DNA from: a bacterium
GTDB taxonomy: Bacteria; Planctomycetota; Planctomycetia; Planctomycetales; Planctomycetaceae
Direction: 5' to 3'
NCBI GenBank assembly: GCA_016124895.1
Contig: WGMU01000007.1
Location: 1 to 55,743, forward strand
Length of the DNA stretch: 55,743 nucleotides
The translations under genes were made by a program, and so were the position numbers. Below the pieces are notes generated by a model. That model was given only the letters and a program-made list of their open reading frames with translations, was not told where the DNA came from and searched no databases. Shown piece after piece: positions 1-55,743 of this stretch. The first letter of the stretch is position 1, and every line of letters begins with the position of its first letter.

Positions 1-561
1 ATTCTCACGAATACTGGATTCGGCACGCATGACTTCGACCAATGGAATGACTTCTCGCGTGCCCTGCTGCTTGTCCTGATGTTTGTTGGCGGCTGCGCCG
101 GAAGCACGAGTTGCAGCATCAAGGTCGTGCGGTATCTCATGCTCTATAAAGGATTGGGCGTTGAAATTGAGAGAGCCTGGCGACCGAATGTCGTCCGGGC
201 AGTCCGCATGGATGGGAAGCCCGTGGATGCAAGAGTTATCGAGCATGTGTTCCTGTACTTCGGGCTCGTCGCGGTCGTATGCGTAACGGCATGGTTCGGG
301 CTGATGCTGTTTGAACCGGACAATCTCTGGACCAGTCGAAGCCTCCCGGCAGAAAGCAAGTTACTCGACTGTGCCAGCGCCGTGGCAGCGACGGTCAATG
401 GAGTCGGTCCAGGTCTCGGAGTCGTGGGAGCCACACAGAACTATGCTCTTCTGCACCCGTGCAGCAAACTCATCTGCACAGCCCTCATGCTGCTGGGGCG
501 TCTGGAATTCATCCCGCTCCTGGTCCTGTGCGTACCGGCCTTCTGGCGGCGCATGAGCTGA
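1..561 (+). CDS. TrkH-family potassium uptake protein, C-terminal part
   Basis: This is the end of an integral membrane K+ transporter subunit; its 5' part lies outside the window and the frame is open from base 1. The selectivity-filter-like loops are visible as NTGFG near the start, GGCAGSTSCSIKV, and NGVGPGLGVVG. The family's C-terminal signature LMLLGRLEFIPLLVL is followed by the usual short FWRR tail. TrkH forms the pore and works with a cytoplasmic TrkA-type NAD-binding subunit, which is not seen here. The second repeat reads STSCSI where STGGGI is common. The stop is followed within 15 bp by the convergent end of the next gene. Confidence 0.9.
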   Translation: MLTNTGFGTHDFDQWNDFSRALLLVLMFVGGCAGSTSCSIKVVRYLMLYKGLGVEIERAWRPNVVRAVRMDGKPVDARVIEHVFLYFGLVAVVCVTAWFGLMLFEPDNLWTSRSLPAESKLLDCASAVAATVNGVGPGLGVVGATQNYALLHPCSKLICTALMLLGRLEFIPLLVLCVPAFWRRMS

Positions 562-575
562 CAGAAAGTCTGAGT

Positions 576-2597
576 TCATTGCGGCGGAACGCAGTCATCA
601 AGCACCAGCGCCAAAAACCACGGAGCGAACTCGATCCAGCTTCCGACGAAATCAAAGAAGTCGATACCGGAGTAGCGCGTGCCGAACAGAGGTGTCTCCG
701 GCGCGTGGTACAGACACCAGAAACGCAGGTAGTAAATCAGCGTCAGCCCTGAGAGCAGCAGCCAGGCTCGTGAGCGGGCAAAGGGGACAAGTGGCAGAGC
801 CCACGCCCAGTACCAGGGATTCTGCGTCGGCTGCAACAACCAGAACCACGCGACCGTCAGGAACAAAAGCATCAACCAGTTGGTCGCACTGGTAGAAGTC
901 GCGGCACGCCACGCCCACCACACGGCGAGTGCGCCGAAGATCGCTGTCGTCATCAGCCGCGTGACGAGAAACGGCACTCGCTGCCTGGTGAGTCCCGTCC
1001 TTGTCGAAATGGTTTCAACGAACGCTTCACGCCAGTCGGACGGTGTCACGACAAACCACGCTCTGCGTGACGAGTCGGGGCCTCGATCCGGCGTGAGGTT
1101 CTCGAACAACAACAGGAACAGGAAGTCGTTCATCTGCCACTGCAAGGCAAAGGCACTCAGTCCGGTCGATGTCGGATCAATCTGTGGGCCTGACGCGATT
1201 CGCTCAGGCGGCGGAGGAACAGGGGGCACGTCCACTTCCGGTCGAGGCTCACTCCCCATGAGAATCGCAGTTTCGGGGAGCCGTGGTTCGTCGGGAAACG
1301 CGACGTCCTTCTGACGTGTAAAGTCGCCTGAAGTTTCTACAGAAGGGAATGAAGGCAACGAAGAATTAGTCGGCCTGTCACTCCGTTTCCTCTGTTGTCT
1401 TCTGTTCGATGCAACCAGGTGAGAGTCAGTCGTCTGCGGAAGACCGGAACCGTAAGCGCCCGCGTCGATGTCGCTCTGGTCGCGAGTAAGCATCGGCAGA
1501 ATCATCACTGCCGAGACACCTGCAAACACGACGGCACCGGCAGCCGCCGTTCGGAATCCCACGCGATGCCACGTCGACACTATCAGCAGCGGCGCAAAGA
1601 TCGCCGGATAGATTTTCGCTCCAACGCCCAGTCCCAGCAGCAGTGATGCAGCGAGAAGCCAGTTCGTGGTGCGGGGGCGTTGATTCGCAGGAGAAGGGAA
1701 CAGACCACGCACGGCGCAATAGATTGCCGCAGTCGTTACGAACACGGCGATTGAATCGAGATGTCCGCTGTTGGCGAACTCCTTCATCAGCAGCGGGCAC
1801 CACGCATAGATGATCGACCACTCAGCGGGGCGATTCACGAATCGCAGCAGCAGGACAAGCATCCCGAAGGTCGCCAGATCAAAAAGCACGATCAGCGATT
1901 TCATCACGAGCAGATGCGCGTGGACCGTCTCCGATGCAGGCGTCATCAGAGCCGCGAGTGCAAAGACGGCCTGGCTGACCGGCGGGTAGACGGTCGTCAG
2001 TTCTCCGAAGTGAACACGCCGCAGAATCTCCGCATGAGCAGCCGAGTTGTCACGCAGTTCGACGAGCCGGTTCAGATCAGCCGGCAGGTCTGCGTTCGCG
2101 TTGACATCCAGAACCTGCTGCGGGCTGTAGCGAAACGGGTTCACTCCGGCTGCGACCGACTGTCCGTCCCACAGATAGCGGTATGCGTCGACTTCTTGAA
2201 TCGGCTCGCTGAACAGCAACAGCAGGCGGAACGCGAGTGCGAAGACAACGACGACCGGCAGACTGCCGTCCGTAGCGCCGCTCGCCAGAGCGTGGTCGTC
2301 TTGATGGCGATCCACGATCTGCCGCCGCTCGTCCACCGTCTGGCGACAGTAGCAACGGGCAGTGGCCCGCTGCACCAGCCAGACCTGCAGCAGGTACAGC
2401 AGAAACACGCCGCCGAACATTGCCATCACCCCCAGCAGAGGACGGTCGATGCCCGGAGTTCCGTAGGCGAAGTCGCGACTGAGCCAGACAACGCCGACAT
2501 ACAGCCACCACGAGATGAATCCGGTCACTCCGAGTTGCACCGGCAACCGCCTCAGCACGGACACCGACGGTGCGGTCTTCGCGAGCGGCTCAGACAT
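576..2597 (-). CDS. GT-C type membrane glycosyltransferase (GT87/mannosyltransferase-like)
   Basis: This is a polytopic membrane protein of about 673 residues. An early loop carries the motif DAYRYLWDGQSVAAGVNPFR, which is characteristic of GT-C enzymes that move a sugar from a polyprenyl-phosphate donor on the outer face of the membrane. Many hydrophobic helices follow. A long Pro/Asp/Ser-rich loop of about 130 residues, with little predicted structure, sits near the middle and looks like an insertion relative to the family. I chose the ATG at 2597 because it overlaps the stop of the upstream glycosyltransferase by 8 bp, which suggests translational coupling. The pair probably acts together in lipid-linked sugar transfer. 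The acceptor is unknown. Confidence 0.75.
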   Translation of the reverse strand: MSEPLAKTAPSVSVLRRLPVQLGVTGFISWWLYVGVVWLSRDFAYGTPGIDRPLLGVMAMFGGVFLLYLLQVWLVQRATARCYCRQTVDERRQIVDRHQDDHALASGATDGSLPVVVVFALAFRLLLLFSEPIQEVDAYRYLWDGQSVAAGVNPFRYSPQQVLDVNANADLPADLNRLVELRDNSAAHAEILRRVHFGELTTVYPPVSQAVFALAALMTPASETVHAHLLVMKSLIVLFDLATFGMLVLLLRFVNRPAEWSIIYAWCPLLMKEFANSGHLDSIAVFVTTAAIYCAVRGLFPSPANQRPRTTNWLLAASLLLGLGVGAKIYPAIFAPLLIVSTWHRVGFRTAAAGAVVFAGVSAVMILPMLTRDQSDIDAGAYGSGLPQTTDSHLVASNRRQQRKRSDRPTNSSLPSFPSVETSGDFTRQKDVAFPDEPRLPETAILMGSEPRPEVDVPPVPPPPERIASGPQIDPTSTGLSAFALQWQMNDFLFLLLFENLTPDRGPDSSRRAWFVVTPSDWREAFVETISTRTGLTRQRVPFLVTRLMTTAIFGALAVWWAWRAATSTSATNWLMLLFLTVAWFWLLQPTQNPWYWAWALPLVPFARSRAWLLLSGLTLIYYLRFWCLYHAPETPLFGTRYSGIDFFDFVGSWIEFAPWFLALVLDDCVPPQ

Positions 2598-3417
2598 CGG
2601 CACGGTTCGGTGTGGCTGAACGAGCGAGGGCGACTCGTCGGAACAGGCCGTACTTCGCGATCGTGTAGAGAATCTTATAGCCGGCTTTGATCGTGCCCGA
2701 GACTGTGCCACTGATCTTGCTGGTCCCAACGCGGCAACGGTACGGCACTGGAATCTCCGTGATCCGCAGCCCGGCCTGCAGGGCCTTCAGCTGCATCTCA
2801 ACGGTCCAGCCAAAGTTCTCATCGGCCATCCCAAGCTGTTCCAGTTTCGCGTAATCGATCGCACGGAACGGGCCGAGGTCTGTGTAGCGATGACCAAACA
2901 GAATCCGCATCAGCCAGCAGGCGAACCTGTTGCCATAAACACTCTGCGGTGGCATCGCGCCCGCTTCACGCTCGCCGAGCAATCGTGAACCGAGCACGAA
3001 ATCTGTTTCACCCAGGTGGATCGGCTCAACCAGCAGCGGCAGGAGATTGGGATGATCGCTGAAGTCGGCATCGACAAATGCGACAACGCTCGGAGCCGGT
3101 ATTTCAGTCTCAGCGACCATCCGCCGCAGTTCGTCGAGTCCTCGCAGGCAGGCTTTGCCATAGCCACGCTGATCCTCACGAAACACTCGGGCTCCGCCGA
3201 GACGCGCTACTTCACTTGTGCGATCATGCGAGCCGTTGTCGACCACGATCACCATTCCAACCGGCGGAAGAGCTTCGAGTACCAATGGCAGCGATGCTTC
3301 TTCATTCAACGCCGGAATGATCACGACAACGTCTGAAAGGCAAGGCGAGCCGGACTTCGTTTCATCAGCTACGCGGTCAGTTTTGGGCACAACGTCGGTT
3401 TCCGTCAGAGTCACCAT
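2590..3417 (-). CDS. Family 2 glycosyltransferase (dolichyl-phosphate mannose synthase-like)
   Basis: This is a cytoplasmic GT-A enzyme of 275 residues. It has the N-terminal nucleotide-sugar strand VVVIIPALNEEASLPLVLEA, then VDNGSHDRT, a GKACLRGLDE helix, and the DxD-type metal site in VAFVDADFSDHP. The family typically charges a polyprenyl phosphate with a hexose, which matches the GT-C membrane enzyme encoded immediately downstream with an 8-bp overlap. The ATG at 3417 gives the usual short N-terminus; upstream codons in frame have no domain support. The C-terminal part, with a VGTSKISGTVSGTIKAG segment, is typical of this subgroup. Confidence 0.85.
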   Translation of the reverse strand: MVTLTETDVVPKTDRVADETKSGSPCLSDVVVIIPALNEEASLPLVLEALPPVGMVIVVDNGSHDRTSEVARLGGARVFREDQRGYGKACLRGLDELRRMVAETEIPAPSVVAFVDADFSDHPNLLPLLVEPIHLGETDFVLGSRLLGEREAGAMPPQSVYGNRFACWLMRILFGHRYTDLGPFRAIDYAKLEQLGMADENFGWTVEMQLKALQAGLRITEIPVPYRCRVGTSKISGTVSGTIKAGYKILYTIAKYGLFRRVALARSATPNRADV

Positions 3418-3454
3418 GAGTGGGCATCCGCGATGGGAAGAAGACGGGCAACAA

Positions 3455-3700
3455 TCAGAAGCCACCGGAGCCGAAAAAGCCGGAACCCGGAGCAGGCTGC
3501 ATCGGCGCTCCGACCGGCGGCATCGTCCCGGAACCGGGCATCGTTCCCGGTGCCCGATACTGACCGGGAGCCGGGCAACCGTTTGGCCCACACGGGCTGC
3601 TTCCATAAGGACCGTACGGCGCATAGCACGCGCAACCGACAACTCCGCTCATGGAGATAAAGCAACATCCGACGACATACCACCAGCGACGGCTCGTCAT
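3455..3700 (-). CDS. Small exported Cys/Pro/Gly-rich lipoprotein-like protein
   Basis: This is a protein of 81 residues. It has a basic start (MTSRRWWYVVGCCF), a hydrophobic stretch, and then GVVGCACYAPYGPYG, which could be a lipobox or signal peptidase site. The rest is Pro/Gly/Ala/Met-rich (APGTMPGSGTMPPVGAP) with paired cysteines and no enzymatic motif. Short exported proteins of this composition are common in Planctomycetes. A good ribosome site (AAAGGA) lies upstream of the ATG. The gene lies 38 bp upstream of the glycosyltransferase pair on the same strand and may be co-transcribed with it. No function can be assigned. Confidence 0.6.
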   Translation of the reverse strand: MTSRRWWYVVGCCFISMSGVVGCACYAPYGPYGSSPCGPNGCPAPGQYRAPGTMPGSGTMPPVGAPMQPAPGSGFFGSGGF

Positions 3701-3887
3701 CTCCGATTCCTTTCGGCTGACAGAGGGGAACTTCACTTTGACCGGGTGTATGCCGTGTCGCTTCCAGCGACTGACACCCCCAACTCCGAGGCGCAACGTC
3801 GAAGTCTCGCTGAAAGCCTGAAAACGGGTCTGTAACAGACCTCACAATGATCAGGCAGAATGCTGTCGATCATCGACTGCGTGGCTG

Positions 3888-4535
3888 TCATGGCCATGTG
3901 AGGGACGACGTTTCGTCAACGGCAGAACTGCCAGAAGCACGCAGCGCGGCAATCTCGTCCTGAAGTTCCCGCACCTGCGACTGCAGCTTTTCAATCAGTG
4001 GAGCGACTGCCGACTGAGCGAAGCGCCGGTGGATGTGCTGCGGGCAGTTCACATCCCACGCCTCGATGGCAAACACGATCGCCCGCTCCACCTTCCCGCG
4101 ATAGTCGGGATCACGCAGCCGGTCGAGCAGCTCGGGGGCGTCGTCGATCACCCGAGCGGTTCCCCACAGCTTGATGCGGCGTCGGTTGGCGTAGTCCATC
4201 AGAAAGACAAACGCTTTGGGGTTCTCGGCGAGATTGCCAAGCGTGATGTACTGCTGGTTTCCGCTGAAATCGGCGAACCCCAGCGTGTTCTCGTCAATGA
4301 CTTTCAGGACGCCCGGCGCGCCCCCTCGGTACTGAATGTAAGGCTGCCCCGACGCACTGGCCGTTCCGAGATAAAACATGTCGAGGGCGGAGAGAAACTC
4401 ACGCAGTTCCGGCGTGACGGTCGTCTGCCAGCCACTGCCCTGTTCCACCCGGTTGTACATGTCGCGAGAACCTTTTTCCGTCTGAACGGCTTTCACTGCC
4501 GGCGTGAAGGCGATGTCGCTGGGAAACTGCGTCAT
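3888..4535 (-). CDS. Pyridoxamine 5'-phosphate oxidase-family flavoprotein
   Basis: This 215-residue protein has the split-barrel FMN-binding pattern: FLSALDMFYLGTASASGQPY, then GFADFSGNQQYITLGNL and VFLMDYANRRRIKLWGTARV. These match the pyridoxamine-phosphate-oxidase-like family, which often acts on reactive or xenobiotic substrates rather than on vitamin B6. The last 40 residues form a charged helix (LIEKLQSQVRELQDEIAAL), probably a coiled coil for oligomerisation. A strong AAGGAGAGG site precedes the ATG. It lies 70 bp downstream of the AhpD-like gene on the same strand, so both are likely transcribed together under the TetR operator at 5262. Confidence 0.82.
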   Translation of the reverse strand: MTQFPSDIAFTPAVKAVQTEKGSRDMYNRVEQGSGWQTTVTPELREFLSALDMFYLGTASASGQPYIQYRGGAPGVLKVIDENTLGFADFSGNQQYITLGNLAENPKAFVFLMDYANRRRIKLWGTARVIDDAPELLDRLRDPDYRGKVERAIVFAIEAWDVNCPQHIHRRFAQSAVAPLIEKLQSQVRELQDEIAALRASGSSAVDETSSLTWP

Positions 4536-4605
4536 GAGTCCTCTCCTTGGTCAGACAGGCAGCGTACTCATCGTCGTGAGCACGCCACCTGATCTGCCGT
4601 GACAA

Positions 4606-5181
4606 TCAGGCAACCGAGCAAGCCCCGGATGTGCAAGCTGCGGCCGGAACGGGTTCCGCCGCCGGGATATCGAGTTCCGTGGCGGCGACGTTGTTGATGA
4701 AGTTCGTGAAGCAACCCAGCACGACGCTGGTGACGATCTCGACGATTTCACCATCGTCGAATCCCGCCGCTTTGACGGCCTTGATCTGCCCGTCATCCAC
4801 CTTGCCGCTGCTGGACAGCACGGCCCGAGCGAACTTGAGTGCCGCGTCCGTGCGGCGGTCCTCCGAGTTCGCAGTTCGACCTGCGAGGACGTCGTCTGCT
4901 GTCAGGCCAGCCGACGGAGCGACCGCACTCAGAATCGACGTGCAGTACTGACACGCGTTCGACTCACTCGTCGACAGCTTCACCTGGTTGTGGAGCTTCT
5001 CGCCGATCGCTGCCTGTCCCATCGCCTGACTGAATGTCAGAAAGCTCTCCAGCACGGCGGGGGAATGTGCCATGACCCGAGCGGCGTTGGGCACCATGCC
5101 GAAAGCACTCTGCACAGTGTCGAGCAGTTCCTTCCGGCGTCCTTCCGCCGTGTCCGGGTTCACCGAGTTCAAACGTTGCAT
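4606..5181 (-). CDS. Carboxymuconolactone decarboxylase/AhpD-like protein
   Basis: This is an all-helical AhpD-fold protein of 191 residues. The redox motif is NACQYC (Cys77 and Cys80) inside SESNACQYCTSI, followed by the usual helix with FARAVLSSSG and the GFDDGEIVEIV segment. Such proteins use the CxxC pair to reduce peroxides or handle thiol disulfides. The tail adds two more cysteines (AACTSGACSVA), which could be a resolving or metal site. A GAAGGAG ribosome site favours the ATG at 5181; a GTG directly before it is the alternative. It is the first gene behind the perfect TetR operator at 5262-5283. Confidence 0.85.
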   Translation of the reverse strand: MQRLNSVNPDTAEGRRKELLDTVQSAFGMVPNAARVMAHSPAVLESFLTFSQAMGQAAIGEKLHNQVKLSTSESNACQYCTSILSAVAPSAGLTADDVLAGRTANSEDRRTDAALKFARAVLSSSGKVDDGQIKAVKAAGFDDGEIVEIVTSVVLGCFTNFINNVAATELDIPAAEPVPAAACTSGACSVA

Positions 5182-5261
5182 CACGCATCTCCTTCAAAAC
5201 GGAAGACTTGAAAGGGCTCGTCGTCGGGCACACGCCAGACTCCAACTCCCTCCGAAACAAT

Positions 5262-5283
5262 ATAGACAGACCAGTCTGTCTAT
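5262..5283. promoter_or_regulatory. TetR-type operator, perfect inverted repeat
   Basis: Two 10-bp half-sites, ATAGACAGAC and GTCTGTCTAT, are exact reverse complements separated by 2 bp. The site lies between the stop of the TetR gene and the start of the AhpD-like gene, about 80 bp upstream of the latter, where a repressor would block its promoter. A related but imperfect copy lies in front of the tetR gene itself. Confidence 0.75.
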
Positions 5284-5308
5284 TACGGGTCAAAAAAAGA
5301 GAAGAGAA

Positions 5309-5896
5309 CTACTTCCTCTTCTTCGAAAGCGAATTTATCAGCGACAGCGCAGCGTCCCGAGCGACATCCGCCGCCTTGGAATTGCCATCCATCACTGCAG
5401 TCACAATCGCACCTTCGATCATCAGCGAGACCGCCGGCACGAAAGCCACAGACGCCTCTCCGTGTGCTTCGGACATGATTGTTCCAATCATCTCCCGGAA
5501 GAGCTGTTTGTGCTGAGCCGAGAACGCCGCCCCCGGATGGCTGGGGTCTGCGAGTTCCACAACTGCGTTAATGAAGGCGCAGCCCCGGAATCCCTTACTC
5601 TCAAACCACTCTTTCAGAGCGGAAAAGAACGCATTGAGGCGATCGCTTCCGTCATCGACGTATCGCTGCATCGCTGATTCAAAGAACCGACCGATCTTCT
5701 CGTCCCGAAATTTCAGCACGGCGAGGACGAGGTCATCCTTCGAGGCGAAATTGTTATAGAGCGACATCTTCGCGACGCCGGCCTCCGCAATGATTCGGTC
5801 AATGCCGACCGCGCGAATTCCGTCTGCATAGAACAGTCGATCGGCTGCTTCGACGATTCGCGTACGTGCATCAGATGTGGTTCGTTTCTTAGCCAT
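5309..5896 (-). CDS. TetR-family transcriptional repressor
   Basis: This 195-residue regulator has a clear TetR N-terminal HTH: RIVEAADRLFYADGIRAVGI, then IIAEAGVAKMSLYNNFASKD. The ligand-binding part contains GFRGCAFINAVVEL, typical of the subgroup that controls oxidoreductase or AhpD-like genes. The tail is basic (LSKKRK). The ATG at 5896 (MAKKRTTSD) is chosen because it begins just before the HTH and follows the upstream operator-like sequence. I infer that it represses itself and the downstream AhpD-like and PNPOx-like genes, because related palindromes sit in front of both transcription units. The inducer is unknown. Confidence 0.9.
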   Translation of the reverse strand: MAKKRTTSDARTRIVEAADRLFYADGIRAVGIDRIIAEAGVAKMSLYNNFASKDDLVLAVLKFRDEKIGRFFESAMQRYVDDGSDRLNAFFSALKEWFESKGFRGCAFINAVVELADPSHPGAAFSAQHKQLFREMIGTIMSEAHGEASVAFVPAVSLMIEGAIVTAVMDGNSKAADVARDAALSLINSLSKKRK

Positions 5897-5908
5897 GGTG
5901 CAGAGTGT

Positions 5909-5926
5909 ATAGACCGGTCTGTCTAG
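5909..5926. promoter_or_regulatory. Second, imperfect TetR-type operator (autoregulatory)
   Basis: The sequence ATAGACCGGTCTGTCTAG shares the right half-site GTCTGTCTA with the perfect operator at 5262. It contains the exact palindrome AGACCGGTCT. It lies 13 bp upstream of the tetR start codon, a position suited to autorepression. Confidence 0.6.
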
Positions 5927-5987
5927 TGCAAGTCGAAAATTGCCAGGATCACTGGACTGCCAGAATCCCGGCTGGCTCACAAGCCTT

Positions 5988-7508
5988 TCAGCGGGTCCAC
6001 GAGAGCCAATTGCGCATCAGCGACGCAATGAACGGCGTCAGTCGCGTGCGGTTGTACTGGTCGCCGAGTTTGCGGATGGCTTCGGCCTGCGTCGGGTAAG
6101 GGTGAATCGTACTGCCGATTCCCTTGAGGCCGACGCCGTTCTTCATCGCCACTGTGATCTCGGAAATCAGGTCGCCAGCATTCGGAGCCACAACCGTCGC
6201 ACCCACGATCTGATCAGTCCCTTTCCTCAGATGCACTTTGACGAAGCCTTCGGTTTCTCCTTCAAGGATCGCGCGGTCGACTTCGGAGAACTCCTGCACG
6301 AACGTCGTGACGTCGATGCCGCGTTCGGTCGCTTCGTTCTCGTACAGGCCGACATGAGCGACTTCGGGTGACGTGTACGTGCTCCTGGGAATCGTCAGGG
6401 CGCTCGCTTTCGACCGCCCCTTGAACAGAGCATTGCCAATCACGATGCGGGCCATGAAGTCGGCCGCGTGCGTGAACTTGTATTTCGAGCAGATGTCGCC
6501 TGCCGCGTAGATGTTTGGATTCGTCGTCTGCAGCCGGTCGTTGACCGTCACACCGATTCGCTCGTCGAAGTCCACGCCAACGGTTTCCAGTCCCATGTTC
6601 TGCACGTTGGGAGCGCGGCCCACGGAGACCAGCAACTGATCGACCAGCTCGTCGTACTGGCGATCGTGCGAGTTCACGGACAGTCGCACACAGTCGCCGT
6701 CGCGGCTGAGCTGCAGATTCTTCCCGCAGCAAAGCAGGTTCACTCCGTCTCGTTCCATTGAAGCCTGCACGATGCGTGCGGCCTCGCGGTCTTCGCGTGG
6801 AAGGATGCCGTGTTCGGCTTCGACCAGAAACACTTCAGAACCGAACAGCGCAAATGACTGAGCCATCTCGCAGCCGATCGGCCCGGCTCCGATGATTCCC
6901 AGCCGCTTCGGCAGCTCCGTCAGTGAGAACAGCGATTCGTTCGTCAGATAGGGAACGTCGCTCAGGCCGGGAATCGGCGGCGCGGAAGCTCGTGCCCCGG
7001 TCGCAATGACGGCCTTCTTGAACTGCAGAGTCTGGCCAGCGACCTCGACCGAATTCGAACCGGTGAACCGGGCCTGTCCCTGATAGAGATCAATGCCCAG
7101 TTTCCGAATGCGTTCGGCAGAATCGTTCGGTGCGATCTCCGACCGCAATCGTCGCATGCGCTGCATGACGCGACCGAAGTCGACGCTCACATCACCTTGG
7201 ACGTCGATGCCGAACGCATTGGCATAGCGAATTGTCCGCGCGACACGAGCCGCACTGATGATTCCCTTCGACGGAACACAGCCGACGTTGAGACAGTCGC
7301 CGCCCAGCAGTTCGCGTTCGATCAAAGCCACCTTCGCGCCCAGCCCGGCAGCTCCGATGGCGGAGACCAGTCCAGCCGCACCAGCTCCGATGACCACCAG
7401 GTTGTAGCGACCATCCGGTGTCGGGTTGGTCCAGTCTCGCGGCTTCACGTGAGCTTCGAGTGCGAGATTGAATTCATCCTGCGGCTGCAGTTGAACGAGC
7501 GTGGTCAT
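5988..7508 (-). CDS. FAD-dependent pyridine nucleotide-disulfide oxidoreductase, mercuric-reductase-like
   Basis: This is a flavoprotein of 506 residues. The FAD site is LVVIGAGAAGLVSA (near residue 37). The redox-active disulfide lies in GGDCLNVGCVPSK (Cys72/Cys77), the NAD(P) site is LGIIGAGPIGCEMAQ, and the second FAD motif is NIYAAGDIC. The dimer-interface catalytic His/Glu region is HPYPTQAEAIRKLGD. It lacks both the N-terminal HMA domain and the C-terminal vicinal cysteines of true MerA, so mercury reduction is not certain. An AGGAAG site supports the ATG at 7508. Its partner downstream of a 67-bp gap is a TVP38-type membrane protein; that pairing is common for this subgroup. Confidence 0.88.
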   Translation of the reverse strand: MTTLVQLQPQDEFNLALEAHVKPRDWTNPTPDGRYNLVVIGAGAAGLVSAIGAAGLGAKVALIERELLGGDCLNVGCVPSKGIISAARVARTIRYANAFGIDVQGDVSVDFGRVMQRMRRLRSEIAPNDSAERIRKLGIDLYQGQARFTGSNSVEVAGQTLQFKKAVIATGARASAPPIPGLSDVPYLTNESLFSLTELPKRLGIIGAGPIGCEMAQSFALFGSEVFLVEAEHGILPREDREAARIVQASMERDGVNLLCCGKNLQLSRDGDCVRLSVNSHDRQYDELVDQLLVSVGRAPNVQNMGLETVGVDFDERIGVTVNDRLQTTNPNIYAAGDICSKYKFTHAADFMARIVIGNALFKGRSKASALTIPRSTYTSPEVAHVGLYENEATERGIDVTTFVQEFSEVDRAILEGETEGFVKVHLRKGTDQIVGATVVAPNAGDLISEITVAMKNGVGLKGIGSTIHPYPTQAEAIRKLGDQYNRTRLTPFIASLMRNWLSWTR

Positions 7509-7575
7509 GAATTGGTCTTCCTGGCCGATGAGTGTCTGAAGGTGCTTCGGTATGCGAGATGGTTTTCGCAATGCG

Positions 7576-8373
7576 TCACGGTGTTGGAGCTGATTCGTCA
7601 GTGACCGGCGCCATCGAGTTGTCGCCAGATGATGGACCGAACCGGTGCATCGCCTTCCTGACGACAATCGGAAACAGTCCGAGCAGGACGAAGGCGACGA
7701 TCAGTTGTGGTGAGAGGATGCCGCCGGCACCGCGTTCGGCGAGCGTCGCGAGGTCCGGCACGCTGGCCCCGGCGTAAACGTAGACAGCGGTCCCCGCGAG
7801 CATTCCCACCTGGCTGACCCACCAGTAAGTCCAGGTGCGCAGCGGCGTCAGGCCCATCACGACGTTGATCACAAAGAAGGGCACAGCAGGAATCAGCCTC
7901 AGCGTGAAGAGGTAGAACGCCCCTTCCCGTTCGAGAGCCGTGTTGAAGCCAGCCAGCCGCTCGCCAAATCGGCTCTGAACAGCGTCCCGCAGGATGTACC
8001 GGCTGAGCAGAAATGCGAGCGTCGCTCCGGACGTTGACGCGAAACTGACCAGCAGCACGCCCCGCCAGAATCCGAAATACCACCCGAACGCCAGCGTCAG
8101 AATCGTCGCTCCCGGCAGAGAAAGGCCGGTTACGAGGACATACAGCAGAAACGCCACTCCGGAAACCAGCGCGGGATGATCCTGCTGATACGCCCGCAGT
8201 TCGGCTTCCTGAGCAGCCAGGCTTTCGAGCGTCAACGTGTCTCGATACTGACTCCACGCGACGGCCATCACCGCTCCAATGGCCAGCAGCGTCAGAACCT
8301 TCTTCCATCCGCCACGGCCACTACCAGCGGTGCCCGATTCCGAGTGACTCTGGTGGTTGCCTTCACTGTCCAT
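7576..8373 (-). CDS. TVP38/TMEM64 (VTT domain) inner-membrane protein
   Basis: This membrane protein has the VTT-domain hallmarks: GLSLPGATILTLAFGWYFGF, then SGATLAFLLSRYILRD and FTLRLIPAVPFFVINVVMGL, with about five membrane helices. Family members are DedA relatives with suspected lipid-scramblase or transport roles. The ATG at 8373 (MDSEGNHQ) is preceded by GGGAG; an in-frame ATG at 8451 would add 26 polar residues without a good ribosome site. The gene is followed by the mercuric-reductase-like flavoprotein, and the two are probably co-transcribed. The substrate is unknown. Confidence 0.85.
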   Translation of the reverse strand: MDSEGNHQSHSESGTAGSGRGGWKKVLTLLAIGAVMAVAWSQYRDTLTLESLAAQEAELRAYQQDHPALVSGVAFLLYVLVTGLSLPGATILTLAFGWYFGFWRGVLLVSFASTSGATLAFLLSRYILRDAVQSRFGERLAGFNTALEREGAFYLFTLRLIPAVPFFVINVVMGLTPLRTWTYWWVSQVGMLAGTAVYVYAGASVPDLATLAERGAGGILSPQLIVAFVLLGLFPIVVRKAMHRFGPSSGDNSMAPVTDESAPTP

Positions 8374-8794
8374 CGGTGGCTCCCGAACCTCTGTGGGCCT
8401 TTCCGACTGGAGGCCGCCTGTTGATAAAAGTCTGCTCGTGAGATCGCTCACACCGACGTGACGGGGACCGGTCCAGGTGCCTTACAGCGAAACGGAAAGA
8501 TGTTCCGGAGACTTTCCAGGCGTGCCAATGATGCAGAGTCGTCACGTTGGTTGGTCGATCGGCAGCGAAAAGGTTTGCCAGCGAGTGGTGTAAGTCAGGC
8601 GGCCCTGTCGTCGTCACTCACTGTGGCCGCGATCGATGCGACTTCAGACGCGAAACCGTCTGGCTCAATCCGATCGCTGTGGTCTGCAGACGCCTCAGGG
8701 AAGAGTTGCAGTGTTGAGCATCGCCAGCCCACACGCGTCGGCAACAAACTCACTTTCACTCAATGGCGAGTGAACCAACCAGGGAAGCAGAAAA
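8374..8794. other. Intergenic region with no recognisable gene
   Basis: This stretch separates the leftward TVP38/flavoprotein unit from rightward genes, so it should contain divergent promoters. I see no RNA gene and no strong palindrome in it. Short open frames here have no family features. Confidence 0.4.
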
Positions 8795-8980
8795 ATGACG
8801 ACCACCAACCGCAAAGCCCGTCACACCGACACTGATCCCGGCCTGCACGTCACTCCGAGCAGCACCGCCGAACCGAATCTGAAGCATCAGCTCTGCAACA
8901 CGGCCTCTGACAAAGAGCGCTGCGAAGCCTTCCTTGACCGGCTGACGGAAGCCTCCGTCAACATTGACCGCCGGGCGTGA
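8795..8980 (+). CDS. Possible small hydrophilic protein
   Basis: A 61-codon frame starts with ATG after AGGGAAGC. It encodes a charged protein (HQLCNTASDKERCEAF in the middle, two cysteines) with no signal or membrane segment. I do not recognise it. It may be a real small gene upstream of the MerR operon, but codon-level evidence is weak. Confidence 0.3.
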   Translation: MTTTNRKARHTDTDPGLHVTPSSTAEPNLKHQLCNTASDKERCEAFLDRLTEASVNIDRRA

Positions 8981-9097
8981 CTGAGATCGACCCAATCCGG
9001 CCGCTTCGCCCTCAATACAGGTATGGCGAATCAGAACCGCCTTTCATCCTGCGCACCGGCAACAGTCTGAGAATTGGCTGCAAATCCGAAATCAGTC

Positions 9098-9129
9098 TTG
9101 ACTCCGTAGTACGGTACGGGGCGTAAGCT
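9098..9129 (+). promoter_or_regulatory. MerR-type promoter/operator with long spacer
   Basis: A TTGACT -35 box (9098-9103) and a TAAGCT -10-like box (9124-9129) are separated by 20 bp, longer than the sigma-70 optimum. The dyad CCGTA-N6-TACGG (9104-9108 and 9115-9119) sits in the spacer. This layout closely resembles the classical mer operator, which MerR untwists when metal binds. It drives merR and the two following genes in one direction. Confidence 0.75.
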
Positions 9130-9153
9130 GTCTCCAGTACAGGAGGCAGTGAC

Positions 9154-9576
9154 ATGACAACTCACAGCGGAAGTCTGTCGATCGGGCAGTTGGCAAAGCG
9201 GGCCGGGGTCGACGTCGAGACCGTTCGCTACTCCGCACGCGAAGGCCTGCTTGTTGAGCCGCAGCGACGGCAGAGTGGCTATCGGCAGTACAGGAACGAC
9301 ACAGTCGGCCGGCTGCTGTTCATTCGCCGGGCGAAGGAACTCGGCTTCACGCTCAAGGAGATCAGTGAGCTGCTGTCACTCCGCATCGACGAGGACAAGA
9401 CCTGTGCCGACGTCCGGCAGCAGGCCGAAGCGAAGCTCGTCGATATCGAGGAACGCATCAGGTCGCTGCAGCGCATGAAGCGGGCTCTGGTGAAGCTCAC
9501 ACGCCAGTGTCAGGGCAGCAGCCCGACCAGTGAATGTCCGATACTCGAATCGCTGGACCGGAAGGAGACGAACTGA
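9154..9576 (+). CDS. merR: MerR-family metal-responsive regulator (mercury type)
   Basis: This 140-residue regulator has an N-terminal winged HTH (LSIGQLAKRAGVDVETVRYS), a long dimerisation helix, and three cysteines at 84, 119 and 128. The 119-128 spacing, in CQGSSPTSECP, matches the metal-binding loop of mercury MerR, and Cys84 sits where the third thiolate is expected. The DNA-reading segment is VRYSAREGLL, where most relatives have a second aromatic and an Arg (RYYERxGLL). AGGAGG precedes the ATG. Its stop overlaps the next ATG, and the upstream promoter has the long spacer these proteins act on, so the gene probably autoregulates its own operon. Confidence 0.88.
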   Translation: MTTHSGSLSIGQLAKRAGVDVETVRYSAREGLLVEPQRRQSGYRQYRNDTVGRLLFIRRAKELGFTLKEISELLSLRIDEDKTCADVRQQAEAKLVDIEERIRSLQRMKRALVKLTRQCQGSSPTSECPILESLDRKETN

Positions 9577-10319
9577 TGGCGAACGTCGAACTGATCTGTG
9601 CCGCCGATTGCCCGCACGTGGACGCTGCTCGGGAACAGCTTCGCCGCGCGTTTCGGACAGTCGGACAGCCGGCCAACTGGCAGGAGTGGGACCGCGGAGA
9701 TACGGCCAGTCCCGCCTATGTCCGACAGTTCGGTTCGCCGACGATTCTGATTGACGGTCAGGACGTGACCGGTACCGCCCCCTCGGCCGATGCCGACTGC
9801 TGCCGGGTCTATCACTCGCAGCATGACGGGCTGCGGGGAGTGCCGCCGGTCGAAGCCATCGTCTCAGCGCTGCTTCAGGGCGGTGCCGGCGGCGCCACGG
9901 GTGGCCGCTGGCGATCATGGCTGGTGGTGATCCCGGCCATTGGTGTGTCGCTGCTGCCGAAGCTGGCGTGTCCGGCGTGCTGGCCGGCGTATGCCGGTCT
10001 GCTGAGTGTGATTGGTCTGGGCTTTCTGACGCAGACGAAATACCTGCTGCCACTGACGGTTGGATTCCTCGTGGTGGCCGTGGGAGCACTGGGGATCCGG
10101 GCTCGACAGCGGCGCGGGTACGGGCCGTTCCGCATCGGCCTGGTGGCTGCCGCCGTGGTGATCATCGGCAAGTTTCTGTCCGAATCCGATGCCGCCATGT
10201 ACGGCGGGATCGCCCTGCTGATCGCGGCCTCGCTGTGGAACACCTGGCAGAAACGAAAGACGTCACCCTCCTGCCCGGCGTGTGACCGGGCAGGAGATCA
10301 TTGCAACTCTTCCGAATGA
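9576..10319 (+). CDS. Mercury-transport-like membrane protein with N-terminal thioredoxin-like domain
   Basis: This is a 247-residue protein in two parts. Residues 1-95 look like a thioredoxin-fold domain (VELICAADCPHVDAAREQL; later GSPTILIDGQDV, and a Cys-Cys pair in DADCCRVYH). The rest is a membrane domain with four helices, beginning LPKLACPACWPAYAGLLSVI, whose CPAC pair resembles the Cys motif of MerT/MerC transporters. A C-terminal SCPACDRAGDHC adds more thiols. Such a protein could capture a soft metal and pass it inward. The ATG overlaps the merR stop by one base, and GAAGGAG lies upstream. The ion is inferred from the MerR context and not shown. Confidence 0.7.
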   Translation: MANVELICAADCPHVDAAREQLRRAFRTVGQPANWQEWDRGDTASPAYVRQFGSPTILIDGQDVTGTAPSADADCCRVYHSQHDGLRGVPPVEAIVSALLQGGAGGATGGRWRSWLVVIPAIGVSLLPKLACPACWPAYAGLLSVIGLGFLTQTKYLLPLTVGFLVVAVGALGIRARQRRGYGPFRIGLVAAAVVIIGKFLSESDAAMYGGIALLIAASLWNTWQKRKTSPSCPACDRAGDHCNSSE

Positions 10320-10329
10320 GGATCTCAAA

Positions 10330-10599
10330 ATGACTGACAAACGACAGGTCGAAGTTTTCACGGCCGGATGCGTGGCGTGTGACGAAGCGGTGCAACTGGT
10401 CCAGAGCATGGCCTGCCCGTCGTGCGACGTCCAAGTGCTCGACATGCAGGATGCCAGCGTCGCCGCCCGCGCGAAGAAGCTCGGTATCCAGCGAGTCCCC
10501 GCCGTAGTCATTAACGGCAGACTGGCCGACTGTTGCGCCGAACCATGTCTGGACGAAACGGCGCTCAAAGCCGCCGGCCTCGGCCAGCCCGCAATCTGA
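10330..10599 (+). CDS. Small thioredoxin/glutaredoxin-like protein
   Basis: This is an 89-residue thioredoxin-fold protein. It has strand VEVFTAGCVACDEAVQLV with a CVAC active pair, a second CPSC pair about 18 residues later, the cis-proline region IQRVPAVVINGRLADCC, and a final CAEPC. Such small disulfide proteins in metal operons move thiol-bound metal or reduce the transporter. It begins 10 bp after the transporter gene and is the last gene of the MerR-controlled unit. It is convergent with the peroxiredoxin downstream; no clear terminator is visible between them. Confidence 0.8.
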   Translation: MTDKRQVEVFTAGCVACDEAVQLVQSMACPSCDVQVLDMQDASVAARAKKLGIQRVPAVVINGRLADCCAEPCLDETALKAAGLGQPAI

Positions 10600-10643
10600 C
10601 GTAACTCGGTCCACCCGACCCAAAGACTCTCGGACCGGAGGAA

Positions 10644-11720
10644 TCATTTCAGCGATTTCAGTTCGCTGAGGAGTTCCTCCGGTTTCGGACGATCCGCGAA
10701 GGTCTTTGCCCGGCGTTCGTAGCGCAGGATGCCGTCGCGGTCGATGATGAACGTTGCCGGACGGTTGCTCCATTCAACGTGGATGCGCATCTGAAACGCG
10801 ACGCCGAAGGTCGCACTCACCGTCTGAGACGGATCGGCCAGCAGCGGGTAATGCAGGTCGTCAGTGGTCAGCCCGCTTTCCTTGAGCAGCGACTTTGTCG
10901 ACCACGCTTCGTGAGGATCGATCGCAATCAGTTGGGCATTCAATTGGTCCAAGTCTCCGAGCCGGTCGCGCAACTGCGCGAGCTGTCCATGACAGACCGG
11001 TCAGGTGTCGCCATAGATGAAGACCAGCACGACGGCCTTTTTTCCTTTGAAGTCGCTGAGCTTTACGATCTCACCGGTCGCCGCCGTGAGCGTGAAGTCC
11101 GGAGCCGACTGCCCGAGCTTCGCCGAGTTCATCGTCTTCGAGTTCCACTCGATCAGTTGCCGCACCACGACCTGGTCGAGCCGCGTGCCGTCACGCTCGA
11201 TGGCGTAGTCAATGTGTCTCCGGACGTCCCGGTTTGTTTCGGCTTCCTGCAGCGACTTCCAGTCGACAGTCTTTCCATCGCGGCCCGTCATGCCCAATGC
11301 GTCAACCGCGTACAGCCGCACTGCCGGATCAGCGTCCGACTTTGCTGCTTCGATCAGGGGCTCGGCGGGAACCCACGGAGACAGATATCCCAGAGCCTGA
11401 GCCGCCAGTATTCGCTCAGGAGTGGATTCCGACTTGAGACTTTTGAGCAACACTTTGACAGCCTGCTGTCCCTCCTCGCGATACCGAACAAGCTGTTGAA
11501 GGGTCTGCATCCGGAGCTGCCAGCCCCGGTCGTCGTCAGCCCGCATGTAGCCCACGCCGCCTCGGGATTGCTGCCACAGAGTTTCGTCCCAGCCATCCAC
11601 GAACCGACTGAGCAACTGGTGCGGCAACGGCACTGCCGCCGCACCGGCGTCCTGAGCCCTGGCGGAGCACGTCAGTCCGACACCCAGCAACAGGACGATC
11701 GCGATCGATGCAGATTTCAT
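10644..11720 (-). CDS. HEAT-repeat peroxiredoxin, probable selenoprotein (in-frame UGA)
   Basis: The frame encodes a signal peptide (MKSASIAIVLLLGVGL), HEAT/PBS-lyase-like helices (about residues 80-170, for example LAAQALGYL and VRLYAVDALG), and a C-terminal AhpC/TSA redoxin domain. It reads APDFTLTAATGEIVKLSDF, then VVLVFIYGDT, then UGA, then PVCHGQLAQL. The UGA is codon 240, exactly where the peroxidatic cysteine belongs, giving UPVC (UxxC). The frame stays open and conserved for another 118 codons (IDRDGILRYERR near the end). A SECIS-like stem-loop follows the UGA. I read this as selenocysteine rather than a pseudogene: no other lesion is present and the stop falls on the one catalytic residue. 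It lies 40 bp downstream of the fused transferase gene on the same strand. No sel genes are in the window. Confidence 0.82.
10962..11003 (-). promoter_or_regulatory. Putative bacterial SECIS element
   Basis: Reading the mRNA from the UGA, the next bases CCGGU pair with ACCGG 34 nt later as a lower stem. An upper stem of CGCGC and GCGCG closes a 4-nt loop AGUU that begins 25 nt after the UGA. This meets published bacterial rules: a loop 16-37 nt from the UGA, a stem of at least 4 bp, and a G among the first two loop bases. A small extra hairpin, CUGUC-AUG-GACAG, lies between. The fold was found by eye. Confidence 0.65.
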
Positions 11721-11760
11721 TCGTCGACCCTCGGTATCATGTGAAAGCGGTTGGAAACTC

Positions 11761-13173
11761 TCACGAATCCTGAAACGACACGCCTGCCCCAGGCACAGAG
11801 GTTTCAGTCGCGGCAGTATCCCTGACAACTCGATTGCCTGTATAGAGCCGTGAGATGCGTTCCGGGCTGACGCCGCAGCAGTACATCGCGACGCAGGCTT
11901 GATTGGTCAGCGTGGTTGTGACTGCTCCCAGTCGCTTCCACCGGCGTCCTGATGTCAGTGCAGTTGAAGTTGCGATCGCAATTCGGCCAGCGGTCTTCAG
12001 ACGACGACAGAACTCGAAGTCCTCCATGATCGGCCAGTTTCTGAACCCGCCGATTCGGAAGAAGTCCCTCGAACGGAGAAACAATCCCTGGTCTCCATAC
12101 GGGAGCTGCAGGAGTCGAGTCCGCAGGTTCGTTCCGAACTCGATACAACGCAAAGGCCAGCCTGGCTGGTCAATGCGAAAGCGAAATGCTCCGGCAATCG
12201 CCCCAGTGTCCAGGATGGACTGCATCTCGCTGCGAAAGCTGGCGGGCAGTTGAGTATCTGCGTGCAGGAACAGCAGAGACTCGCCGCGAGCCAAAGCGGC
12301 TCCGGCATTGAGTTGCTTTCCTCGTCCGCGATTCGCTTTCACCACGCGACATCCGAGTTCCCGCGCCAGCTCGGTCGTCCCGTCAGTGCTGCCGCCATCA
12401 GCGATGATGATTTCGCATTCCGGCTCGCTCAGCAAAGGCCGAACAGTCGCTGCTAATTGCGCGGCCTCGTTCAATGTGGGAATCACCACGGACAGCAGGC
12501 CGGGATGCACTTCCGGCAGACAACCTTCAAAGCCACTCCCGATCCGGCGGCAGACAATCAGGTTCTCAGCCACGTCGATATCACTCAGCGGCGGCAACAG
12601 GCCGACAGACTTGCCCAGCTCACGGCACCGATCGAGCGTCTGACCGAGTACCTGCCCGGTTCCCCAGGTGACTCTCTCAAAGAGACGAGCATCAGGTTGT
12701 TTCACCGCTAAGAGGTAGTAGCCACCGTCGTCAGCCGGACCAAGTACAACATCGTGCTGCTCCAGCAGGTTCCAGGTCCGATCCAGAGTCTCTGTCGAAA
12801 GCTGCGGGCAATCCGTGCCAATGACCGTGACAGCTTGGGCGCCTTCGTCGATAGCCGTTGAAATGGCCCCGTGCATGCGTTCGCCGAGATCACCTTCGTG
12901 CTGCTCGAGCCAGACGGCTTTTGAACAATGCCCGGCATCGCTGGACTCAGAATTCTGTCCGGTGAAGCGGACATCCACATCGACGTCCGATCGCTGCGAC
13001 GAATGGCGTTCCGCGAGCCGAAGGGTGTTGGCCAGGAGAGCCGCGTGCAGTTTCGCGGCCCCTTCAGCTCCGAGAGCCGGAATCAGACGTGTTTTCACTC
13101 GCCCCGCTTTCGGGATGCGAGTCATGACAATCAGCCGGCGATCGCGTGCTGACGTGCGAAGAGTCTGATGCAA
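11761..13173 (-). CDS. Fusion of rSAM/selenodomain-associated transferases 1 and 2
   Basis: This is a 470-residue two-domain glycosyltransferase. Residues 1-210 match the DUF2064/TIGR04282 type (VMTRIPKAGRVKTRL, VTVIGTDCPQLSTETL, VLGPADDGGYYLLAV). Residues 225-460 match the TIGR04283 GT2 type (SVVIPTLNEAAQLAATVRPL, IIADGGSTDGT, LLFLHADTQLP, PYGDQGLFLRS). These families are usually separate neighbouring genes next to radical-SAM or selenoprotein genes and appear in arsenosugar-type clusters. Their fusion here, directly upstream of the UGA-containing peroxiredoxin, fits that association. The start is uncertain: a TTG at 13173 keeps the first beta strand intact, while the ATG at 13125 would cut it. 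Confidence 0.85.
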   Translation of the reverse strand: MHQTLRTSARDRRLIVMTRIPKAGRVKTRLIPALGAEGAAKLHAALLANTLRLAERHSSQRSDVDVDVRFTGQNSESSDAGHCSKAVWLEQHEGDLGERMHGAISTAIDEGAQAVTVIGTDCPQLSTETLDRTWNLLEQHDVVLGPADDGGYYLLAVKQPDARLFERVTWGTGQVLGQTLDRCRELGKSVGLLPPLSDIDVAENLIVCRRIGSGFEGCLPEVHPGLLSVVIPTLNEAAQLAATVRPLLSEPECEIIIADGGSTDGTTELARELGCRVVKANRGRGKQLNAGAALARGESLLFLHADTQLPASFRSEMQSILDTGAIAGAFRFRIDQPGWPLRCIEFGTNLRTRLLQLPYGDQGLFLRSRDFFRIGGFRNWPIMEDFEFCRRLKTAGRIAIATSTALTSGRRWKRLGAVTTTLTNQACVAMYCCGVSPERISRLYTGNRVVRDTAATETSVPGAGVSFQDS

Positions 13174-13270
13174 TTGGAATTCCCATGTGAAGTGCGTGAC
13201 GTCATTGGAAGAGCCCTCTCAGGATCGACCGAAACGACGCTACTGCAACTTCTTTAACTCAGAGTTAAGC

Positions 13271-13287
13271 CACCGGCTCTGCCGGTG
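13271..13287. repeat. IS200-like left-end hairpin
   Basis: CACCGGC and GCCGGTG pair around a TCT loop. It lies next to the palindrome TTAACTC-A-GAGTTAA (13254-13268). It is identical in sequence to the core of the right-end hairpin. Confidence 0.75.
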
Positions 13288-13327
13288 AGAATTCATCAGG
13301 CTCCGCCGTTCCTGCGAGATGAAAGAC

Positions 13328-13368
13328 GATCCTCCTTGAGGAAGGCCCCGAGGGGCACAAGGAGGATC
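13328..13368 (+). promoter_or_regulatory. Stem-loop sequestering the transposase ribosome site
   Basis: An 11-bp perfect stem, GATCCTCCTTG with CAAGGAGGATC, ends 3 bp before the tnpA ATG and buries its AAGGAGG Shine-Dalgarno sequence. IS200 is known to silence its transposase with this kind of 5' stem-loop, so the same control is likely here. Confidence 0.75.
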
Positions 13369-13371
13369 GCC

Positions 13372-13809
13372 ATGAAGGACTGGCAGAGTCAGTCCCACGT
13401 GAAGTGGGACTGCAAATACCACGTAGTGATTGTACCGAAGTTTCGCCAGCGGGCCTTCTTCGGTCGTAAGCGGGGACAGATCGGAGCAATTCTGCGAGAC
13501 CTGTGCCGGCAGAAGGAAGTTGGACTGGAGCGGGGAAATGCACAGCCTGATCACATCCATATGCTGCTGAGCATTCCGCCGAAGTATTCGGTTGCGATGA
13601 CGGTTGGGTATCTGAAAGGCAAGAGCGCCATTCGGATCCACCGGGAACTGATGCGAACGCAAGGAACGTTGTTTGGAAGGAGCTTCTGGTCACGCGGCTA
13701 TTGTGTGAGCACTGTCGGGCTGGATGAGGCGATGATTCGTCGCTACATCGAGGAACAGGATAAACACGAGCGTGATCAGGAGCGGGGCTTGTTTGACAAC
13801 CAGGATTAA
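13372..13809 (+). CDS. tnpA: IS200/IS605-family Y1 transposase TnpA
   Basis: This 145-residue HUH-type single-strand transposase has the start HVKWDCKYHVVIVPKFRQ, the metal-binding HUH motif in PDHIHMLLSIPP, and a C-terminal SRGYCVSTVG that carries the nucleophilic tyrosine candidate. It then has the helix YIEEQDKHERDQ. Length and layout are normal for the family and no lesion is seen, so it may be active. The ATG at 13372 follows the sequestered AAGGAGG. No accompanying tnpB is present. Confidence 0.92.
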   Translation: MKDWQSQSHVKWDCKYHVVIVPKFRQRAFFGRKRGQIGAILRDLCRQKEVGLERGNAQPDHIHMLLSIPPKYSVAMTVGYLKGKSAIRIHRELMRTQGTLFGRSFWSRGYCVSTVGLDEAMIRRYIEEQDKHERDQERGLFDNQD

Positions 13810-13842
13810 CCCATAGACCACGGCCCCTTTTAGGGGCCTTCC

Positions 13843-14478
13843 TCAAGCCACCGGCTCTGCCGGTGGTTCTGACTCAAGAAGAATCCTGCCTGTATCCAGC
13901 CGTTTGGTGTAATCAGGGTTGCTGTGGGCAAACACGATCTTCCCGGACCTGTCCACGATGTAGACTGCAGGAACGGGGAGTGCGTGGTGTTGCTGCCCGG
14001 ACGCCTTTTCGAGATCGATCCCGAATCCCCTGTATTTGGTGAGGGTCGCATCATCGACCTGGAATGCCAGCCCGAATGCTTTCGCAGCTGTGAGTTTGGA
14101 ATCCGATAGCAGAGGGAACGGTGTCTTCAGTTTCGTCATGTTCTCCTGCGTGTTTTCGGCGGTATCAGGGCTGACCGCGACCAGCGTCGCACCGAGGTTG
14201 GCGATTTCAGGATGTGTCTTAATCAGGTCACGAAAATGGCGAGTGCAGATCGGGCACCAGCTTCCTCGGAAGAAGACGATGACAACCGGCCCCTTTTCGT
14301 GGAGCGATCTCAGCTTGACCGACTTTCCTTTTGCGTCAGTCACGGACACGTCTGGAACTTGCTCCCCGACTTTGATCGGAGCCGTCTCGTTCGCCGTGCC
14401 GGCTACCTTCTGCTCTTCAGCGATGACTGTACCTGCAAGCGACGATGCCATTAGGAATACCAGGAAGAAACGCATCAT
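13843..14478 (-). CDS. Peroxiredoxin-like AhpC/TSA protein, secreted; 3' end inside IS
   Basis: This is a 211-residue protein with a signal peptide (FFLVFLMASSLAGTVIA). A redoxin domain reads VGEQVPDVSVTDAKGKSV, then FFRGSWCPICTRHF with the catalytic WCPIC, then LVAVSPDT, and PVPAVYIVDRSGKIVF. It probably reduces peroxides outside the cytoplasm. AAAGGA precedes the start. The last residues, EPPAEPVA, are encoded by the right-end hairpin of the IS, so the insertion appears to have replaced the original C-terminus; the core domain looks complete. It lies 24 bp downstream of the Crp/Fnr-type regulator on the same strand and is probably in one operon with it. Confidence 0.88.
   Translation of the reverse strand: MMRFFLVFLMASSLAGTVIAEEQKVAGTANETAPIKVGEQVPDVSVTDAKGKSVKLRSLHEKGPVVIVFFRGSWCPICTRHFRDLIKTHPEIANLGATLVAVSPDTAENTQENMTKLKTPFPLLSDSKLTAAKAFGLAFQVDDATLTKYRGFGIDLEKASGQQHHALPVPAVYIVDRSGKIVFAHSNPDYTKRLDTGRILLESEPPAEPVA
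13848..13866. repeat. IS200-like right-end hairpin
   Basis: CCACCGGC and GCCGGTGG pair around TCT. It repeats the left-end hairpin in direct orientation and encodes the last codons of the leftward peroxiredoxin gene. Confidence 0.75.
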
Positions 14479-14502
14479 GAGTGCTGTCCTTTGAGAGTGG
14501 GG

Positions 14503-15228
14503 TCAGTGTTCGACGTTAAACGAAACAGATTCACGCAGGCGGGAGGCATCCATGAGCACGATGCAGCGCCGGTCAATATCGATCAGGCCTTCGCTGCGGA
14601 GCTGGCCGAGCATCAAGGTGACAGATTCGCGAGTTGTGCCGATCAGATTTCCGAGTTCGTGATGAGACAACGGTATGGTGATCCGGGCGGTCGTCGTGCC
14701 GACTCCGTTACTGTCACTTCTGGCAGGCCGCTCTCCGAAATCCCGCGACAGGTCCAGCAGAATGTGACAAAGTTTTTGGCGTGTTGTGGCGAACAAAATG
14801 CTCTTCAAGCGGCGTTCGACATGCCGGCGGCGCTGGCAGATCAGTCTTGTCATCGCCAGTGAAAAGTCCGGGTTATCTCGCATGAGCTGTCGCAGATCAT
14901 CTGCGGGGATCGTGACGACTGACGAGTCGGTCAACGTGTCGCAGTAGTCGTCGCGGTCACCCGAATCGCAGACGGCCATCTCGCCGAACAGATCACCCGG
15001 CTGCAGAAAGAACAGGGTGGAGTGTTTTCCAGCCAGCGTGATGTGTGACAGCTTCGCCCGTCCAGACGTCAGCAGCAGGACGTGTCGGGACTCGTGCTGG
15101 GGCATATAGACACAGGAGTTGCGTGCGTACTTGCGGAGTCGACAGCTTTCACTAAGTCGTTCCATTTGCGCGACGGTTAGCGACGCAAGCACATCGCACC
15201 GCCCGAGATGTTTCGTCAGTTCGTCCAT
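14503..15228 (-). CDS. Crp/Fnr-family transcriptional regulator
   Basis: This 241-residue protein has an N-terminal cyclic-nucleotide-binding-like barrel (VLLLTSGRAKLSHITLAG, then FFLQPGDLFGEMAV) and a C-terminal winged HTH (LSHHELGNLIGTTRESVTLM, then LRSEGLIDIDRRCI). It has several cysteines, but I cannot place a firm Fnr-type [4Fe-4S] set. The recognition helix GTTRESVT is typical of this group. The ATG at 15228 (MDELTKHLG) follows AAGGGGA. A TTGCG-N4-CGCAA palindrome 14 bp upstream suggests autoregulation. The next gene, a peroxiredoxin 24 bp away, points to a redox or peroxide response. Confidence 0.9.
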   Translation of the reverse strand: MDELTKHLGRCDVLASLTVAQMERLSESCRLRKYARNSCVYMPQHESRHVLLLTSGRAKLSHITLAGKHSTLFFLQPGDLFGEMAVCDSGDRDDYCDTLTDSSVVTIPADDLRQLMRDNPDFSLAMTRLICQRRRHVERRLKSILFATTRQKLCHILLDLSRDFGERPARSDSNGVGTTTARITIPLSHHELGNLIGTTRESVTLMLGQLRSEGLIDIDRRCIVLMDASRLRESVSFNVEH

Positions 15229-15242
15229 CGACGCTGATCCCC

Positions 15243-15256
15243 TTGCGATCACGCAA
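15243..15256. promoter_or_regulatory. Crp/Fnr-family palindromic site
   Basis: TTGCG-ATCA-CGCAA is a perfect 5+4+5 dyad of the form bound by Fnr/Nnr/Dnr-type regulators. It sits just upstream of the crp/fnr-like start codon and overlaps the region of its ribosome site. Confidence 0.55.
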
Positions 15257-15471
15257 CAGTCCTCTGTTCCGGGTTCTGGTTCCGACCGGCATTGGCAACG
15301 ACTCGAACGAGTGACGGGGGACTGTGAGATTCCTTACGCGCGAAATCGCAGGATTCTTGAAAAAGGCCGTAAGGGGCTGCCGAAGCCGCTCGTCTCGTTT
15401 CGCGACGCCGCAGCAGTGTTCGGCGCACTGAAACTCCAGCATTGTCCGCAGTCATCAGACGGAGGAATCTC

Positions 15472-15984
15472 GTGTCAGCAGTCATACCGCTCACCAGCGA
15501 AAACGCGTCGCCCCAGGCGGCGGACATCTTTGCCGGGATCGAGAAAAAGTTCGGAATAGTGCAGAACATCTTTCGCGTCATGGGTCATCACGCCGGCGTG
15601 CTGGGCGGATTCCTGAAGCTGTCTGAAGCAATTCATACTGACCTCGACCCGCAACTGCGCGAACTGGCGTTCCTGCATGTTTCGGTGCTGAATTCCTGCG
15701 ATTACTGCACCCATCACCACAAAGCCGCCGCAAAAGCTGCTGGCGTGTCCGCCGAAAAGATTGACGCGGTCATCAATGAACGACTCGAAGAGTTCGACGG
15801 TCTGGAACTCGACGTCCTGCGGTTCGCCGATCAGTTGACGCTCAATACTCGGGTTGAGGATGACGTTGCAGGACGCATTCGCGAGTCACTCAGCGACAGC
15901 CAGTACGTGGCCCTCGCCGCCACGGTCGGCGTCGCGAACTGGACGAACCGCTTCAACCACGCCTGCGGTGTGGAATTGCCGTGA
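15472..15984 (+). CDS. AhpD-like carboxymuconolactone decarboxylase family protein
   Basis: This 170-residue helical protein carries the family's redox motif in LHVSVLNSCDYCTHHHKAAA (Cys76/Cys79 with the following His). FADQLTLNTRVED and a conserved end, NWTNRFNHACGVELP, follow. It should act as a thiol peroxidase or disulfide-handling protein. I start it at the GTG at 15472 because GGAGGA lies 5 bp upstream; the in-frame TTG at 15442 has no such site. It is divergent from the Crp/Fnr-type gene. It is a different subgroup from the AhpD-like protein near 4.6 kb. Confidence 0.88.
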   Translation: MSAVIPLTSENASPQAADIFAGIEKKFGIVQNIFRVMGHHAGVLGGFLKLSEAIHTDLDPQLRELAFLHVSVLNSCDYCTHHHKAAAKAAGVSAEKIDAVINERLEEFDGLELDVLRFADQLTLNTRVEDDVAGRIRESLSDSQYVALAATVGVANWTNRFNHACGVELP

Positions 15985-16075
15985 GCGAGCTTCCGGGACG
16001 TACCGTCGAGCCTGCCTGCGGGACTGGATAACATCCTGGCTGAAGCTTCCCTTTCCCGAATCACAGGAGAACGAC

Positions 16076-16561
16076 ATGACGCTTCGCACAGGGATGATTT
16101 CCGGAATCGCTTTGCTCGCAATCGTGGCTGCCGTCTTCAGTCGAACTGATCATGACTTCGGACAGCGTGCTCACGCAGAGTCGCCACAGTCGAAGACAAT
16201 GGCGGCGCCCGTCGAGCCCAGCATGCACGAGTTCATGGAGTACGTGTTTCAGCCGCCTTACAAGCGACTGCACGCGGTCATGGCGACCGAACCTGCCGAC
16301 AACGCTGCCTGGAAAGCGATCAAGTCTGACGCCCTGATCCTCGCCGAGGCCGGGAATCTGCTGCTGATTCGCCATCCCGACGAAAACGACCAGGCGTGGC
16401 GTGAGCACTCCGCTGAGGTAAGAGAACTGGGCGGTGCCTTCTATCAGGCGGCCCGCAAGAAGGACTATTCAGCAGCGAAGGAGCAGTACTCAGCGATGCT
16501 CCAGAAGTGCAACAGTTGCCACAGGATTTTCGCAGACGGCAAGTACCAGTTGACGCCGTAG
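16076..16561 (+). CDS. Exported c-type cytochrome, class II-like
   Basis: This 161-residue protein has a signal peptide (MISGIALLAIVAAVFSRT) and a helical domain. A single heme site CNSCH lies near the C-terminus (MLQKCNSCHRIFADG). Placement of the CxxCH at the end of a four-helix bundle is the class II (cytochrome c'/c556) pattern. It acts in the periplasm as an electron carrier or gas-binding protein. A CAGGAGAA site precedes the ATG. It is about 90 bp downstream of the AhpD-like gene and just upstream of a CDF exporter. Confidence 0.82.
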   Translation: MTLRTGMISGIALLAIVAAVFSRTDHDFGQRAHAESPQSKTMAAPVEPSMHEFMEYVFQPPYKRLHAVMATEPADNAAWKAIKSDALILAEAGNLLLIRHPDENDQAWREHSAEVRELGGAFYQAARKKDYSAAKEQYSAMLQKCNSCHRIFADGKYQLTP

Positions 16562-16577
16562 CAAAGCAGTGCCGGCC

Positions 16578-17516
16578 ATGCAGACTTCGCCGAGGCGGAC
16601 CGGCCTTTATCGCGACGCCATGCGGGCAGCAGCGCTGGGGCTTGTGGCGAATCTTGCCCTCGGGGTGATCAAACTCGTCGCAGGCCTGGCCGGCAGCTCG
16701 TTCGCGCTGATGTCAGATGCCCTGAATTCGCTGGGTGATGCACTCACGTCATGCGTTGTGCTGGTGGCATTGAGCATCGCCCAGCGGCCTCCGGATCGCG
16801 AGCATCCTTACGGCCACACGCGGGCCGAGGCCATTGCCGCATCCAACGTCGCGATGCTGATCCTTCTGTCGGCCGTCATGATCGGCTGGGAGGCGATTCA
16901 GCGATTCTTTGTGATGCACGATGTTCCGCCTGTCTGGACGCTGTGGATCGCCGGGATCAATGTCGTCATCAAAGAAGGGCTGTACCACTACAAGCGGAGA
17001 GTCGCGATTCGAACGGGTTCCGGAGTGATCGCGGCCAACGCGTGGGACCATCGCAGCGATGCCTTCAGCTCGCTGGCTGTTCTTCTGGGACTCGCCGCTG
17101 TTCGAGTCGCCGGTCCTGCTTATATCTGGGTGGACGAAGTCGCTGCTCTTGTCGTTGTGGTCATGATCGCAATCAGCAGTTGCAAGCTGTTCCGACAGAG
17201 CGCCAGCGAGCTGATGGATCAACAGGGCGACGTCGAACTCGTCAGCAACATTACCAAGGTCGCACGCAGCGTCCCGAATGTCGCTGAGGTCGAGACACTC
17301 TGGGTCCGGAAGTCAGGGCTGGAATATTTCGCCGACATCCACATTCAGGTCGACGCCCGGCTCACCGTGGATGAGGGGCATCGCATCGGCCATTGCGTGA
17401 AAGACGCACTGCTCGACGAGTTTCCCATGCTCAGAGACGTGCTCGTTCATCTCGAACCGTGGCCGCATCTGCATGGGAGACAAGCGGGTGAGGAAGGTGA
17501 CACGACCACGACATGA
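16578..17516 (+). CDS. Cation diffusion facilitator (CDF) metal exporter
   Basis: This protein of about 312 residues has six membrane helices and the CDF signatures: SFALMSDALNSLGDAL in helix 2, REHPYGHTRAEAIAA after it, WDHRSDAFSSLAVLLG in helix 5, and a cytoplasmic domain with VETLWVRKSGLEYFADIHIQ. CDF proteins export Zn2+, Fe2+, Mn2+ or related ions in exchange for protons. The first site has Asp/Asn instead of the common His/Asp pair, so the ion cannot be predicted safely. The start could be the GTG at 16569 or the ATG at 16578; neither has a strong ribosome site. Confidence 0.88.
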   Translation: MQTSPRRTGLYRDAMRAAALGLVANLALGVIKLVAGLAGSSFALMSDALNSLGDALTSCVVLVALSIAQRPPDREHPYGHTRAEAIAASNVAMLILLSAVMIGWEAIQRFFVMHDVPPVWTLWIAGINVVIKEGLYHYKRRVAIRTGSGVIAANAWDHRSDAFSSLAVLLGLAAVRVAGPAYIWVDEVAALVVVVMIAISSCKLFRQSASELMDQQGDVELVSNITKVARSVPNVAEVETLWVRKSGLEYFADIHIQVDARLTVDEGHRIGHCVKDALLDEFPMLRDVLVHLEPWPHLHGRQAGEEGDTTTT

Positions 17517-17586
17517 AAACGTCGAGTCAACCAGCGTGTCGGAACGTGGATTGGATTCGGACGGGGGCTGCCGTTTCGCGAGTTCG

Positions 17587-18597
17587 TTACTCGCTCAGCA
17601 CTTGAGTCTCAGGATGGAACGCGTACCAGGCGAACCACAGTGAGTACATCCACTGGATGCCGTCGTCAGCCGTGACCACACGAAGGCTGTCCGCCGACGG
17701 AATGGCTGCCAGACGTACGACGTTGTCTCCCACGGTGACGTCAAACTCGCCGCTCCGCGTCTGCGCCATTGAGAGCGGAACTGCCAGGAATGAGTCGCCA
17801 GACCACAGACCAAGAACCTTTTGTTTTGGCGTCAGGCGGTCGCTGTGTTCTTTGACCGGAAACATCAGACTCGACGTGCGGAAATAGTCGCCGTACGGAT
17901 TGCGGGTATAGTCGCGCCGGTGTCCCGTCTGCAGTGATGCGACCGTTGTGTTCGGATACCTGTCTCTCCAGTCCTGCCAGGTGGTCAGTTCGACCGGTAG
18001 CGTCTTGAGCGGCTGGTTCGCGAGAGGGCCGGAGATACCTCTGCCTTGCAGTTGCGAAAACAGGCTTTGCTCACCGTCGACGCGTTCATACATCAGCACG
18101 TTGCTGTTGTAGAGCAGCCCTGAGACGCCGAATTCGCGAGTGCCGCCTTTTGCGCGGCGATCGAAGATGGCCGCGGAATCGCACAGCGGGCAATACGTGA
18201 CAGCGATCGGAACTCCGCCGAGTGTGTCGTTGATGATCTCGTGATAGTTCAGGACGGCAATCGGCCATGCTCGTGACGTCGTTCCAATCGTCGTGGCGAT
18301 GACTCGCGATTGTGGCGTCAGGAATTCCGCTTTGTCAGGCGCAACAATGTTCGGATCAGTGATCGCCGGGATGCCGTCCTTGGGAGGTCCTCCCGCATGC
18401 ACCTCCGCTCGCGGCACCGTCAGATTCTCGAACGACAACCGCCCGGCTGTCGCGTCACGTCCCGCTGGCGTGCGGGCTCCCGGCTGAGACCGGGCGTCGT
18501 CACACGATGCTCCCGTCAACACGACAGCCAGAGCCAACAGGTGGAACAGTCCTGATCGTCGCCCGCATTCAGTTATCTGGCTGCTCGATTCAGTCAT
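17587..18597 (-). CDS. DUF3179-domain lipoprotein
   Basis: This 336-residue exported protein has a hydrophobic leader ending in a lipobox-like VVLTGASCDD, so it is probably lipid-anchored. The body has the DUF3179 hallmarks: PIAVLNYHEIINDTLGGVPI, then AVTYCPLCDSAAIFDRR with its conserved CPLC pair, then FGVSGLLYNSNVLMYER and the late GLWSGDSFLAVPLS. The domain's biochemistry is unknown. The cysteine pair and company of cytochromes suggest metal or redox chemistry. GGGAG favours the ATG at 18597; a GTG immediately before it is the alternative. It points toward the CDF gene and is convergent with it. Confidence 0.88.
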   Translation of the reverse strand: MTESSSQITECGRRSGLFHLLALAVVLTGASCDDARSQPGARTPAGRDATAGRLSFENLTVPRAEVHAGGPPKDGIPAITDPNIVAPDKAEFLTPQSRVIATTIGTTSRAWPIAVLNYHEIINDTLGGVPIAVTYCPLCDSAAIFDRRAKGGTREFGVSGLLYNSNVLMYERVDGEQSLFSQLQGRGISGPLANQPLKTLPVELTTWQDWRDRYPNTTVASLQTGHRRDYTRNPYGDYFRTSSLMFPVKEHSDRLTPKQKVLGLWSGDSFLAVPLSMAQTRSGEFDVTVGDNVVRLAAIPSADSLRVVTADDGIQWMYSLWFAWYAFHPETQVLSE

Positions 18598-18813
18598 CAC
18601 GCACTCCCGTCCTGCTGTCTGAGATTCCGAGGTCGAACAAAGACTGTCTCAACAGGCCAGTCGCTGCAGTGAAGCAGCTCACTGAGCCCTGCGTCGAAAA
18701 TCAGGAAGCTGTGTAAGGGAAGCGGCGGGAGTTTCGTCACCTGTCGAAACACGGAGGCGGCTTGAGCCGCTTCCCGCACACGTCGACACCGCCCAGACCA
18801 GAAGGAGGGCCGA

Positions 18814-19407
18814 ATGAAACGCCTCATGATTGCCAGCGCCGCCGTATTCGCAGTGGCTGCCATCACAATACTGACTGGAGTTCCGCAGCACGTCGCCGCA
18901 CAGTCCGGAAGCCGTGCTGGTTCCGGAACGCGGACCTACACGCAGGGCAGCGGTGCTCGGACCGTTCAGCAGGACAACCGCCCGTTTGAGGCAAAGTTCT
19001 GGGACTATCTGGTCTCGGCGAAGTACATGAACTGGGCTCCTGTGCCCGGCCAGACTGATGACGCCACTCCCGGTAACAGTCCGCACGGAGCCTTCCTGAA
19101 GATGTACCTGAATCGAACCGCGGCTGGACGCCCGAAGGAACTTCCGAACGGTTCCATCGTCGTCAAAGAGAATTACGGGCCGGATGGGAAGGCACTGATG
19201 GCGATTACCGTGATGTACCGTTCAAAGGGTTTCAATCCGCAGGGCGGAGACTGGTACTGGATCAAGTACAACCCGAACGGCACGGTGGCGGCATCTCCTC
19301 CAGAGATGGGATCGATGCCGTTGGCCGGCAAGCCAATGGGCTGCATCAAGTGCCACGGCGAAGGAGCTGCTGGGAACGACTTCGCTTTCTTGAACGACGG
19401 CATGTAA
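18814..19407 (+). CDS. Cytochrome P460-family protein
   Basis: This 197-residue protein has a signal peptide (ASAAVFAVAAITILTGV), a linker rich in Gly/Ser/Thr, and a beta-rich domain with GDWYWIKYNPNGTV. A single heme motif is GCIKCHGEGAAGNDFAF near the end. This order (beta domain, then CxxCH followed by GNDF) is that of the cytochrome P460 family, which oxidises hydroxylamine or NO or detoxifies related species. GAAGGAGG precedes the ATG. A strong terminator-like hairpin follows, so it is likely monocistronic. Confidence 0.83.
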   Translation: MKRLMIASAAVFAVAAITILTGVPQHVAAQSGSRAGSGTRTYTQGSGARTVQQDNRPFEAKFWDYLVSAKYMNWAPVPGQTDDATPGNSPHGAFLKMYLNRTAAGRPKELPNGSIVVKENYGPDGKALMAITVMYRSKGFNPQGGDWYWIKYNPNGTVAASPPEMGSMPLAGKPMGCIKCHGEGAAGNDFAFLNDGM

Positions 19408-19445
19408 TACGCCCGGGATGCGACTTCCTGCGACGTTCGACTACG

Positions 19446-19503
19446 GCCCCCGAGAGAGAGTCTGTTCAATGCCCGACACAGTCGCCTCTTTCGGGGGCTT
19501 TTT
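19446..19503 (+). terminator. Rho-independent terminator-like hairpin
   Basis: GCCCCCGA (19446) pairs with TCGGGGGC (19491) and is followed at once by TTTTT. The 37-nt loop is larger than usual. It sits 39 bp after the P460-type gene and ends that transcript. Confidence 0.6.
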
Positions 19504-19671
19504 ACGCGTCCGCCGCTCCGCGCCGGTTCGTTCGGAACTTTCCGGATTGCGTGTAAGTCCGGTGGCTCATTGACCGTCGTCCCCGCAGTTCAGAGCACTC
19601 CGCAATTTCACGGCAGCTTCGTCACTGCCAACAGAAACAGAACCATGAAACTGATGAGCAAAGGATTGATC

Positions 19672-20529
19672 ATGAAGGTGACACTTTCACTCTCGGGCGT
19701 GGTGGCGATTGCCCTCGCGGTATTGATGGGGAACAGTTCCGATGTCGCTCAGGCGGGAGACCCCGTCTGGGTCGGACAGAACGTTCGTGCCAGCGTGTCG
19801 ATGGATCAGGTCGATCACAGACCGTGGGATGCTCTGCTGAAGAAGCACGTCGATGCTGACGGCTACGTGAACTACAAGGCCTGGCACGCATCGAGCACTG
19901 ATCGCCACGCGCTGACGGCCTACCTCAACAGCCTGTCGCAAGTGAATCCCCAGGCTGAAGCCAGTCGCGACGCCACGCTCGCCTTCTGGATCAACGCTTA
20001 CAACGCGGTCACTGTCCACGGCATCCTGCGCGAGTACCCAACCACGAGCATCCGGAATCACACGGCAAAACTGTTCGGCTACAACATCTGGAAGGACCTG
20101 AAGCTGATCGTCGCTGGCCAGGGCTACTCTCTGGAGCACATCGAACATCAGATACTCCGCAAGATGAACGAGCCTCGCATCCACTTCGCGATTGTCTGTG
20201 CTTCGATCGGCTGCCCGCGTCTGCTCAACGAAGCCTACACGGCCAAAGCCGTGCAGACGCAGCTCGACACGAACGCGAAAGACTTCTTCGCCCGCCAGCA
20301 GAACTTTCGTTACGACGCCAGCAGCCGTCGCTTTTACCTGTCGTCGATCCTGAGCTGGTTCGGCGAGGACTTCGGCAGCAGCCAGTCGGCCCAACTGCAA
20401 ACGATTGCCAAATGGCTGCCGGATCGGGCTTCGCAGACTGCTGCCCAGAACGGTTCGGGCAGTGTGTCCTTCATGGACTACAACTGGAACCTCAACGACC
20501 AGTCTTCCCGTCGAGTCGCTCGGCGGTAA
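19672..20529 (+). CDS. DUF547-domain exported protein
   Basis: This 285-residue protein has a signal peptide (MKVTLSLSGVVAIALAVLMG) and the DUF547 signatures: VDADGYVNYKAW, the conserved ATLAFWINAYNAVTVHGIL, and HFAIVCASIGCPRLLNEAY. It also has FYLSSILSWFGEDFG. DUF547 proteins are secreted and likely bind carbohydrate or act on peptides; no activity is established. The ATG at 19672 is chosen over two upstream ATGs (19645, 19654) because AAAGGA lies 6 bp before it and the signal peptide starts there. Confidence 0.88.
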   Translation: MKVTLSLSGVVAIALAVLMGNSSDVAQAGDPVWVGQNVRASVSMDQVDHRPWDALLKKHVDADGYVNYKAWHASSTDRHALTAYLNSLSQVNPQAEASRDATLAFWINAYNAVTVHGILREYPTTSIRNHTAKLFGYNIWKDLKLIVAGQGYSLEHIEHQILRKMNEPRIHFAIVCASIGCPRLLNEAYTAKAVQTQLDTNAKDFFARQQNFRYDASSRRFYLSSILSWFGEDFGSSQSAQLQTIAKWLPDRASQTAAQNGSGSVSFMDYNWNLNDQSSRRVARR

Positions 20530-20817
20530 GACAACTACGAATGGCGATGCTGCTTTCAGCAGCTCGAGCCCCGCCCGTCAGCGACCGTCGAGCGGGGCCA
20601 TGCAATGGTCGTGAGCGGTGTCATCCGTGTCACAATCGTTCTGAAAAACGAATCCAGACGAGGTCGACAGGACAGAATCAGGCGATCCCGGTTATCATCA
20701 ACGACGGCGAGCGGACGCCTTCCGTGGAATCCGCAACAGAGCAAAGGAGTGACTACACGAGGCCAGAACACTGATGAGAAACCCGCCACTGCCGCAGGAG
20801 CGTGAAAGGCAGACAGC

Positions 20818-21102
20818 ATGTTGAACTGCAAAGAAGTCACCCGGCTCGTCTCAGAGTCGTTCGACCGACAACTCACGCTCCGCGAGCGCTTCGGCCTGCG
20901 ACTGCACACAATGATGTGCGGCACCTGCCACCTGTTCCGCCAGCTACAGGAACGCATCTACGAAGCCATCATCCTTTGCGGTCGCCGCGACTCGTCTGAA
21001 TCAACGGAGCCCCCCCTCCCGGACGAAGCTCGCACACGAATCGACTCAGCGGTCCAGACGGCGATCACCAATCGAAGCGGAACAAGAAAGCTGGATCACT
21101 GA
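20818..21102 (+). CDS. Anti-sigma-factor-like zinc-finger protein
   Basis: This 94-residue protein begins MLNCKEVTRLVSESFDRQLT, continues GLRLHTMMCGTCHLFRQLQE, and has a basic tail. The N-terminal Cys with a later His-x3-Cys-x2-Cys is the zf-HC2/ZAS pattern found in anti-sigma factors that sit with ECF sigma genes. No sigma gene is next to it here, so it may act on a sigma factor encoded elsewhere. It has no membrane segment. Confidence 0.65.
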   Translation: MLNCKEVTRLVSESFDRQLTLRERFGLRLHTMMCGTCHLFRQLQERIYEAIILCGRRDSSESTEPPLPDEARTRIDSAVQTAITNRSGTRKLDH

Positions 21103-21537
21103 CTTCGATACCTGATCACGTCAACCTGAGCAGGACTTGCCGTGAATAATGAGAGAACATTCACCGGCAGCCGTCATTTACGAGGTTCTTCGCCGTAAAT
21201 CCTGCGTCGCAAATGCCGCCCACCAGACGCATTCGGCATCGTAATTCTCTTCGTTCCAGATGCCTGGCGACAACCGGTTCGCTGATTAAATGGTCTACCT
21301 GTTGAATTCCGTCTAACGCCAGCATCCTGATGCAGACACGCAGCGGCGGCAATCCAGGCCTTCGGTCTCCTCGTCAATGCGACGTATGGCGAAACAGATC
21401 ACGACTGCGAATGCCAGCTGCTGTGATTCAATGCCCCGCAACCCCTTGACCGACCAGTTCATGGCGATCTCCATCGCCGTTTGTACTTGGAGATATGGTA
21501 TTCCTCGTCAGGCTTGTACAATCGTGGCTGATGTGCC
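21103..21537. other. Intergenic stretch at the transition to accessory DNA
   Basis: No gene, tRNA or clear inverted repeat is seen. Content changes on either side: metal/redox and envelope genes to the left, lineage-specific and plasmid-type genes to the right. A boundary of the integrated element could lie here, but I see no attachment-site duplication. Confidence 0.4.
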
Positions 21538-22992
21538 ATGACAGCGACAGCCGAACCAGCCACGTTTGACGATCTGCTCCCGCGACTCATCGACGACTAT
21601 GCGTTGCCTCGCGGTGAACTGACGGCTGCGCACTCGCTTGCTGACAAGGCAAATCGTCTCGCACCTGCGTTTGCCGCGTTGAGCGAAAACATCTGGACGG
21701 CATTGCCAGCGACTGACTTCAGTGGCGTATCGGATCACAACGAACTCGCCCGCACAGTTTCTGTCAGTGCGGACATCCTTTCTGCGAAGCAGAAGGACGT
21801 GCGATTCTTTGCCGAGTCAATCTGCTTTGAGGCGATCGAGCTTCGCGTTCGTGGACAGCATCACCCGACAGCCAAAGCCGATGCGATTCGCTCTGCTCGC
21901 GGACCGCTGTGCAATGCAGTGGCACGGGTCAACCGACCGCTTGAGCCAGTGCTGACCGCAGACCTGATGGCACAGCCGCTCAACGAGATCACGCCAGTGG
22001 TCAACCACTGGTTTCGGCAATCGTGCCACACGATCGCCGCTCAGCTTCTGCTGTCGATGCACGTGCTGGTTGAGCTTGACGTTGTAGGGCTGATTGAATG
22101 GCCGGGCGATACGACGTGCAAGTTGAATTTCTTTCGCCACGTTGTCACGCAGGATCAGTTACGCTGTCGCCGGACCGAAGCGGTTCAGCGACGAACGGAT
22201 GAAGATGGCGACTTATGGATGCGGTTTGAGGCCTGGGAGCAGGTTCAGGGACGGAATCGGTACTCGATTGAACGGCACGAGCATCACGTCATGAATGCTG
22301 AAGCTCGACGGCTGGATGAAACGCGGTATCCGATCCCCGCCGACAAGCAGGCGTTTCTCGATCAGGTCCCTCCGTGGATTCGGCAGCACATGCGACTTCT
22401 TGAAGGCGACCTGATTCTGGAACGAGTCATTGAACGCGACGTCCGCGAGGAACAATGGGAAACCACGCCTGTCCTGCGCTCATCGTACGAACTGGAACCG
22501 GCCATTCTGCTCGGACATTACGTCATCACGGGATGGGGACAGCGCGAGATTGATCGCGAGAATTTCCGTCGTAAGCGAATTGAGACCCACGCCAGTCAGC
22601 AGCCAGAAAAAGACGATCACAAGCAGCGTGCTCTGGCTGGCAGAGCATACGACTCGCTCAAGCCGTGGGCGATGGCAGTTGGAAGTGCTGCCGTTGCCAT
22701 GATGCTGTTCAGCCGCCTGCAACCGGCAATCATGGTGCCGATTGCCGTGTTACTGACCATCGCGGGCATCGGCCTAGCCGGAAGATCTGTCGCCAGCTAT
22801 TCGCACTGGAAGCACGGCGTAGTTGACTGGCTGTTCGCCATTGCTGCCAGCCTGACTGTCGCCGGAGGATTGATTGCCGCACAGTCGCTGCTGTACGGCA
22901 TCATGTTCGGGCGATTGCCGATGATCGGGATGGCCGCTGTGCTGGGCGTACTCGCCTGGATTGCGTCGGCCATTGCTGGCTCTCGAAATTGA
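21538..22992 (+). CDS. Unknown protein with C-terminal membrane helices
   Basis: This 484-residue protein has no family I recognise. Residues 1-365 are soluble and helical, rich in His/Arg/Glu, with a central basic stretch and LRCRRTEAVQRRTDEDGDLW. The last 110 residues form about four membrane helices (AMAVGSAAVAMMLF, then IMVPIAVLLTIAGIGLA, WLFAIAASLTVAGGLIAA, and LPMIGMAAVLGVLAWIASAI). The protein would sit in the inner membrane with a large cytoplasmic N-terminal part. It is the first gene of a rightward run of at least four genes with tight spacing (12 bp, 4-bp overlap, 11 bp). Confidence 0.7.
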   Translation: MTATAEPATFDDLLPRLIDDYALPRGELTAAHSLADKANRLAPAFAALSENIWTALPATDFSGVSDHNELARTVSVSADILSAKQKDVRFFAESICFEAIELRVRGQHHPTAKADAIRSARGPLCNAVARVNRPLEPVLTADLMAQPLNEITPVVNHWFRQSCHTIAAQLLLSMHVLVELDVVGLIEWPGDTTCKLNFFRHVVTQDQLRCRRTEAVQRRTDEDGDLWMRFEAWEQVQGRNRYSIERHEHHVMNAEARRLDETRYPIPADKQAFLDQVPPWIRQHMRLLEGDLILERVIERDVREEQWETTPVLRSSYELEPAILLGHYVITGWGQREIDRENFRRKRIETHASQQPEKDDHKQRALAGRAYDSLKPWAMAVGSAAVAMMLFSRLQPAIMVPIAVLLTIAGIGLAGRSVASYSHWKHGVVDWLFAIAASLTVAGGLIAAQSLLYGIMFGRLPMIGMAAVLGVLAWIASAIAGSRN

Positions 22993-23004
22993 GGAGCAGC
23001 AGTC

Positions 23005-24360
23005 ATGCAGCACATCTCTGAACAAAAGCCGTCCGCTCAGGCATTGAGGCCCACTCTTGCTGGCTCCACTCTTGCTGGCTCCACTCTTGCTGGCTCCAGT
23101 CTGCTGGTCTCCGGATTAGCGATTCTCGCATTGATGTCTGGCTGGGGCATGTTTCTCTATCTCGGAATCGGTTCACTCGTCTGGCTGGAACGACCTCCCA
23201 AACAAATTCCAGTGAATTCGGGTGCTGATGACGAGTTTCATGAGCAGAGGCATGAAAACGCTCAACCAACCGAAGAAGAAACACAGCAGCAGACCGCCGA
23301 ATACAAGGACATTGAAGCCGCACTGGTTCTGCGGCTTCAACGCGCGGAGTTGACTGCACGGATCGAAGAACTCGAATTACAGATCAGGCAGACGGAAGAC
23401 GCCGCCAATCGACTTGCCGCGAGGATGGCGTCTTTGCGAATCAGCGATCTCGGTCGCAGTCTGGCGTCATTCGATAGTGCTCGCAGATTCGTGTTCCTGT
23501 CGAGTTATCCGAAAGAATTCAATCCTGATGCCCTGCGTGAAATCGTTACCGGCTGGAAAGAAACGATTGAAGCCGCACGACAGCCGTTGGGAGACATGAA
23601 CTACTTCCATGCAACTCTCACTGGTATTCAATCAGATCTGGAATCCAGTCAGAGCGAACTGGAAATCGTCAGTTCAGCAATAGGCCAGTTGCTCCGCGAG
23701 AACACCGTTGCCCAGCCGATAACGCTTCAGGACGCAATTGACCGGCTGACAAGCACAGATACAGCGGCAGTTCAGCAGGCTGTCGACGCCAGACTGCAGA
23801 AAGAACGCGACGTGCAGGCGGCTCAGTTGAAAACGGAGACGGACCGCAAGGCCGTCCTCGAAAGGGACGTGCAGGCCGCAAAGTCGAAACTTGCTGATGC
23901 CGAAAAGCAGGCACGACAACAGATCGATTCGGCCAACCGTGCTGCTGAAGAAGCAAAACAGGCTCGCGAAGCAGAACTGACGCAGGCCATCGCCCAAATG
24001 AAAGCGGCGTACCCTGCTGTCCGCGAACTCCTCGCTCCGTTTACAACGCCGGGATACCGTAAAATCAGCTCGACGACTCGCTTTGAGACATCAGCCGACA
24101 AAGAACCGCTGTCCTACTCGGGCCTGCTTCGCAGAGGCGTTCTGGAAGACAGTGCTCGCGGCATCGAAGGATTGTTCTATCTGGTTCAACCACATGACGC
24201 GTTCGGCAACAACAACGACAGACCTTTGGGGGAATTTCCAGAATACAAGAGCTTCAACGATATCGAGAACGCAACCACTCGCGAGAAGGTCAAGCAGGCC
24301 CAGGCGTTCATTCGCCTCTACGGCAACGCGATGGTGAAGACAGGGTTGCTCTCGGAATGA
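23005..24360 (+). CDS. Membrane-anchored coiled-coil protein with shared C-terminal domain (copy 1)
   Basis: This 451-residue protein has a short N-terminal tail with a tandem TLAGS repeat and one membrane helix (LLVSGLAILALMSGWGMFLY). A long charged coiled coil follows (about residues 85-330, for example LKTETDRKAVLERDVQAAKS), and then a C-terminal domain from about 335. That domain (VRELLAPFTTPGYRKI, EPLSYSGLLRRGVLE, RPLGEFPEYKSF, ending KTGLLSE) matches the end of the next protein residue by residue. GAGGAG precedes the ATG. It overlaps the next gene by 4 bp (ATGA). It could be a scaffold or a sensor linked to the membrane; no function is known. Confidence 0.75.
   Translation: MQHISEQKPSAQALRPTLAGSTLAGSTLAGSSLLVSGLAILALMSGWGMFLYLGIGSLVWLERPPKQIPVNSGADDEFHEQRHENAQPTEEETQQQTAEYKDIEAALVLRLQRAELTARIEELELQIRQTEDAANRLAARMASLRISDLGRSLASFDSARRFVFLSSYPKEFNPDALREIVTGWKETIEAARQPLGDMNYFHATLTGIQSDLESSQSELEIVSSAIGQLLRENTVAQPITLQDAIDRLTSTDTAAVQQAVDARLQKERDVQAAQLKTETDRKAVLERDVQAAKSKLADAEKQARQQIDSANRAAEEAKQAREAELTQAIAQMKAAYPAVRELLAPFTTPGYRKISSTTRFETSADKEPLSYSGLLRRGVLEDSARGIEGLFYLVQPHDAFGNNNDRPLGEFPEYKSFNDIENATTREKVKQAQAFIRLYGNAMVKTGLLSE
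23053..23097 (+). repeat. Three tandem 15-bp repeats inside coding sequence
   Basis: The unit ACTCTTGCTGGCTCC occurs three times in a row without change and encodes repeats of TLAGS just before the membrane helix. Perfect 15-bp units keep the reading frame if copy number changes. Confidence 0.9.
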
Positions 24361-25427
24361 ACACATCGCCTCAACCATTGAACCAGTATCGTGATCTTGT
24401 GCATGCCGCCGTACTTCTGCTGCTCGTTCCCGCCGTCTTTTACGGCGGTTACCGACTTGTCAGCAGTTCTGCGGATACGGAACCTGCTCACGACAATCCT
24501 TTCGAGCAACCGGTCGCCAAAACTAAACGAGCAGCCCAGTCAATTCTGGGCCGGTCTGATCCGCCACCGGGCGAGACTTGGATTGCTGAGGTTGATCGCC
24601 TGAAACAGAGCTTGGCGAAGGTCAATGCGGCCAATCCACAGATGATGCGGCGGCGAAACATCCTCGCAGATCAACTTGACGCGATCCGGCAGCATTGTGA
24701 AACGCACAAGGACGCGGTCCCGGCAGAGATTGCAGAGCGATCCCCCCTTGGCCGCATGCTGATTCGACTCGCCAGCGAAATCGACCAGCTTCCGCCCCCA
24801 TCGCCACAGGCGACAATCTCACAGGATTGGGAATCGGAATTCGAGGCGATCGAAGCGAAGCGACTCGCCCGGCAGGCGATGTCCATAAACCTTGAGTTGG
24901 AAACCCAGGCCGTCCCCATCCGGCAAGCCCATACCACGCAACTTGCTTCCGTATCCGGCCAGAATCGAGAACTGGCGAATGAACTGCAACGGACGCTCGA
25001 CAGCATCTCGAAGATCGAGAGGGACACTCGCGAACAGCTTGCCCACCATCAACGATCAGAAGCGTATGCCAGGGACGAAGACGAAATCGCCCGCCTGCTG
25101 AAGCCATTCACCAGCCCCGGCTACTACCAGTTGGGTACCACACCTGAAGACTGGTTGAAGCAGGCAGATGCGAAACCGCTTTCCTATCGCACGCTGGACC
25201 GGCTTGGAGCATTGGCCCCTGACATCCATGGCGTCCGGGCACTGGCGGTGATCGGTGGCTTAGCGGTTTCGCATCACCCGAAATCTGCTCGACCACTTGG
25301 AGCCTTCCCCTACTATCACGCTGGCACGTTGTCTGATGGGCAGAGTATCGAATCCATCAAACGGGCGCAGCAACTTCTCAAGGAGCATTCCGCCTATCTC
25401 ATCGAAGCCGGGCTTCTTCAGCCGTAG
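24357..25427 (+). CDS. Membrane-anchored coiled-coil protein with shared C-terminal domain (copy 2)
   Basis: This 356-residue protein has one N-terminal membrane helix (AAVLLLLVPAVFYGGYRL), a helical middle, and the same C-terminal domain as the upstream gene. Matching segments are IARLLKPFTSPGYYQL, KPLSYRTLDRLGALA, RPLGAFPYYHAG, and SIKRAQQLL before EAGLLQP. Apart from this domain and the overall layout the two proteins differ, so they are old paralogues, not a recent copy. The start overlaps the previous stop (ATGA), which suggests translational coupling and a hetero-complex. Confidence 0.75.
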   Translation: MNTSPQPLNQYRDLVHAAVLLLLVPAVFYGGYRLVSSSADTEPAHDNPFEQPVAKTKRAAQSILGRSDPPPGETWIAEVDRLKQSLAKVNAANPQMMRRRNILADQLDAIRQHCETHKDAVPAEIAERSPLGRMLIRLASEIDQLPPPSPQATISQDWESEFEAIEAKRLARQAMSINLELETQAVPIRQAHTTQLASVSGQNRELANELQRTLDSISKIERDTREQLAHHQRSEAYARDEDEIARLLKPFTSPGYYQLGTTPEDWLKQADAKPLSYRTLDRLGALAPDIHGVRALAVIGGLAVSHHPKSARPLGAFPYYHAGTLSDGQSIESIKRAQQLLKEHSAYLIEAGLLQP

Positions 25428-25438
25428 ATCGAGTCACG

Positions 25439-28210
25439 ATGCGAAAATCACCATCTGTCTTCCTGCTGATCTTTGTCATTGGTGTTCCCGGTGCAGTCGT
25501 CCTGGCCATGCTCTGGCCGCAGATACATAACGGCATTGCCGACGATCGCGAAAACGACTCTCTTGAAGTGGTCCACCAGCAGGAAGTGATCAGTCAGTCT
25601 GAGGTCGTCAGCCAGTCTGAAAATGATGAAACCGCAGCGACGGAACTCCGGGACGACGATCCCGACACCGAGCGTGTGGTTCCCGTTGCCCCTCAGCAAC
25701 AGGTCGCGCCGCGGCCGTCGGCTGTCGACCAGGCTGTGGCAGCGAATCGGGAGAAGTTGCAGGCTGCCAGGGTCTCGTACGAGCATCTTCTTCAGACCAT
25801 CGGCCCTGACCTGCTGCAAACGTACGGAGCGCAGGAGTGGAGAACCGTTCTGGCTCTCGTCAGTCAGGCCGAACAATTACCTCAACCGCTGGCGGCTGCC
25901 GGAAAGTACGCCGAAGCGGAAGCATCTCTGAAAGTACTCAGGAGCGACTTGCCCAATCGCCAGCTCCTTGGCGAATTGACCGAACTGCAGACGCAAGAGC
26001 CAATGCCATTTCTCGCCAGGCTTGCAGAAGTCAGCACCTCGCAGCCGGCAATGCGGGAACTGTTATCGCCTTTCTGGGCCGATGTCCTGAACTGGGACAC
26101 ACAGAAGTGGCTGGCTGTCGTTCAACGTGAGTGCGAAAACCTCTCGCCCGACGACGGCGGATTTGCTGACGTCTATCACGCACTGGCCGACTTCCATCGG
26201 CAATCAGGAAGTGGGCAGGCGGCGGTTGATGCCGAACAAACCTCGTGGGACAACGCGATCCGAATGACGAATGCCAAACGGGCAGCCGAATCCGCACTGC
26301 GCTCGCTTCAGCGTCTTGCCGACTCCACTCCAGCAAGCACTCGTGCTTCGCGGATTGAAGAAGTCACGAAGCTCGTCCGTGACGTTGCCGACATCCATGA
26401 GCGGCTCAAACTGCTGGCTGAGATGGCGTGTCTGTCGCCACAGTCGCAGGCTCAAAGTCTCCTCATGGAAATTCACGACCTTGCCGTCCAGAGTCGCATC
26501 GACCTTCGCCTCTACTGGCCGCTGATCTACCGCTGCAGGGTGCTCGCCGAAATCCGTTCGCCATCAGATGTGTTTGCGGCCTGCAAATCCATTCCCAAGT
26601 ACAACGGCATGATTGGATACGACCCCTTCCCCGCCAACACGATGGGATACGCCCACGCAGCATCCGCTGCGGCACGCACCAACCAGCAATCGGATTTCTG
26701 GAAAGCCATGCTGCTGGCCGAAGCACAGCAGCTTGACAGCACCGGCGTCGATTTACGCGACCAGCGGGCCTGTGCGGTGCTGGCGTCCGCCGATCTCCGG
26801 CAGGCGAACTTTCGCCGCGTTGTCTTCTCCGCGATGAACCTGCGGGAACGCAGTCTCCGACCGCCATTGCTCTTTCCCGTCATGAAGGATGCGCCACAGA
26901 ACGTTCCCTCGTCGGTTGCCGAGCCATTGATTCGCCGGAACGGCATGGATGACCTGGGATGTGTTGCTGTTGCTGCTTATCTGCCAACGCTGGCCGGCAG
27001 CTTTGAGTCCGAGCCGGAATTGATGTCGTGGATTCTGGGTCTCAAGCCAGGCAGCGTTCGTTCGGCGGCGTTGATCGGGTTCGCGCGACACCGATTGAGC
27101 CCACTGACAGCGATTCCGACAAGACTCGCACAGCAACCTCCGCTGGATTTGCCTGACCCTCGCAGTCTGCTGGAGAACGCTCGGGCTGATGCGGCACTTC
27201 TGCAACTGCCGCTGGAACGTGCCTGGGCGCACTTGTGGATTGCCGCCTGCTGGAACCGGCTGAATCAGCCGGCCAGTTACGCCGACGCCCTGACAGACTT
27301 CGATGATGCCATGTATTCCGTCTGGAAATCGCACTGGCAGAACAGTGACGACAATGGCGACAGCACGTCGAGCTACCGAAGAAACCAGCAGCGAGACAAG
27401 CAGTTGAACGACATCATTGAGTGTTACAGCACGGCTGCAGAACTGCAGGCCTTCGCTCTGAACGATCCCCGCCGGGCCATCGAGAACATCATCAATGCGG
27501 CCAGAACTTCTCAGCCTCTCAACGATGACAATGCGATTCTGAAGATTCGGCTGTGGATGATTGCTGATACGATTCATCGTGACTGTGACATTCCAGCCGG
27601 CACACTCGACAGCGTCATTCTGCCACCAAACGACTACTACCGAATGCTGCTGGCCGCACGCCAGGGCGACCTCGGTGAAGTGACCCGGCTGATTCAGAAG
27701 ATTGAAACAGAAGGGCTGGGTCCAGATTACAGAGCGCCAGACTTTCTGGCTCGGGCCTACGCGGAGTTGGCGATCCTGTCCGCGAAGAACGGCGATACGG
27801 AAGCCTATCGCTCGTTACGTCGGAAGGCCGCCGGGATCATTACTTCGCGGGGAGCGGTCGATTCACTTTTCCTGCCACTTCACGAGGCCGATGCGTTCGC
27901 CGGCGAGTTCGCTCTGGCCATGAACCGCAAACCCAACTACTCAAAGTTGCCGCTTTACGGCACGTCCGGCAGAACGGCTTCTGCACTCTGCTGCCAGTTG
28001 AGCTTGGCGTCACGCACCGATGATGCGATCAAACATTTGCCGTCAACGTCGGAACCGTTCTACCGGTTGCAGGCGATGCACGCTGTTGCTGCATCACGCT
28101 CAGACTCGACCGACAGCGAAGAACTTCTTCGCTGGCTGGATGAGCAGACCGAACCACTTGATCGGATCGCCATCCTGTGCGGCCTGGCGTACCGGAAACC
28201 GATTCAATGA
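25439..28210 (+). CDS. Large membrane-anchored helical-repeat protein, unknown
   Basis: This 923-residue protein has one N-terminal membrane helix (VFLLIFVIGVPGAVVLAMLW), an acidic low-complexity linker with a short repeat (VISQSEVVSQSE), and then about 800 residues of alpha-helical, TPR-like composition. Motifs such as AYAELAILSAKNGDTEAYRS and AVAASRSDSTDSEELLRWLD support that reading. No catalytic motif is evident. It begins 11 bp after the preceding gene and has the same membrane-anchor-plus-linker layout as the two upstream proteins. I infer an outward-facing or cytoplasmic scaffold working with them. It is unlike any named family I recognise. Confidence 0.72.
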   Translation: MRKSPSVFLLIFVIGVPGAVVLAMLWPQIHNGIADDRENDSLEVVHQQEVISQSEVVSQSENDETAATELRDDDPDTERVVPVAPQQQVAPRPSAVDQAVAANREKLQAARVSYEHLLQTIGPDLLQTYGAQEWRTVLALVSQAEQLPQPLAAAGKYAEAEASLKVLRSDLPNRQLLGELTELQTQEPMPFLARLAEVSTSQPAMRELLSPFWADVLNWDTQKWLAVVQRECENLSPDDGGFADVYHALADFHRQSGSGQAAVDAEQTSWDNAIRMTNAKRAAESALRSLQRLADSTPASTRASRIEEVTKLVRDVADIHERLKLLAEMACLSPQSQAQSLLMEIHDLAVQSRIDLRLYWPLIYRCRVLAEIRSPSDVFAACKSIPKYNGMIGYDPFPANTMGYAHAASAAARTNQQSDFWKAMLLAEAQQLDSTGVDLRDQRACAVLASADLRQANFRRVVFSAMNLRERSLRPPLLFPVMKDAPQNVPSSVAEPLIRRNGMDDLGCVAVAAYLPTLAGSFESEPELMSWILGLKPGSVRSAALIGFARHRLSPLTAIPTRLAQQPPLDLPDPRSLLENARADAALLQLPLERAWAHLWIAACWNRLNQPASYADALTDFDDAMYSVWKSHWQNSDDNGDSTSSYRRNQQRDKQLNDIIECYSTAAELQAFALNDPRRAIENIINAARTSQPLNDDNAILKIRLWMIADTIHRDCDIPAGTLDSVILPPNDYYRMLLAARQGDLGEVTRLIQKIETEGLGPDYRAPDFLARAYAELAILSAKNGDTEAYRSLRRKAAGIITSRGAVDSLFLPLHEADAFAGEFALAMNRKPNYSKLPLYGTSGRTASALCCQLSLASRTDDAIKHLPSTSEPFYRLQAMHAVAASRSDSTDSEELLRWLDEQTEPLDRIAILCGLAYRKPIQ

Positions 28211-28291
28211 TTCCACTCACGAATTTCTGCAGTGAATTCATCGGAAACGACGTGCTTGCATAAAGAACACGATCCGTGGTACTTCAGGACC

Positions 28292-28534
28292 ATGATGCAC
28301 GTTTATCTTGGCCTGGCTGACTGCAATGGATTGAAGACGTTTCTGCCCGAATCGGATGTGCTGCAACGCCGATTCGTCCGCCGCGTCCACGATGATGGAC
28401 AACACGTTGCCGTCTGGTCCGTGCTGGACTCGGAGGCTCTGGCCACGATTCAGCATCTGCTCGACGTTGCTGACTACCCGACGGCGTGGTGGTACCTGCA
28501 GAGTCATTCCGCGCACTTCGGCCGGCTGCTTTAA
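28292..28534 (+). CDS. Small unknown protein
   Basis: This is a protein of 80 residues beginning MMHVYLGLADCNGLKTFLPE, with a VWSVLDSEALATIQHLL segment and a Trp-rich end (YPTAWWYLQSHSAHF). I do not recognise it. The start is uncertain: tandem ATGs at 28292 and 28295 follow AGGA, and a GTG at 28232 would add 20 residues. It may be the last gene of the membrane operon, 81 bp after it. Confidence 0.5.
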   Translation: MMHVYLGLADCNGLKTFLPESDVLQRRFVRRVHDDGQHVAVWSVLDSEALATIQHLLDVADYPTAWWYLQSHSAHFGRLL

Positions 28535-28823
28535 CCGCACGCCTCCGGCGCGAATGAAGAGCGTGACATTCTCACGATTCCGTGATAACGAATTGCCTGA
28601 GCGAACGCTCGCATCGTTCTTTCTGATGCTCACCGGGTAGACGCTGTCACGGACCTCTGTGTGCTGGAACGCTTCCGCACTCGAAGGTCGGTGGTCATGA
28701 AGGTTTCTTCGACCGTGACGCTGATATCAGCGCTGATCAGGTCGAAGCGGTTCTGAATGTTGCGAGTGTCGGCGTGCGCGAAAGCTCACGCATTTGTGTT
28801 CCCTGTAACTGGAGATGAAGAAA

Positions 28824-29075
28824 ATGGCCCAGGAAAAAACGAAACCTGTTCACGAGATTCGGCTCGGTCGCATTCGAGCTGCTGTGTGGGAGAATGAAAC
28901 GCAGAACGGCACGCGGCACAACGTCACCGTGTCGCGTCTGTATAAGGATGGAGAACAGTGGAAAGATTCCACATCGTTCGGTCGCGAAGACCTGCCTGTC
29001 GTCTGCAAGGTGCTCGACATGGCTCACACATGGATTTACGAGCATCCGTCAGCGAGCAAGGATAGCGCCGAGTAA
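28824..29075 (+). CDS. Conserved small planctomycete-type protein
   Basis: This 83-residue protein contains HEIRLGRIRAAVWENETQNG, then HNVTVSRLYKDGEQWKDSTS, and a helical end KVLDMAHTWIYEHPS. The pattern (a beta-rich region, a WKDSTSF motif, and a final helix) resembles short ssDNA-binding or OB-like proteins that I associate with planctomycete mobile regions. This is an impression, not a match I can prove. The ATG at 28824 is favoured over 28815 by the GGAG spacing. Confidence 0.6.
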   Translation: MAQEKTKPVHEIRLGRIRAAVWENETQNGTRHNVTVSRLYKDGEQWKDSTSFGREDLPVVCKVLDMAHTWIYEHPSASKDSAE

Positions 29076-29880
29076 TCGTCGCTTCCTGATCGTTCCGTCA
29101 AACGCGACGTCGGCTCTCAACCACGGTTGATGACCACCGGCTTCGCGTGATCCCGATGATTGGATTTTTGAGGCATGGCTCGAATCAGAGTAACCCGGCT
29201 CCATACTGAACCACCCGAGAGTGCGGTTGATTTGTTGCTCGCATGACCGCCAAGCGAGAAACCCTGTCTGAGTCAGAACGCCGTGAAAAACAGGACGGTG
29301 CAGCCGACTGAAACAGCCGACATGCACCGCCCTCCCGAGTGGAGTTACTCCGACTCTTCGACTCGGCTATTCCTCGGCAGGTTGCTTCCCAGCAGAGCCT
29401 GCTTCCGCTTCACCGAGCAAACCCATCCTGCCATTTCTCTCACAGCGGCGCAACAGCAGGCCCCACCGGTACCAGGCCGCGGCGAACAGCCGCGTGACTG
29501 TTGCCCGCCGCTTGTTCCGGCCTGCGCAATCCCGCAGGAATCTCGTCGGAATCACTGTGAATTCAAGGCGACAGTTCGGCGCATTGAACGTGTCCTGTGC
29601 CGCTGCTTACTCAACTACGTGACAAGGCGGCGAATCGGTGCTATCCGTTGAGTCCTTGTTCATTCAAAACACAGTGAGTGTAGAGAAACGCTGGTCTCCT
29701 GAATCGGAAGGTGCTTCGGATTCCCGAGACCGGTGGTCTTGAATAGAAGGTTTCGCGTTGGTGGCTGACACATTCTCCTGACGCAGACATGGCCGGGTGC
29801 TGGACTGGCTCAATGAGACAGCCCACAGCCCGACCACGTTGGCGGGCATTTTACGAATGCCAGGTTTCTGGAGATGCAAC
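29076..29880. other. Long intergenic stretch with one strong hairpin
   Basis: No convincing gene is seen on either strand. The clearest structure is a near-perfect 10-bp stem at 29293-29302 and 29323-29332 (GGACGGTGCA with TGCACCGCCC) enclosing two GCCGAC direct repeats. Promoters for the DUF932-type gene should lie at its right end. Open frames here have arginine/serine-rich composition typical of non-coding GC-rich DNA. Confidence 0.4.
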
Positions 29881-30897
29881 ATGGCCACACTCAAACGCGC
29901 CCACGACGAACTGTTTCGCAGGACACCCGACGAATGCTTCGAGTCGTTCGAGGCATTGCATCGAAAATGCTGTGCCGACTGCGAGAACTCAATGGACCAG
30001 TGGATCCGTCCGCAGGACCTCGTCGTCACGCATGATCTGACGTTGTGCTGTGGCGGAGAGGAGTTTTCGCTCAACGACTGGTCGTTCACGCAACTCTGCA
30101 GGATGGCCGGAGTCAGCAAGGACACGATCAACCGGCTCAGCCGCAGAACAGCGAGCAAAGCACTGGAAGAAACGCTGCCAGCTTCAGAAAAGCCACTGCA
30201 ACTGTTGACCCTCGACGATCGCATTCGCTCGGTTCATGGAGTGGCCTACACGCGATTGTGGAACGCCGACCTGCTCGATGTCGTGCAGGAAGTCGCGTCT
30301 GACTTCACACCGCCGCAGAAAGCAATGGACGGAACCAGTACCGGGTTGTACTGCGGCGAGCAGGACATGTTCGCCTTCCTCATCGATCCCACCGGCTGGG
30401 CAGAAATCAATGGCGAAGCGTTCGCTCCCGGCTTCTTTCTGTGGAACTCGGAAGTCGGCCGCAGAACCGTTGGCATCCAGACGTTCTGGTTTCAGAAAGT
30501 CTGCCAGAATCACATCGTCTGGGATGCGACCGAAGTCGTTGAGTTCTCACGTAAGCACACGGCCAACGTCCGTGATGGCCTGGACGAAATCCGACGCATC
30601 ATCGAAGAGCTGATCAGGAAACGCGACTCGCGACGTGACGGCTTCGTCGAAGTGATGCGAAAAGCCATGACGGAGAAGCTCGGCGATGACGCTGACGCGG
30701 TTACGAAACGACTTTTGTCAGAAGGCATCCCACGCGGGCTGATCACGGACGCTATGGAGATCGCTCGACAACAGGGGGGCTTCACCATCTTCTCGCTGGT
30801 CGACGCGCTGACGAAACTCAGTCAGAAGGTCAGATACGCGGGAGAACGGACGGAACTTGATGTCCGCATTGGCCAGTTGCTGGCACTGGCGGTGTGA
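29881..30897 (+). CDS. DUF932 (phage/plasmid-like TIGR03299-related) protein
   Basis: This 338-residue protein contains the DUF932 pattern: TGLYCGEQDMFAFLIDP, then WAEINGEAFAPGFFLWNSEV, then GIQTFWFQKVCQNHIVWD, and RKHTANVRDGLDEI before a charged helical end. The family is carried by phages, plasmids and integrative elements. Its role is unclear and may be in DNA metabolism or defence. GGAG precedes the ATG at 29881; an earlier in-frame start at 29797 lacks support. The next small gene starts 2 bp after the stop, so they share a transcript. Confidence 0.82.
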   Translation: MATLKRAHDELFRRTPDECFESFEALHRKCCADCENSMDQWIRPQDLVVTHDLTLCCGGEEFSLNDWSFTQLCRMAGVSKDTINRLSRRTASKALEETLPASEKPLQLLTLDDRIRSVHGVAYTRLWNADLLDVVQEVASDFTPPQKAMDGTSTGLYCGEQDMFAFLIDPTGWAEINGEAFAPGFFLWNSEVGRRTVGIQTFWFQKVCQNHIVWDATEVVEFSRKHTANVRDGLDEIRRIIEELIRKRDSRRDGFVEVMRKAMTEKLGDDADAVTKRLLSEGIPRGLITDAMEIARQQGGFTIFSLVDALTKLSQKVRYAGERTELDVRIGQLLALAV

Positions 30898-30899
30898 CC

Positions 30900-31292
30900 A
30901 TGGATCCGCAAGCAACATGGAAGAGCCTGCTCGATGAATGGGCGGATCGGAACTGGCAAGCCGTCATCGAACTGGCTGAAGCCCTGCTCCAATGGCTCGA
31001 CAAGGGAGGCTGTCCGCCCGAGGTCATTGCCGGACGACGTCTCGGCACGTTCTGGAACGAACCGGTTGTTCGGTTCTGCTGCCAGTTTGCCGCGGACATC
31101 GCCAACCGAGTCCTCAACAGCCCGGATGGAATTCCGGAAGGTGTTCCGTTTTCACTGTCGTGTTCTGAGTGCGACTGCGCGAGCCCGGACTCGTACGAAC
31201 AGGCCATTCACGAAGGCTGGACGGCGATTGAATTCTGGCCGCAGGGTACGTCTGAGAATTTTCTCGGTGCCTGCCCAGAACACTCCGACTGA
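30900..31292 (+). CDS. Unknown small protein following DUF932
   Basis: This is a 130-residue protein with a helical N-terminus (ATWKSLLDEWADRNWQAVIE) and a cysteine cluster (VRFCCQFAADIANR, then SLSCSECDCASPDSYEQA, and a final Cys-Pro-Glu-His). The CSECDC group could bind zinc. The composition fits a small DNA- or protein-binding factor of mobile elements, but I do not recognise a family. The start ATG lies 2 bp after the DUF932 stop, which suggests coupling. Confidence 0.6.
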   Translation: MDPQATWKSLLDEWADRNWQAVIELAEALLQWLDKGGCPPEVIAGRRLGTFWNEPVVRFCCQFAADIANRVLNSPDGIPEGVPFSLSCSECDCASPDSYEQAIHEGWTAIEFWPQGTSENFLGACPEHSD

Positions 31293-31370
31293 CGCCGGCA
31301 ACAACACAACCGGCTCACTTTGTCGTCAGGACCGGAGCTTTCCGGTCCGCTGACTGGAAGGGAACGAGGA

Positions 31371-31655
31371 ATGGCATTTCTGAAACTGTTTCACGGTCGA
31401 GCCAGCCCGGACGAGCAGCTCACAACCTGGGGCGAGGACGGGCCCATCTTTGGCCCGTACCCGTATTTCCATCACACGTATCTCGCAGACATCAAGTTTG
31501 ATGAGGTGGAGTGTCACGAACTCGTGATTATCGAGGGGCTCGTGTTCTACGACGGCATGTATTACGGCGACTGGTCGATCTTCGACGGGCCGCCAGAGGG
31601 CAGCGATGCCGGACTTATCGCCGACTTCGTGCCGGAACTTGCCCGACATTCCTGA
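31371..31655 (+). CDS. Unknown small acidic protein
   Basis: This is a 94-residue acidic protein beginning MAFLKLFHGRASPDEQLT. It has an aromatic run, PIFGPYPYFHHTYLADIKFD, and a late FYDGMYYGDWSIFDGPPEG. The density of Tyr/Trp/Asp suggests a compact beta fold. No family was recognised. GAGGA directly precedes the ATG. It lies in a row of small rightward cargo genes. Confidence 0.6.
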   Translation: MAFLKLFHGRASPDEQLTTWGEDGPIFGPYPYFHHTYLADIKFDEVECHELVIIEGLVFYDGMYYGDWSIFDGPPEGSDAGLIADFVPELARHS

Positions 31656-31945
31656 TGCCGGCCAGATAGCTCGCTTCCGTTGCTGAAAACTCCAGCAGCG
31701 AAGATGACGACGCAGCGAATTCGCCAACTTCCATCGCTGTGGTCTGACGATCTGCCAAACACCAGGTGGCCCGGTTTTTGAAGCGTTTTCAAGACCGCCG
31801 GCCACCTCACTCAATCGCTGACGCCGAATCATTCCAAAGGACCGAGGACCGGGCCGGGGCAAGTCACCTTGACGGGATGTCGGTTGTTGACGATGACACG
31901 ATCTGGGGAAAGTCCGGAGACACTGGCGGGGTTCGGAATGGAGCA

Positions 31946-32452
31946 ATGGACAACTGGCAGGGACTTCGGAAACGCCGCACTCGCGAACATGTCATTGAGG
32001 AGATGAGTGCCAACTTCCTCGAACGGAAAGTGCTGCAGCGTGGCCACCTGCTGGTTCGTGCTCCCCAGCGGGAATACGGCTGGGATGCGACGATGTTTCA
32101 CTTCTCGCCGGAGAGCGGTGAAATCGAAAACGGCGAGGTCCGGATACAACTGAAAGCCACAGACCGTCTGGAATCATCGAAGCAGTTCGTGTCCTGCCGC
32201 GTGCAGACGAAAGATCTGCATTACTGGTACTGGGAGGATCAGCAACTGCCGTTCGTGCTCGTCCTGTACGACGCCCGGAAGCATCGCGGTTACTGGGTGC
32301 ATATCCGCCAGCACGTTGACGATAACGGCCTGATGATTGATCCCGAACAGCAGACCGTCGACCTGAAGATTCCCCGGACGAATCTGGTGACGGTGAAAAC
32401 GATCGATTTGTTTCGTCGGATGTCGTTGAGCCGGCTGAAACGAGATGAGTAA
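31946..32452 (+). CDS. DUF4365-domain protein
   Basis: This 168-residue protein begins MDNWQGLRKRRTREHVIEEM. It carries the DUF4365 features: REYGWDATMFHF near the start of the fold, then VRIQLKATDRLES, then FVSCRVQTKDLHYWYWEDQQ and PFVLVLYDARKHRGYWVHIR. This is a restriction-endonuclease-like fold with an acidic residue and the QLK motif, found in defence-associated proteins. It starts after a 290-bp gap; earlier in-frame starts have poor support. The next gene follows after 12 bp, so the two form a small pair that could be a defence or toxin-type cassette. Confidence 0.78.
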   Translation: MDNWQGLRKRRTREHVIEEMSANFLERKVLQRGHLLVRAPQREYGWDATMFHFSPESGEIENGEVRIQLKATDRLESSKQFVSCRVQTKDLHYWYWEDQQLPFVLVLYDARKHRGYWVHIRQHVDDNGLMIDPEQQTVDLKIPRTNLVTVKTIDLFRRMSLSRLKRDE

Positions 32453-32464
32453 AGGAAGACTCGC

Positions 32465-32728
32465 ATGTCACAGCCCGTAACGAACCAGCAGCTTCGACAG
32501 CTTCTGTCCGACCTTGGATTCGAGCAACAGGACAGCGTCGAACCGAAATGCCTCGTCTTCGAGCATCCAGAATCCCATGCTCGCCTGCTGCTGCCGACCA
32601 ACCGGGATAACCAGGCAGCAAAGTCAGCAGATATCCTGTCCCTTCGCACGCATCTGCTGTACCGCGGCCATCTGTCAGAAGAGGCCTTCGACAGCTTTGT
32701 TGAGCACGGTCGGCTTCACGCGTCGTAA
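32465..32728 (+). CDS. Small HicA-like or partner protein
   Basis: This 87-residue protein has LRQLLSDLGFEQQDSVEPKC, then LVFEHPESHARLLLPTNRDN and SLRTHLLYRGHLSEEAFD. The order of a helix, a short beta hairpin with FEHP, and a basic end recalls HicA-type RNA-binding toxins, but the catalytic His is not obvious. It lies 12 bp after the DUF4365 gene and is probably co-expressed with it. Confidence 0.5.
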   Translation: MSQPVTNQQLRQLLSDLGFEQQDSVEPKCLVFEHPESHARLLLPTNRDNQAAKSADILSLRTHLLYRGHLSEEAFDSFVEHGRLHAS

Positions 32729-32891
32729 ACGCAGGCATACTCCTCGTTGACAGCAATCGGCTCACAAATCTGCCACGGATAGTGGCAGCAGCCAGGGTGG
32801 CTGTTTCACGGCTGTTGCGTCGGATTCTGCACGGTTCAGCACTCTTTCATGCCTGCTTGTCAGATTCGTAAATCTGTCGTACTGTCGCCCT

Positions 32892-33788
32892 ATGAGCGAG
32901 GCGAATCAAAAGCGGGGTTATTCGAGGCAGTCGGTTGCTGTGGTTACTGCAGCCGGATTTCTGCTGTCGCTGGCGGTCGCCTGGACTGGATTTGAGTGGC
33001 TCGCCACCGTCTTTCTCGGGACGCTTCTGAGTTTTCTCACGGCGCTGGCCTGGCGGTCACGCGAAAAGCCAGGGGCTGCCGAGCCGTCGCTGCTGGAAAC
33101 CCCGTTCTACCTGGCCCACGATGCCGAGATCTTTGACCGGTATCGGAAACTCGCCCAGGAGATGCTTCGCATCAGTGGCCGGGCGGACCAGATCTATCGC
33201 CAGTGTGCTCTGGAGTCGCTTGACTCCGCCGTCGCACAGGTCGCGACCGCTGGTGATGGGAAGATCATCTTTGAGGAAACGGAAACATGGAGGCTCGTCT
33301 ACGAAAAGCTGCTCCGTGACCCGAGTGTGATCGTCTACCGTTCCGTCGCCCTGGTACGCCATCCTGACTACTGGCAGGGCGGAGCAGGCAGCCAGAGTAT
33401 GCAACTGAACTTCGATCTGATCGCGAAGTCGATCGTCACCATCGAACGAACTGTGATCATTGCCGATGAACTCTGGCCATCGGATTCGGACCTGCCTGTC
33501 GAGCTGCTGCGCCAGTGGATTCACGAACAATCGGTTCACGGAATCTGGATGCGGCTTGTTCGTGAATCAGCTCTGCGGTCGGAGCCGGACCTGGTTCGCG
33601 ACATGGGCCTCTACGGGTTCAATGCCGTTGGATTTCAGGAGTTCGACGCGGGGCACTTGCGGACGAGCCGGTTTACTCTCGATTTCGACTTCACGTCGAT
33701 TCGCGAAGCTGAGGCCCGCTGGAACCGATTGAATGTTTATGCCAGCCCCTACAAGGATTTGCTGGATCAGTTCCGACTTGCTGAATAG
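32892..33788 (+). CDS. Unknown membrane-anchored protein
   Basis: This 298-residue protein has two close N-terminal hydrophobic helices (VAVVTAAGFLLSLAVAWTGF, then LATVFLGTLLSFLTALAW) followed by a soluble domain. Recognisable strings are DAEIFDRYRKLAQEMLR, TETWRLVYEKLLRDPSVIVY, IERTVIIADELWP, and a late DFTSIREAEARWNRL. I know no name for it, but the pattern is of a membrane-anchored effector or sensor. Its stop is 33 bp before the PLP-enzyme gene. Confidence 0.65.
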   Translation: MSEANQKRGYSRQSVAVVTAAGFLLSLAVAWTGFEWLATVFLGTLLSFLTALAWRSREKPGAAEPSLLETPFYLAHDAEIFDRYRKLAQEMLRISGRADQIYRQCALESLDSAVAQVATAGDGKIIFEETETWRLVYEKLLRDPSVIVYRSVALVRHPDYWQGGAGSQSMQLNFDLIAKSIVTIERTVIIADELWPSDSDLPVELLRQWIHEQSVHGIWMRLVRESALRSEPDLVRDMGLYGFNAVGFQEFDAGHLRTSRFTLDFDFTSIREAEARWNRLNVYASPYKDLLDQFRLAE

Positions 33789-33820
33789 GATCACGCCCCC
33801 TTACCAAATGGAACGTTGGC

Positions 33821-35035
33821 GTGTCATTGCTCTACCTCGACACAGCGAGGCTGGGCCAGGCCTGTCCTGAAGCACTTCAGGCCCAGCATGATTTCAATCG
33901 GCTCTCAGCCGACGACCCTTCCATGTACTGCGAGGGATTCTTTCGCGAGGGGACACGTGACTGGCCTGACACTCGACTCAACGACTATCCCGCGTTTGGG
34001 TCATGGGAAGGCATCGAGCCGTTCAAGCAGCAGATCGCCGGACGCTTTGCTGCTGAAACATCGCACGACGTCTTTCTCGCCAGTCGATCGGCTCAACTGG
34101 TTCGGGTCGCGGCACGAACGCTGTTTCGCACTTGCCGCAACGTCCTGACATCGGACCTGAACTGGCCCCACTGGCAGGCCATTGTCGCGGAAGAAGCAGC
34201 ACGCAGCCGACAGCAGGTCACGATCGCGTCTGTGCAGGACGCCGTCTTCAATGACCACCTGACGGCACGAGAACTGGCCCGATTGCTGACAGACACATTC
34301 ATCACGAACGAGTGTGACGCTGCGTTTCTACCGTCAGTCAGCAGCCAGGGAATTCACCTGCCGATCCACGATCTGCTGTCTGAATTGAAACAGACTGGCC
34401 AGTTGCGTTTTGCTTTGGTTGATGCGGCCCAGAGTTTCTCTCACCTGCCGGAACCGACAACACCGCTTGCCGACGTGACTATCACAGGTTGTCACAAATG
34501 GCTGTGTGGCTCACTGCCTCTTGGCATCGCCGTTTGCGGACGCCGGGTCATTGCCGAGCAGATTCGAGCCATCCTGGAGACGTCAGTAAGTTCGGCTGAC
34601 ATCGATGACCCGCTCCTGCGTTTCAGCCAGCAGATCTGTCATCGCTCTGTCGATCGCTATTCCGAAACCGTCAACGTCGCGCCGCTGTTTTCCGCGAATG
34701 CTGCAATTCGCTCGCCGCGAATCGACGCAGATTCTCTGCAACAGCAGAGTTCCCGGCGACTGGACAATGTGGATGCCATCGTGCGGGCAACTGCCTCAAC
34801 GGCGTGGAAGCCAGTGGAACCGGACGCCTCACTGCGAACTGGCATCGTACTGATGAGATCGTCGAGCCGTAGTATCCAGAGCCTCGACAGCGACGCACTT
34901 CGATCCAGGTTTCGCGATCATGGCATTGCCCTGAGCACGTACGATCGTGGACTCGTGAGAATCTCTGCCCCCGGCACGCTGTTCTGCCCGAATGAAACTG
35001 ACCGTCTCTGCAACGCGTTCAGTTGCATCGCATGA
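33821..35035 (+). CDS. PLP-dependent class V aminotransferase-fold enzyme
   Basis: This 404-residue enzyme has the fold-type I signatures: LYLDTARLGQACPEALQAQ at the N-terminus, FALVDAAQSFSHLP with the PLP-nitrogen aspartate, and ITGCHKWLCGSLPLGIAVCG with the Schiff-base lysine (HK). The late part (GIALSTYDRGLVRISAPG) matches the class V small domain. Cysteine-desulfurase and isopenicillin-epimerase-like enzymes are nearest; the substrate is unknown. I use the GTG start. Its place among mobile-element cargo, next to a membrane-anchored unknown, is unusual. Confidence 0.78.
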   Translation: MSLLYLDTARLGQACPEALQAQHDFNRLSADDPSMYCEGFFREGTRDWPDTRLNDYPAFGSWEGIEPFKQQIAGRFAAETSHDVFLASRSAQLVRVAARTLFRTCRNVLTSDLNWPHWQAIVAEEAARSRQQVTIASVQDAVFNDHLTARELARLLTDTFITNECDAAFLPSVSSQGIHLPIHDLLSELKQTGQLRFALVDAAQSFSHLPEPTTPLADVTITGCHKWLCGSLPLGIAVCGRRVIAEQIRAILETSVSSADIDDPLLRFSQQICHRSVDRYSETVNVAPLFSANAAIRSPRIDADSLQQQSSRRLDNVDAIVRATASTAWKPVEPDASLRTGIVLMRSSSRSIQSLDSDALRSRFRDHGIALSTYDRGLVRISAPGTLFCPNETDRLCNAFSCIA

Positions 35036-35188
35036 CTCTCACTTGCCGGCTTCGAGCAGCTCGTTCACAACAGAGTCTGTTCGCTGGAACCATCCGCGAC
35101 ATAGTTCGCACCGCTTGAGCTGCGGCTGCACTGAAAAATGCGGCTGTTCCTGTCAAACGACGGAACAGCCTGAATCGCCGAAACCTTG

Positions 35189-35458
35189 TCAGTATTCAGA
35201 TGGGAGCAGGATCGTCGTGGATGAGCGGTCTGCTTCAGTGATGATCCAGAACGTCTCGCCGGAACCGGAGTCATACACCGACATCAGCCGTGCCTCATTG
35301 ATCAACGCCCATTCGTTCTGCGACTTGTCTTCGTCGCAGACATTGCCCCAGTCGCCGTCTACGTGCCTCTTGAGAGCGATCTCGACTTCATTCATCGGGA
35401 TCAGCTCTTGGGCACCGGGAGTGATTCCCAACTGACCAACCTCAAACTTCATTGCCAT
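35189..35458 (-). CDS. Conserved plasmid-associated small protein
   Basis: This 89-residue protein starts MAMKFEVGQLGITPGAQELI, continues RHVDGDWGNVCDEDKSQNEW, and ends TFWIITEADRSSTTILLPSEY. The last motif is highly typical of short proteins found on plasmids and integrative elements of proteobacteria and others. Their function is unknown. GGAGG lies upstream of the ATG; a second ATG two codons later is possible. It is divergent from the recombinase gene. Confidence 0.7.
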   Translation of the reverse strand: MAMKFEVGQLGITPGAQELIPMNEVEIALKRHVDGDWGNVCDEDKSQNEWALINEARLMSVYDSGSGETFWIITEADRSSTTILLPSEY

Positions 35459-35666
35459 GACAGAACCTCCGAAGGAACCGAAAATGCGATTCCGACGATC
35501 TATCACGACCTGGCACGACAAGTCACACAGGCTCGAAGTTTGTGCTGGACAAAGGACGTTGTCATGCGCTACTGATGATGAGTAACAGATCATCAATGGC
35601 GGCAGATACCGATTGCTGAACGCGGTAATAGAACGACGATTCGGTAGCCGAAATGCACGGAGGACA

Positions 35667-36644
35667 ATGGAAGACGACTCGAAAGCAGTGGTTGCTCAGG
35701 TTGCACAGCAGATGCTGCAGCCGACGAGCAAATGCCCGACTCTGGTTGAAGCTGCAGGACCGTCAGCGAAATTCGCCTGGGAAGAATTCGTCTACGGGAA
35801 ACTGCGAAACACGTCGACGCGCAGGAACTACCAGCACGCCATCAATCGCTTCCTGGCGTTCTGCGAGAAGCGAAATCGCAGGCTCACGAGCATCATGCCG
35901 CGTGATGTCGGCCAGTATCTCGACTCGATGCCTCACTCAGACGCCACAAAGAAGCTCCACCTGGCGGCACTGAGGCACTTCTTTGACGCACTGGTCAGCC
36001 GCCACGCTGTCGTCCTCAATCCGGCTGCGTCAGTCAGAGGCCCTCGGGTTCAGGTCGTGGAGGGCAGGACACCCGAAATTGGAGTCCGTCCCGCCCGCCG
36101 GCTACTCAACTCGATCGATGTCACCAGCGTCGTCGGCCTGCGCGACCGGGCCATTATCGGCATTCTCATTTACACAGCCGTTCGAGTCAGTGCGGTGGCC
36201 AGGTTGCTTGCAGCAGACTTCTACGACGCTGGCGATCAGTTCTACCTGCGGTTCCGTGAGAAACGGGGCAAAGCCCGCGAGATCCCCTGTCGACACGATC
36301 TCCTGGTCTACGTTCAACGGTATCAGCAGGAAGCCGGCATCAACGACGAGCGGGCCCCGTTGTTTCGCACAGCGGTCGGGCGAACGGGACGATTGACTGA
36401 CCGTGCGATGTCGACCGGAGACATTGCCCGATTGGTCAAGCGGAGATGTCGCCGCATTCAGATTCCGCGACACGTATCACCACACTCATTCCGCGTGACG
36501 ACAATCACGGACTTGCTGGGACAAGGAGTTCCGCTGGAAGACGTCCAGCAACTCGTCGGCCATGCCGATCCCCGGACTACACGGCTCTACGACCGCAGAA
36601 GAAGGCAGGTCACCCGCAACATTGTCGAACGCATCTCTGTTTGA
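35667..36644 (+). CDS. Tyrosine recombinase/integrase
   Basis: This 325-residue phage-integrase-family recombinase has an N-terminal SAM-like domain (RNYQHAINRFLAFCEKRN) and a catalytic domain with all expected residues: Arg in YTAVRVSAVARLL, the beta-hairpin Lys region (REKRGKAREIPC), the HSFR box, the late His in LVGHADPRTTRLYDRR, and its nucleophilic Tyr. CGGAGGA precedes the ATG. It may integrate the surrounding element or resolve its dimers. I could not identify an attachment site next to it. Confidence 0.92.
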   Translation: MEDDSKAVVAQVAQQMLQPTSKCPTLVEAAGPSAKFAWEEFVYGKLRNTSTRRNYQHAINRFLAFCEKRNRRLTSIMPRDVGQYLDSMPHSDATKKLHLAALRHFFDALVSRHAVVLNPAASVRGPRVQVVEGRTPEIGVRPARRLLNSIDVTSVVGLRDRAIIGILIYTAVRVSAVARLLAADFYDAGDQFYLRFREKRGKAREIPCRHDLLVYVQRYQQEAGINDERAPLFRTAVGRTGRLTDRAMSTGDIARLVKRRCRRIQIPRHVSPHSFRVTTITDLLGQGVPLEDVQQLVGHADPRTTRLYDRRRRQVTRNIVERISV

Positions 36645-36909
36645 GGACTGGGAGACGACCCCTTGAAACGTATTGGCAGCGTTGCGTAGATCGATGCTGG
36701 CCCGGCGCTCGCTCCCGCTGCGTTTCGAGAACAAAGGCTGCACGTTCCGCCTCCGGCGTTGTCGTATTTCCGGATTGAGGAAACGGTCCGCATCAATTTG
36801 CCGAAGCTGTTGGGCGTTCCCCTTCGGGCCGGGCTTGCTCCGGGCTTCGCTGAACGCTCGGTCCTGCGGACTGCACAGCACCCTGCGCATCCCTAACGCG
36901 GGCAGTGGT
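36645..36909 (+). other. GC-rich non-coding block upstream of leader RNA
   Basis: No gene is supported. The stretch has repeated short GC-rich palindromes, including CGCTGAACGCT at about 36849, a motif that recurs as hairpins after parB. The style, with a GGGCGTTCCCCTTCGGGCC segment ending near CGCATCCCTAACGC, resembles non-coding blocks that I recall from integrative elements and plasmids. It may belong to the transcript that carries the structured leader starting at 36950. Confidence 0.45.
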
Positions 36910-36949
36910 CGACTGGAAGAAGGTCCCCGCCTGACGAGTCCTGATCGTA

Positions 36950-37046
36950 TCACGGCATCAAGGTCCGCATCTCGCTTGCAGCGAGATGCTGCTGCTCGGT
37001 CGCTTTGGTTTGGTGGTTTGGCCGAGGCTCCACCTTGACCTGCCGT
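36950..37046 (+). promoter_or_regulatory. Structured leader RNA, copy A
   Basis: The RNA closes with CACGGC/GCCGTG (36950 and 37041) plus AGGUC/GACCU (36960 and 37036). Inside is a 9-bp hairpin GCATCTCGC-TTGCA-GCGAGATGC (36966-36988) and a third stem CTCGGTC/GGCCGAG, so it is a three-way junction. Copy B at 38,659 keeps every stem with base changes that preserve pairing. It ends 82 nt before the ATG of the coiled-coil gene. Confidence 0.72.
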
Positions 37047-37127
37047 GTCGACTCGATTCGCTACGGCGGGCACTGAATAAACCGTCCGGCAGGACGCCGA
37101 ACTGCCGGACAATCGAAAGGAGGCACT

Positions 37128-37673
37128 ATGCCATTGACAGTAAAAGAGAAAGAACATTGGAAATACCGTATCGAGAAGAAAATCGACAAGGCGATCGAGA
37201 GAGCCTATCGAGAGCAGGCAAAGGACTTGCGGCGTTTGATACGGCAGGAAGCCGAAGAACGTGTGCTGAAGCGGCTGGGCCTGGAAGACTACATGAAGCA
37301 GTACGAAGCGCTGGAGACTCAGTTGAAGTCACTTCGTCTACAGCAGGAAAAGCTGAGTGAGGATACGGCTCAACCGTTTGAAACTGGACGGGACGAGAGT
37401 CGCTACCTTCGGGAACACGGACATCGATTGATCGAGAGCGTCATTAACAGGGAAGTTGCCGAGACCGAGAAGGAGATTCTTGGGGAATCAGAGGCGGGAC
37501 GGAGAATTCTACGGCTTGAGCGAGAACGTGAAGAACTCACCGACACGATCTGGCTGGCGACTTCACCCGTGCAGATCAGAAGTCTGTGGAAAGACTTCAC
37601 GGCACTCGTCACCGAAGAGCCGACTGAACTTCAGGTTCAGGCAATGACCTATGATCCCACCGAAAACGAATAA
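37128..37673 (+). CDS. Coiled-coil protein of unknown function
   Basis: This 181-residue highly charged helical protein begins MPLTVKEKEHWKYRIEKKID. It then has LRRLIRQEAEERVLKRLGL, two long heptad-like regions, and the motif HRLIESVINREVAETEKEIL. It has no cysteine and no membrane segment. It is probably a dimeric coiled coil. An AAAGGAGG site precedes the ATG, and the structured leader ends 82 nt upstream, as it does for the RadC-like gene. The leader suggests control after transcription begins. Family unknown. Confidence 0.7.
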   Translation: MPLTVKEKEHWKYRIEKKIDKAIERAYREQAKDLRRLIRQEAEERVLKRLGLEDYMKQYEALETQLKSLRLQQEKLSEDTAQPFETGRDESRYLREHGHRLIESVINREVAETEKEILGESEAGRRILRLEREREELTDTIWLATSPVQIRSLWKDFTALVTEEPTELQVQAMTYDPTENE

Positions 37674-37727
37674 TTCCTGACGACATCCGTCACGTGGCCG
37701 GTCAATCGACTGGCCACTTCTCGAAAC

Positions 37728-37859
37728 TCACCAGGACGTCCAAATGCTCCGCATTACAAAGAACGCGTACAGGCCGAATCCCCAGATGATCAGAACGGGT
37801 TTCTGCATCGCCAGTATCGCAGCGACCAGATACAGGAAGACGAACGCGGCGACGTTCAC
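37728..37859 (-). CDS. 43-residue membrane protein, translationally coupled
   Basis: The GTG start overlaps the stop of the upstream gene in the form GTGA. The peptide begins VNVAAFVFLYLVAAILAMQ (first residue read as Met) and continues with PVLIIWGFGLYAFFVMR before ending in SIWTSW. Two hydrophobic helices make it a likely small membrane protein, perhaps a hairpin. The tight overlap and membrane composition argue that it is real. Function unknown. Confidence 0.5.
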   Translation of the reverse strand: MNVAAFVFLYLVAAILAMQKPVLIIWGFGLYAFFVMRSIWTSW

Positions 37860-38527
37860 GCGACCTCCTGAATGTTGTCGCACTCACTCGCGAATGGCTG
37901 CACGATTTCCCGCCGGAGCTTGAGGGCCGAAACAGGAACATCCTCGAACCCTGCCGGTCTGCGGACGTGATTGACCGCCCGGTGAATGTTCAGAATCTGG
38001 CGGCGGATGGGTGCGTACCGGGCAAATGGTATGCGGCGGAAGTCTTCAATCAGCGTTTCCGCCTGACGGTGTTTCGCTCGCATGACAAGGAAGGTCTTGA
38101 GTTCGCGGTAGGCGGTTGGATCGATGCGGACGCAGGCGTGCCATTTTGGTGAGGCACCACCGCCAGGCGTGACGCCGCCGCGTCGATAGCTGATCGAGTA
38201 GCCTTCAAAGCGAATTGGATGCCGACGGCAATCGCGAACCAGTTCCTGGGATTTGAAGGGGTGATGGCCTTCGGTTGCCAGCAACAGAAACCAGTTTTCG
38301 TGCCGGATGTACTGCATGTTCGCGAGTCCCTTCGCTTTGCGAGTGGCCCGCTGTCGTTCCGAAATGTCGATGCCGTATTTGGCAACCAGCTTGCGGTCGA
38401 CTTTTTCCGCATCCTTGCCACGAGGGATTCTGCCGCTGGCGTACCACCAGTAGCCGTGTCGCAGATAGCTGACGGCAACCTGCTGTACGAGCCCTTCCGG
38501 GCTTGCTGCAACGCATCGGTATTTCAT
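37856..38527 (-). CDS. Unknown protein, plasmid/element-type
   Basis: This is a 223-residue basic protein. It has an opening MKYRCVAASPEGLVQQVAVS, a YWWYASGRIPRGKDAEKVDR segment, NWFLLLATEGHHPF, and SYRRGGVTPGGGASPKWHAC, ending in an Arg-rich helical half. The many Arg/Lys/His residues suggest nucleic-acid binding, and TEGHHPF could carry metal ligands. I do not recognise a family. I use the ATG at 38527, though a GTG two codons earlier is possible. It is coupled to the small membrane gene. Confidence 0.65.
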   Translation of the reverse strand: MKYRCVAASPEGLVQQVAVSYLRHGYWWYASGRIPRGKDAEKVDRKLVAKYGIDISERQRATRKAKGLANMQYIRHENWFLLLATEGHHPFKSQELVRDCRRHPIRFEGYSISYRRGGVTPGGGASPKWHACVRIDPTAYRELKTFLVMRAKHRQAETLIEDFRRIPFARYAPIRRQILNIHRAVNHVRRPAGFEDVPVSALKLRREIVQPFASECDNIQEVA

Positions 38528-38658
38528 ACCCACTGTTGAAACATGTTCTCAGCGACCTGGCAAGTGAATTCCTCTCCGCAAACGCATTGAGGGATTGCGG
38601 GAGACACTCAGGATGCTGCCGACTGGTGGAAACCCCGCCACACGAGTCCTGATTCTAT

Positions 38659-38757
38659 CACGGCGTCAAGGTCCGCAGCTCGCTTGCGTCGAGCTGCTGC
38701 TGCTCGGCCCGATTTGTCTTTATTTCATCGGACGAGGCTCCACCCTGACCTGCCGTG
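38659..38757 (+). promoter_or_regulatory. Structured leader RNA, copy B
   Basis: It has the same architecture as copy A: outer stem CACGGC/GCCGTG with a 4-nt bulge and AGGTC/GACCT, a covarying hairpin GCAGCTCG-CTTGCGT-CGAGCTGC (38675-38697), and a third stem in which CTCG pairs CGAG and inner CCGAT pairs ATCGG. The element ends exactly 82 nt before the RadC-like ATG. A further hairpin lies in that gap in both copies. Confidence 0.72.
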
Positions 38758-38838
38758 ACCGAAGCACGGTGTCGGCGCGGGAATCAACCTGCTTTCAGGC
38801 TGGCCGACCGCCTGGAAGCAACACGAAAAGGAATGCTT

Positions 38839-39288
38839 ATGGAATCACCAACTGCACTAATAGCACACGACCACTTTATACGGGAGGTACAGGTCTACTA
38901 CCGAAAAACGAATAGCCGTCACTTTCAGGTGACCTGCGAGCAGGACGTCGCCACGTTTGTTCGCTCCGTCCTGACCGATAACAGTCGCGAACACTGTGTG
39001 GCACTCTATCTGGATGCCAGCAACCGAGTCGGTTGCTACTCCCTGATCTCGATCGGGACTGCGACAATGTCCTTGATTACTCCCCGTGAGATCTTTCAGC
39101 GAGCCATTCTCGCCGGTTCTGTATCAGTGATCCTGGCGCACAATCACCCCAGTGGCGACCTGACCCAAAGTGCTGCCGATGTCGAAACGACAAGCCGGCT
39201 GCGGAAGGCAGGTGAGTTACTCGGCATCCGGCTTCTGGATCATGTAATCGTTACAGATGACAGCAGCATCTCCGTCATCGCTCCCTGA
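38839..39288 (+). CDS. radC: RadC/JAB-domain protein of mobile elements
   Basis: This 149-residue protein matches the C-terminal JAB/MPN part of RadC. It has VALYLDASNRVGCYSLISIG, TPREIFQRAILAGSVSVILA, and the zinc site HNHPSGDLTQSAADVETT, followed by LLGIRLLDHVIVTDDSSISV. The N-terminal DNA-binding HhH part of chromosomal RadC is absent, as usual for plasmid and ICE versions. The ATG at 38839 has an AAAAGGA site 6 bp upstream. The leader RNA upstream implies control of its expression. Its role in elements is unclear. Confidence 0.85.
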   Translation: MESPTALIAHDHFIREVQVYYRKTNSRHFQVTCEQDVATFVRSVLTDNSREHCVALYLDASNRVGCYSLISIGTATMSLITPREIFQRAILAGSVSVILAHNHPSGDLTQSAADVETTSRLRKAGELLGIRLLDHVIVTDDSSISVIAP

Positions 39289-39300
39289 TGATGCAGGAAT

Positions 39301-40598
39301 GTGGGGTTGTTGCGGCCAACCCCACGAAGCCGTGAATCCCTGATGTCGCAAGTGGGCCGAAATGGCCGTCGAGTCATGTGCGGGTAGCACTGCTTTCGTC
39401 AGTGTACCCGCACAATTCATAGTACCCGCGATCGCAAAACCTCAGCCGAACAACTCGCAGTGCGTGGACGCACCTCGGGTGTTCGTCGTCAGTCTGCCGC
39501 CAAAAGTGGTCACTCTCCCGAGTCACCACCGTCGGCCACATGCTGCCCGCCAAGGGACATGGCCGCACCAGTTTGCTGGTGCGACGACTGCAAATCTCCA
39601 GACAGGGTCGACAACCACGGTTGTCGCTCACCCCTCAGCCCTTTCGTTACCGTTCGTTCGGTTCATCACTCCCGAACACGGACGGGATGCGACTGCCTTG
39701 CCGCACACTGACTGACTGCCCTGGAAAGGCAGTGTCCGTGACCAGACCTTCGTCTGATTCACCGCGCACGCTTCCGCGTGCCTCCTACTCAGGCCACTCT
39801 CCCCCACAACGGCACGCACGATTCAACGACAATGTTGAACCGATATCTGGTGACCAGCCAGACTGCCGGAGTGCCAGCTCCGGACGCCGCTGTGGTTCCT
39901 GCGTTAGTGTCGACCTTCGACTTCGAGTTCACGTTGCTAGGGCGTGTTACCGCCCGATCCGCTCAGGTGTCAGTCGCCTTCCGGCCAACCGCACTTTCCC
40001 GGCGAATTGCCAACGGCAATCGCACCGGATTTCCCCCTACGAAAGCAGAAGCTCGGGGTATCGCTCCTGAACGGCATTTCGCGATTCGGCACCGTCTCCT
40101 CGAAGTCTCACTGGCAAGCCCTCTCGTTCGTTTTTGATTGGGCCTTTCATGGTTGAGCTTTTCACCGCCGAGCTTTCCCCGGCCCGCGACATACGCATAT
40201 TGACCTTTGCCGCGTATTCCCACGAGGCAGGTCGCTGAACGTCGTCGGGACCGAATTGACCCGGTCGCCGGGATGGTCGTCCCGGTGCCTGTTGTCGCCA
40301 ACAGACAGCTCCCCACGCCAGCCGCGTTGAACGAACTCGCGTTAAAGCAAGCCCGGACCCCACGGACGGGATTCTCTGCGCCAATGCGCAGACCACCCGT
40401 TTTGACCTTCGACTACAGATCGAAGGCGAAACCAGAATCTGGTTTCATCGACACGGCCCTGCTGCGCGAACACAGCAGGGTCTGTCCGCATCGCCCGCTT
40501 TATGCTGCTCCAGCGGCTGCATCAGCCGCGAGCAACGCCATTGGATAGAACGCCGGGATTGAGTCGAGACGCACCTGCTCCCATACGAGGGGAGCAGG
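39301..40598 (-). ncRNA. Hairpin-dense non-coding block, possible large structured RNA
   Basis: No gene is supported here. I count more than a dozen strong stems along the stretch. Examples are 39301-39325 (9 bp), 39378-39413 (9+5 bp), 39506-39529, 39564-39583 (8 bp), 39766-39781, 40289-40304, 40375-40392, 40457-40480, 40507-40533 and 40574-40598 (9 bp). Read on the minus strand, three tight stems close with GGGA, GGAA and GCGA loops, all of GNRA type, whereas the plus strand gives TCCC, TTCC and TCGC. This favours minus-strand transcription. Strong stems continue beyond the group II intron at 43,124-43,170. Alternatives are palindromic repeats or DNA hairpins. Confidence 0.45.
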
Positions 40599-40732
40599 GC
40601 TGCTCGGGATTACTCCGACGAGCCTCCATTGAACCGGACAAGCCGTAGGGTAAGGAACCAGCGAGCCATCTCGTTTGTGCATACTCAGCTGAGGCATGCA
40701 TTCCCGTGACGCTTTTCCAATCCCTCCCCTCC

Positions 40733-40767
40733 GAACCACGCATGATAGTTTCCTTATCACGTGGCTC
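40733..40767 (-). other. Group II intron domain V
   Basis: On the minus strand it reads GAGCCACGTGATA, a GGAAAC loop-side segment, then CATGCGTGGTTC. This is the catalytic hairpin of bacterial group II introns with matching stems and bulge. It lies 13 bp after the reverse transcriptase stop, the usual place. Confidence 0.85.
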
Positions 40768-40779
40768 TCCGGTAACGCA

Positions 40780-42552
40780 TTACGCAAGGCGACGTCCGTC
40801 ATAGCTCCCTGAATGAATCTGCTGATGGCATTTCAGACACACGACCAGCGTTTTCCGTCGTCGTGCCGCCATCACCTTTTCCCAGCGACTTCGCCCCTTC
40901 AGGTCTGCGAGTTTTCGGATGTGGTGGACTTCAATGTCCTCCAATGATCCGCACAATTCACATTTCTGAGCGAGTAACCGGTCAATCAGTTCACTCCGAT
41001 CGCTCCAGATCATGGTCGGCATTTCGCCGATAACTGCCCATTCATTCCAGCGAAGCGAAATCCCTCCAAAGTGGGCCGACAACGGCTTCTTCTTTGGGCC
41101 TCGATCCACCGTCACCATCAGCACTTTGTAAGTGCCTTCTGGTGTGACCAGCTCTCGCCGGAACCGTCGGTAAATCTCACGTCGGCTGGTTCTCAACTTG
41201 TTGGCCAGCGTCTTTGTGAGCGACTGCTCCGCAACCCACTTCACGCGACTGAGCGTGTGCAGGTTGTAGGCCAGGCGGTAATACTGCACGACTCCGCTGT
41301 ATTCCGACTGGTAACGAGCCACGATCCCGTATGCACCATCATTCAGACGTTCCGGCAGGTGCACCGGCTTGCCGCCCCGCATGTACTTCGTGCAGTGTTT
41401 CCGCGCGACCGTTTGCGGGACTCTCAGCCCGACGCTGCCATTGATGCAGCGTTGACCACGCCAATCATGTTTATGATCGGCGCGGTGGATGTGGACTTCG
41501 TAACCCAGAAACTTTGCACGCTCTTCACGTCCATTTGTGATGAGCGTCTTTTCGTTACTGAGCTGCAGCTTCAGACGGTCTCCAAGAAACTGACTGATCT
41601 GCTGCTTGATTTCCACAGCCTCGGACTTTGGTCCGGTGTAACCCAGCAGGAAGTCGTCCGCGTATCGCACGTACCACAGGCGTCGAAAGTTCGGATCATC
41701 CGGGTCACGAGACGGAAGCGTCTGTGCTTGCTGTGACAGCCTCCTTGCCTGTTCCCGGTCTCCTTTCTGACGTGCCCGTGATGCGGCGACAGTTAATGCC
41801 ACATACGGCGGATTCGTCTTCCTTTGAGAACCACGCGTGTGCTCCGGTATCAGCTCGCCGTCGACAAAACTGTCAAGGCGATCCAGCACCAGATTTGAAA
41901 GAATGGGGCTGATCACGCCACCTTGCGGAACTCCGCTGTAGGTCGCGTTCCATTTCCAGTCTTCCAGATACCCGGCTTTCAGGAGTCCCCGCATCAGTCG
42001 GTGAAAGCGGTTGTCGTGGATCTTCTCCGCGATGATTTCCATCAGGACCGAATGATCGATCCGATCGAAGCATGCCGAGATATCTCCCTCGATGAACCAC
42101 TTTGTCGCCTTTCCAACACGACGAATTTCCTGCAAGGCCGTGTGGCAGCCGCGTCCCGGACGAAACCCGTGCGAACGGTCACTGAACTGCGGCTCGTAAT
42201 AGGATTCCATGATGGACCGGATGACTTCCTGAAGAAGTTTGTCCGACCAGCACGGCATGCCCAGAGGCCGCATCTTTCCGTTCTTCTTGGGAATGTACGT
42301 GCGTCGGACCGGCGTCCATTGGTACCGCTCGTGTTTGAGCTTCTCAATGATTCTGTCGATCTTCCGCATTGACATCCCGTCCACAGTTTCCGCCGTTGTT
42401 CCCCGTGTCATCGCCCCATCGTTCGCATACAGCTTCGCATAGGCTCGAAGATACAGGTCACGTTGGTAAAGAAGCCGATAGACTCCTTCCAGCGGCAGCC
42501 CGCGTTGTCCTCGTTTTCGTATGATGTTGTTTATTGCTGCGGCGTTCCGCAT
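40780..42552 (-). CDS. ltrA: Group II intron reverse transcriptase/maturase with HNH domain
   Basis: This 590-residue protein has RT blocks including RPLGMPCWSDKLLQEVIRSI, SHGFRPGRGCHTALQEI, FIEGDISACFDRIDHSVLME, GVPQGGVISPILSNL and the active-site YADDFLLGYTG. A maturase X domain (SGVVQYYRLAYNLHTLSRVK) follows. The C-terminal HNH endonuclease is CELCGSLEDIEVHHIRKLAD and CLKCHQQIHSG. It splices and mobilises its intron. All motifs are intact, so the intron may still be mobile. It is encoded in the same direction as the intron, as expected. Confidence 0.95.
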   Translation of the reverse strand: MRNAAAINNIIRKRGQRGLPLEGVYRLLYQRDLYLRAYAKLYANDGAMTRGTTAETVDGMSMRKIDRIIEKLKHERYQWTPVRRTYIPKKNGKMRPLGMPCWSDKLLQEVIRSIMESYYEPQFSDRSHGFRPGRGCHTALQEIRRVGKATKWFIEGDISACFDRIDHSVLMEIIAEKIHDNRFHRLMRGLLKAGYLEDWKWNATYSGVPQGGVISPILSNLVLDRLDSFVDGELIPEHTRGSQRKTNPPYVALTVAASRARQKGDREQARRLSQQAQTLPSRDPDDPNFRRLWYVRYADDFLLGYTGPKSEAVEIKQQISQFLGDRLKLQLSNEKTLITNGREERAKFLGYEVHIHRADHKHDWRGQRCINGSVGLRVPQTVARKHCTKYMRGGKPVHLPERLNDGAYGIVARYQSEYSGVVQYYRLAYNLHTLSRVKWVAEQSLTKTLANKLRTSRREIYRRFRRELVTPEGTYKVLMVTVDRGPKKKPLSAHFGGISLRWNEWAVIGEMPTMIWSDRSELIDRLLAQKCELCGSLEDIEVHHIRKLADLKGRSRWEKVMAARRRKTLVVCLKCHQQIHSGSYDGRRLA

Positions 42553-43362
42553 CGTGCGTACCTCACAAATTGTTCAACATCGCATTACCTGTCTCCCTTC
42601 GCCCTGTGAACGGCTCTCCCGTTCTCCCTGGTGGGGCGTAACTCCCACGACTACTACGAAGACTCCGTCACCATAGGACTCTCGTCCCTTAGGCGATCTC
42701 GTGTTCCGTATCTGAGGAACGTAACAGAGCGACTTAGGTTCCCAACTCATCTCCTTGAATGGACTCACTGTCCATCGCCTGTCAGTCAGGGGGTATCGCG
42801 AACGAGAGACGATCACGCGACTCCTGACAGCGTCGGCGTTCAAACGTGCTACCGACGGGTGTGACATTTCCACCACTGGAGATTTAGGTTCAAGCAATCA
42901 AGCCTTAACCATATCACTCAAATGTTGCGGGGCCTTGCCATACACGTCTTCCGGCAACCCCCGCTTTACCAGCATGCTCTTGTCCCCTCTACCTTTCAGC
43001 TTCAGGTAAGCTGGTTCATTTCGAAGTCCTTCCCCTGAACTCCGACCGACTCAGTCGGCAATTTCCTCAGACCGTTACACGACGCACACTCTCATGGCAT
43101 CCGGCTCGAAGGGTCAGCGCGGGGAAGGCTGGCAGGCCTTCAGTCCTTATCCCTGGTTGATGAGACCAGGATTCCCGGACCCGCTGTCCCTGTCTGGAGA
43201 TATCAGCTCAAATCGCTCTTATTCCCGGTTGGAATTCCGGTCTTCGAGCGAATGCGTTTGCTTGAGCGTGACGACCGGCAGGTTTCCCTGCCTGCATCGC
43301 CAGGGTAGTACGTCTGACTGAGTCTGTCACGAAATTCTTCAGGCGACTTGAGAGCGGTCGCA

Positions 43363-43450
43363 CGTGTCGGATGCGTCGCAGAGAATGAGGCTGAATGCGT
43401 GTCGGATGCGTCGCAGAATCCTCAAGAGGACGTGTCGCCTGCGTCGCAGT
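43363..43450 (+). repeat. Three iteron-like direct repeats (putative replication origin)
   Basis: Copies CGTGTCGGATGCGTCGCAGA at 43363 and 43398 are exact, and 43431 differs at a few positions. Starts are 35 and 33 bp apart, near-integral numbers of helical turns. An AT-richer segment with paired TGTACAA motifs (about 43537-43559) follows before the RepA-type gene. Together with repA and parAB this is an iteron-type origin candidate. The rest of 43,090-43,582 holds hairpins but no gene. Confidence 0.65.
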
Positions 43451-43582
43451 TGTTCCGACCACTGGTAACTGCAAGTCCGTGACATGACTGCGGAATCCCT
43501 GAGAATTGCGGCGACCGAGTCGACTGCCAAAGGTACTTGTACAAAGAAGATATGTACAACAAAGGGAAATGCCTGTTGAGTT

Positions 43583-44809
43583 TCACAGAAGGCTCTTGAG
43601 CAGGTTACCAGCAGACGCAGGGCTTCCTTCATCGGATGTCGCTGTTCGATCCGGGCCGAATACTTCGTCCATCAGGCGGGACAGAACCTGCCGTCCAGCC
43701 TCAGTGGGTGGCTGATCGCAACGCTCTTTGCGCCGGGATTCCTGCCACCAGTCCGGCGGAGTTCTCGTTCCCTGCGCGGCCTTCCTGATCGAATCGACAA
43801 AGTACGCCATCGGGCTGACGCGAAAGTGATTCGGGCCGAATCGCTCCAAGGCCGCCTGTGTGACGTCAGTCCATTGCGTCACCAGCTTACTCGGATAGCG
43901 GCGAACAATTCGCAGGGCAGCCTGAAACTCAAACCCGATGGCCAGCAGGCCATCCATGAGCGGAGATTCCTCATCGCTGATTCGACTCGCCTGCTCCGGA
44001 AGCCGGCGCAGATACTCGCCGCGTTCAAACGTCACGGCGAACTGCCCCGGCTTGATTCTCTTGACGGTCGGAGATGCGATCACATCGGCACTCTCCAGCC
44101 GTTTCAGCGTTCGAGCGACTTTGACCTTCATGTCACGCAGCGCAAGTGAGTCTGAAAGCCCCAGCAGATCGACGGCCAGATGACGCAGATCGAAGACGGG
44201 AATCCGGCCTTTGCGATAACCGACTTTCAGCACGAACAGCAGCAGTCGACGTGAAGCGGCATCCAGCGAACGATACAGGCCCAGATCAAACCGCATACTT
44301 CCGCCTCTGGCCTGAATCAGATCGAAGAACACCGGATTCCAGGTAATCGTCCATGCCCGGCTCGATCGCGGGTCTGCTGGAAGTGAATAACTCAGGAACC
44401 CGAAGCTCACTCTGCGGTATTCACCACGAGTCGGGTCATAGCAGGCATCACTCAGGTAATTGACGGTCGATAACCGCTTCAATGCCTCGGAAAACTGCTG
44501 ATACTGGCGGCCACCACGGCGTGATCCGGCATCAATGATGCCCATCTGGCTCAGACACCAGTGCGGCGTGGCCGTCAGCGTGCTTTCAATCCTCGGCTGC
44601 GACAGCGTGAGATTGAGCAGGCCCCACAAGTAGACCTCATCCTGCGGAGACAGTCCCAGCGGAGCGTAGACACGCACCCTGGCTGTTTTCCGTCTTCGCC
44701 TGGCATCGCTGTAACGATACTCGGCTGCATGAACGAGGTTCTCGGATGTCGCCGCAGACAGCGGGCAGAGCGAATGCTCCACCAGCGAAAGCTGCCCGAC
44801 GCCGACCAT
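43583..44809 (-). CDS. repA: Plasmid replication initiator RepA-type protein
   Basis: This protein of about 408 residues has the replication-initiator A family pattern: QLSLVEHSLCPL at the start, RVRVYAPLGLSPQDEVYLWG, ATPHWCLSQMGIID, RVSFGFLSYSLPADPRSSRA, and GSMRFDLGLYRSLDAASRRL, then a DNA-binding winged-helix region (RDMKVKVARTLKRLES). It binds iterons to start replication. The tail of about 120 residues is extra. I prefer the ATG at 44809, since earlier starts add an unlikely leader. It is divergent from parA. Confidence 0.85.
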   Translation of the reverse strand: MVGVGQLSLVEHSLCPLSAATSENLVHAAEYRYSDARRRRKTARVRVYAPLGLSPQDEVYLWGLLNLTLSQPRIESTLTATPHWCLSQMGIIDAGSRRGGRQYQQFSEALKRLSTVNYLSDACYDPTRGEYRRVSFGFLSYSLPADPRSSRAWTITWNPVFFDLIQARGGSMRFDLGLYRSLDAASRRLLLFVLKVGYRKGRIPVFDLRHLAVDLLGLSDSLALRDMKVKVARTLKRLESADVIASPTVKRIKPGQFAVTFERGEYLRRLPEQASRISDEESPLMDGLLAIGFEFQAALRIVRRYPSKLVTQWTDVTQAALERFGPNHFRVSPMAYFVDSIRKAAQGTRTPPDWWQESRRKERCDQPPTEAGRQVLSRLMDEVFGPDRTATSDEGSPASAGNLLKSLL

Positions 44810-44953
44810 TCTTTTCTTTGCTGGCTTTAACACACTTAAAGCTATTAGCACGGGTCGGCAGTGAACGAAAGCCCGTCGATTCTGCTTGACGACCTGGGCG
44901 TTTTCGTGGCACGGTTTCTGAAGTGTTCACAGCAACTTGAAGGAGAATTGCCA

Positions 44954-45781
44954 ATGGCAATCGCGAGCAACCGACCCATATCCATTTGCCTGATTAACCA
45001 GAAAGGAGGCTGCGGAAAGAGTTCGACCTGCTTTCATCTGGCGGGAACCTTCGCCGCGTCAGGCAAACAGGTTCTGCTCGTTGATGTCGATCCGCAGGGC
45101 TCCATCAGTCAGGCGTTCTTTGGGTCCGATGCCGTCGAACGAATGACTGTGTGGGAAACCGTGGCCGCCCTGTTTGATGACGGCTGCAACCACATTGATC
45201 CACAGCAACTGATTCGCGACACGCACATCGACGGAATCAGCGTTCTGCCGGCCAACCATCATCTGGCACAGTTCAACAATCCATCGCCAGAGCAAGGCGG
45301 AGTGATGCAGTTCGCCCTTCGTGAGTTCCTCGAACCGCTTGAGGCATTCGACGTCGTTCTGTTCGACTGCCCGCCGAATCTGTACCAGTGCAGTTGGAAC
45401 GCGATGATTGCCGCCCGGTTTGTGCTGATCCCGATTCCGCCGGAAGACTTCGCCACCCAAGGCATTCGAGCCGTTCATCAGGCCGTCGCCAGCGCTCGTG
45501 TCCTCAATCCATCACTGAGACGCCTCGGTCATCTGATCACTCGATCTCACGCACGAATGATCGTGCATCAGACCTACGAGGAGAAACTTCGCCGGCTCTA
45601 TGGCGACCTTGTGCTGCGCTCGACCATTCCCGAACTGTCGGGATTCAAAGTCGCTCTGGCGTGCCGTAAACCGGTACAGATGCAGGCACCTCGGTCAAAG
45701 GCTGCAACGAGAATGCGGGAGCTCGTCGGCGAAATCATGGACAGAGTCGAAAACAGATCGCAACACAGGGAGGCGGCATGA
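44954..45781 (+). CDS. parA: ParA-family partition ATPase
   Basis: This 275-residue ATPase has the deviant Walker A ICLINQKGGCGKSSTCFHLA, Walker A' in VLLVDVDPQGSISQAFFG, and Walker B in FDVVLFDCPPNLYQCSWNAM. It partitions plasmid DNA by surfing on the nucleoid with ParB. The N-terminal HTH of larger ParA proteins is missing, so autoregulation is probably by ParB. AAGGAG with a 9-bp spacer supports the ATG at 44954. It overlaps parB by 4 bp (ATGA). Confidence 0.95.
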   Translation: MAIASNRPISICLINQKGGCGKSSTCFHLAGTFAASGKQVLLVDVDPQGSISQAFFGSDAVERMTVWETVAALFDDGCNHIDPQQLIRDTHIDGISVLPANHHLAQFNNPSPEQGGVMQFALREFLEPLEAFDVVLFDCPPNLYQCSWNAMIAARFVLIPIPPEDFATQGIRAVHQAVASARVLNPSLRRLGHLITRSHARMIVHQTYEEKLRRLYGDLVLRSTIPELSGFKVALACRKPVQMQAPRSKAATRMRELVGEIMDRVENRSQHREAA

Positions 45782-46665
45782 GCACACGAAGTCATCTGGA
45801 GAAAGCCAGTGCCCATCTCAACGAATCGATCGGTGTTCGCTCAAACGAGATTCGACCGCAACTGAGTCCCATTGCCCGCGCTCAGGACATTGGCAGGCGA
45901 GGAAACCGGTCGTTCGGGCAGATCGAAATCGACCGCGTCGTCCCCGATCCCGATCAGCCCCGCGTCGAATTCGACAGCGAGGAACTGGAGCGACTGACTG
46001 CCAGCATTCGCGACAAAGGGCAACTTGCTCCGATCCGGGTTCGCTGGTCCGACAACGTTTCCAGATGGCTCATCATTTCCGGCGAACGCCGCTGGCGTGC
46101 CTGCAGACAGGCTGGCCTGAAAACCATCGACTGTTACTTCCAGGAATCAGCATTGAGTCCGACTCAGGTTCTCGAAGAACAGTTGATTGAGAACCTGCTG
46201 CGTGTTGACCTGAGGCCCGTCGAAGAAGCTGAGTCGTTTCAGAAACTGATGACCGTCAACAACTGGACCGGCAAGCAACTCGCTTCGGCACTCAATATCA
46301 GTCCCACTCGTGTCTCGCGAGCACTGGCACTGTTGAAGCTCCCGCACGAGACACGAGTCCGGATCGACAAGGGCGAGATTTCGTCGAGAGCAGGTTACGA
46401 GCTTTCCAGACTGCCGACGCCTGAATTGAAGTCTGTCACTCAATCGCACTCATCCGTCACGATCAAGCAGGCATCCCAGCCGCGTCAGCGTCGCCAGCAA
46501 ACGAAACCGCCGCGTGGTGTTCGTCAGACATTCCTCGCCGAAAACGGTTGGAGAATCGTCGCCACATCACAGCGGAAAGGAACCTACCACGACATCGAAC
46601 AGGCACTGACCGAAGCATTGGAAGAAGTCCGATTGCGAATCGACAATCGCATCAACCTCATCTGA
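45778..46665 (+). CDS. parB: ParB-family partition protein
   Basis: This 295-residue protein has the ParB N-domain (IEIDRVVPDPDQPRVEFDSE, then SIRDKGQLAPIRVRWSD, ISGERRWRACRQAGLKTIDC with the GERRxRA CTP-binding box, and EEQLIENLLRVDLRPVEEA). A HTH (TGKQLASALNISPTRVSRAL) follows and then a basic C-terminal part. It binds centromere-like parS sites and activates ParA. I do not see an obvious parS next to it. Its start overlaps parA. Confidence 0.95.
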   Translation: MSTRSHLEKASAHLNESIGVRSNEIRPQLSPIARAQDIGRRGNRSFGQIEIDRVVPDPDQPRVEFDSEELERLTASIRDKGQLAPIRVRWSDNVSRWLIISGERRWRACRQAGLKTIDCYFQESALSPTQVLEEQLIENLLRVDLRPVEEAESFQKLMTVNNWTGKQLASALNISPTRVSRALALLKLPHETRVRIDKGEISSRAGYELSRLPTPELKSVTQSHSSVTIKQASQPRQRRQQTKPPRGVRQTFLAENGWRIVATSQRKGTYHDIEQALTEALEEVRLRIDNRINLI

Positions 46666-46679
46666 CACGACCGAAACGA

Positions 46680-46880
46680 ACTGCTGAACGGCGGCGGCTC
46701 CGCTGGACGCTGCGCCTGCCCTGAACGGGCATCTGCCGTCTGGCCGGGGCCAGAGCGGCAGCGGGCTGAACGCCCTTGGGGTTCGCTGGGACGCTCACCG
46801 CTTTCCGAGCCTGCTGGGGCAGGCTGCGGAAAGTTGCGGCCTCCGCTGAACGCTGCGGCCTCCCGGCGGCTCCCGCCGCC
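46680..46880 (+). repeat. Array of GC-rich hairpins after parB
   Basis: At least six stems lie close together: GCCC-TGAAC-GGGC (46718-46730), CTGCCG-T-CTGGCC/GGCCAG-AG-CGGCAG (46733-46761), GGGC-TGAAC-GCCC (46763-46775), CTTTCCG-A-GCCTGC/GCAGGC-TG-CGGAAAG (46801-46833), CCGC...GCGG with TGAACGCT (46843-46858), and GGCGGC/GCCGCC (46865-46880). TGAAC recurs as the loop. A parS-like or transcription-ending role, or a structured RNA, is possible. The following 46,881-47,139 shows nothing else. Confidence 0.65.
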
Positions 46881-47139
46881 GCAAGGACGACGATGGCCCA
46901 ACAGCGACTGGCACCAGCGGCAGAACCACGAATGAGTCTGCCAGATTCCATGCCATGTGCCGCCGCTTTGCCGAAAAACGCTACGTCTCATCCACATTTC
47001 GACTGGCACGTGTCTACACACCGTTCGCAGCAACGAACACGTTGACACTTCGTTACCCTGATTCAGTCAGGCCGGTACAATCGAGAGTCAATCAGCAGTA
47101 TGACCGCAGAGGCTGAATGGTCTGGAGAGTTGCCTGGCA

Positions 47140-48111
47140 ATGGACCATTTCAAGTTCCGAAAGAAGCGCTACGACGTCATCGACCGTGTTGTCCTCGGTC
47201 GGAAGACCTATCTGTTCACGAAGCAACTCTCGTCAGGTCCGCGTCGTCGCTATCTGGCGTTCGATCCGGTCGCAGGCCCCGGCGGTGCGCTGCGGATCGT
47301 TCAGTTGATGGAGAACTCGGGTGATGCGTGGCAACGCGTCGGAGTGCTGCAACGGCTCTCGCAGCACAATCCCGAGCTGCCGCAGATTCTGGAGTTCCAT
47401 CGGCTCAAGGGGGAAATTGGCACGGTCGAGACGTGGCTGGAAGGTAATGACCTGCGCTGGTGGATTCGCAAAATGCGATCATCCGACCGGCAGAGGCTGG
47501 GCACGCCTGAATCACTGCGGTTGTTTCGGCAGCTTGCTCACGCACTTCATCACCTGCATCGGCACTGCGGCGTTGTTCATGCCGACATCAAACCTGCAAA
47601 CATCATCGTCAACAATCGGTCCCGCCGATTGGCCCTGATCGACTTCGGAAGTGCCTGGAATGTTGAGCGGACAAACCGCAGACATCACGGCGACGGAAGG
47701 AGCGATATCTACTCCGCACCGGAAGTGCTGACGAATCGAACCGGAGTCGACTTTCGTGCCGACTACTTCTCGCTGGCCGCTGTATGCTTTGAAACGCTGG
47801 CGCTGCAGCCGCCCTACGACGGACTCGGTGGGCGCGCCGGTCTGCCGGAGTATGAAGACGAACGGGGCTCACTTTACGTGCCACCCAGCGAACTCAGTCG
47901 CGAGAAGGACAAACTCGCCAGGTTTCTCTGGGCAGCCATCGACCAGTTGTTTGCCGCGACGCTGAGTCTCGAACCCGGCGATCGACCAGCCAACGGAAAC
48001 GACTGGCTGGCCCGATGGGACGCCGTTGTTGATCAGCTCCAGACAAAGACATCCGAGTCGCTGGCATCGCGACTGCTGGCGAGCGTGATGAACTGGATGA
48101 ACCGTCCCTGA
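47140..48111 (+). CDS. Serine/threonine protein kinase-like protein
   Basis: This 323-residue protein has an Hanks-type kinase fold. The catalytic loop is HCGVVHADIKPANIIVNN, with RLALIDFGSAW (DFG) and YSAPEVLT (APE box), then RADYFSLAAVCFETLALQPP. The N-lobe is weakly conserved: the VAIK lysine is not evident (ALRIVQ stands there) and no clear glycine-rich loop is seen. So it may use another lysine, be weakly active, or be a scaffold. It is convergent with a Cas4-like gene and, together with the HTH-pseudokinase beyond, forms a compact signalling module. Confidence 0.82.
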   Translation: MDHFKFRKKRYDVIDRVVLGRKTYLFTKQLSSGPRRRYLAFDPVAGPGGALRIVQLMENSGDAWQRVGVLQRLSQHNPELPQILEFHRLKGEIGTVETWLEGNDLRWWIRKMRSSDRQRLGTPESLRLFRQLAHALHHLHRHCGVVHADIKPANIIVNNRSRRLALIDFGSAWNVERTNRRHHGDGRSDIYSAPEVLTNRTGVDFRADYFSLAAVCFETLALQPPYDGLGGRAGLPEYEDERGSLYVPPSELSREKDKLARFLWAAIDQLFAATLSLEPGDRPANGNDWLARWDAVVDQLQTKTSESLASRLLASVMNWMNRP

Positions 48112-48118
48112 ATCGACA

Positions 48119-49117
48119 TCAGTCGGAATACGGTGGCTCCCATTCAAATCGGTCACCGCAGTCCGAGTGCATTCCATCCCGGTTCGTTTTGACGGGAACC
48201 GGCGCACCGAATCGGACAACCCGCTCACCAGACGAAGGAGAGCGAGGTCGTCCCAGATGGCAACCACTGCACTTGCGCGGCTCGTAATCCACTTCTGTAT
48301 CGCGACCGTAGCCCGTCGCCTGCACCAGATGACGCAAGGCAACCAGGCTGTTGTGGAAATCTCTCCGGAACATTTCGCAATACGGGATCGCAAACCCGGA
48401 GTAATCCTCGCCGGTCAGGATGATCCCGTACGGACATTCGCGTTCGTAGACGACGCTGACCAGACGGCAGTACGCCATGCACTTCGCAACCTGCGGTTCT
48501 CGTGGTGATTCCTGAGCGCTTCGCGTGCGAAAGACGGGAATCACCAGGTCACCTCGAATCAGCAGACGCCACGGTTTCCCCTCGAAGTTCCAGACGCCGT
48601 CCCGCAACGGCTCATTCACGACCTGTGACTGAAAGCCGAGGTTCAGCAAGCCGAACCAGTTCACCGGCTGCATTTGTTCGTGAAAGGGATCAGGCTCCGC
48701 GCTCCTGCTTTCAAGCAACACTCGCCGTCGGCGGTGCAGCTCCTGAAGGACAGCCAATACCGACAGGCTCTGCCAGGTAATGAAGATCATCGCCACGCCA
48801 GCCAGTACCAGATACCAGTACTGCTTCAAATAAACCGAGATCGGACTGCTGGTAGCAACAACCAGCATGGCCCACAACCAGCGAAACAGCAGTTTCATCT
48901 GCTGAGCAATCTCAGCCTCGACAGCCTGCAGCTCGAATCGCGGCAGGGTGTCGAAGGCAGGAGGCTCGTCATCCGGGTCCGCTCGTCGATTTTCATACGC
49001 GATCAGTCCGGCTCTGGGGCAGAACGTGTATTCGGCGATTGCATGCACGCTCAGCCAGGGATCATCGGACCTGGCCTTCATCCGCGAAGGTCTCGCTGCA
49101 CCACCCCCGTCACTCAT
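48119..49117 (-). CDS. Membrane-anchored Cas4/RecB-like PD-(D/E)XK family protein
   Basis: This is a 332-residue protein. It has an N-terminal AIAEYTFCPRAGLIAYENR (Cys33, a Cas4-like start), two membrane helices (residues 76-92 and 100-118), and a nuclease-like core with LLIRGDLVIPVF (Asp190), a QVAKCMAYCRLVSVVY helix, and GIILTGEDYSGFAIPY. A late Cys pair in RKCSGCHLGRPR (283/286) completes a possible Fe-S set. The usual E-x-K of the active site is not clear, so activity is doubtful. An insert of membrane helices in this fold is unusual. It overlaps the HTH-pseudokinase stop by 8 bp, so it is its translational partner. Confidence 0.6.
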   Translation of the reverse strand: MSDGGGAARPSRMKARSDDPWLSVHAIAEYTFCPRAGLIAYENRRADPDDEPPAFDTLPRFELQAVEAEIAQQMKLLFRWLWAMLVVATSSPISVYLKQYWYLVLAGVAMIFITWQSLSVLAVLQELHRRRRVLLESRSAEPDPFHEQMQPVNWFGLLNLGFQSQVVNEPLRDGVWNFEGKPWRLLIRGDLVIPVFRTRSAQESPREPQVAKCMAYCRLVSVVYERECPYGIILTGEDYSGFAIPYCEMFRRDFHNSLVALRHLVQATGYGRDTEVDYEPRKCSGCHLGRPRSPSSGERVVRFGAPVPVKTNRDGMHSDCGDRFEWEPPYSD

Positions 49118-50156
49118 CGCCCACCGTCCATTCCGTCAGTTCATCCAGTACCTCGTCGAAACTGTTCGGTCGGGAACGCCGCGAGATCGACAGGCATCGT
49201 CCGAGCAATTCAGTCTCTGCTGTTGGCAGATCCGACTGTTTCAATGCAGCCTTCTCACGTCCAGCATCGGGCAGTTTTCCCAGCAGCAGTTCCAGCATGA
49301 TTCGGCCCCACGAATAGATGTCCGCACGGGCATCGACATCATCCGACTCGGCTTCCGGTGCCCGATACGGATCGACGATCCACTCGTCCGTTGAAACTGT
49401 GGGACTGCCGTCGAGAAGTTTCGCCAGCTCAAACTCCGTCAGCACGACTCGCTGGCTTGCTTCTTCGATCAGCAGGCACTGCGGCGTCAGTTCCCGCCTG
49501 ACGATGCTGTTTGCGTGCAGCACCCGCAACGCTTCGGCCATCTCCGCTCCGATGCTCACTGCCACTGCGCGAGACACCGGGCCTTGTTTGAGCAGTTCCT
49601 TCAAACTGCGGCCTGCGACCCATTCATCAATCACCCACCATCCTTGTGCATCGTCCGCCGGACAGGTGGAAAGATTAGTGATGATGTTGTCGTGCTTCCC
49701 GATCTTCGTGCAGACCACCGCGTGACGCAGCAGTGCCGCGTGACAGCGTTCACGCTCGTCTGACGACATGCCTTCCATGTCGTAGAACTTGCCGCGTGCC
49801 AGCCTGGGAAGATGCTCATGCCGCAGCTTCCAGATCCTGTACTGCAAATGATTCGCCGCAGTGATCCAGCTCGACTGAACGTCATCAACGAGCCACTCGT
49901 TGACCCTTCGCACCGTCACTGAAGAGTCCGGCTGACTGATCAGTTCATCAATGCAATCCAGCCCCAGTGCCAGGCGAAATGCTTCTGCGGTTTTCCAGAA
50001 GACTTCTTTGTTGCCACCGAGCACGCGGCTGACGGTTCCAGTCGACACGTTCGCTTCCAGAGCGAACTGCTCAACGCTCCATCCGCGTTCGCGCAGGCGA
50101 TTCAGGAGCAGATCCGCTGACACCAGCACGGTTCGATTGTTCTTTTTGCCTGCCAT
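49110..50156 (-). CDS. HTH-fused pseudokinase
   Basis: This 348-residue protein has an N-terminal XRE-type HTH (LLNRLRERGWSVEQFALEA, then VSTGTVSRVLGGNKEVFW) and a C-terminal kinase fold. The kinase motifs are degraded: the catalytic-loop region reads SIVRRELTPQCLLIEE, so Asp is replaced by Glu and Asn by Cys, and the DFG position reads EFE in VVLTEFELAKLL. The remaining lobe (DPYRAPEAES and ADIYSWGRIMLELLLGKLPD) is kinase-like. It is probably a DNA-binding sensor rather than an enzyme. The start at ATG 50156 (MAGKKN) omits 14 poorly supported residues. Confidence 0.8.
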   Translation of the reverse strand: MAGKKNNRTVLVSADLLLNRLRERGWSVEQFALEANVSTGTVSRVLGGNKEVFWKTAEAFRLALGLDCIDELISQPDSSVTVRRVNEWLVDDVQSSWITAANHLQYRIWKLRHEHLPRLARGKFYDMEGMSSDERERCHAALLRHAVVCTKIGKHDNIITNLSTCPADDAQGWWVIDEWVAGRSLKELLKQGPVSRAVAVSIGAEMAEALRVLHANSIVRRELTPQCLLIEEASQRVVLTEFELAKLLDGSPTVSTDEWIVDPYRAPEAESDDVDARADIYSWGRIMLELLLGKLPDAGREKAALKQSDLPTAETELLGRCLSISRRSRPNSFDEVLDELTEWTVGDE

Positions 50157-50245
50157 CAACGGTGCATTGCCAGATTGAACGAGATTGCAGCAGATCACGT
50201 GGAGCTTGAATCGGGGCAGAAATCTAATGCTCTCAGTCCGATTCG

Positions 50246-50677
50246 ATGTTCGTTCCGGTGAAACGCAAACTCAGGAGACCGGCAGTGTTTCAGAAAAATG
50301 TTCAATGGTTCGTTGACCGCCTGGCCGAGCGAATGGTGCCGGCCATCGGCAGCTTCATCGCCTCGGCTTTTCAGCGAATGCTGATTCTAAACCACGCCGA
50401 GCATCACGACCAACTGGAGGAACAGGCCCAGCGCTACGAAGCGGCGGGCAAGAAAGACATCGCCAGGATGATTCGAGCTCAGGCCCAGAGTCTGACTCTG
50501 GACAATCCGCTGCCAGTGTCTGAGCACGTCCTGTCTGAGTTCGGAGCAGAGAACCCTGCATTGTTCGAGGCAACGCAGGCGTCAGCTCCCTTGTCATTGC
50601 CCAACTCCACAAAACGCAGCAGAGCCAGTCGTCGTCCATCTGAAGACAACACCACTTCAGAACAGGAACAGCCATGA
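50246..50677 (+). CDS. Unknown small helical protein
   Basis: This 143-residue protein has an N-terminal basic segment (FVPVKRKLRRPAVFQKNVQW), a helix-rich middle (MLILNHAEHHDQLEEQAQRY and ARMIRAQAQSLTL), and a low-complexity charged tail (TKRSRASRRPSEDNTTSEQE). It contains a possible short amphipathic segment at residues 26-45. It overlaps the next gene by 4 bp (ATGA). Its place ahead of conjugation genes suggests an accessory role. Family unknown. Confidence 0.6.
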   Translation: MFVPVKRKLRRPAVFQKNVQWFVDRLAERMVPAIGSFIASAFQRMLILNHAEHHDQLEEQAQRYEAAGKKDIARMIRAQAQSLTLDNPLPVSEHVLSEFGAENPALFEATQASAPLSLPNSTKRSRASRRPSEDNTTSEQEQP

Positions 50678-51303
50678 CGACTCTGCGACAGCGCGACCTG
50701 GTGGTGCTGGAAGCCCTCGCACTGCGAGTCCGGGTGCTGGGGCAGCGTCAGGCAGCCGACGCGTTCTGGTTCGGGCACGTTGCCAACACCAGACGCCGAC
50801 TTCAGCAACTCGTGAACGAGGGTCTGTTGAGCCGCTCAATCGTTCCTGCTCAGCCACTTCCCGAAATCATCCAGCCGATTGTGCGCTGGCAGCCGGGACA
50901 GCCAGTACCTGATGCGAATCACGTTTCGTTCCAACTGCAAAGCCGCTGGAGATTCCGATCGCTGCGGCCCACGGTCGTCTACTTCCCAACAGAGAAAACG
51001 ATTCTGCAGTTTGGCGGCAGAACTCGCTCGAACAATAAGACAACGCAGATCACTCACGACCTTGGCGTCACAGCGACCTGGATTCGCTATTTCCAGCAGA
51101 ACAGTCAGCGGACGTCTGTCTGGGTCGGCGAAGACATTCTCGCTCCGACGCGTATCAACCAGAAGCTGCCGGATGCCGCGCTCGTTGATCAGCACGGCGA
51201 ACCGACTCTGCTGATCGAGTTCGGAGGCAGCTACGCCGCCGCACGCGTGGCCGCGTTCCATGACGACGCGGCCTGCCGCCAACTCCCCTATCACCTGTGG
51301 TGA
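50674..51303 (+). CDS. Winged-helix plus nuclease-like protein, copy A1
   Basis: This 209-residue protein begins with a winged HTH (TLRQRDLVVLEALALRVRVL, RRRLQQLVNEGLLSRSIV). It ends in a conserved beta/alpha segment, TSVWVGEDILAPTRINQKLP, then PDAALVDQHGEPTLLIEFGG and QLPYHLW. The layout resembles replication-relaxation-type proteins of conjugative elements (wHTH plus a PD-(D/E)XK-like half). A second copy follows the coupling protein at 54,448 with an identical end pattern. It is linked to the genes before and after by 4-bp overlap and a 3-bp gap. Confidence 0.65.
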   Translation: MTTLRQRDLVVLEALALRVRVLGQRQAADAFWFGHVANTRRRLQQLVNEGLLSRSIVPAQPLPEIIQPIVRWQPGQPVPDANHVSFQLQSRWRFRSLRPTVVYFPTEKTILQFGGRTRSNNKTTQITHDLGVTATWIRYFQQNSQRTSVWVGEDILAPTRINQKLPDAALVDQHGEPTLLIEFGGSYAAARVAAFHDDAACRQLPYHLW

Positions 51304-51306
51304 GTC

Positions 51307-51966
51307 ATGAACGACAGAGACCAGACAATCATCGATCTGACAAACCGATACCGTCTCGGAACCAATGCCGCATACAGGCAACTTGCGTTTGATGGTCAGT
51401 CCATGAATGCAGTGACCAAGGTGACCGCTCGGCTTTGCCGACAGGGACTGCTCAGCCGTTATCCGCTGGTACCGCCAGAAGACTACTTCACGCTTGGGCC
51501 ACGTTCGGCAAAGCAATTCGGAGTTTCACCGAAACGCACGGAACCACTTGGTCCACAGGCTCTGCCGATCGACTACGCCGTCCTTCTGTATGCAACGCAT
51601 GGAGGCCGAACACGACTGATTCCGGATGAATTGAGACAGGCCGCCACATGGATGCCGGAAGAACTGACGCACGCTCCACACTGCAGGACATCAACTGGAA
51701 TTCTTGAGCTTGTTCGAGTTGACCTGGGCGGTTCACCCCTGCACGTCGCGAAGAAGGCAGCCACCGACTGTTCTCGCCGGATGGAAGTGCCCGAGTTCAG
51801 ACAACTGGTCGACAGCAGCAGATTCCAGCTTGTGGTCCTGACCACCACCAGCAGCAAGGCGAGGTTGATTCGTCAGGCGATCGAGTCGATGCAGTGGGAA
51901 CACGACGTCCGTCTGCACCTCGCCATGATTCCGCGACTCACTCAGCTTCAACTTCGCAGCGCATAA
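51307..51966 (+). CDS. Unknown conjugation-locus protein, copy B1
   Basis: This 219-residue protein has an N-terminal HTH-like part (RYRLGTNAAYRQLAFDGQSM), a middle with VDLGGSPLHVAKKAATDCSR, and a conserved end EFRQLVDSSRFQLVVLTTTS before KARLIRQAIESMQ. The end matches the last gene of the window (copy B2). Its order (A1, B1, coupling protein) is mirrored by A2 and B2 after the coupling protein. Function unknown; DNA transfer is likely from context. Confidence 0.6.
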   Translation: MNDRDQTIIDLTNRYRLGTNAAYRQLAFDGQSMNAVTKVTARLCRQGLLSRYPLVPPEDYFTLGPRSAKQFGVSPKRTEPLGPQALPIDYAVLLYATHGGRTRLIPDELRQAATWMPEELTHAPHCRTSTGILELVRVDLGGSPLHVAKKAATDCSRRMEVPEFRQLVDSSRFQLVVLTTTSSKARLIRQAIESMQWEHDVRLHLAMIPRLTQLQLRSA

Positions 51967-51979
51967 GGAGATCAAGGAG

Positions 51980-54451
51980 ATGGCCCGAGACGTTTATTAC
52001 CAGAACCACGGCAACCCTGTGCAACATCGGCTGCTGCCGAGTGAGCCACTCAGCCTGCAGTTTGCACGTTGGAACAATGATCCAACGGCAGATCGAGTAT
52101 TGCTCCGTACCGTGATGCGCAACCTGATGCTGGTTGTCGGAATCTGTCTTGCCGGCGACTGGCTCGGCCATGCGTTCTACCTGAAGTTCCCGGTGAATCT
52201 GATTCTCGTTCTCGTGATGGCCAAAGGCATGATTGCGCTCTGGCAGGCTGCGAATTCGTATCGACCACACTTACTCCTGCTGGCTGTGCCATTTGCGATT
52301 CACTTCCTGGCACCGTCGCTGGTGTTGCAGGCAATGGTGACGGCCACACTCGCCGCATACGTCGGTCGAGAATTCACACGGCACTTCGTGCAACTGGCGA
52401 CGGGCTTTCCGATGCCGAGCGAACAGGCTGCCAATGAACGACAACGTTGGGAAGGACTGTCAGTTCTCAGTGCATTGCTGGTCATCCCCTGTCTGCTCCC
52501 GGTCGCCGCACCGAATTATACGGCGTTTGGCCTGATGCTCCTTATCGGCGCGATGGTTGTCCTCATCGCCGTCTCCAATCCCTTCTCGATCACAGCGACA
52601 GCCTTCAAAGCGTGGTCATCGTGGCTGACCTATAACCGGCAGGATGAATCTGCGGCTGGCGTGATCAGCAGCCCTGCGGGACGACTTTCGCTTCGACTCG
52701 GGATGACCGTCCTGCTGGCAGCGAATGTCACATTGCTGCTCGCCTCGATCTTTCCTGTCTCGGAACTGATCTGGAGCGATCACACATTCGGGCTCGTCGA
52801 GGCAATCGTCATGGTGCCTTTTTCTCTGTTGATGCTGGCACTGCCGGTCGGCTTGTCCGCATCGCTGGTGATGCTTGTCGCTGCACCTGCACTCTGTCGT
52901 TTCTCGTCGGCCAGACCGGCAGAAACGCCAGTTACATGGGACCGCATTACAGAGGCGTTGCAGAATTCAAAGAACGACATTGAACGCGACAGTCTGTTCT
53001 TTGGCAGGCTTGCTCATGACGGCTCTCCGCTTCTCGTTCCACGAGCGGTCTTCAAGGAACATGCCCATATTCTCGGCGACAGTGGATCGGGAAAAACGGC
53101 TCGGGGCCTGCTGCCACTGGCCGAGCAACTGTTGGCCGACCGGCATAGCAGCCTGATGGTCATCGATCTCAAGGGCGACTCGCAGGAGATTCTGTCATCG
53201 CTGCAACACTGTGCGGACAGATTTGCCACAGACGGTTCTCGAATCCCCGTCCGGCAGTTCACGGTTCGAGAGGATCAGGCGACGTTCGCATTCAATCCGT
53301 TTCAGCTTCCGTGCTGGCAGCGTCTGAACCTGTTTCAGCGGACTGATGTTCTGTGCGGAGCACTGGGACTGATCTACGGAACCGACTACGGACGCGGCTA
53401 CTACAGTTCGGCCAATGCCAGCGTTCTCTACGCAACACTGAAGGCTTTTCCGGATGTCGGTTCGTTCTCCGAACTGAGCGACCGCATCAGCTTTGTAATG
53501 GCGCGGCCGAAGGGACATGGACTGAGCGATCAGCAGGGCGATGCTGGAACTCACGTCAAAATGATTTGCGAGCGACTCGCATCCTTCAAGGCGTTGAATG
53601 TGACGCCGGACCACTCGCCGAGCAGAGAAGTCAGCGCGTCAGCAATGGACCCGGCTCAACTCTTTGCACGGCAGGAGATCTTCTACTTCCACCTGTCCAC
53701 CACGCTTGGTCCGGGGTCGTCGCCTGAGATTGCCCGACTGGCCATGTTCATGCTGCTCACAACCGCGACGCTGACCGGCGGACGTCGTCAGGTCTACCTC
53801 ATGATCGACGAATTTCAGCGAGTCGCAGCGCATAACGTGGAGTCGATTCTCCAGATCGCCCGCAGCATGAACGTGGGTGTCATTCTGGCCAACCAGTCAA
53901 TGGCGGACCTGAAACGCGAGGACCTGGTTCATGTTGTCGAAACCAACTGCCGCTATCGGCAGTGGTATGCCGTCTCGTCCCCCGACGAACAACTCAGGCT
54001 CTCGAAAGGAAGCGGTGACACAGTCGACGTGCTGCATTCCCAGACAATCTCACGGCAACGCGAAGGTCTTACTCAGCGCGTGACGGAGTCGATGGGGACA
54101 AACCAGGTCGTTGTACCTCGACTGACACTCAACGATGTGAAACTTGCCAGCGACGATCCTCGAAGAAGCATCGCACTGGTCACACGCGGAGCCGGCTACA
54201 GCCAGTTCGGCGGAATGCCCGTGGTGGTCGAGTCTGACTTCCACATTTCCGAGTCCGAATTCCTGCGCCGGAAGAAGGCGGCATGGCCCGCTGCCACGAC
54301 CGGTTCATTCGTGCCGGAGGACTGGTCTCTGTTGCCGCCGGCCAGAACAAGGAAGCCACGAAAACGTGGCCCCATGGTGACTGAAGAACTGATCGGCGAA
54401 GAGCCCGACCTGTTCGACCGATTCCTCATCGATGAGGAGAACGGGCAATGA
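51980..54451 (+). CDS. Type IV coupling protein (TraG/VirD4-like)
   Basis: This 823-residue inner-membrane ATPase has several N-terminal membrane helices (for example VVGICLAGDWLGHAFYL and LLVIPCLLPVAAPN) and then a RecA-type motor. Walker A is HILGDSGSGKTARGL near residue 366, Walker B is VYLMIDEFQRVAAHNVESIL near 607, and RSMNVGVILANQSMADLK is typical of TraD/TraG. It recruits relaxase-DNA complexes to a type IV secretion channel. Its stop overlaps the next ATG (ATGA). No relaxase or VirB genes lie in the window, so they must be elsewhere. It marks the region as part of a conjugative element. Confidence 0.9.
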   Translation: MARDVYYQNHGNPVQHRLLPSEPLSLQFARWNNDPTADRVLLRTVMRNLMLVVGICLAGDWLGHAFYLKFPVNLILVLVMAKGMIALWQAANSYRPHLLLLAVPFAIHFLAPSLVLQAMVTATLAAYVGREFTRHFVQLATGFPMPSEQAANERQRWEGLSVLSALLVIPCLLPVAAPNYTAFGLMLLIGAMVVLIAVSNPFSITATAFKAWSSWLTYNRQDESAAGVISSPAGRLSLRLGMTVLLAANVTLLLASIFPVSELIWSDHTFGLVEAIVMVPFSLLMLALPVGLSASLVMLVAAPALCRFSSARPAETPVTWDRITEALQNSKNDIERDSLFFGRLAHDGSPLLVPRAVFKEHAHILGDSGSGKTARGLLPLAEQLLADRHSSLMVIDLKGDSQEILSSLQHCADRFATDGSRIPVRQFTVREDQATFAFNPFQLPCWQRLNLFQRTDVLCGALGLIYGTDYGRGYYSSANASVLYATLKAFPDVGSFSELSDRISFVMARPKGHGLSDQQGDAGTHVKMICERLASFKALNVTPDHSPSREVSASAMDPAQLFARQEIFYFHLSTTLGPGSSPEIARLAMFMLLTTATLTGGRRQVYLMIDEFQRVAAHNVESILQIARSMNVGVILANQSMADLKREDLVHVVETNCRYRQWYAVSSPDEQLRLSKGSGDTVDVLHSQTISRQREGLTQRVTESMGTNQVVVPRLTLNDVKLASDDPRRSIALVTRGAGYSQFGGMPVVVESDFHISESEFLRRKKAAWPAATTGSFVPEDWSLLPPARTRKPRKRGPMVTEELIGEEPDLFDRFLIDEENGQ

Positions 54452-55062
54452 GTTGGGACCAGACTGACATCGATGTAATGGAGACGCTTTGCTGCAAAGT
54501 GCGGGTCTTGTCCGAAGACCAGATTGTGCGGGCATGGGGCCAGAAGGCCATCGAAGAAAACGTCGCCCCGTTGATCCATGCAGACATGATTCGATGCGAG
54601 TTTTGGACGGTGATTCTGCCAGTGATCGGCGAAACGCCGAGCATGACCTGGAAGCCGGAGCAACCAGAGCCTGATGCGTGGAAACTCTCCCAGAGATTCC
54701 GCGGCCGATGGGATCGTCAAGCGGTTGTGGTCACGGCAATCATGGCGACGGAGCGGGCAGGCCGCCTGTTTGGTTCCCGTTCCGGTCATCCGCTCCGGGA
54801 GATCGAACGTGGCCACGACCTGCTGCTTGCCGAGGTCTATCTCCTCTATCGAGAACGATTGCCCGAACTGGCTGCTGCATGGCTCGGCGAAGATGCCCTG
54901 CCACTCGCCGAACGTGGTGTGAAGAATCCTGATGCGTTTCTGTTTGATGACTCTGACAGGCCGCGACGAGTCATCGAGTCGGCAGGTTCGTACTCCCAGA
55001 AGCAGGTCGAGACTTTCCATCGCTACTGCAAAACCGCACGACTTCCCTATGAGCTGTGGTAG
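54448..55062 (+). CDS. Winged-helix plus nuclease-like protein, copy A2
   Basis: This 204-residue paralogue of the gene at 50,674 has a winged HTH start (DVMETLCCKVRVLSEDQIVR) and an end matching A1: PDAFLFDDSDRPRRVIESAG, followed by QKQVETFHRYCKT and LPYELW. A1 has PDAALVDQHGEPTLLIEFGG and LPYHLW at the same place. The start overlaps the coupling-protein stop by 4 bp. Probably a DNA-binding accessory of transfer. Confidence 0.65.
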   Translation: MSWDQTDIDVMETLCCKVRVLSEDQIVRAWGQKAIEENVAPLIHADMIRCEFWTVILPVIGETPSMTWKPEQPEPDAWKLSQRFRGRWDRQAVVVTAIMATERAGRLFGSRSGHPLREIERGHDLLLAEVYLLYRERLPELAAAWLGEDALPLAERGVKNPDAFLFDDSDRPRRVIESAGSYSQKQVETFHRYCKTARLPYELW

Positions 55063-55070
55063 GACTCCCC

Positions 55071-55724
55071 ATGCAAAGAAGACTGGAACACAAGCTGAAT
55101 GCAGTCGTCACACAGCATGGCATCATGCTGCTGGAACATGTCTGCATGGAGCTGGATGCAGACATGGAAGCTGCCCGCAGACTTCTGCAAAACAGTCGAC
55201 GCCTGCAACTCTTCACTGCTGCGAACGGTGAGGCACTCGTCGCGAGTCGCTCCAAAGGCCGACCGTCTGACATGGCGATCGCTCGCGCCGTTGCAACGCA
55301 GCACTTCTGTCACCGGGAACCAGCACAACCACGCATTCTGTCACGCAGGAACATCGAGACGTATTTCCCCACTCTCTTCAGAAAGGGACTTCCAGCCGGG
55401 TACTACGTGTGCCGGACAGAAAGCCAGCCAGTGCTCGGGTTATTACGTGTCGACACGCACGCAAAACCAGTTGCGAGAATCCTGGGCAAGTCCGACTCCA
55501 TCGCGCAACGACACTTCAGACAGAGTGAGTTTCGACAACTGCATCGCAGCGGTCAGTTTGAATTGACGTGGCTGGTTCCGACCGAGGCCAAGAAGCGAGC
55601 ACTCGAAATCGCCATCACCACATTCAACGTACACAGTTTTGCTTTGCGGGCTTTTGTGGTGCCGGAACTGCTGGAGCTACTGGCACCACTGCAAACACAT
55701 CATTCCCCGACGTCGAGGGTTTGA
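55071..55724 (+). CDS. Unknown conjugation-locus protein, copy B2
   Basis: This 217-residue paralogue of the gene at 51,307 has an N-terminal helical part (RRLEHKLNAVVTQHGIMLLE), a middle with GYYVCRTESQPVLGLLRVD, and an end EFRQLHRSGQFELTWLVPTE before KKRALEIAITT, matching EFRQLVDSSRFQLVVLTTTS of copy B1. The ATG at 55071 is preceded by AGGAC; a GTG at 55056 that overlaps the previous stop is the alternative. Function unknown. Confidence 0.6.
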   Translation: MQRRLEHKLNAVVTQHGIMLLEHVCMELDADMEAARRLLQNSRRLQLFTAANGEALVASRSKGRPSDMAIARAVATQHFCHREPAQPRILSRRNIETYFPTLFRKGLPAGYYVCRTESQPVLGLLRVDTHAKPVARILGKSDSIAQRHFRQSEFRQLHRSGQFELTWLVPTEAKKRALEIAITTFNVHSFALRAFVVPELLELLAPLQTHHSPTSRV

Positions 55725-55743
55725 ACTCGGCTCCTGATCCGGG

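Follow-up and report, generated by a model that had tools for sequence, protein, structure and literature searches.

The minus strand of the analysed DNA, a stretch of 55,743 nucleotides referred to here as the window, carries a gene (10644-11720) with an in-frame TGA, raising the question of whether this codon marks a lesion or directs the insertion of selenocysteine. The frame opens with an ATG (11720-11718), preceded at a distance of 7 nt by a Shine-Dalgarno-like GAGGG read from the sequence (11728-11732, minus strand), and closes with a terminal TGA (10646-10644, minus strand); codon 240 is the in-frame TGA (11003-11001, minus strand). As a preliminary description had it, the frame stays open for 118 codons beyond this position without a further stop. 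Translation of the TGA as Sec yields a product of 358 residues including one Sec, with VLVFIYGDT-U-PVCHGQLAQLRD at the site. Mechanical ORF calling returns two pieces, 11828-11001 (275 aa, TTG start) and 10973-10644 (109 aa), in keeping with the split into two truncated genes that had been anticipated.

The proposed combination of HEAT repeats and a redoxin domain was borne out by domain searches and by an AlphaFold model built with C in place of U from a 21-row alignment (mean pLDDT 85.8). Residues 89-168 (11217-11456, minus strand) match HEAT repeats (PF13646 HEAT_2, E 3.7e-8) and appear in the model as a row of helices, and residues 203-334 (10719-11114, minus strand) constitute a redoxin/AhpC-TSA domain (PF00578, E 6.1e-28; 97.7 bits, the cut-off being 26) with a peroxiredoxin fold. 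A hydrophobic N-terminal segment (residues 1-22; 11655-11720, minus strand), modelled as a low-confidence helix over residues 3-21, is probably a signal peptide on a by-eye reading of the translation. The best structural matches of the model are peroxiredoxins, including the 2-Cys peroxiredoxin 3tkp (Z 16.6, rmsd 1.8 over 153 residues), which is tied with many other peroxiredoxin entries when Z scores within 1 are taken as equal. Foldseek also matches the model to the thiol-disulfide oxidoreductases 4nmu and ResA (2h19).

The preliminary description placed the Sec exactly at the peroxidatic cysteine and labelled the protein a peroxiredoxin, and here the analysis departs from it on both counts. 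In a phmmer alignment with AhpE, U240 lies opposite the Thr of FTGIC and C243 (codon 10992-10994, minus strand) opposite its Cys, which we take to be the peroxidatic residue, leaving the Sec three residues off. TxxC is the peroxiredoxin signature, and the Thr that TxxC and TxxU peroxiredoxins carry three residues ahead of the peroxidatic Cys or Sec is missing from this protein, in which the aligned residue is Sec240. The site reads UPVC, matched by CPVC in Cys homologues, and Cys243 is invariant across the 21-row alignment, a set without the UU and UxxU sister genes, which have other residues at this position. As judged from its sequence, the protein is of the UxxC "Prx-like thiol:disulfide oxidoreductase" type rather than a peroxiredoxin, a name adopted because UxxC is thioredoxin-like, unlike the TxxU of Sec-peroxiredoxins; the available portion of the Sargasso Sea study draws the same contrast for the Prx-like UxxC proteins (PMC1088965).

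A selenoprotein acting as a peroxidase, with either Cys243 (in the peroxidatic position) or U240 reducing peroxide and its partner resolving, would suit the nearest solved relatives, which are peroxiredoxins both by sequence (AhpE) and by structure (2-Cys peroxiredoxins, Z 16.6), as well as the pairing of Cys243 with the active-site Cys of AhpE. The Sec in place of the TxxC Thr, the CxxC of the Cys homologues and the absence of Cys243, by eye, from the UU sister genes all speak against such an activity, which we consider possible though rather unlikely, and our preference goes, with some reserve, to a thiol-disulfide oxidoreductase.

Homology searches were run on samples of the order, class and phylum, which overlap, so that their counts are not additive; in each, the majority of genomes had no match. 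At E 1e-15, the protein had matches in 15 of the 170 genomes sampled from the order, nine of them with a TGA and six stop-free, the latter comprising three HEAT-redoxin proteins with CPVC and three plain peroxiredoxins. The class sample yielded 23 matched stretches in 20 of 397 genomes at E 1e-35, and 18 of the 23 contained TGA (15 with one, three with two), one a TAA and four no stop; one of the single-TGA matches (L027/L052) has an extra TAG upstream. Matches were found in 6 of 392 genomes of the phylum sample, and the three that were new all present TGA at the same codon. The TGA homologues, 36-73% identical and spread over several families of the phylum, have the TGA at the aligned codon, with the signature GD[TG]-U-P[VI]C in 17 distinct loci (8 from the order and 9 from the class) and three further TGA loci in other families of the phylum. 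Homologues that end at this stop would have spoken for true termination; in the matched genomes the TGA is instead conserved and followed by a continued reading frame. For three pairs compared, dN/dS on the 3' side of the TGA was 0.13, 0.14 and 0.22, and the tail is thus under purifying selection.

The expectation that other species would carry Cys at this codon was confirmed by five homologues with ADW-C-PVC (L029, L030, L031, L053 and L057), which are 25-28% identical, and share the order of HEAT repeats followed by redoxin; SelA is missing from four of the genomes that carry them. On the inferred tree, where few inner branches are well supported (6 of 29 starred), these five genes form one separate clade with support of 100/100. 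Two further loci present variants of their own. In L032 (genome G050), a distant HEAT-redoxin gene, U-GGC is accompanied by the same AGUU hairpin, which makes it another Sec variant, and in L089 (genome G739) the frame of the Sec HEAT-redoxin gene does not end with the redoxin domain but runs on into another segment containing CPGC. A plasmid-borne origin was also considered and set aside: a collection of plasmid records returned a single match at E 1e-20, from a haloarchaeon, and nothing closer than its 27.6% identity.

The SECIS-like hairpin with an AGUU loop 25 nt downstream, noted earlier from the sequence alone, conforms to the published bacterial model and is conserved. As given in the Fig. 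2 legend of PMC13188914, a source available in part, this model comprises an apical loop of 3-9 nt with a G within the first two positions, a distance of 16-37 nt from the UGA, a stem of 4-16 bp and an MFE of at most -7.5 kcal/mol. The hairpin at 10966-10981 (minus strand) has a 4-nt AGUU loop (10975-10972) that starts exactly 25 nt past the UGA, six contiguous pairs and an energy of -11.8 kcal/mol over the local hairpin stretch. Its energy is ordinary: the 74 nt from the UGA onwards do not fold with unusual stability (z -0.52; 49 of 200 shuffles as good), 64 of 150 synonymous versions equal the window's best hairpin, and only 4 of 21 TGA loci fall below 5% when best-hairpin energy is compared with that of synonymous versions. 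Fold stability was therefore dropped as evidence for a SECIS, and exact position and loop were tested instead.

Over the 21 TGA loci, the summed stem amounts to 117 pairs, whereas 2000 synonymous randomisations average 21.3 and never exceed 45; in 18 of the 21, an AGUU loop starting exactly 25 nt past the UGA is closed by 4 or more pairs. The remaining loci are L024 and L026, with just 2 contiguous pairs at this position, and L028, with no stem there and instead a 7-pair hairpin with the loop AGUUU at 30 nt. Among four TGA loci added later, L084 and L089 fit at 25 nt, and L087 and L088, whose site is similar to that of L028, present by eye a 7-pair hairpin with the loop CGUGU at 30 nt. In the ungapped alignment of the 21 loci, 83.7% of cells are paired and 4 of 7 pairs show compensatory changes on both sides, with a covariation score of 0.224; shuffled alignments score 0.106, none of 500 attaining the observed value, and slid registers do not exceed 0.083. 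The register slid by +1 likewise has 4 pairs changed on both sides, but only 15% of its cells are paired; 13 of the 21 loci lack the outermost pair of the stem as tested. For the Leu in the loop, 19 of the 21 loci use TTG, a codon that accounts for 95 of 560 Leu codons in the remainder of these genes, and L032, at 28% identity, shares the AGUU hairpin, while kinship among the loci inflates all of these hairpin and locus counts. At the corresponding place, one pair at most forms in any of the five CPVC genes. The significance of the hairpin thus comes from its exact position, loop sequence and conservation, and it is kept far beyond what protein coding demands, that is, selected at the RNA level.

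The machinery for selenocysteine insertion, whose presence had been proposed as a check, is complete in the genome that harbors the gene (8.13 Mb in 195 contigs, 99.8% complete): it encodes a tRNA-Sec with anticodon TCA (73.8 bits), SelB (325 bits), SelA (500 bits) and SelD (261.5 bits), all over their cut-offs. Across the order, tRNA-Sec passes strict filters in 59 of 170 genomes; of the 9 that carry the UGA gene, 8 have it (Fisher P = 0.001), and order and class together have a tRNA-Sec of at least 55 bits in 16 of 19 UGA genomes. The best hits in the other three (G044, G275 and G404) score 46.1, 48.8 and 49.4 bits, and all three have SelA; G275 and G404, together with the Cys-only genome G392 (47.6 bits), lie just over the gathering score of 47. 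Since the second-best match in the gene's own genome reaches 46.8 bits and is not called a tRNA by ARAGORN, these four hits were not counted as tRNA-Sec, and we read them as tRNA-Ser-like. SelA exceeded its cut-off in all 14 UGA genomes tested (13 plus the gene's own), a set that leaves out G236, G238, G268, G349 and G407, and the three new UGA genomes of the phylum sample enter neither the SelA nor the tRNA-Sec counts. Among the five genomes with the Cys gene only, one of which (G009) is 64% complete, SelA was found in one (G011; UGA versus Cys, Fisher P = 0.0013); as the genomes are related, both P values are indicative only.

Two loci of this machinery have features of their own. At L001, the tRNA-Sec gene (1499-1593, minus strand) overlaps the 3' end of a 440-aa ORF (236-1558, plus strand) that reads by eye like a tyrosine integrase, pointing to a possible integration at selC. 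At L018, the SelD of the gene's own genome is part of a 778-residue open frame, a length that would accommodate an Ndh-SelD fusion of the kind reported in the available part of PMC2398784.

Conservation of the TGA, the SECIS hairpin and the full Sec machinery together support the reading proposed at the outset, and we put at roughly 95% the probability that this is a functional selenoprotein gene with selenocysteine at the in-frame TGA. Decoding of UGA as Sec is often incomplete and varies with selenium supply, a property that would also be compatible with programmed termination, in which most of the product stops at residue 239 and the tail is seldom made; with much of the redoxin domain located in that tail, and the tail evolving under constraint, this appears very improbable. 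Slighter still is the chance that the TGA is a recent nonsense mutation in a pseudogene or a sequencing error of TGC or TGT. The two fragments returned by ORF calling are what such a lesion would produce, and decay may occur in the family, where L058 has a TAA and L027 a TAG besides its TGA. Yet the TGA is aligned in independent genomes of several families and co-occurs with SelA, the sequence past it is under purifying selection, and the hairpin is under selection at the RNA level. A genome-wide code change assigning TGA to an amino acid, to which a conserved gene with an in-frame TGA might point, is negligible given that the same gene terminates at TGA, that a sister-profile search of its own genome gave 11 matches with a stop in this one alone, and that the Sec machinery is present.

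For the selenoprotein reading, conservation, SECIS and machinery together suggest that SelB carrying Sec-tRNA would bind the hairpin just 3' of the UGA and that selenocysteine would be put in at residue 240. The product, most likely exported, would fold into helical HEAT repeats followed by a peroxiredoxin-like redoxin domain whose redox centre would be the U240-P-V-C243 pair. By analogy with UxxC and CxxC chemistry, the Sec may attack a substrate disulfide or peroxide, with Cys243 resolving the selenenyl sulfide, and the HEAT repeats probably serve to bind a substrate or partner protein.

The most surprising by-product of the analysis is a set of sister genes with adjacent Sec codons. Genome G349 holds four kinds of gene, namely UPIC (L051), UxxU (L059 with ULVU, L084 with UPGU), UU (L060) and CPSC (L086). 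The UU gene L060 has adjacent in-frame TGATGA at 1669-1674, and a second UU gene, L056 in genome G407, lies on the minus strand with its first TGA at base 2065 of the reverse complement. The two come from different genera, are 48% identical and share a HEAT-redoxin-HEAT arrangement and a long open frame, and both of their genomes have tRNA-Sec. In the two UU and two UxxU genes, the AGUU hairpin lies 25 nt past the first UGA; by arithmetic, its distance from the second is 22 nt in the UU and 16 nt in the UxxU genes, values that the published model allows. When a profile of the UU and UxxU genes was run against 102 genomes from the order of G349, four matched, with UU or UxxU genes in G349 and G407 only, and on the tree the double-Sec genes form a group (82/96) that also takes in L086 and the long-branch L032.

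L086 (site at 1669), which groups with L084 (99/98), keeps the 6-pair stem under a loop, ACUU, that has no G, and is likely a Sec-to-Cys replacement with a possible SECIS fossil; replacement of this kind has been reported before, according to the available part of PMC1794560. L058, the second copy of a tandem in genome G227, has a TAA at the Sec codon (base 2119 of the reverse complement), with the rest of its frame open and the hairpin stem kept under a GGUC loop. On balance, though by a modest degree, we favor an unrecognised superfamily of HEAT-redoxin selenoproteins exploring UxxC, UxxU, CxxC and adjacent UU, in which one fixed hairpin would serve both UGA codons. If made, a tandem-encoded vicinal Sec-Sec would represent an active site of a new kind. 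A literature search for bacterial adjacent Sec found none among the papers listed, the one paper that tells of two tandem UGA codons concerning a viral gene, and the UU motif does not occur in the available portions of PMC13188914, PMC9312934, PMC1088965, PMC1794560 and PMC2398784. With Sec, Cys, double Sec or TAA found at the same codon, in some cases within a single genome, the family provides a natural series on what selenium adds.

Among known systems, the protein most resembles the Prx-like thiol:disulfide oxidoreductase selenoproteins (PF00578; UxxC, UxxU; "Prx-like 1" of the GOS study), with which it shares the AhpC-TSA domain, UxxC, a bacterial SECIS and Cys homologues. In this comparison, made by description rather than by sequence, it differs in the HEAT repeats and probable signal peptide ahead of the redoxin domain and in its UU sisters. 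That family is listed as "predicted with high confidence" in Table 1 of PMC13188914 and appears also in PMC1088965 and PMC2398784, each source being available in part. With Sec-peroxiredoxin (TxxU) and the thiol peroxiredoxins AhpE, BCP and Prx1-4, the protein has the fold in common (19-30% identity among the matches listed), but its Sec takes the place of the TxxC Thr and not of the peroxidatic residue. The CPVC proteins have the same domain order with Cys for Sec, and the haloarchaeal "redoxin domain-containing protein" WP_276256361.1 (27.6% identity) is likened to it by sequence match and name.

None of the 15 NCBIfam (release 20.0) families listed for the protein reaches its own cut-off. 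The best match, the thioredoxin-dependent peroxiredoxin PrxU (NF040737), scores 54.3 bits, far under a cut-off of 270; the SelL-related redox protein (NF040769), which shares the redoxin domain, scores 51.3 bits, under the curated cut-off of 120; and the deiodinase family protein (NF038285) reaches 25.6 bits over residues 184-235, the cut-off being 250. With these models missing the selenoprotein and ORF calling cutting the gene in two, it and its homologues are likely misannotated. Literature searches found no paper on a selenoprotein with HEAT repeats and redoxin, and none of those retrieved for selenocysteine and HEAT repeat concerned such a protein, judged by title or start of the abstract. 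Selenoproteins of two planctomycetes are reported in the available part of PMC4807772, and the family may already be listed in its table S9. The UxxC kind has thus been predicted before, and it is the combination of HEAT repeats, redoxin and probable signal peptide that was not found in print.

The gene neighborhood was compared across 17 stretches (16 loci of about 10-19 kb and the first 22 kb of the window). A Crp/Fnr regulator was found in 6 of the 17, a zf-HC2 protein in 4, a DUF547 protein in 4 and a MerA-like flavoprotein in 3, with assignments resting on Pfam runs for 2 of 6, 4 of 4, 3 of 4 and 2 of 3, respectively, and on BLAST for the remainder. In L063 and L066, the Crp, zf-HC2 and HEAT-redoxin genes adjoin in one direction. 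These neighbors are suggestive of redox or stress regulation; as a clue to mechanism they were set aside as too weak, naming no substrate.

Several other features were observed in the window. A mercury-type cluster lies beside the gene (9154-10599 and 5988-8451), with a MerR-like regulator, a glutaredoxin/thioredoxin-like protein, a VTT-domain protein, a MerA-like flavoprotein and a domain resembling the "DF family (seleno)protein" in its Cys form (47 bits, below the cut-off of 70), fused to a MerC domain. On the other side, one ORF (11761-13173, minus strand) unites the TIGR04282 and TIGR04283 "arsenosugar biosynthesis" glycosyltransferases, both over cut-off. An IS200-like transposase ORF (13285-13809, plus strand) adjoins a Cys redoxin (13843-14478) and a Crp-family regulator (14503-15252). 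Further along, a match to a group II intron (40645-40769, minus strand; Rfam RF00029, 52.2 bits), the sole Rfam match in the window at gathering thresholds, adjoins a 590-aa ORF (40780-42552).
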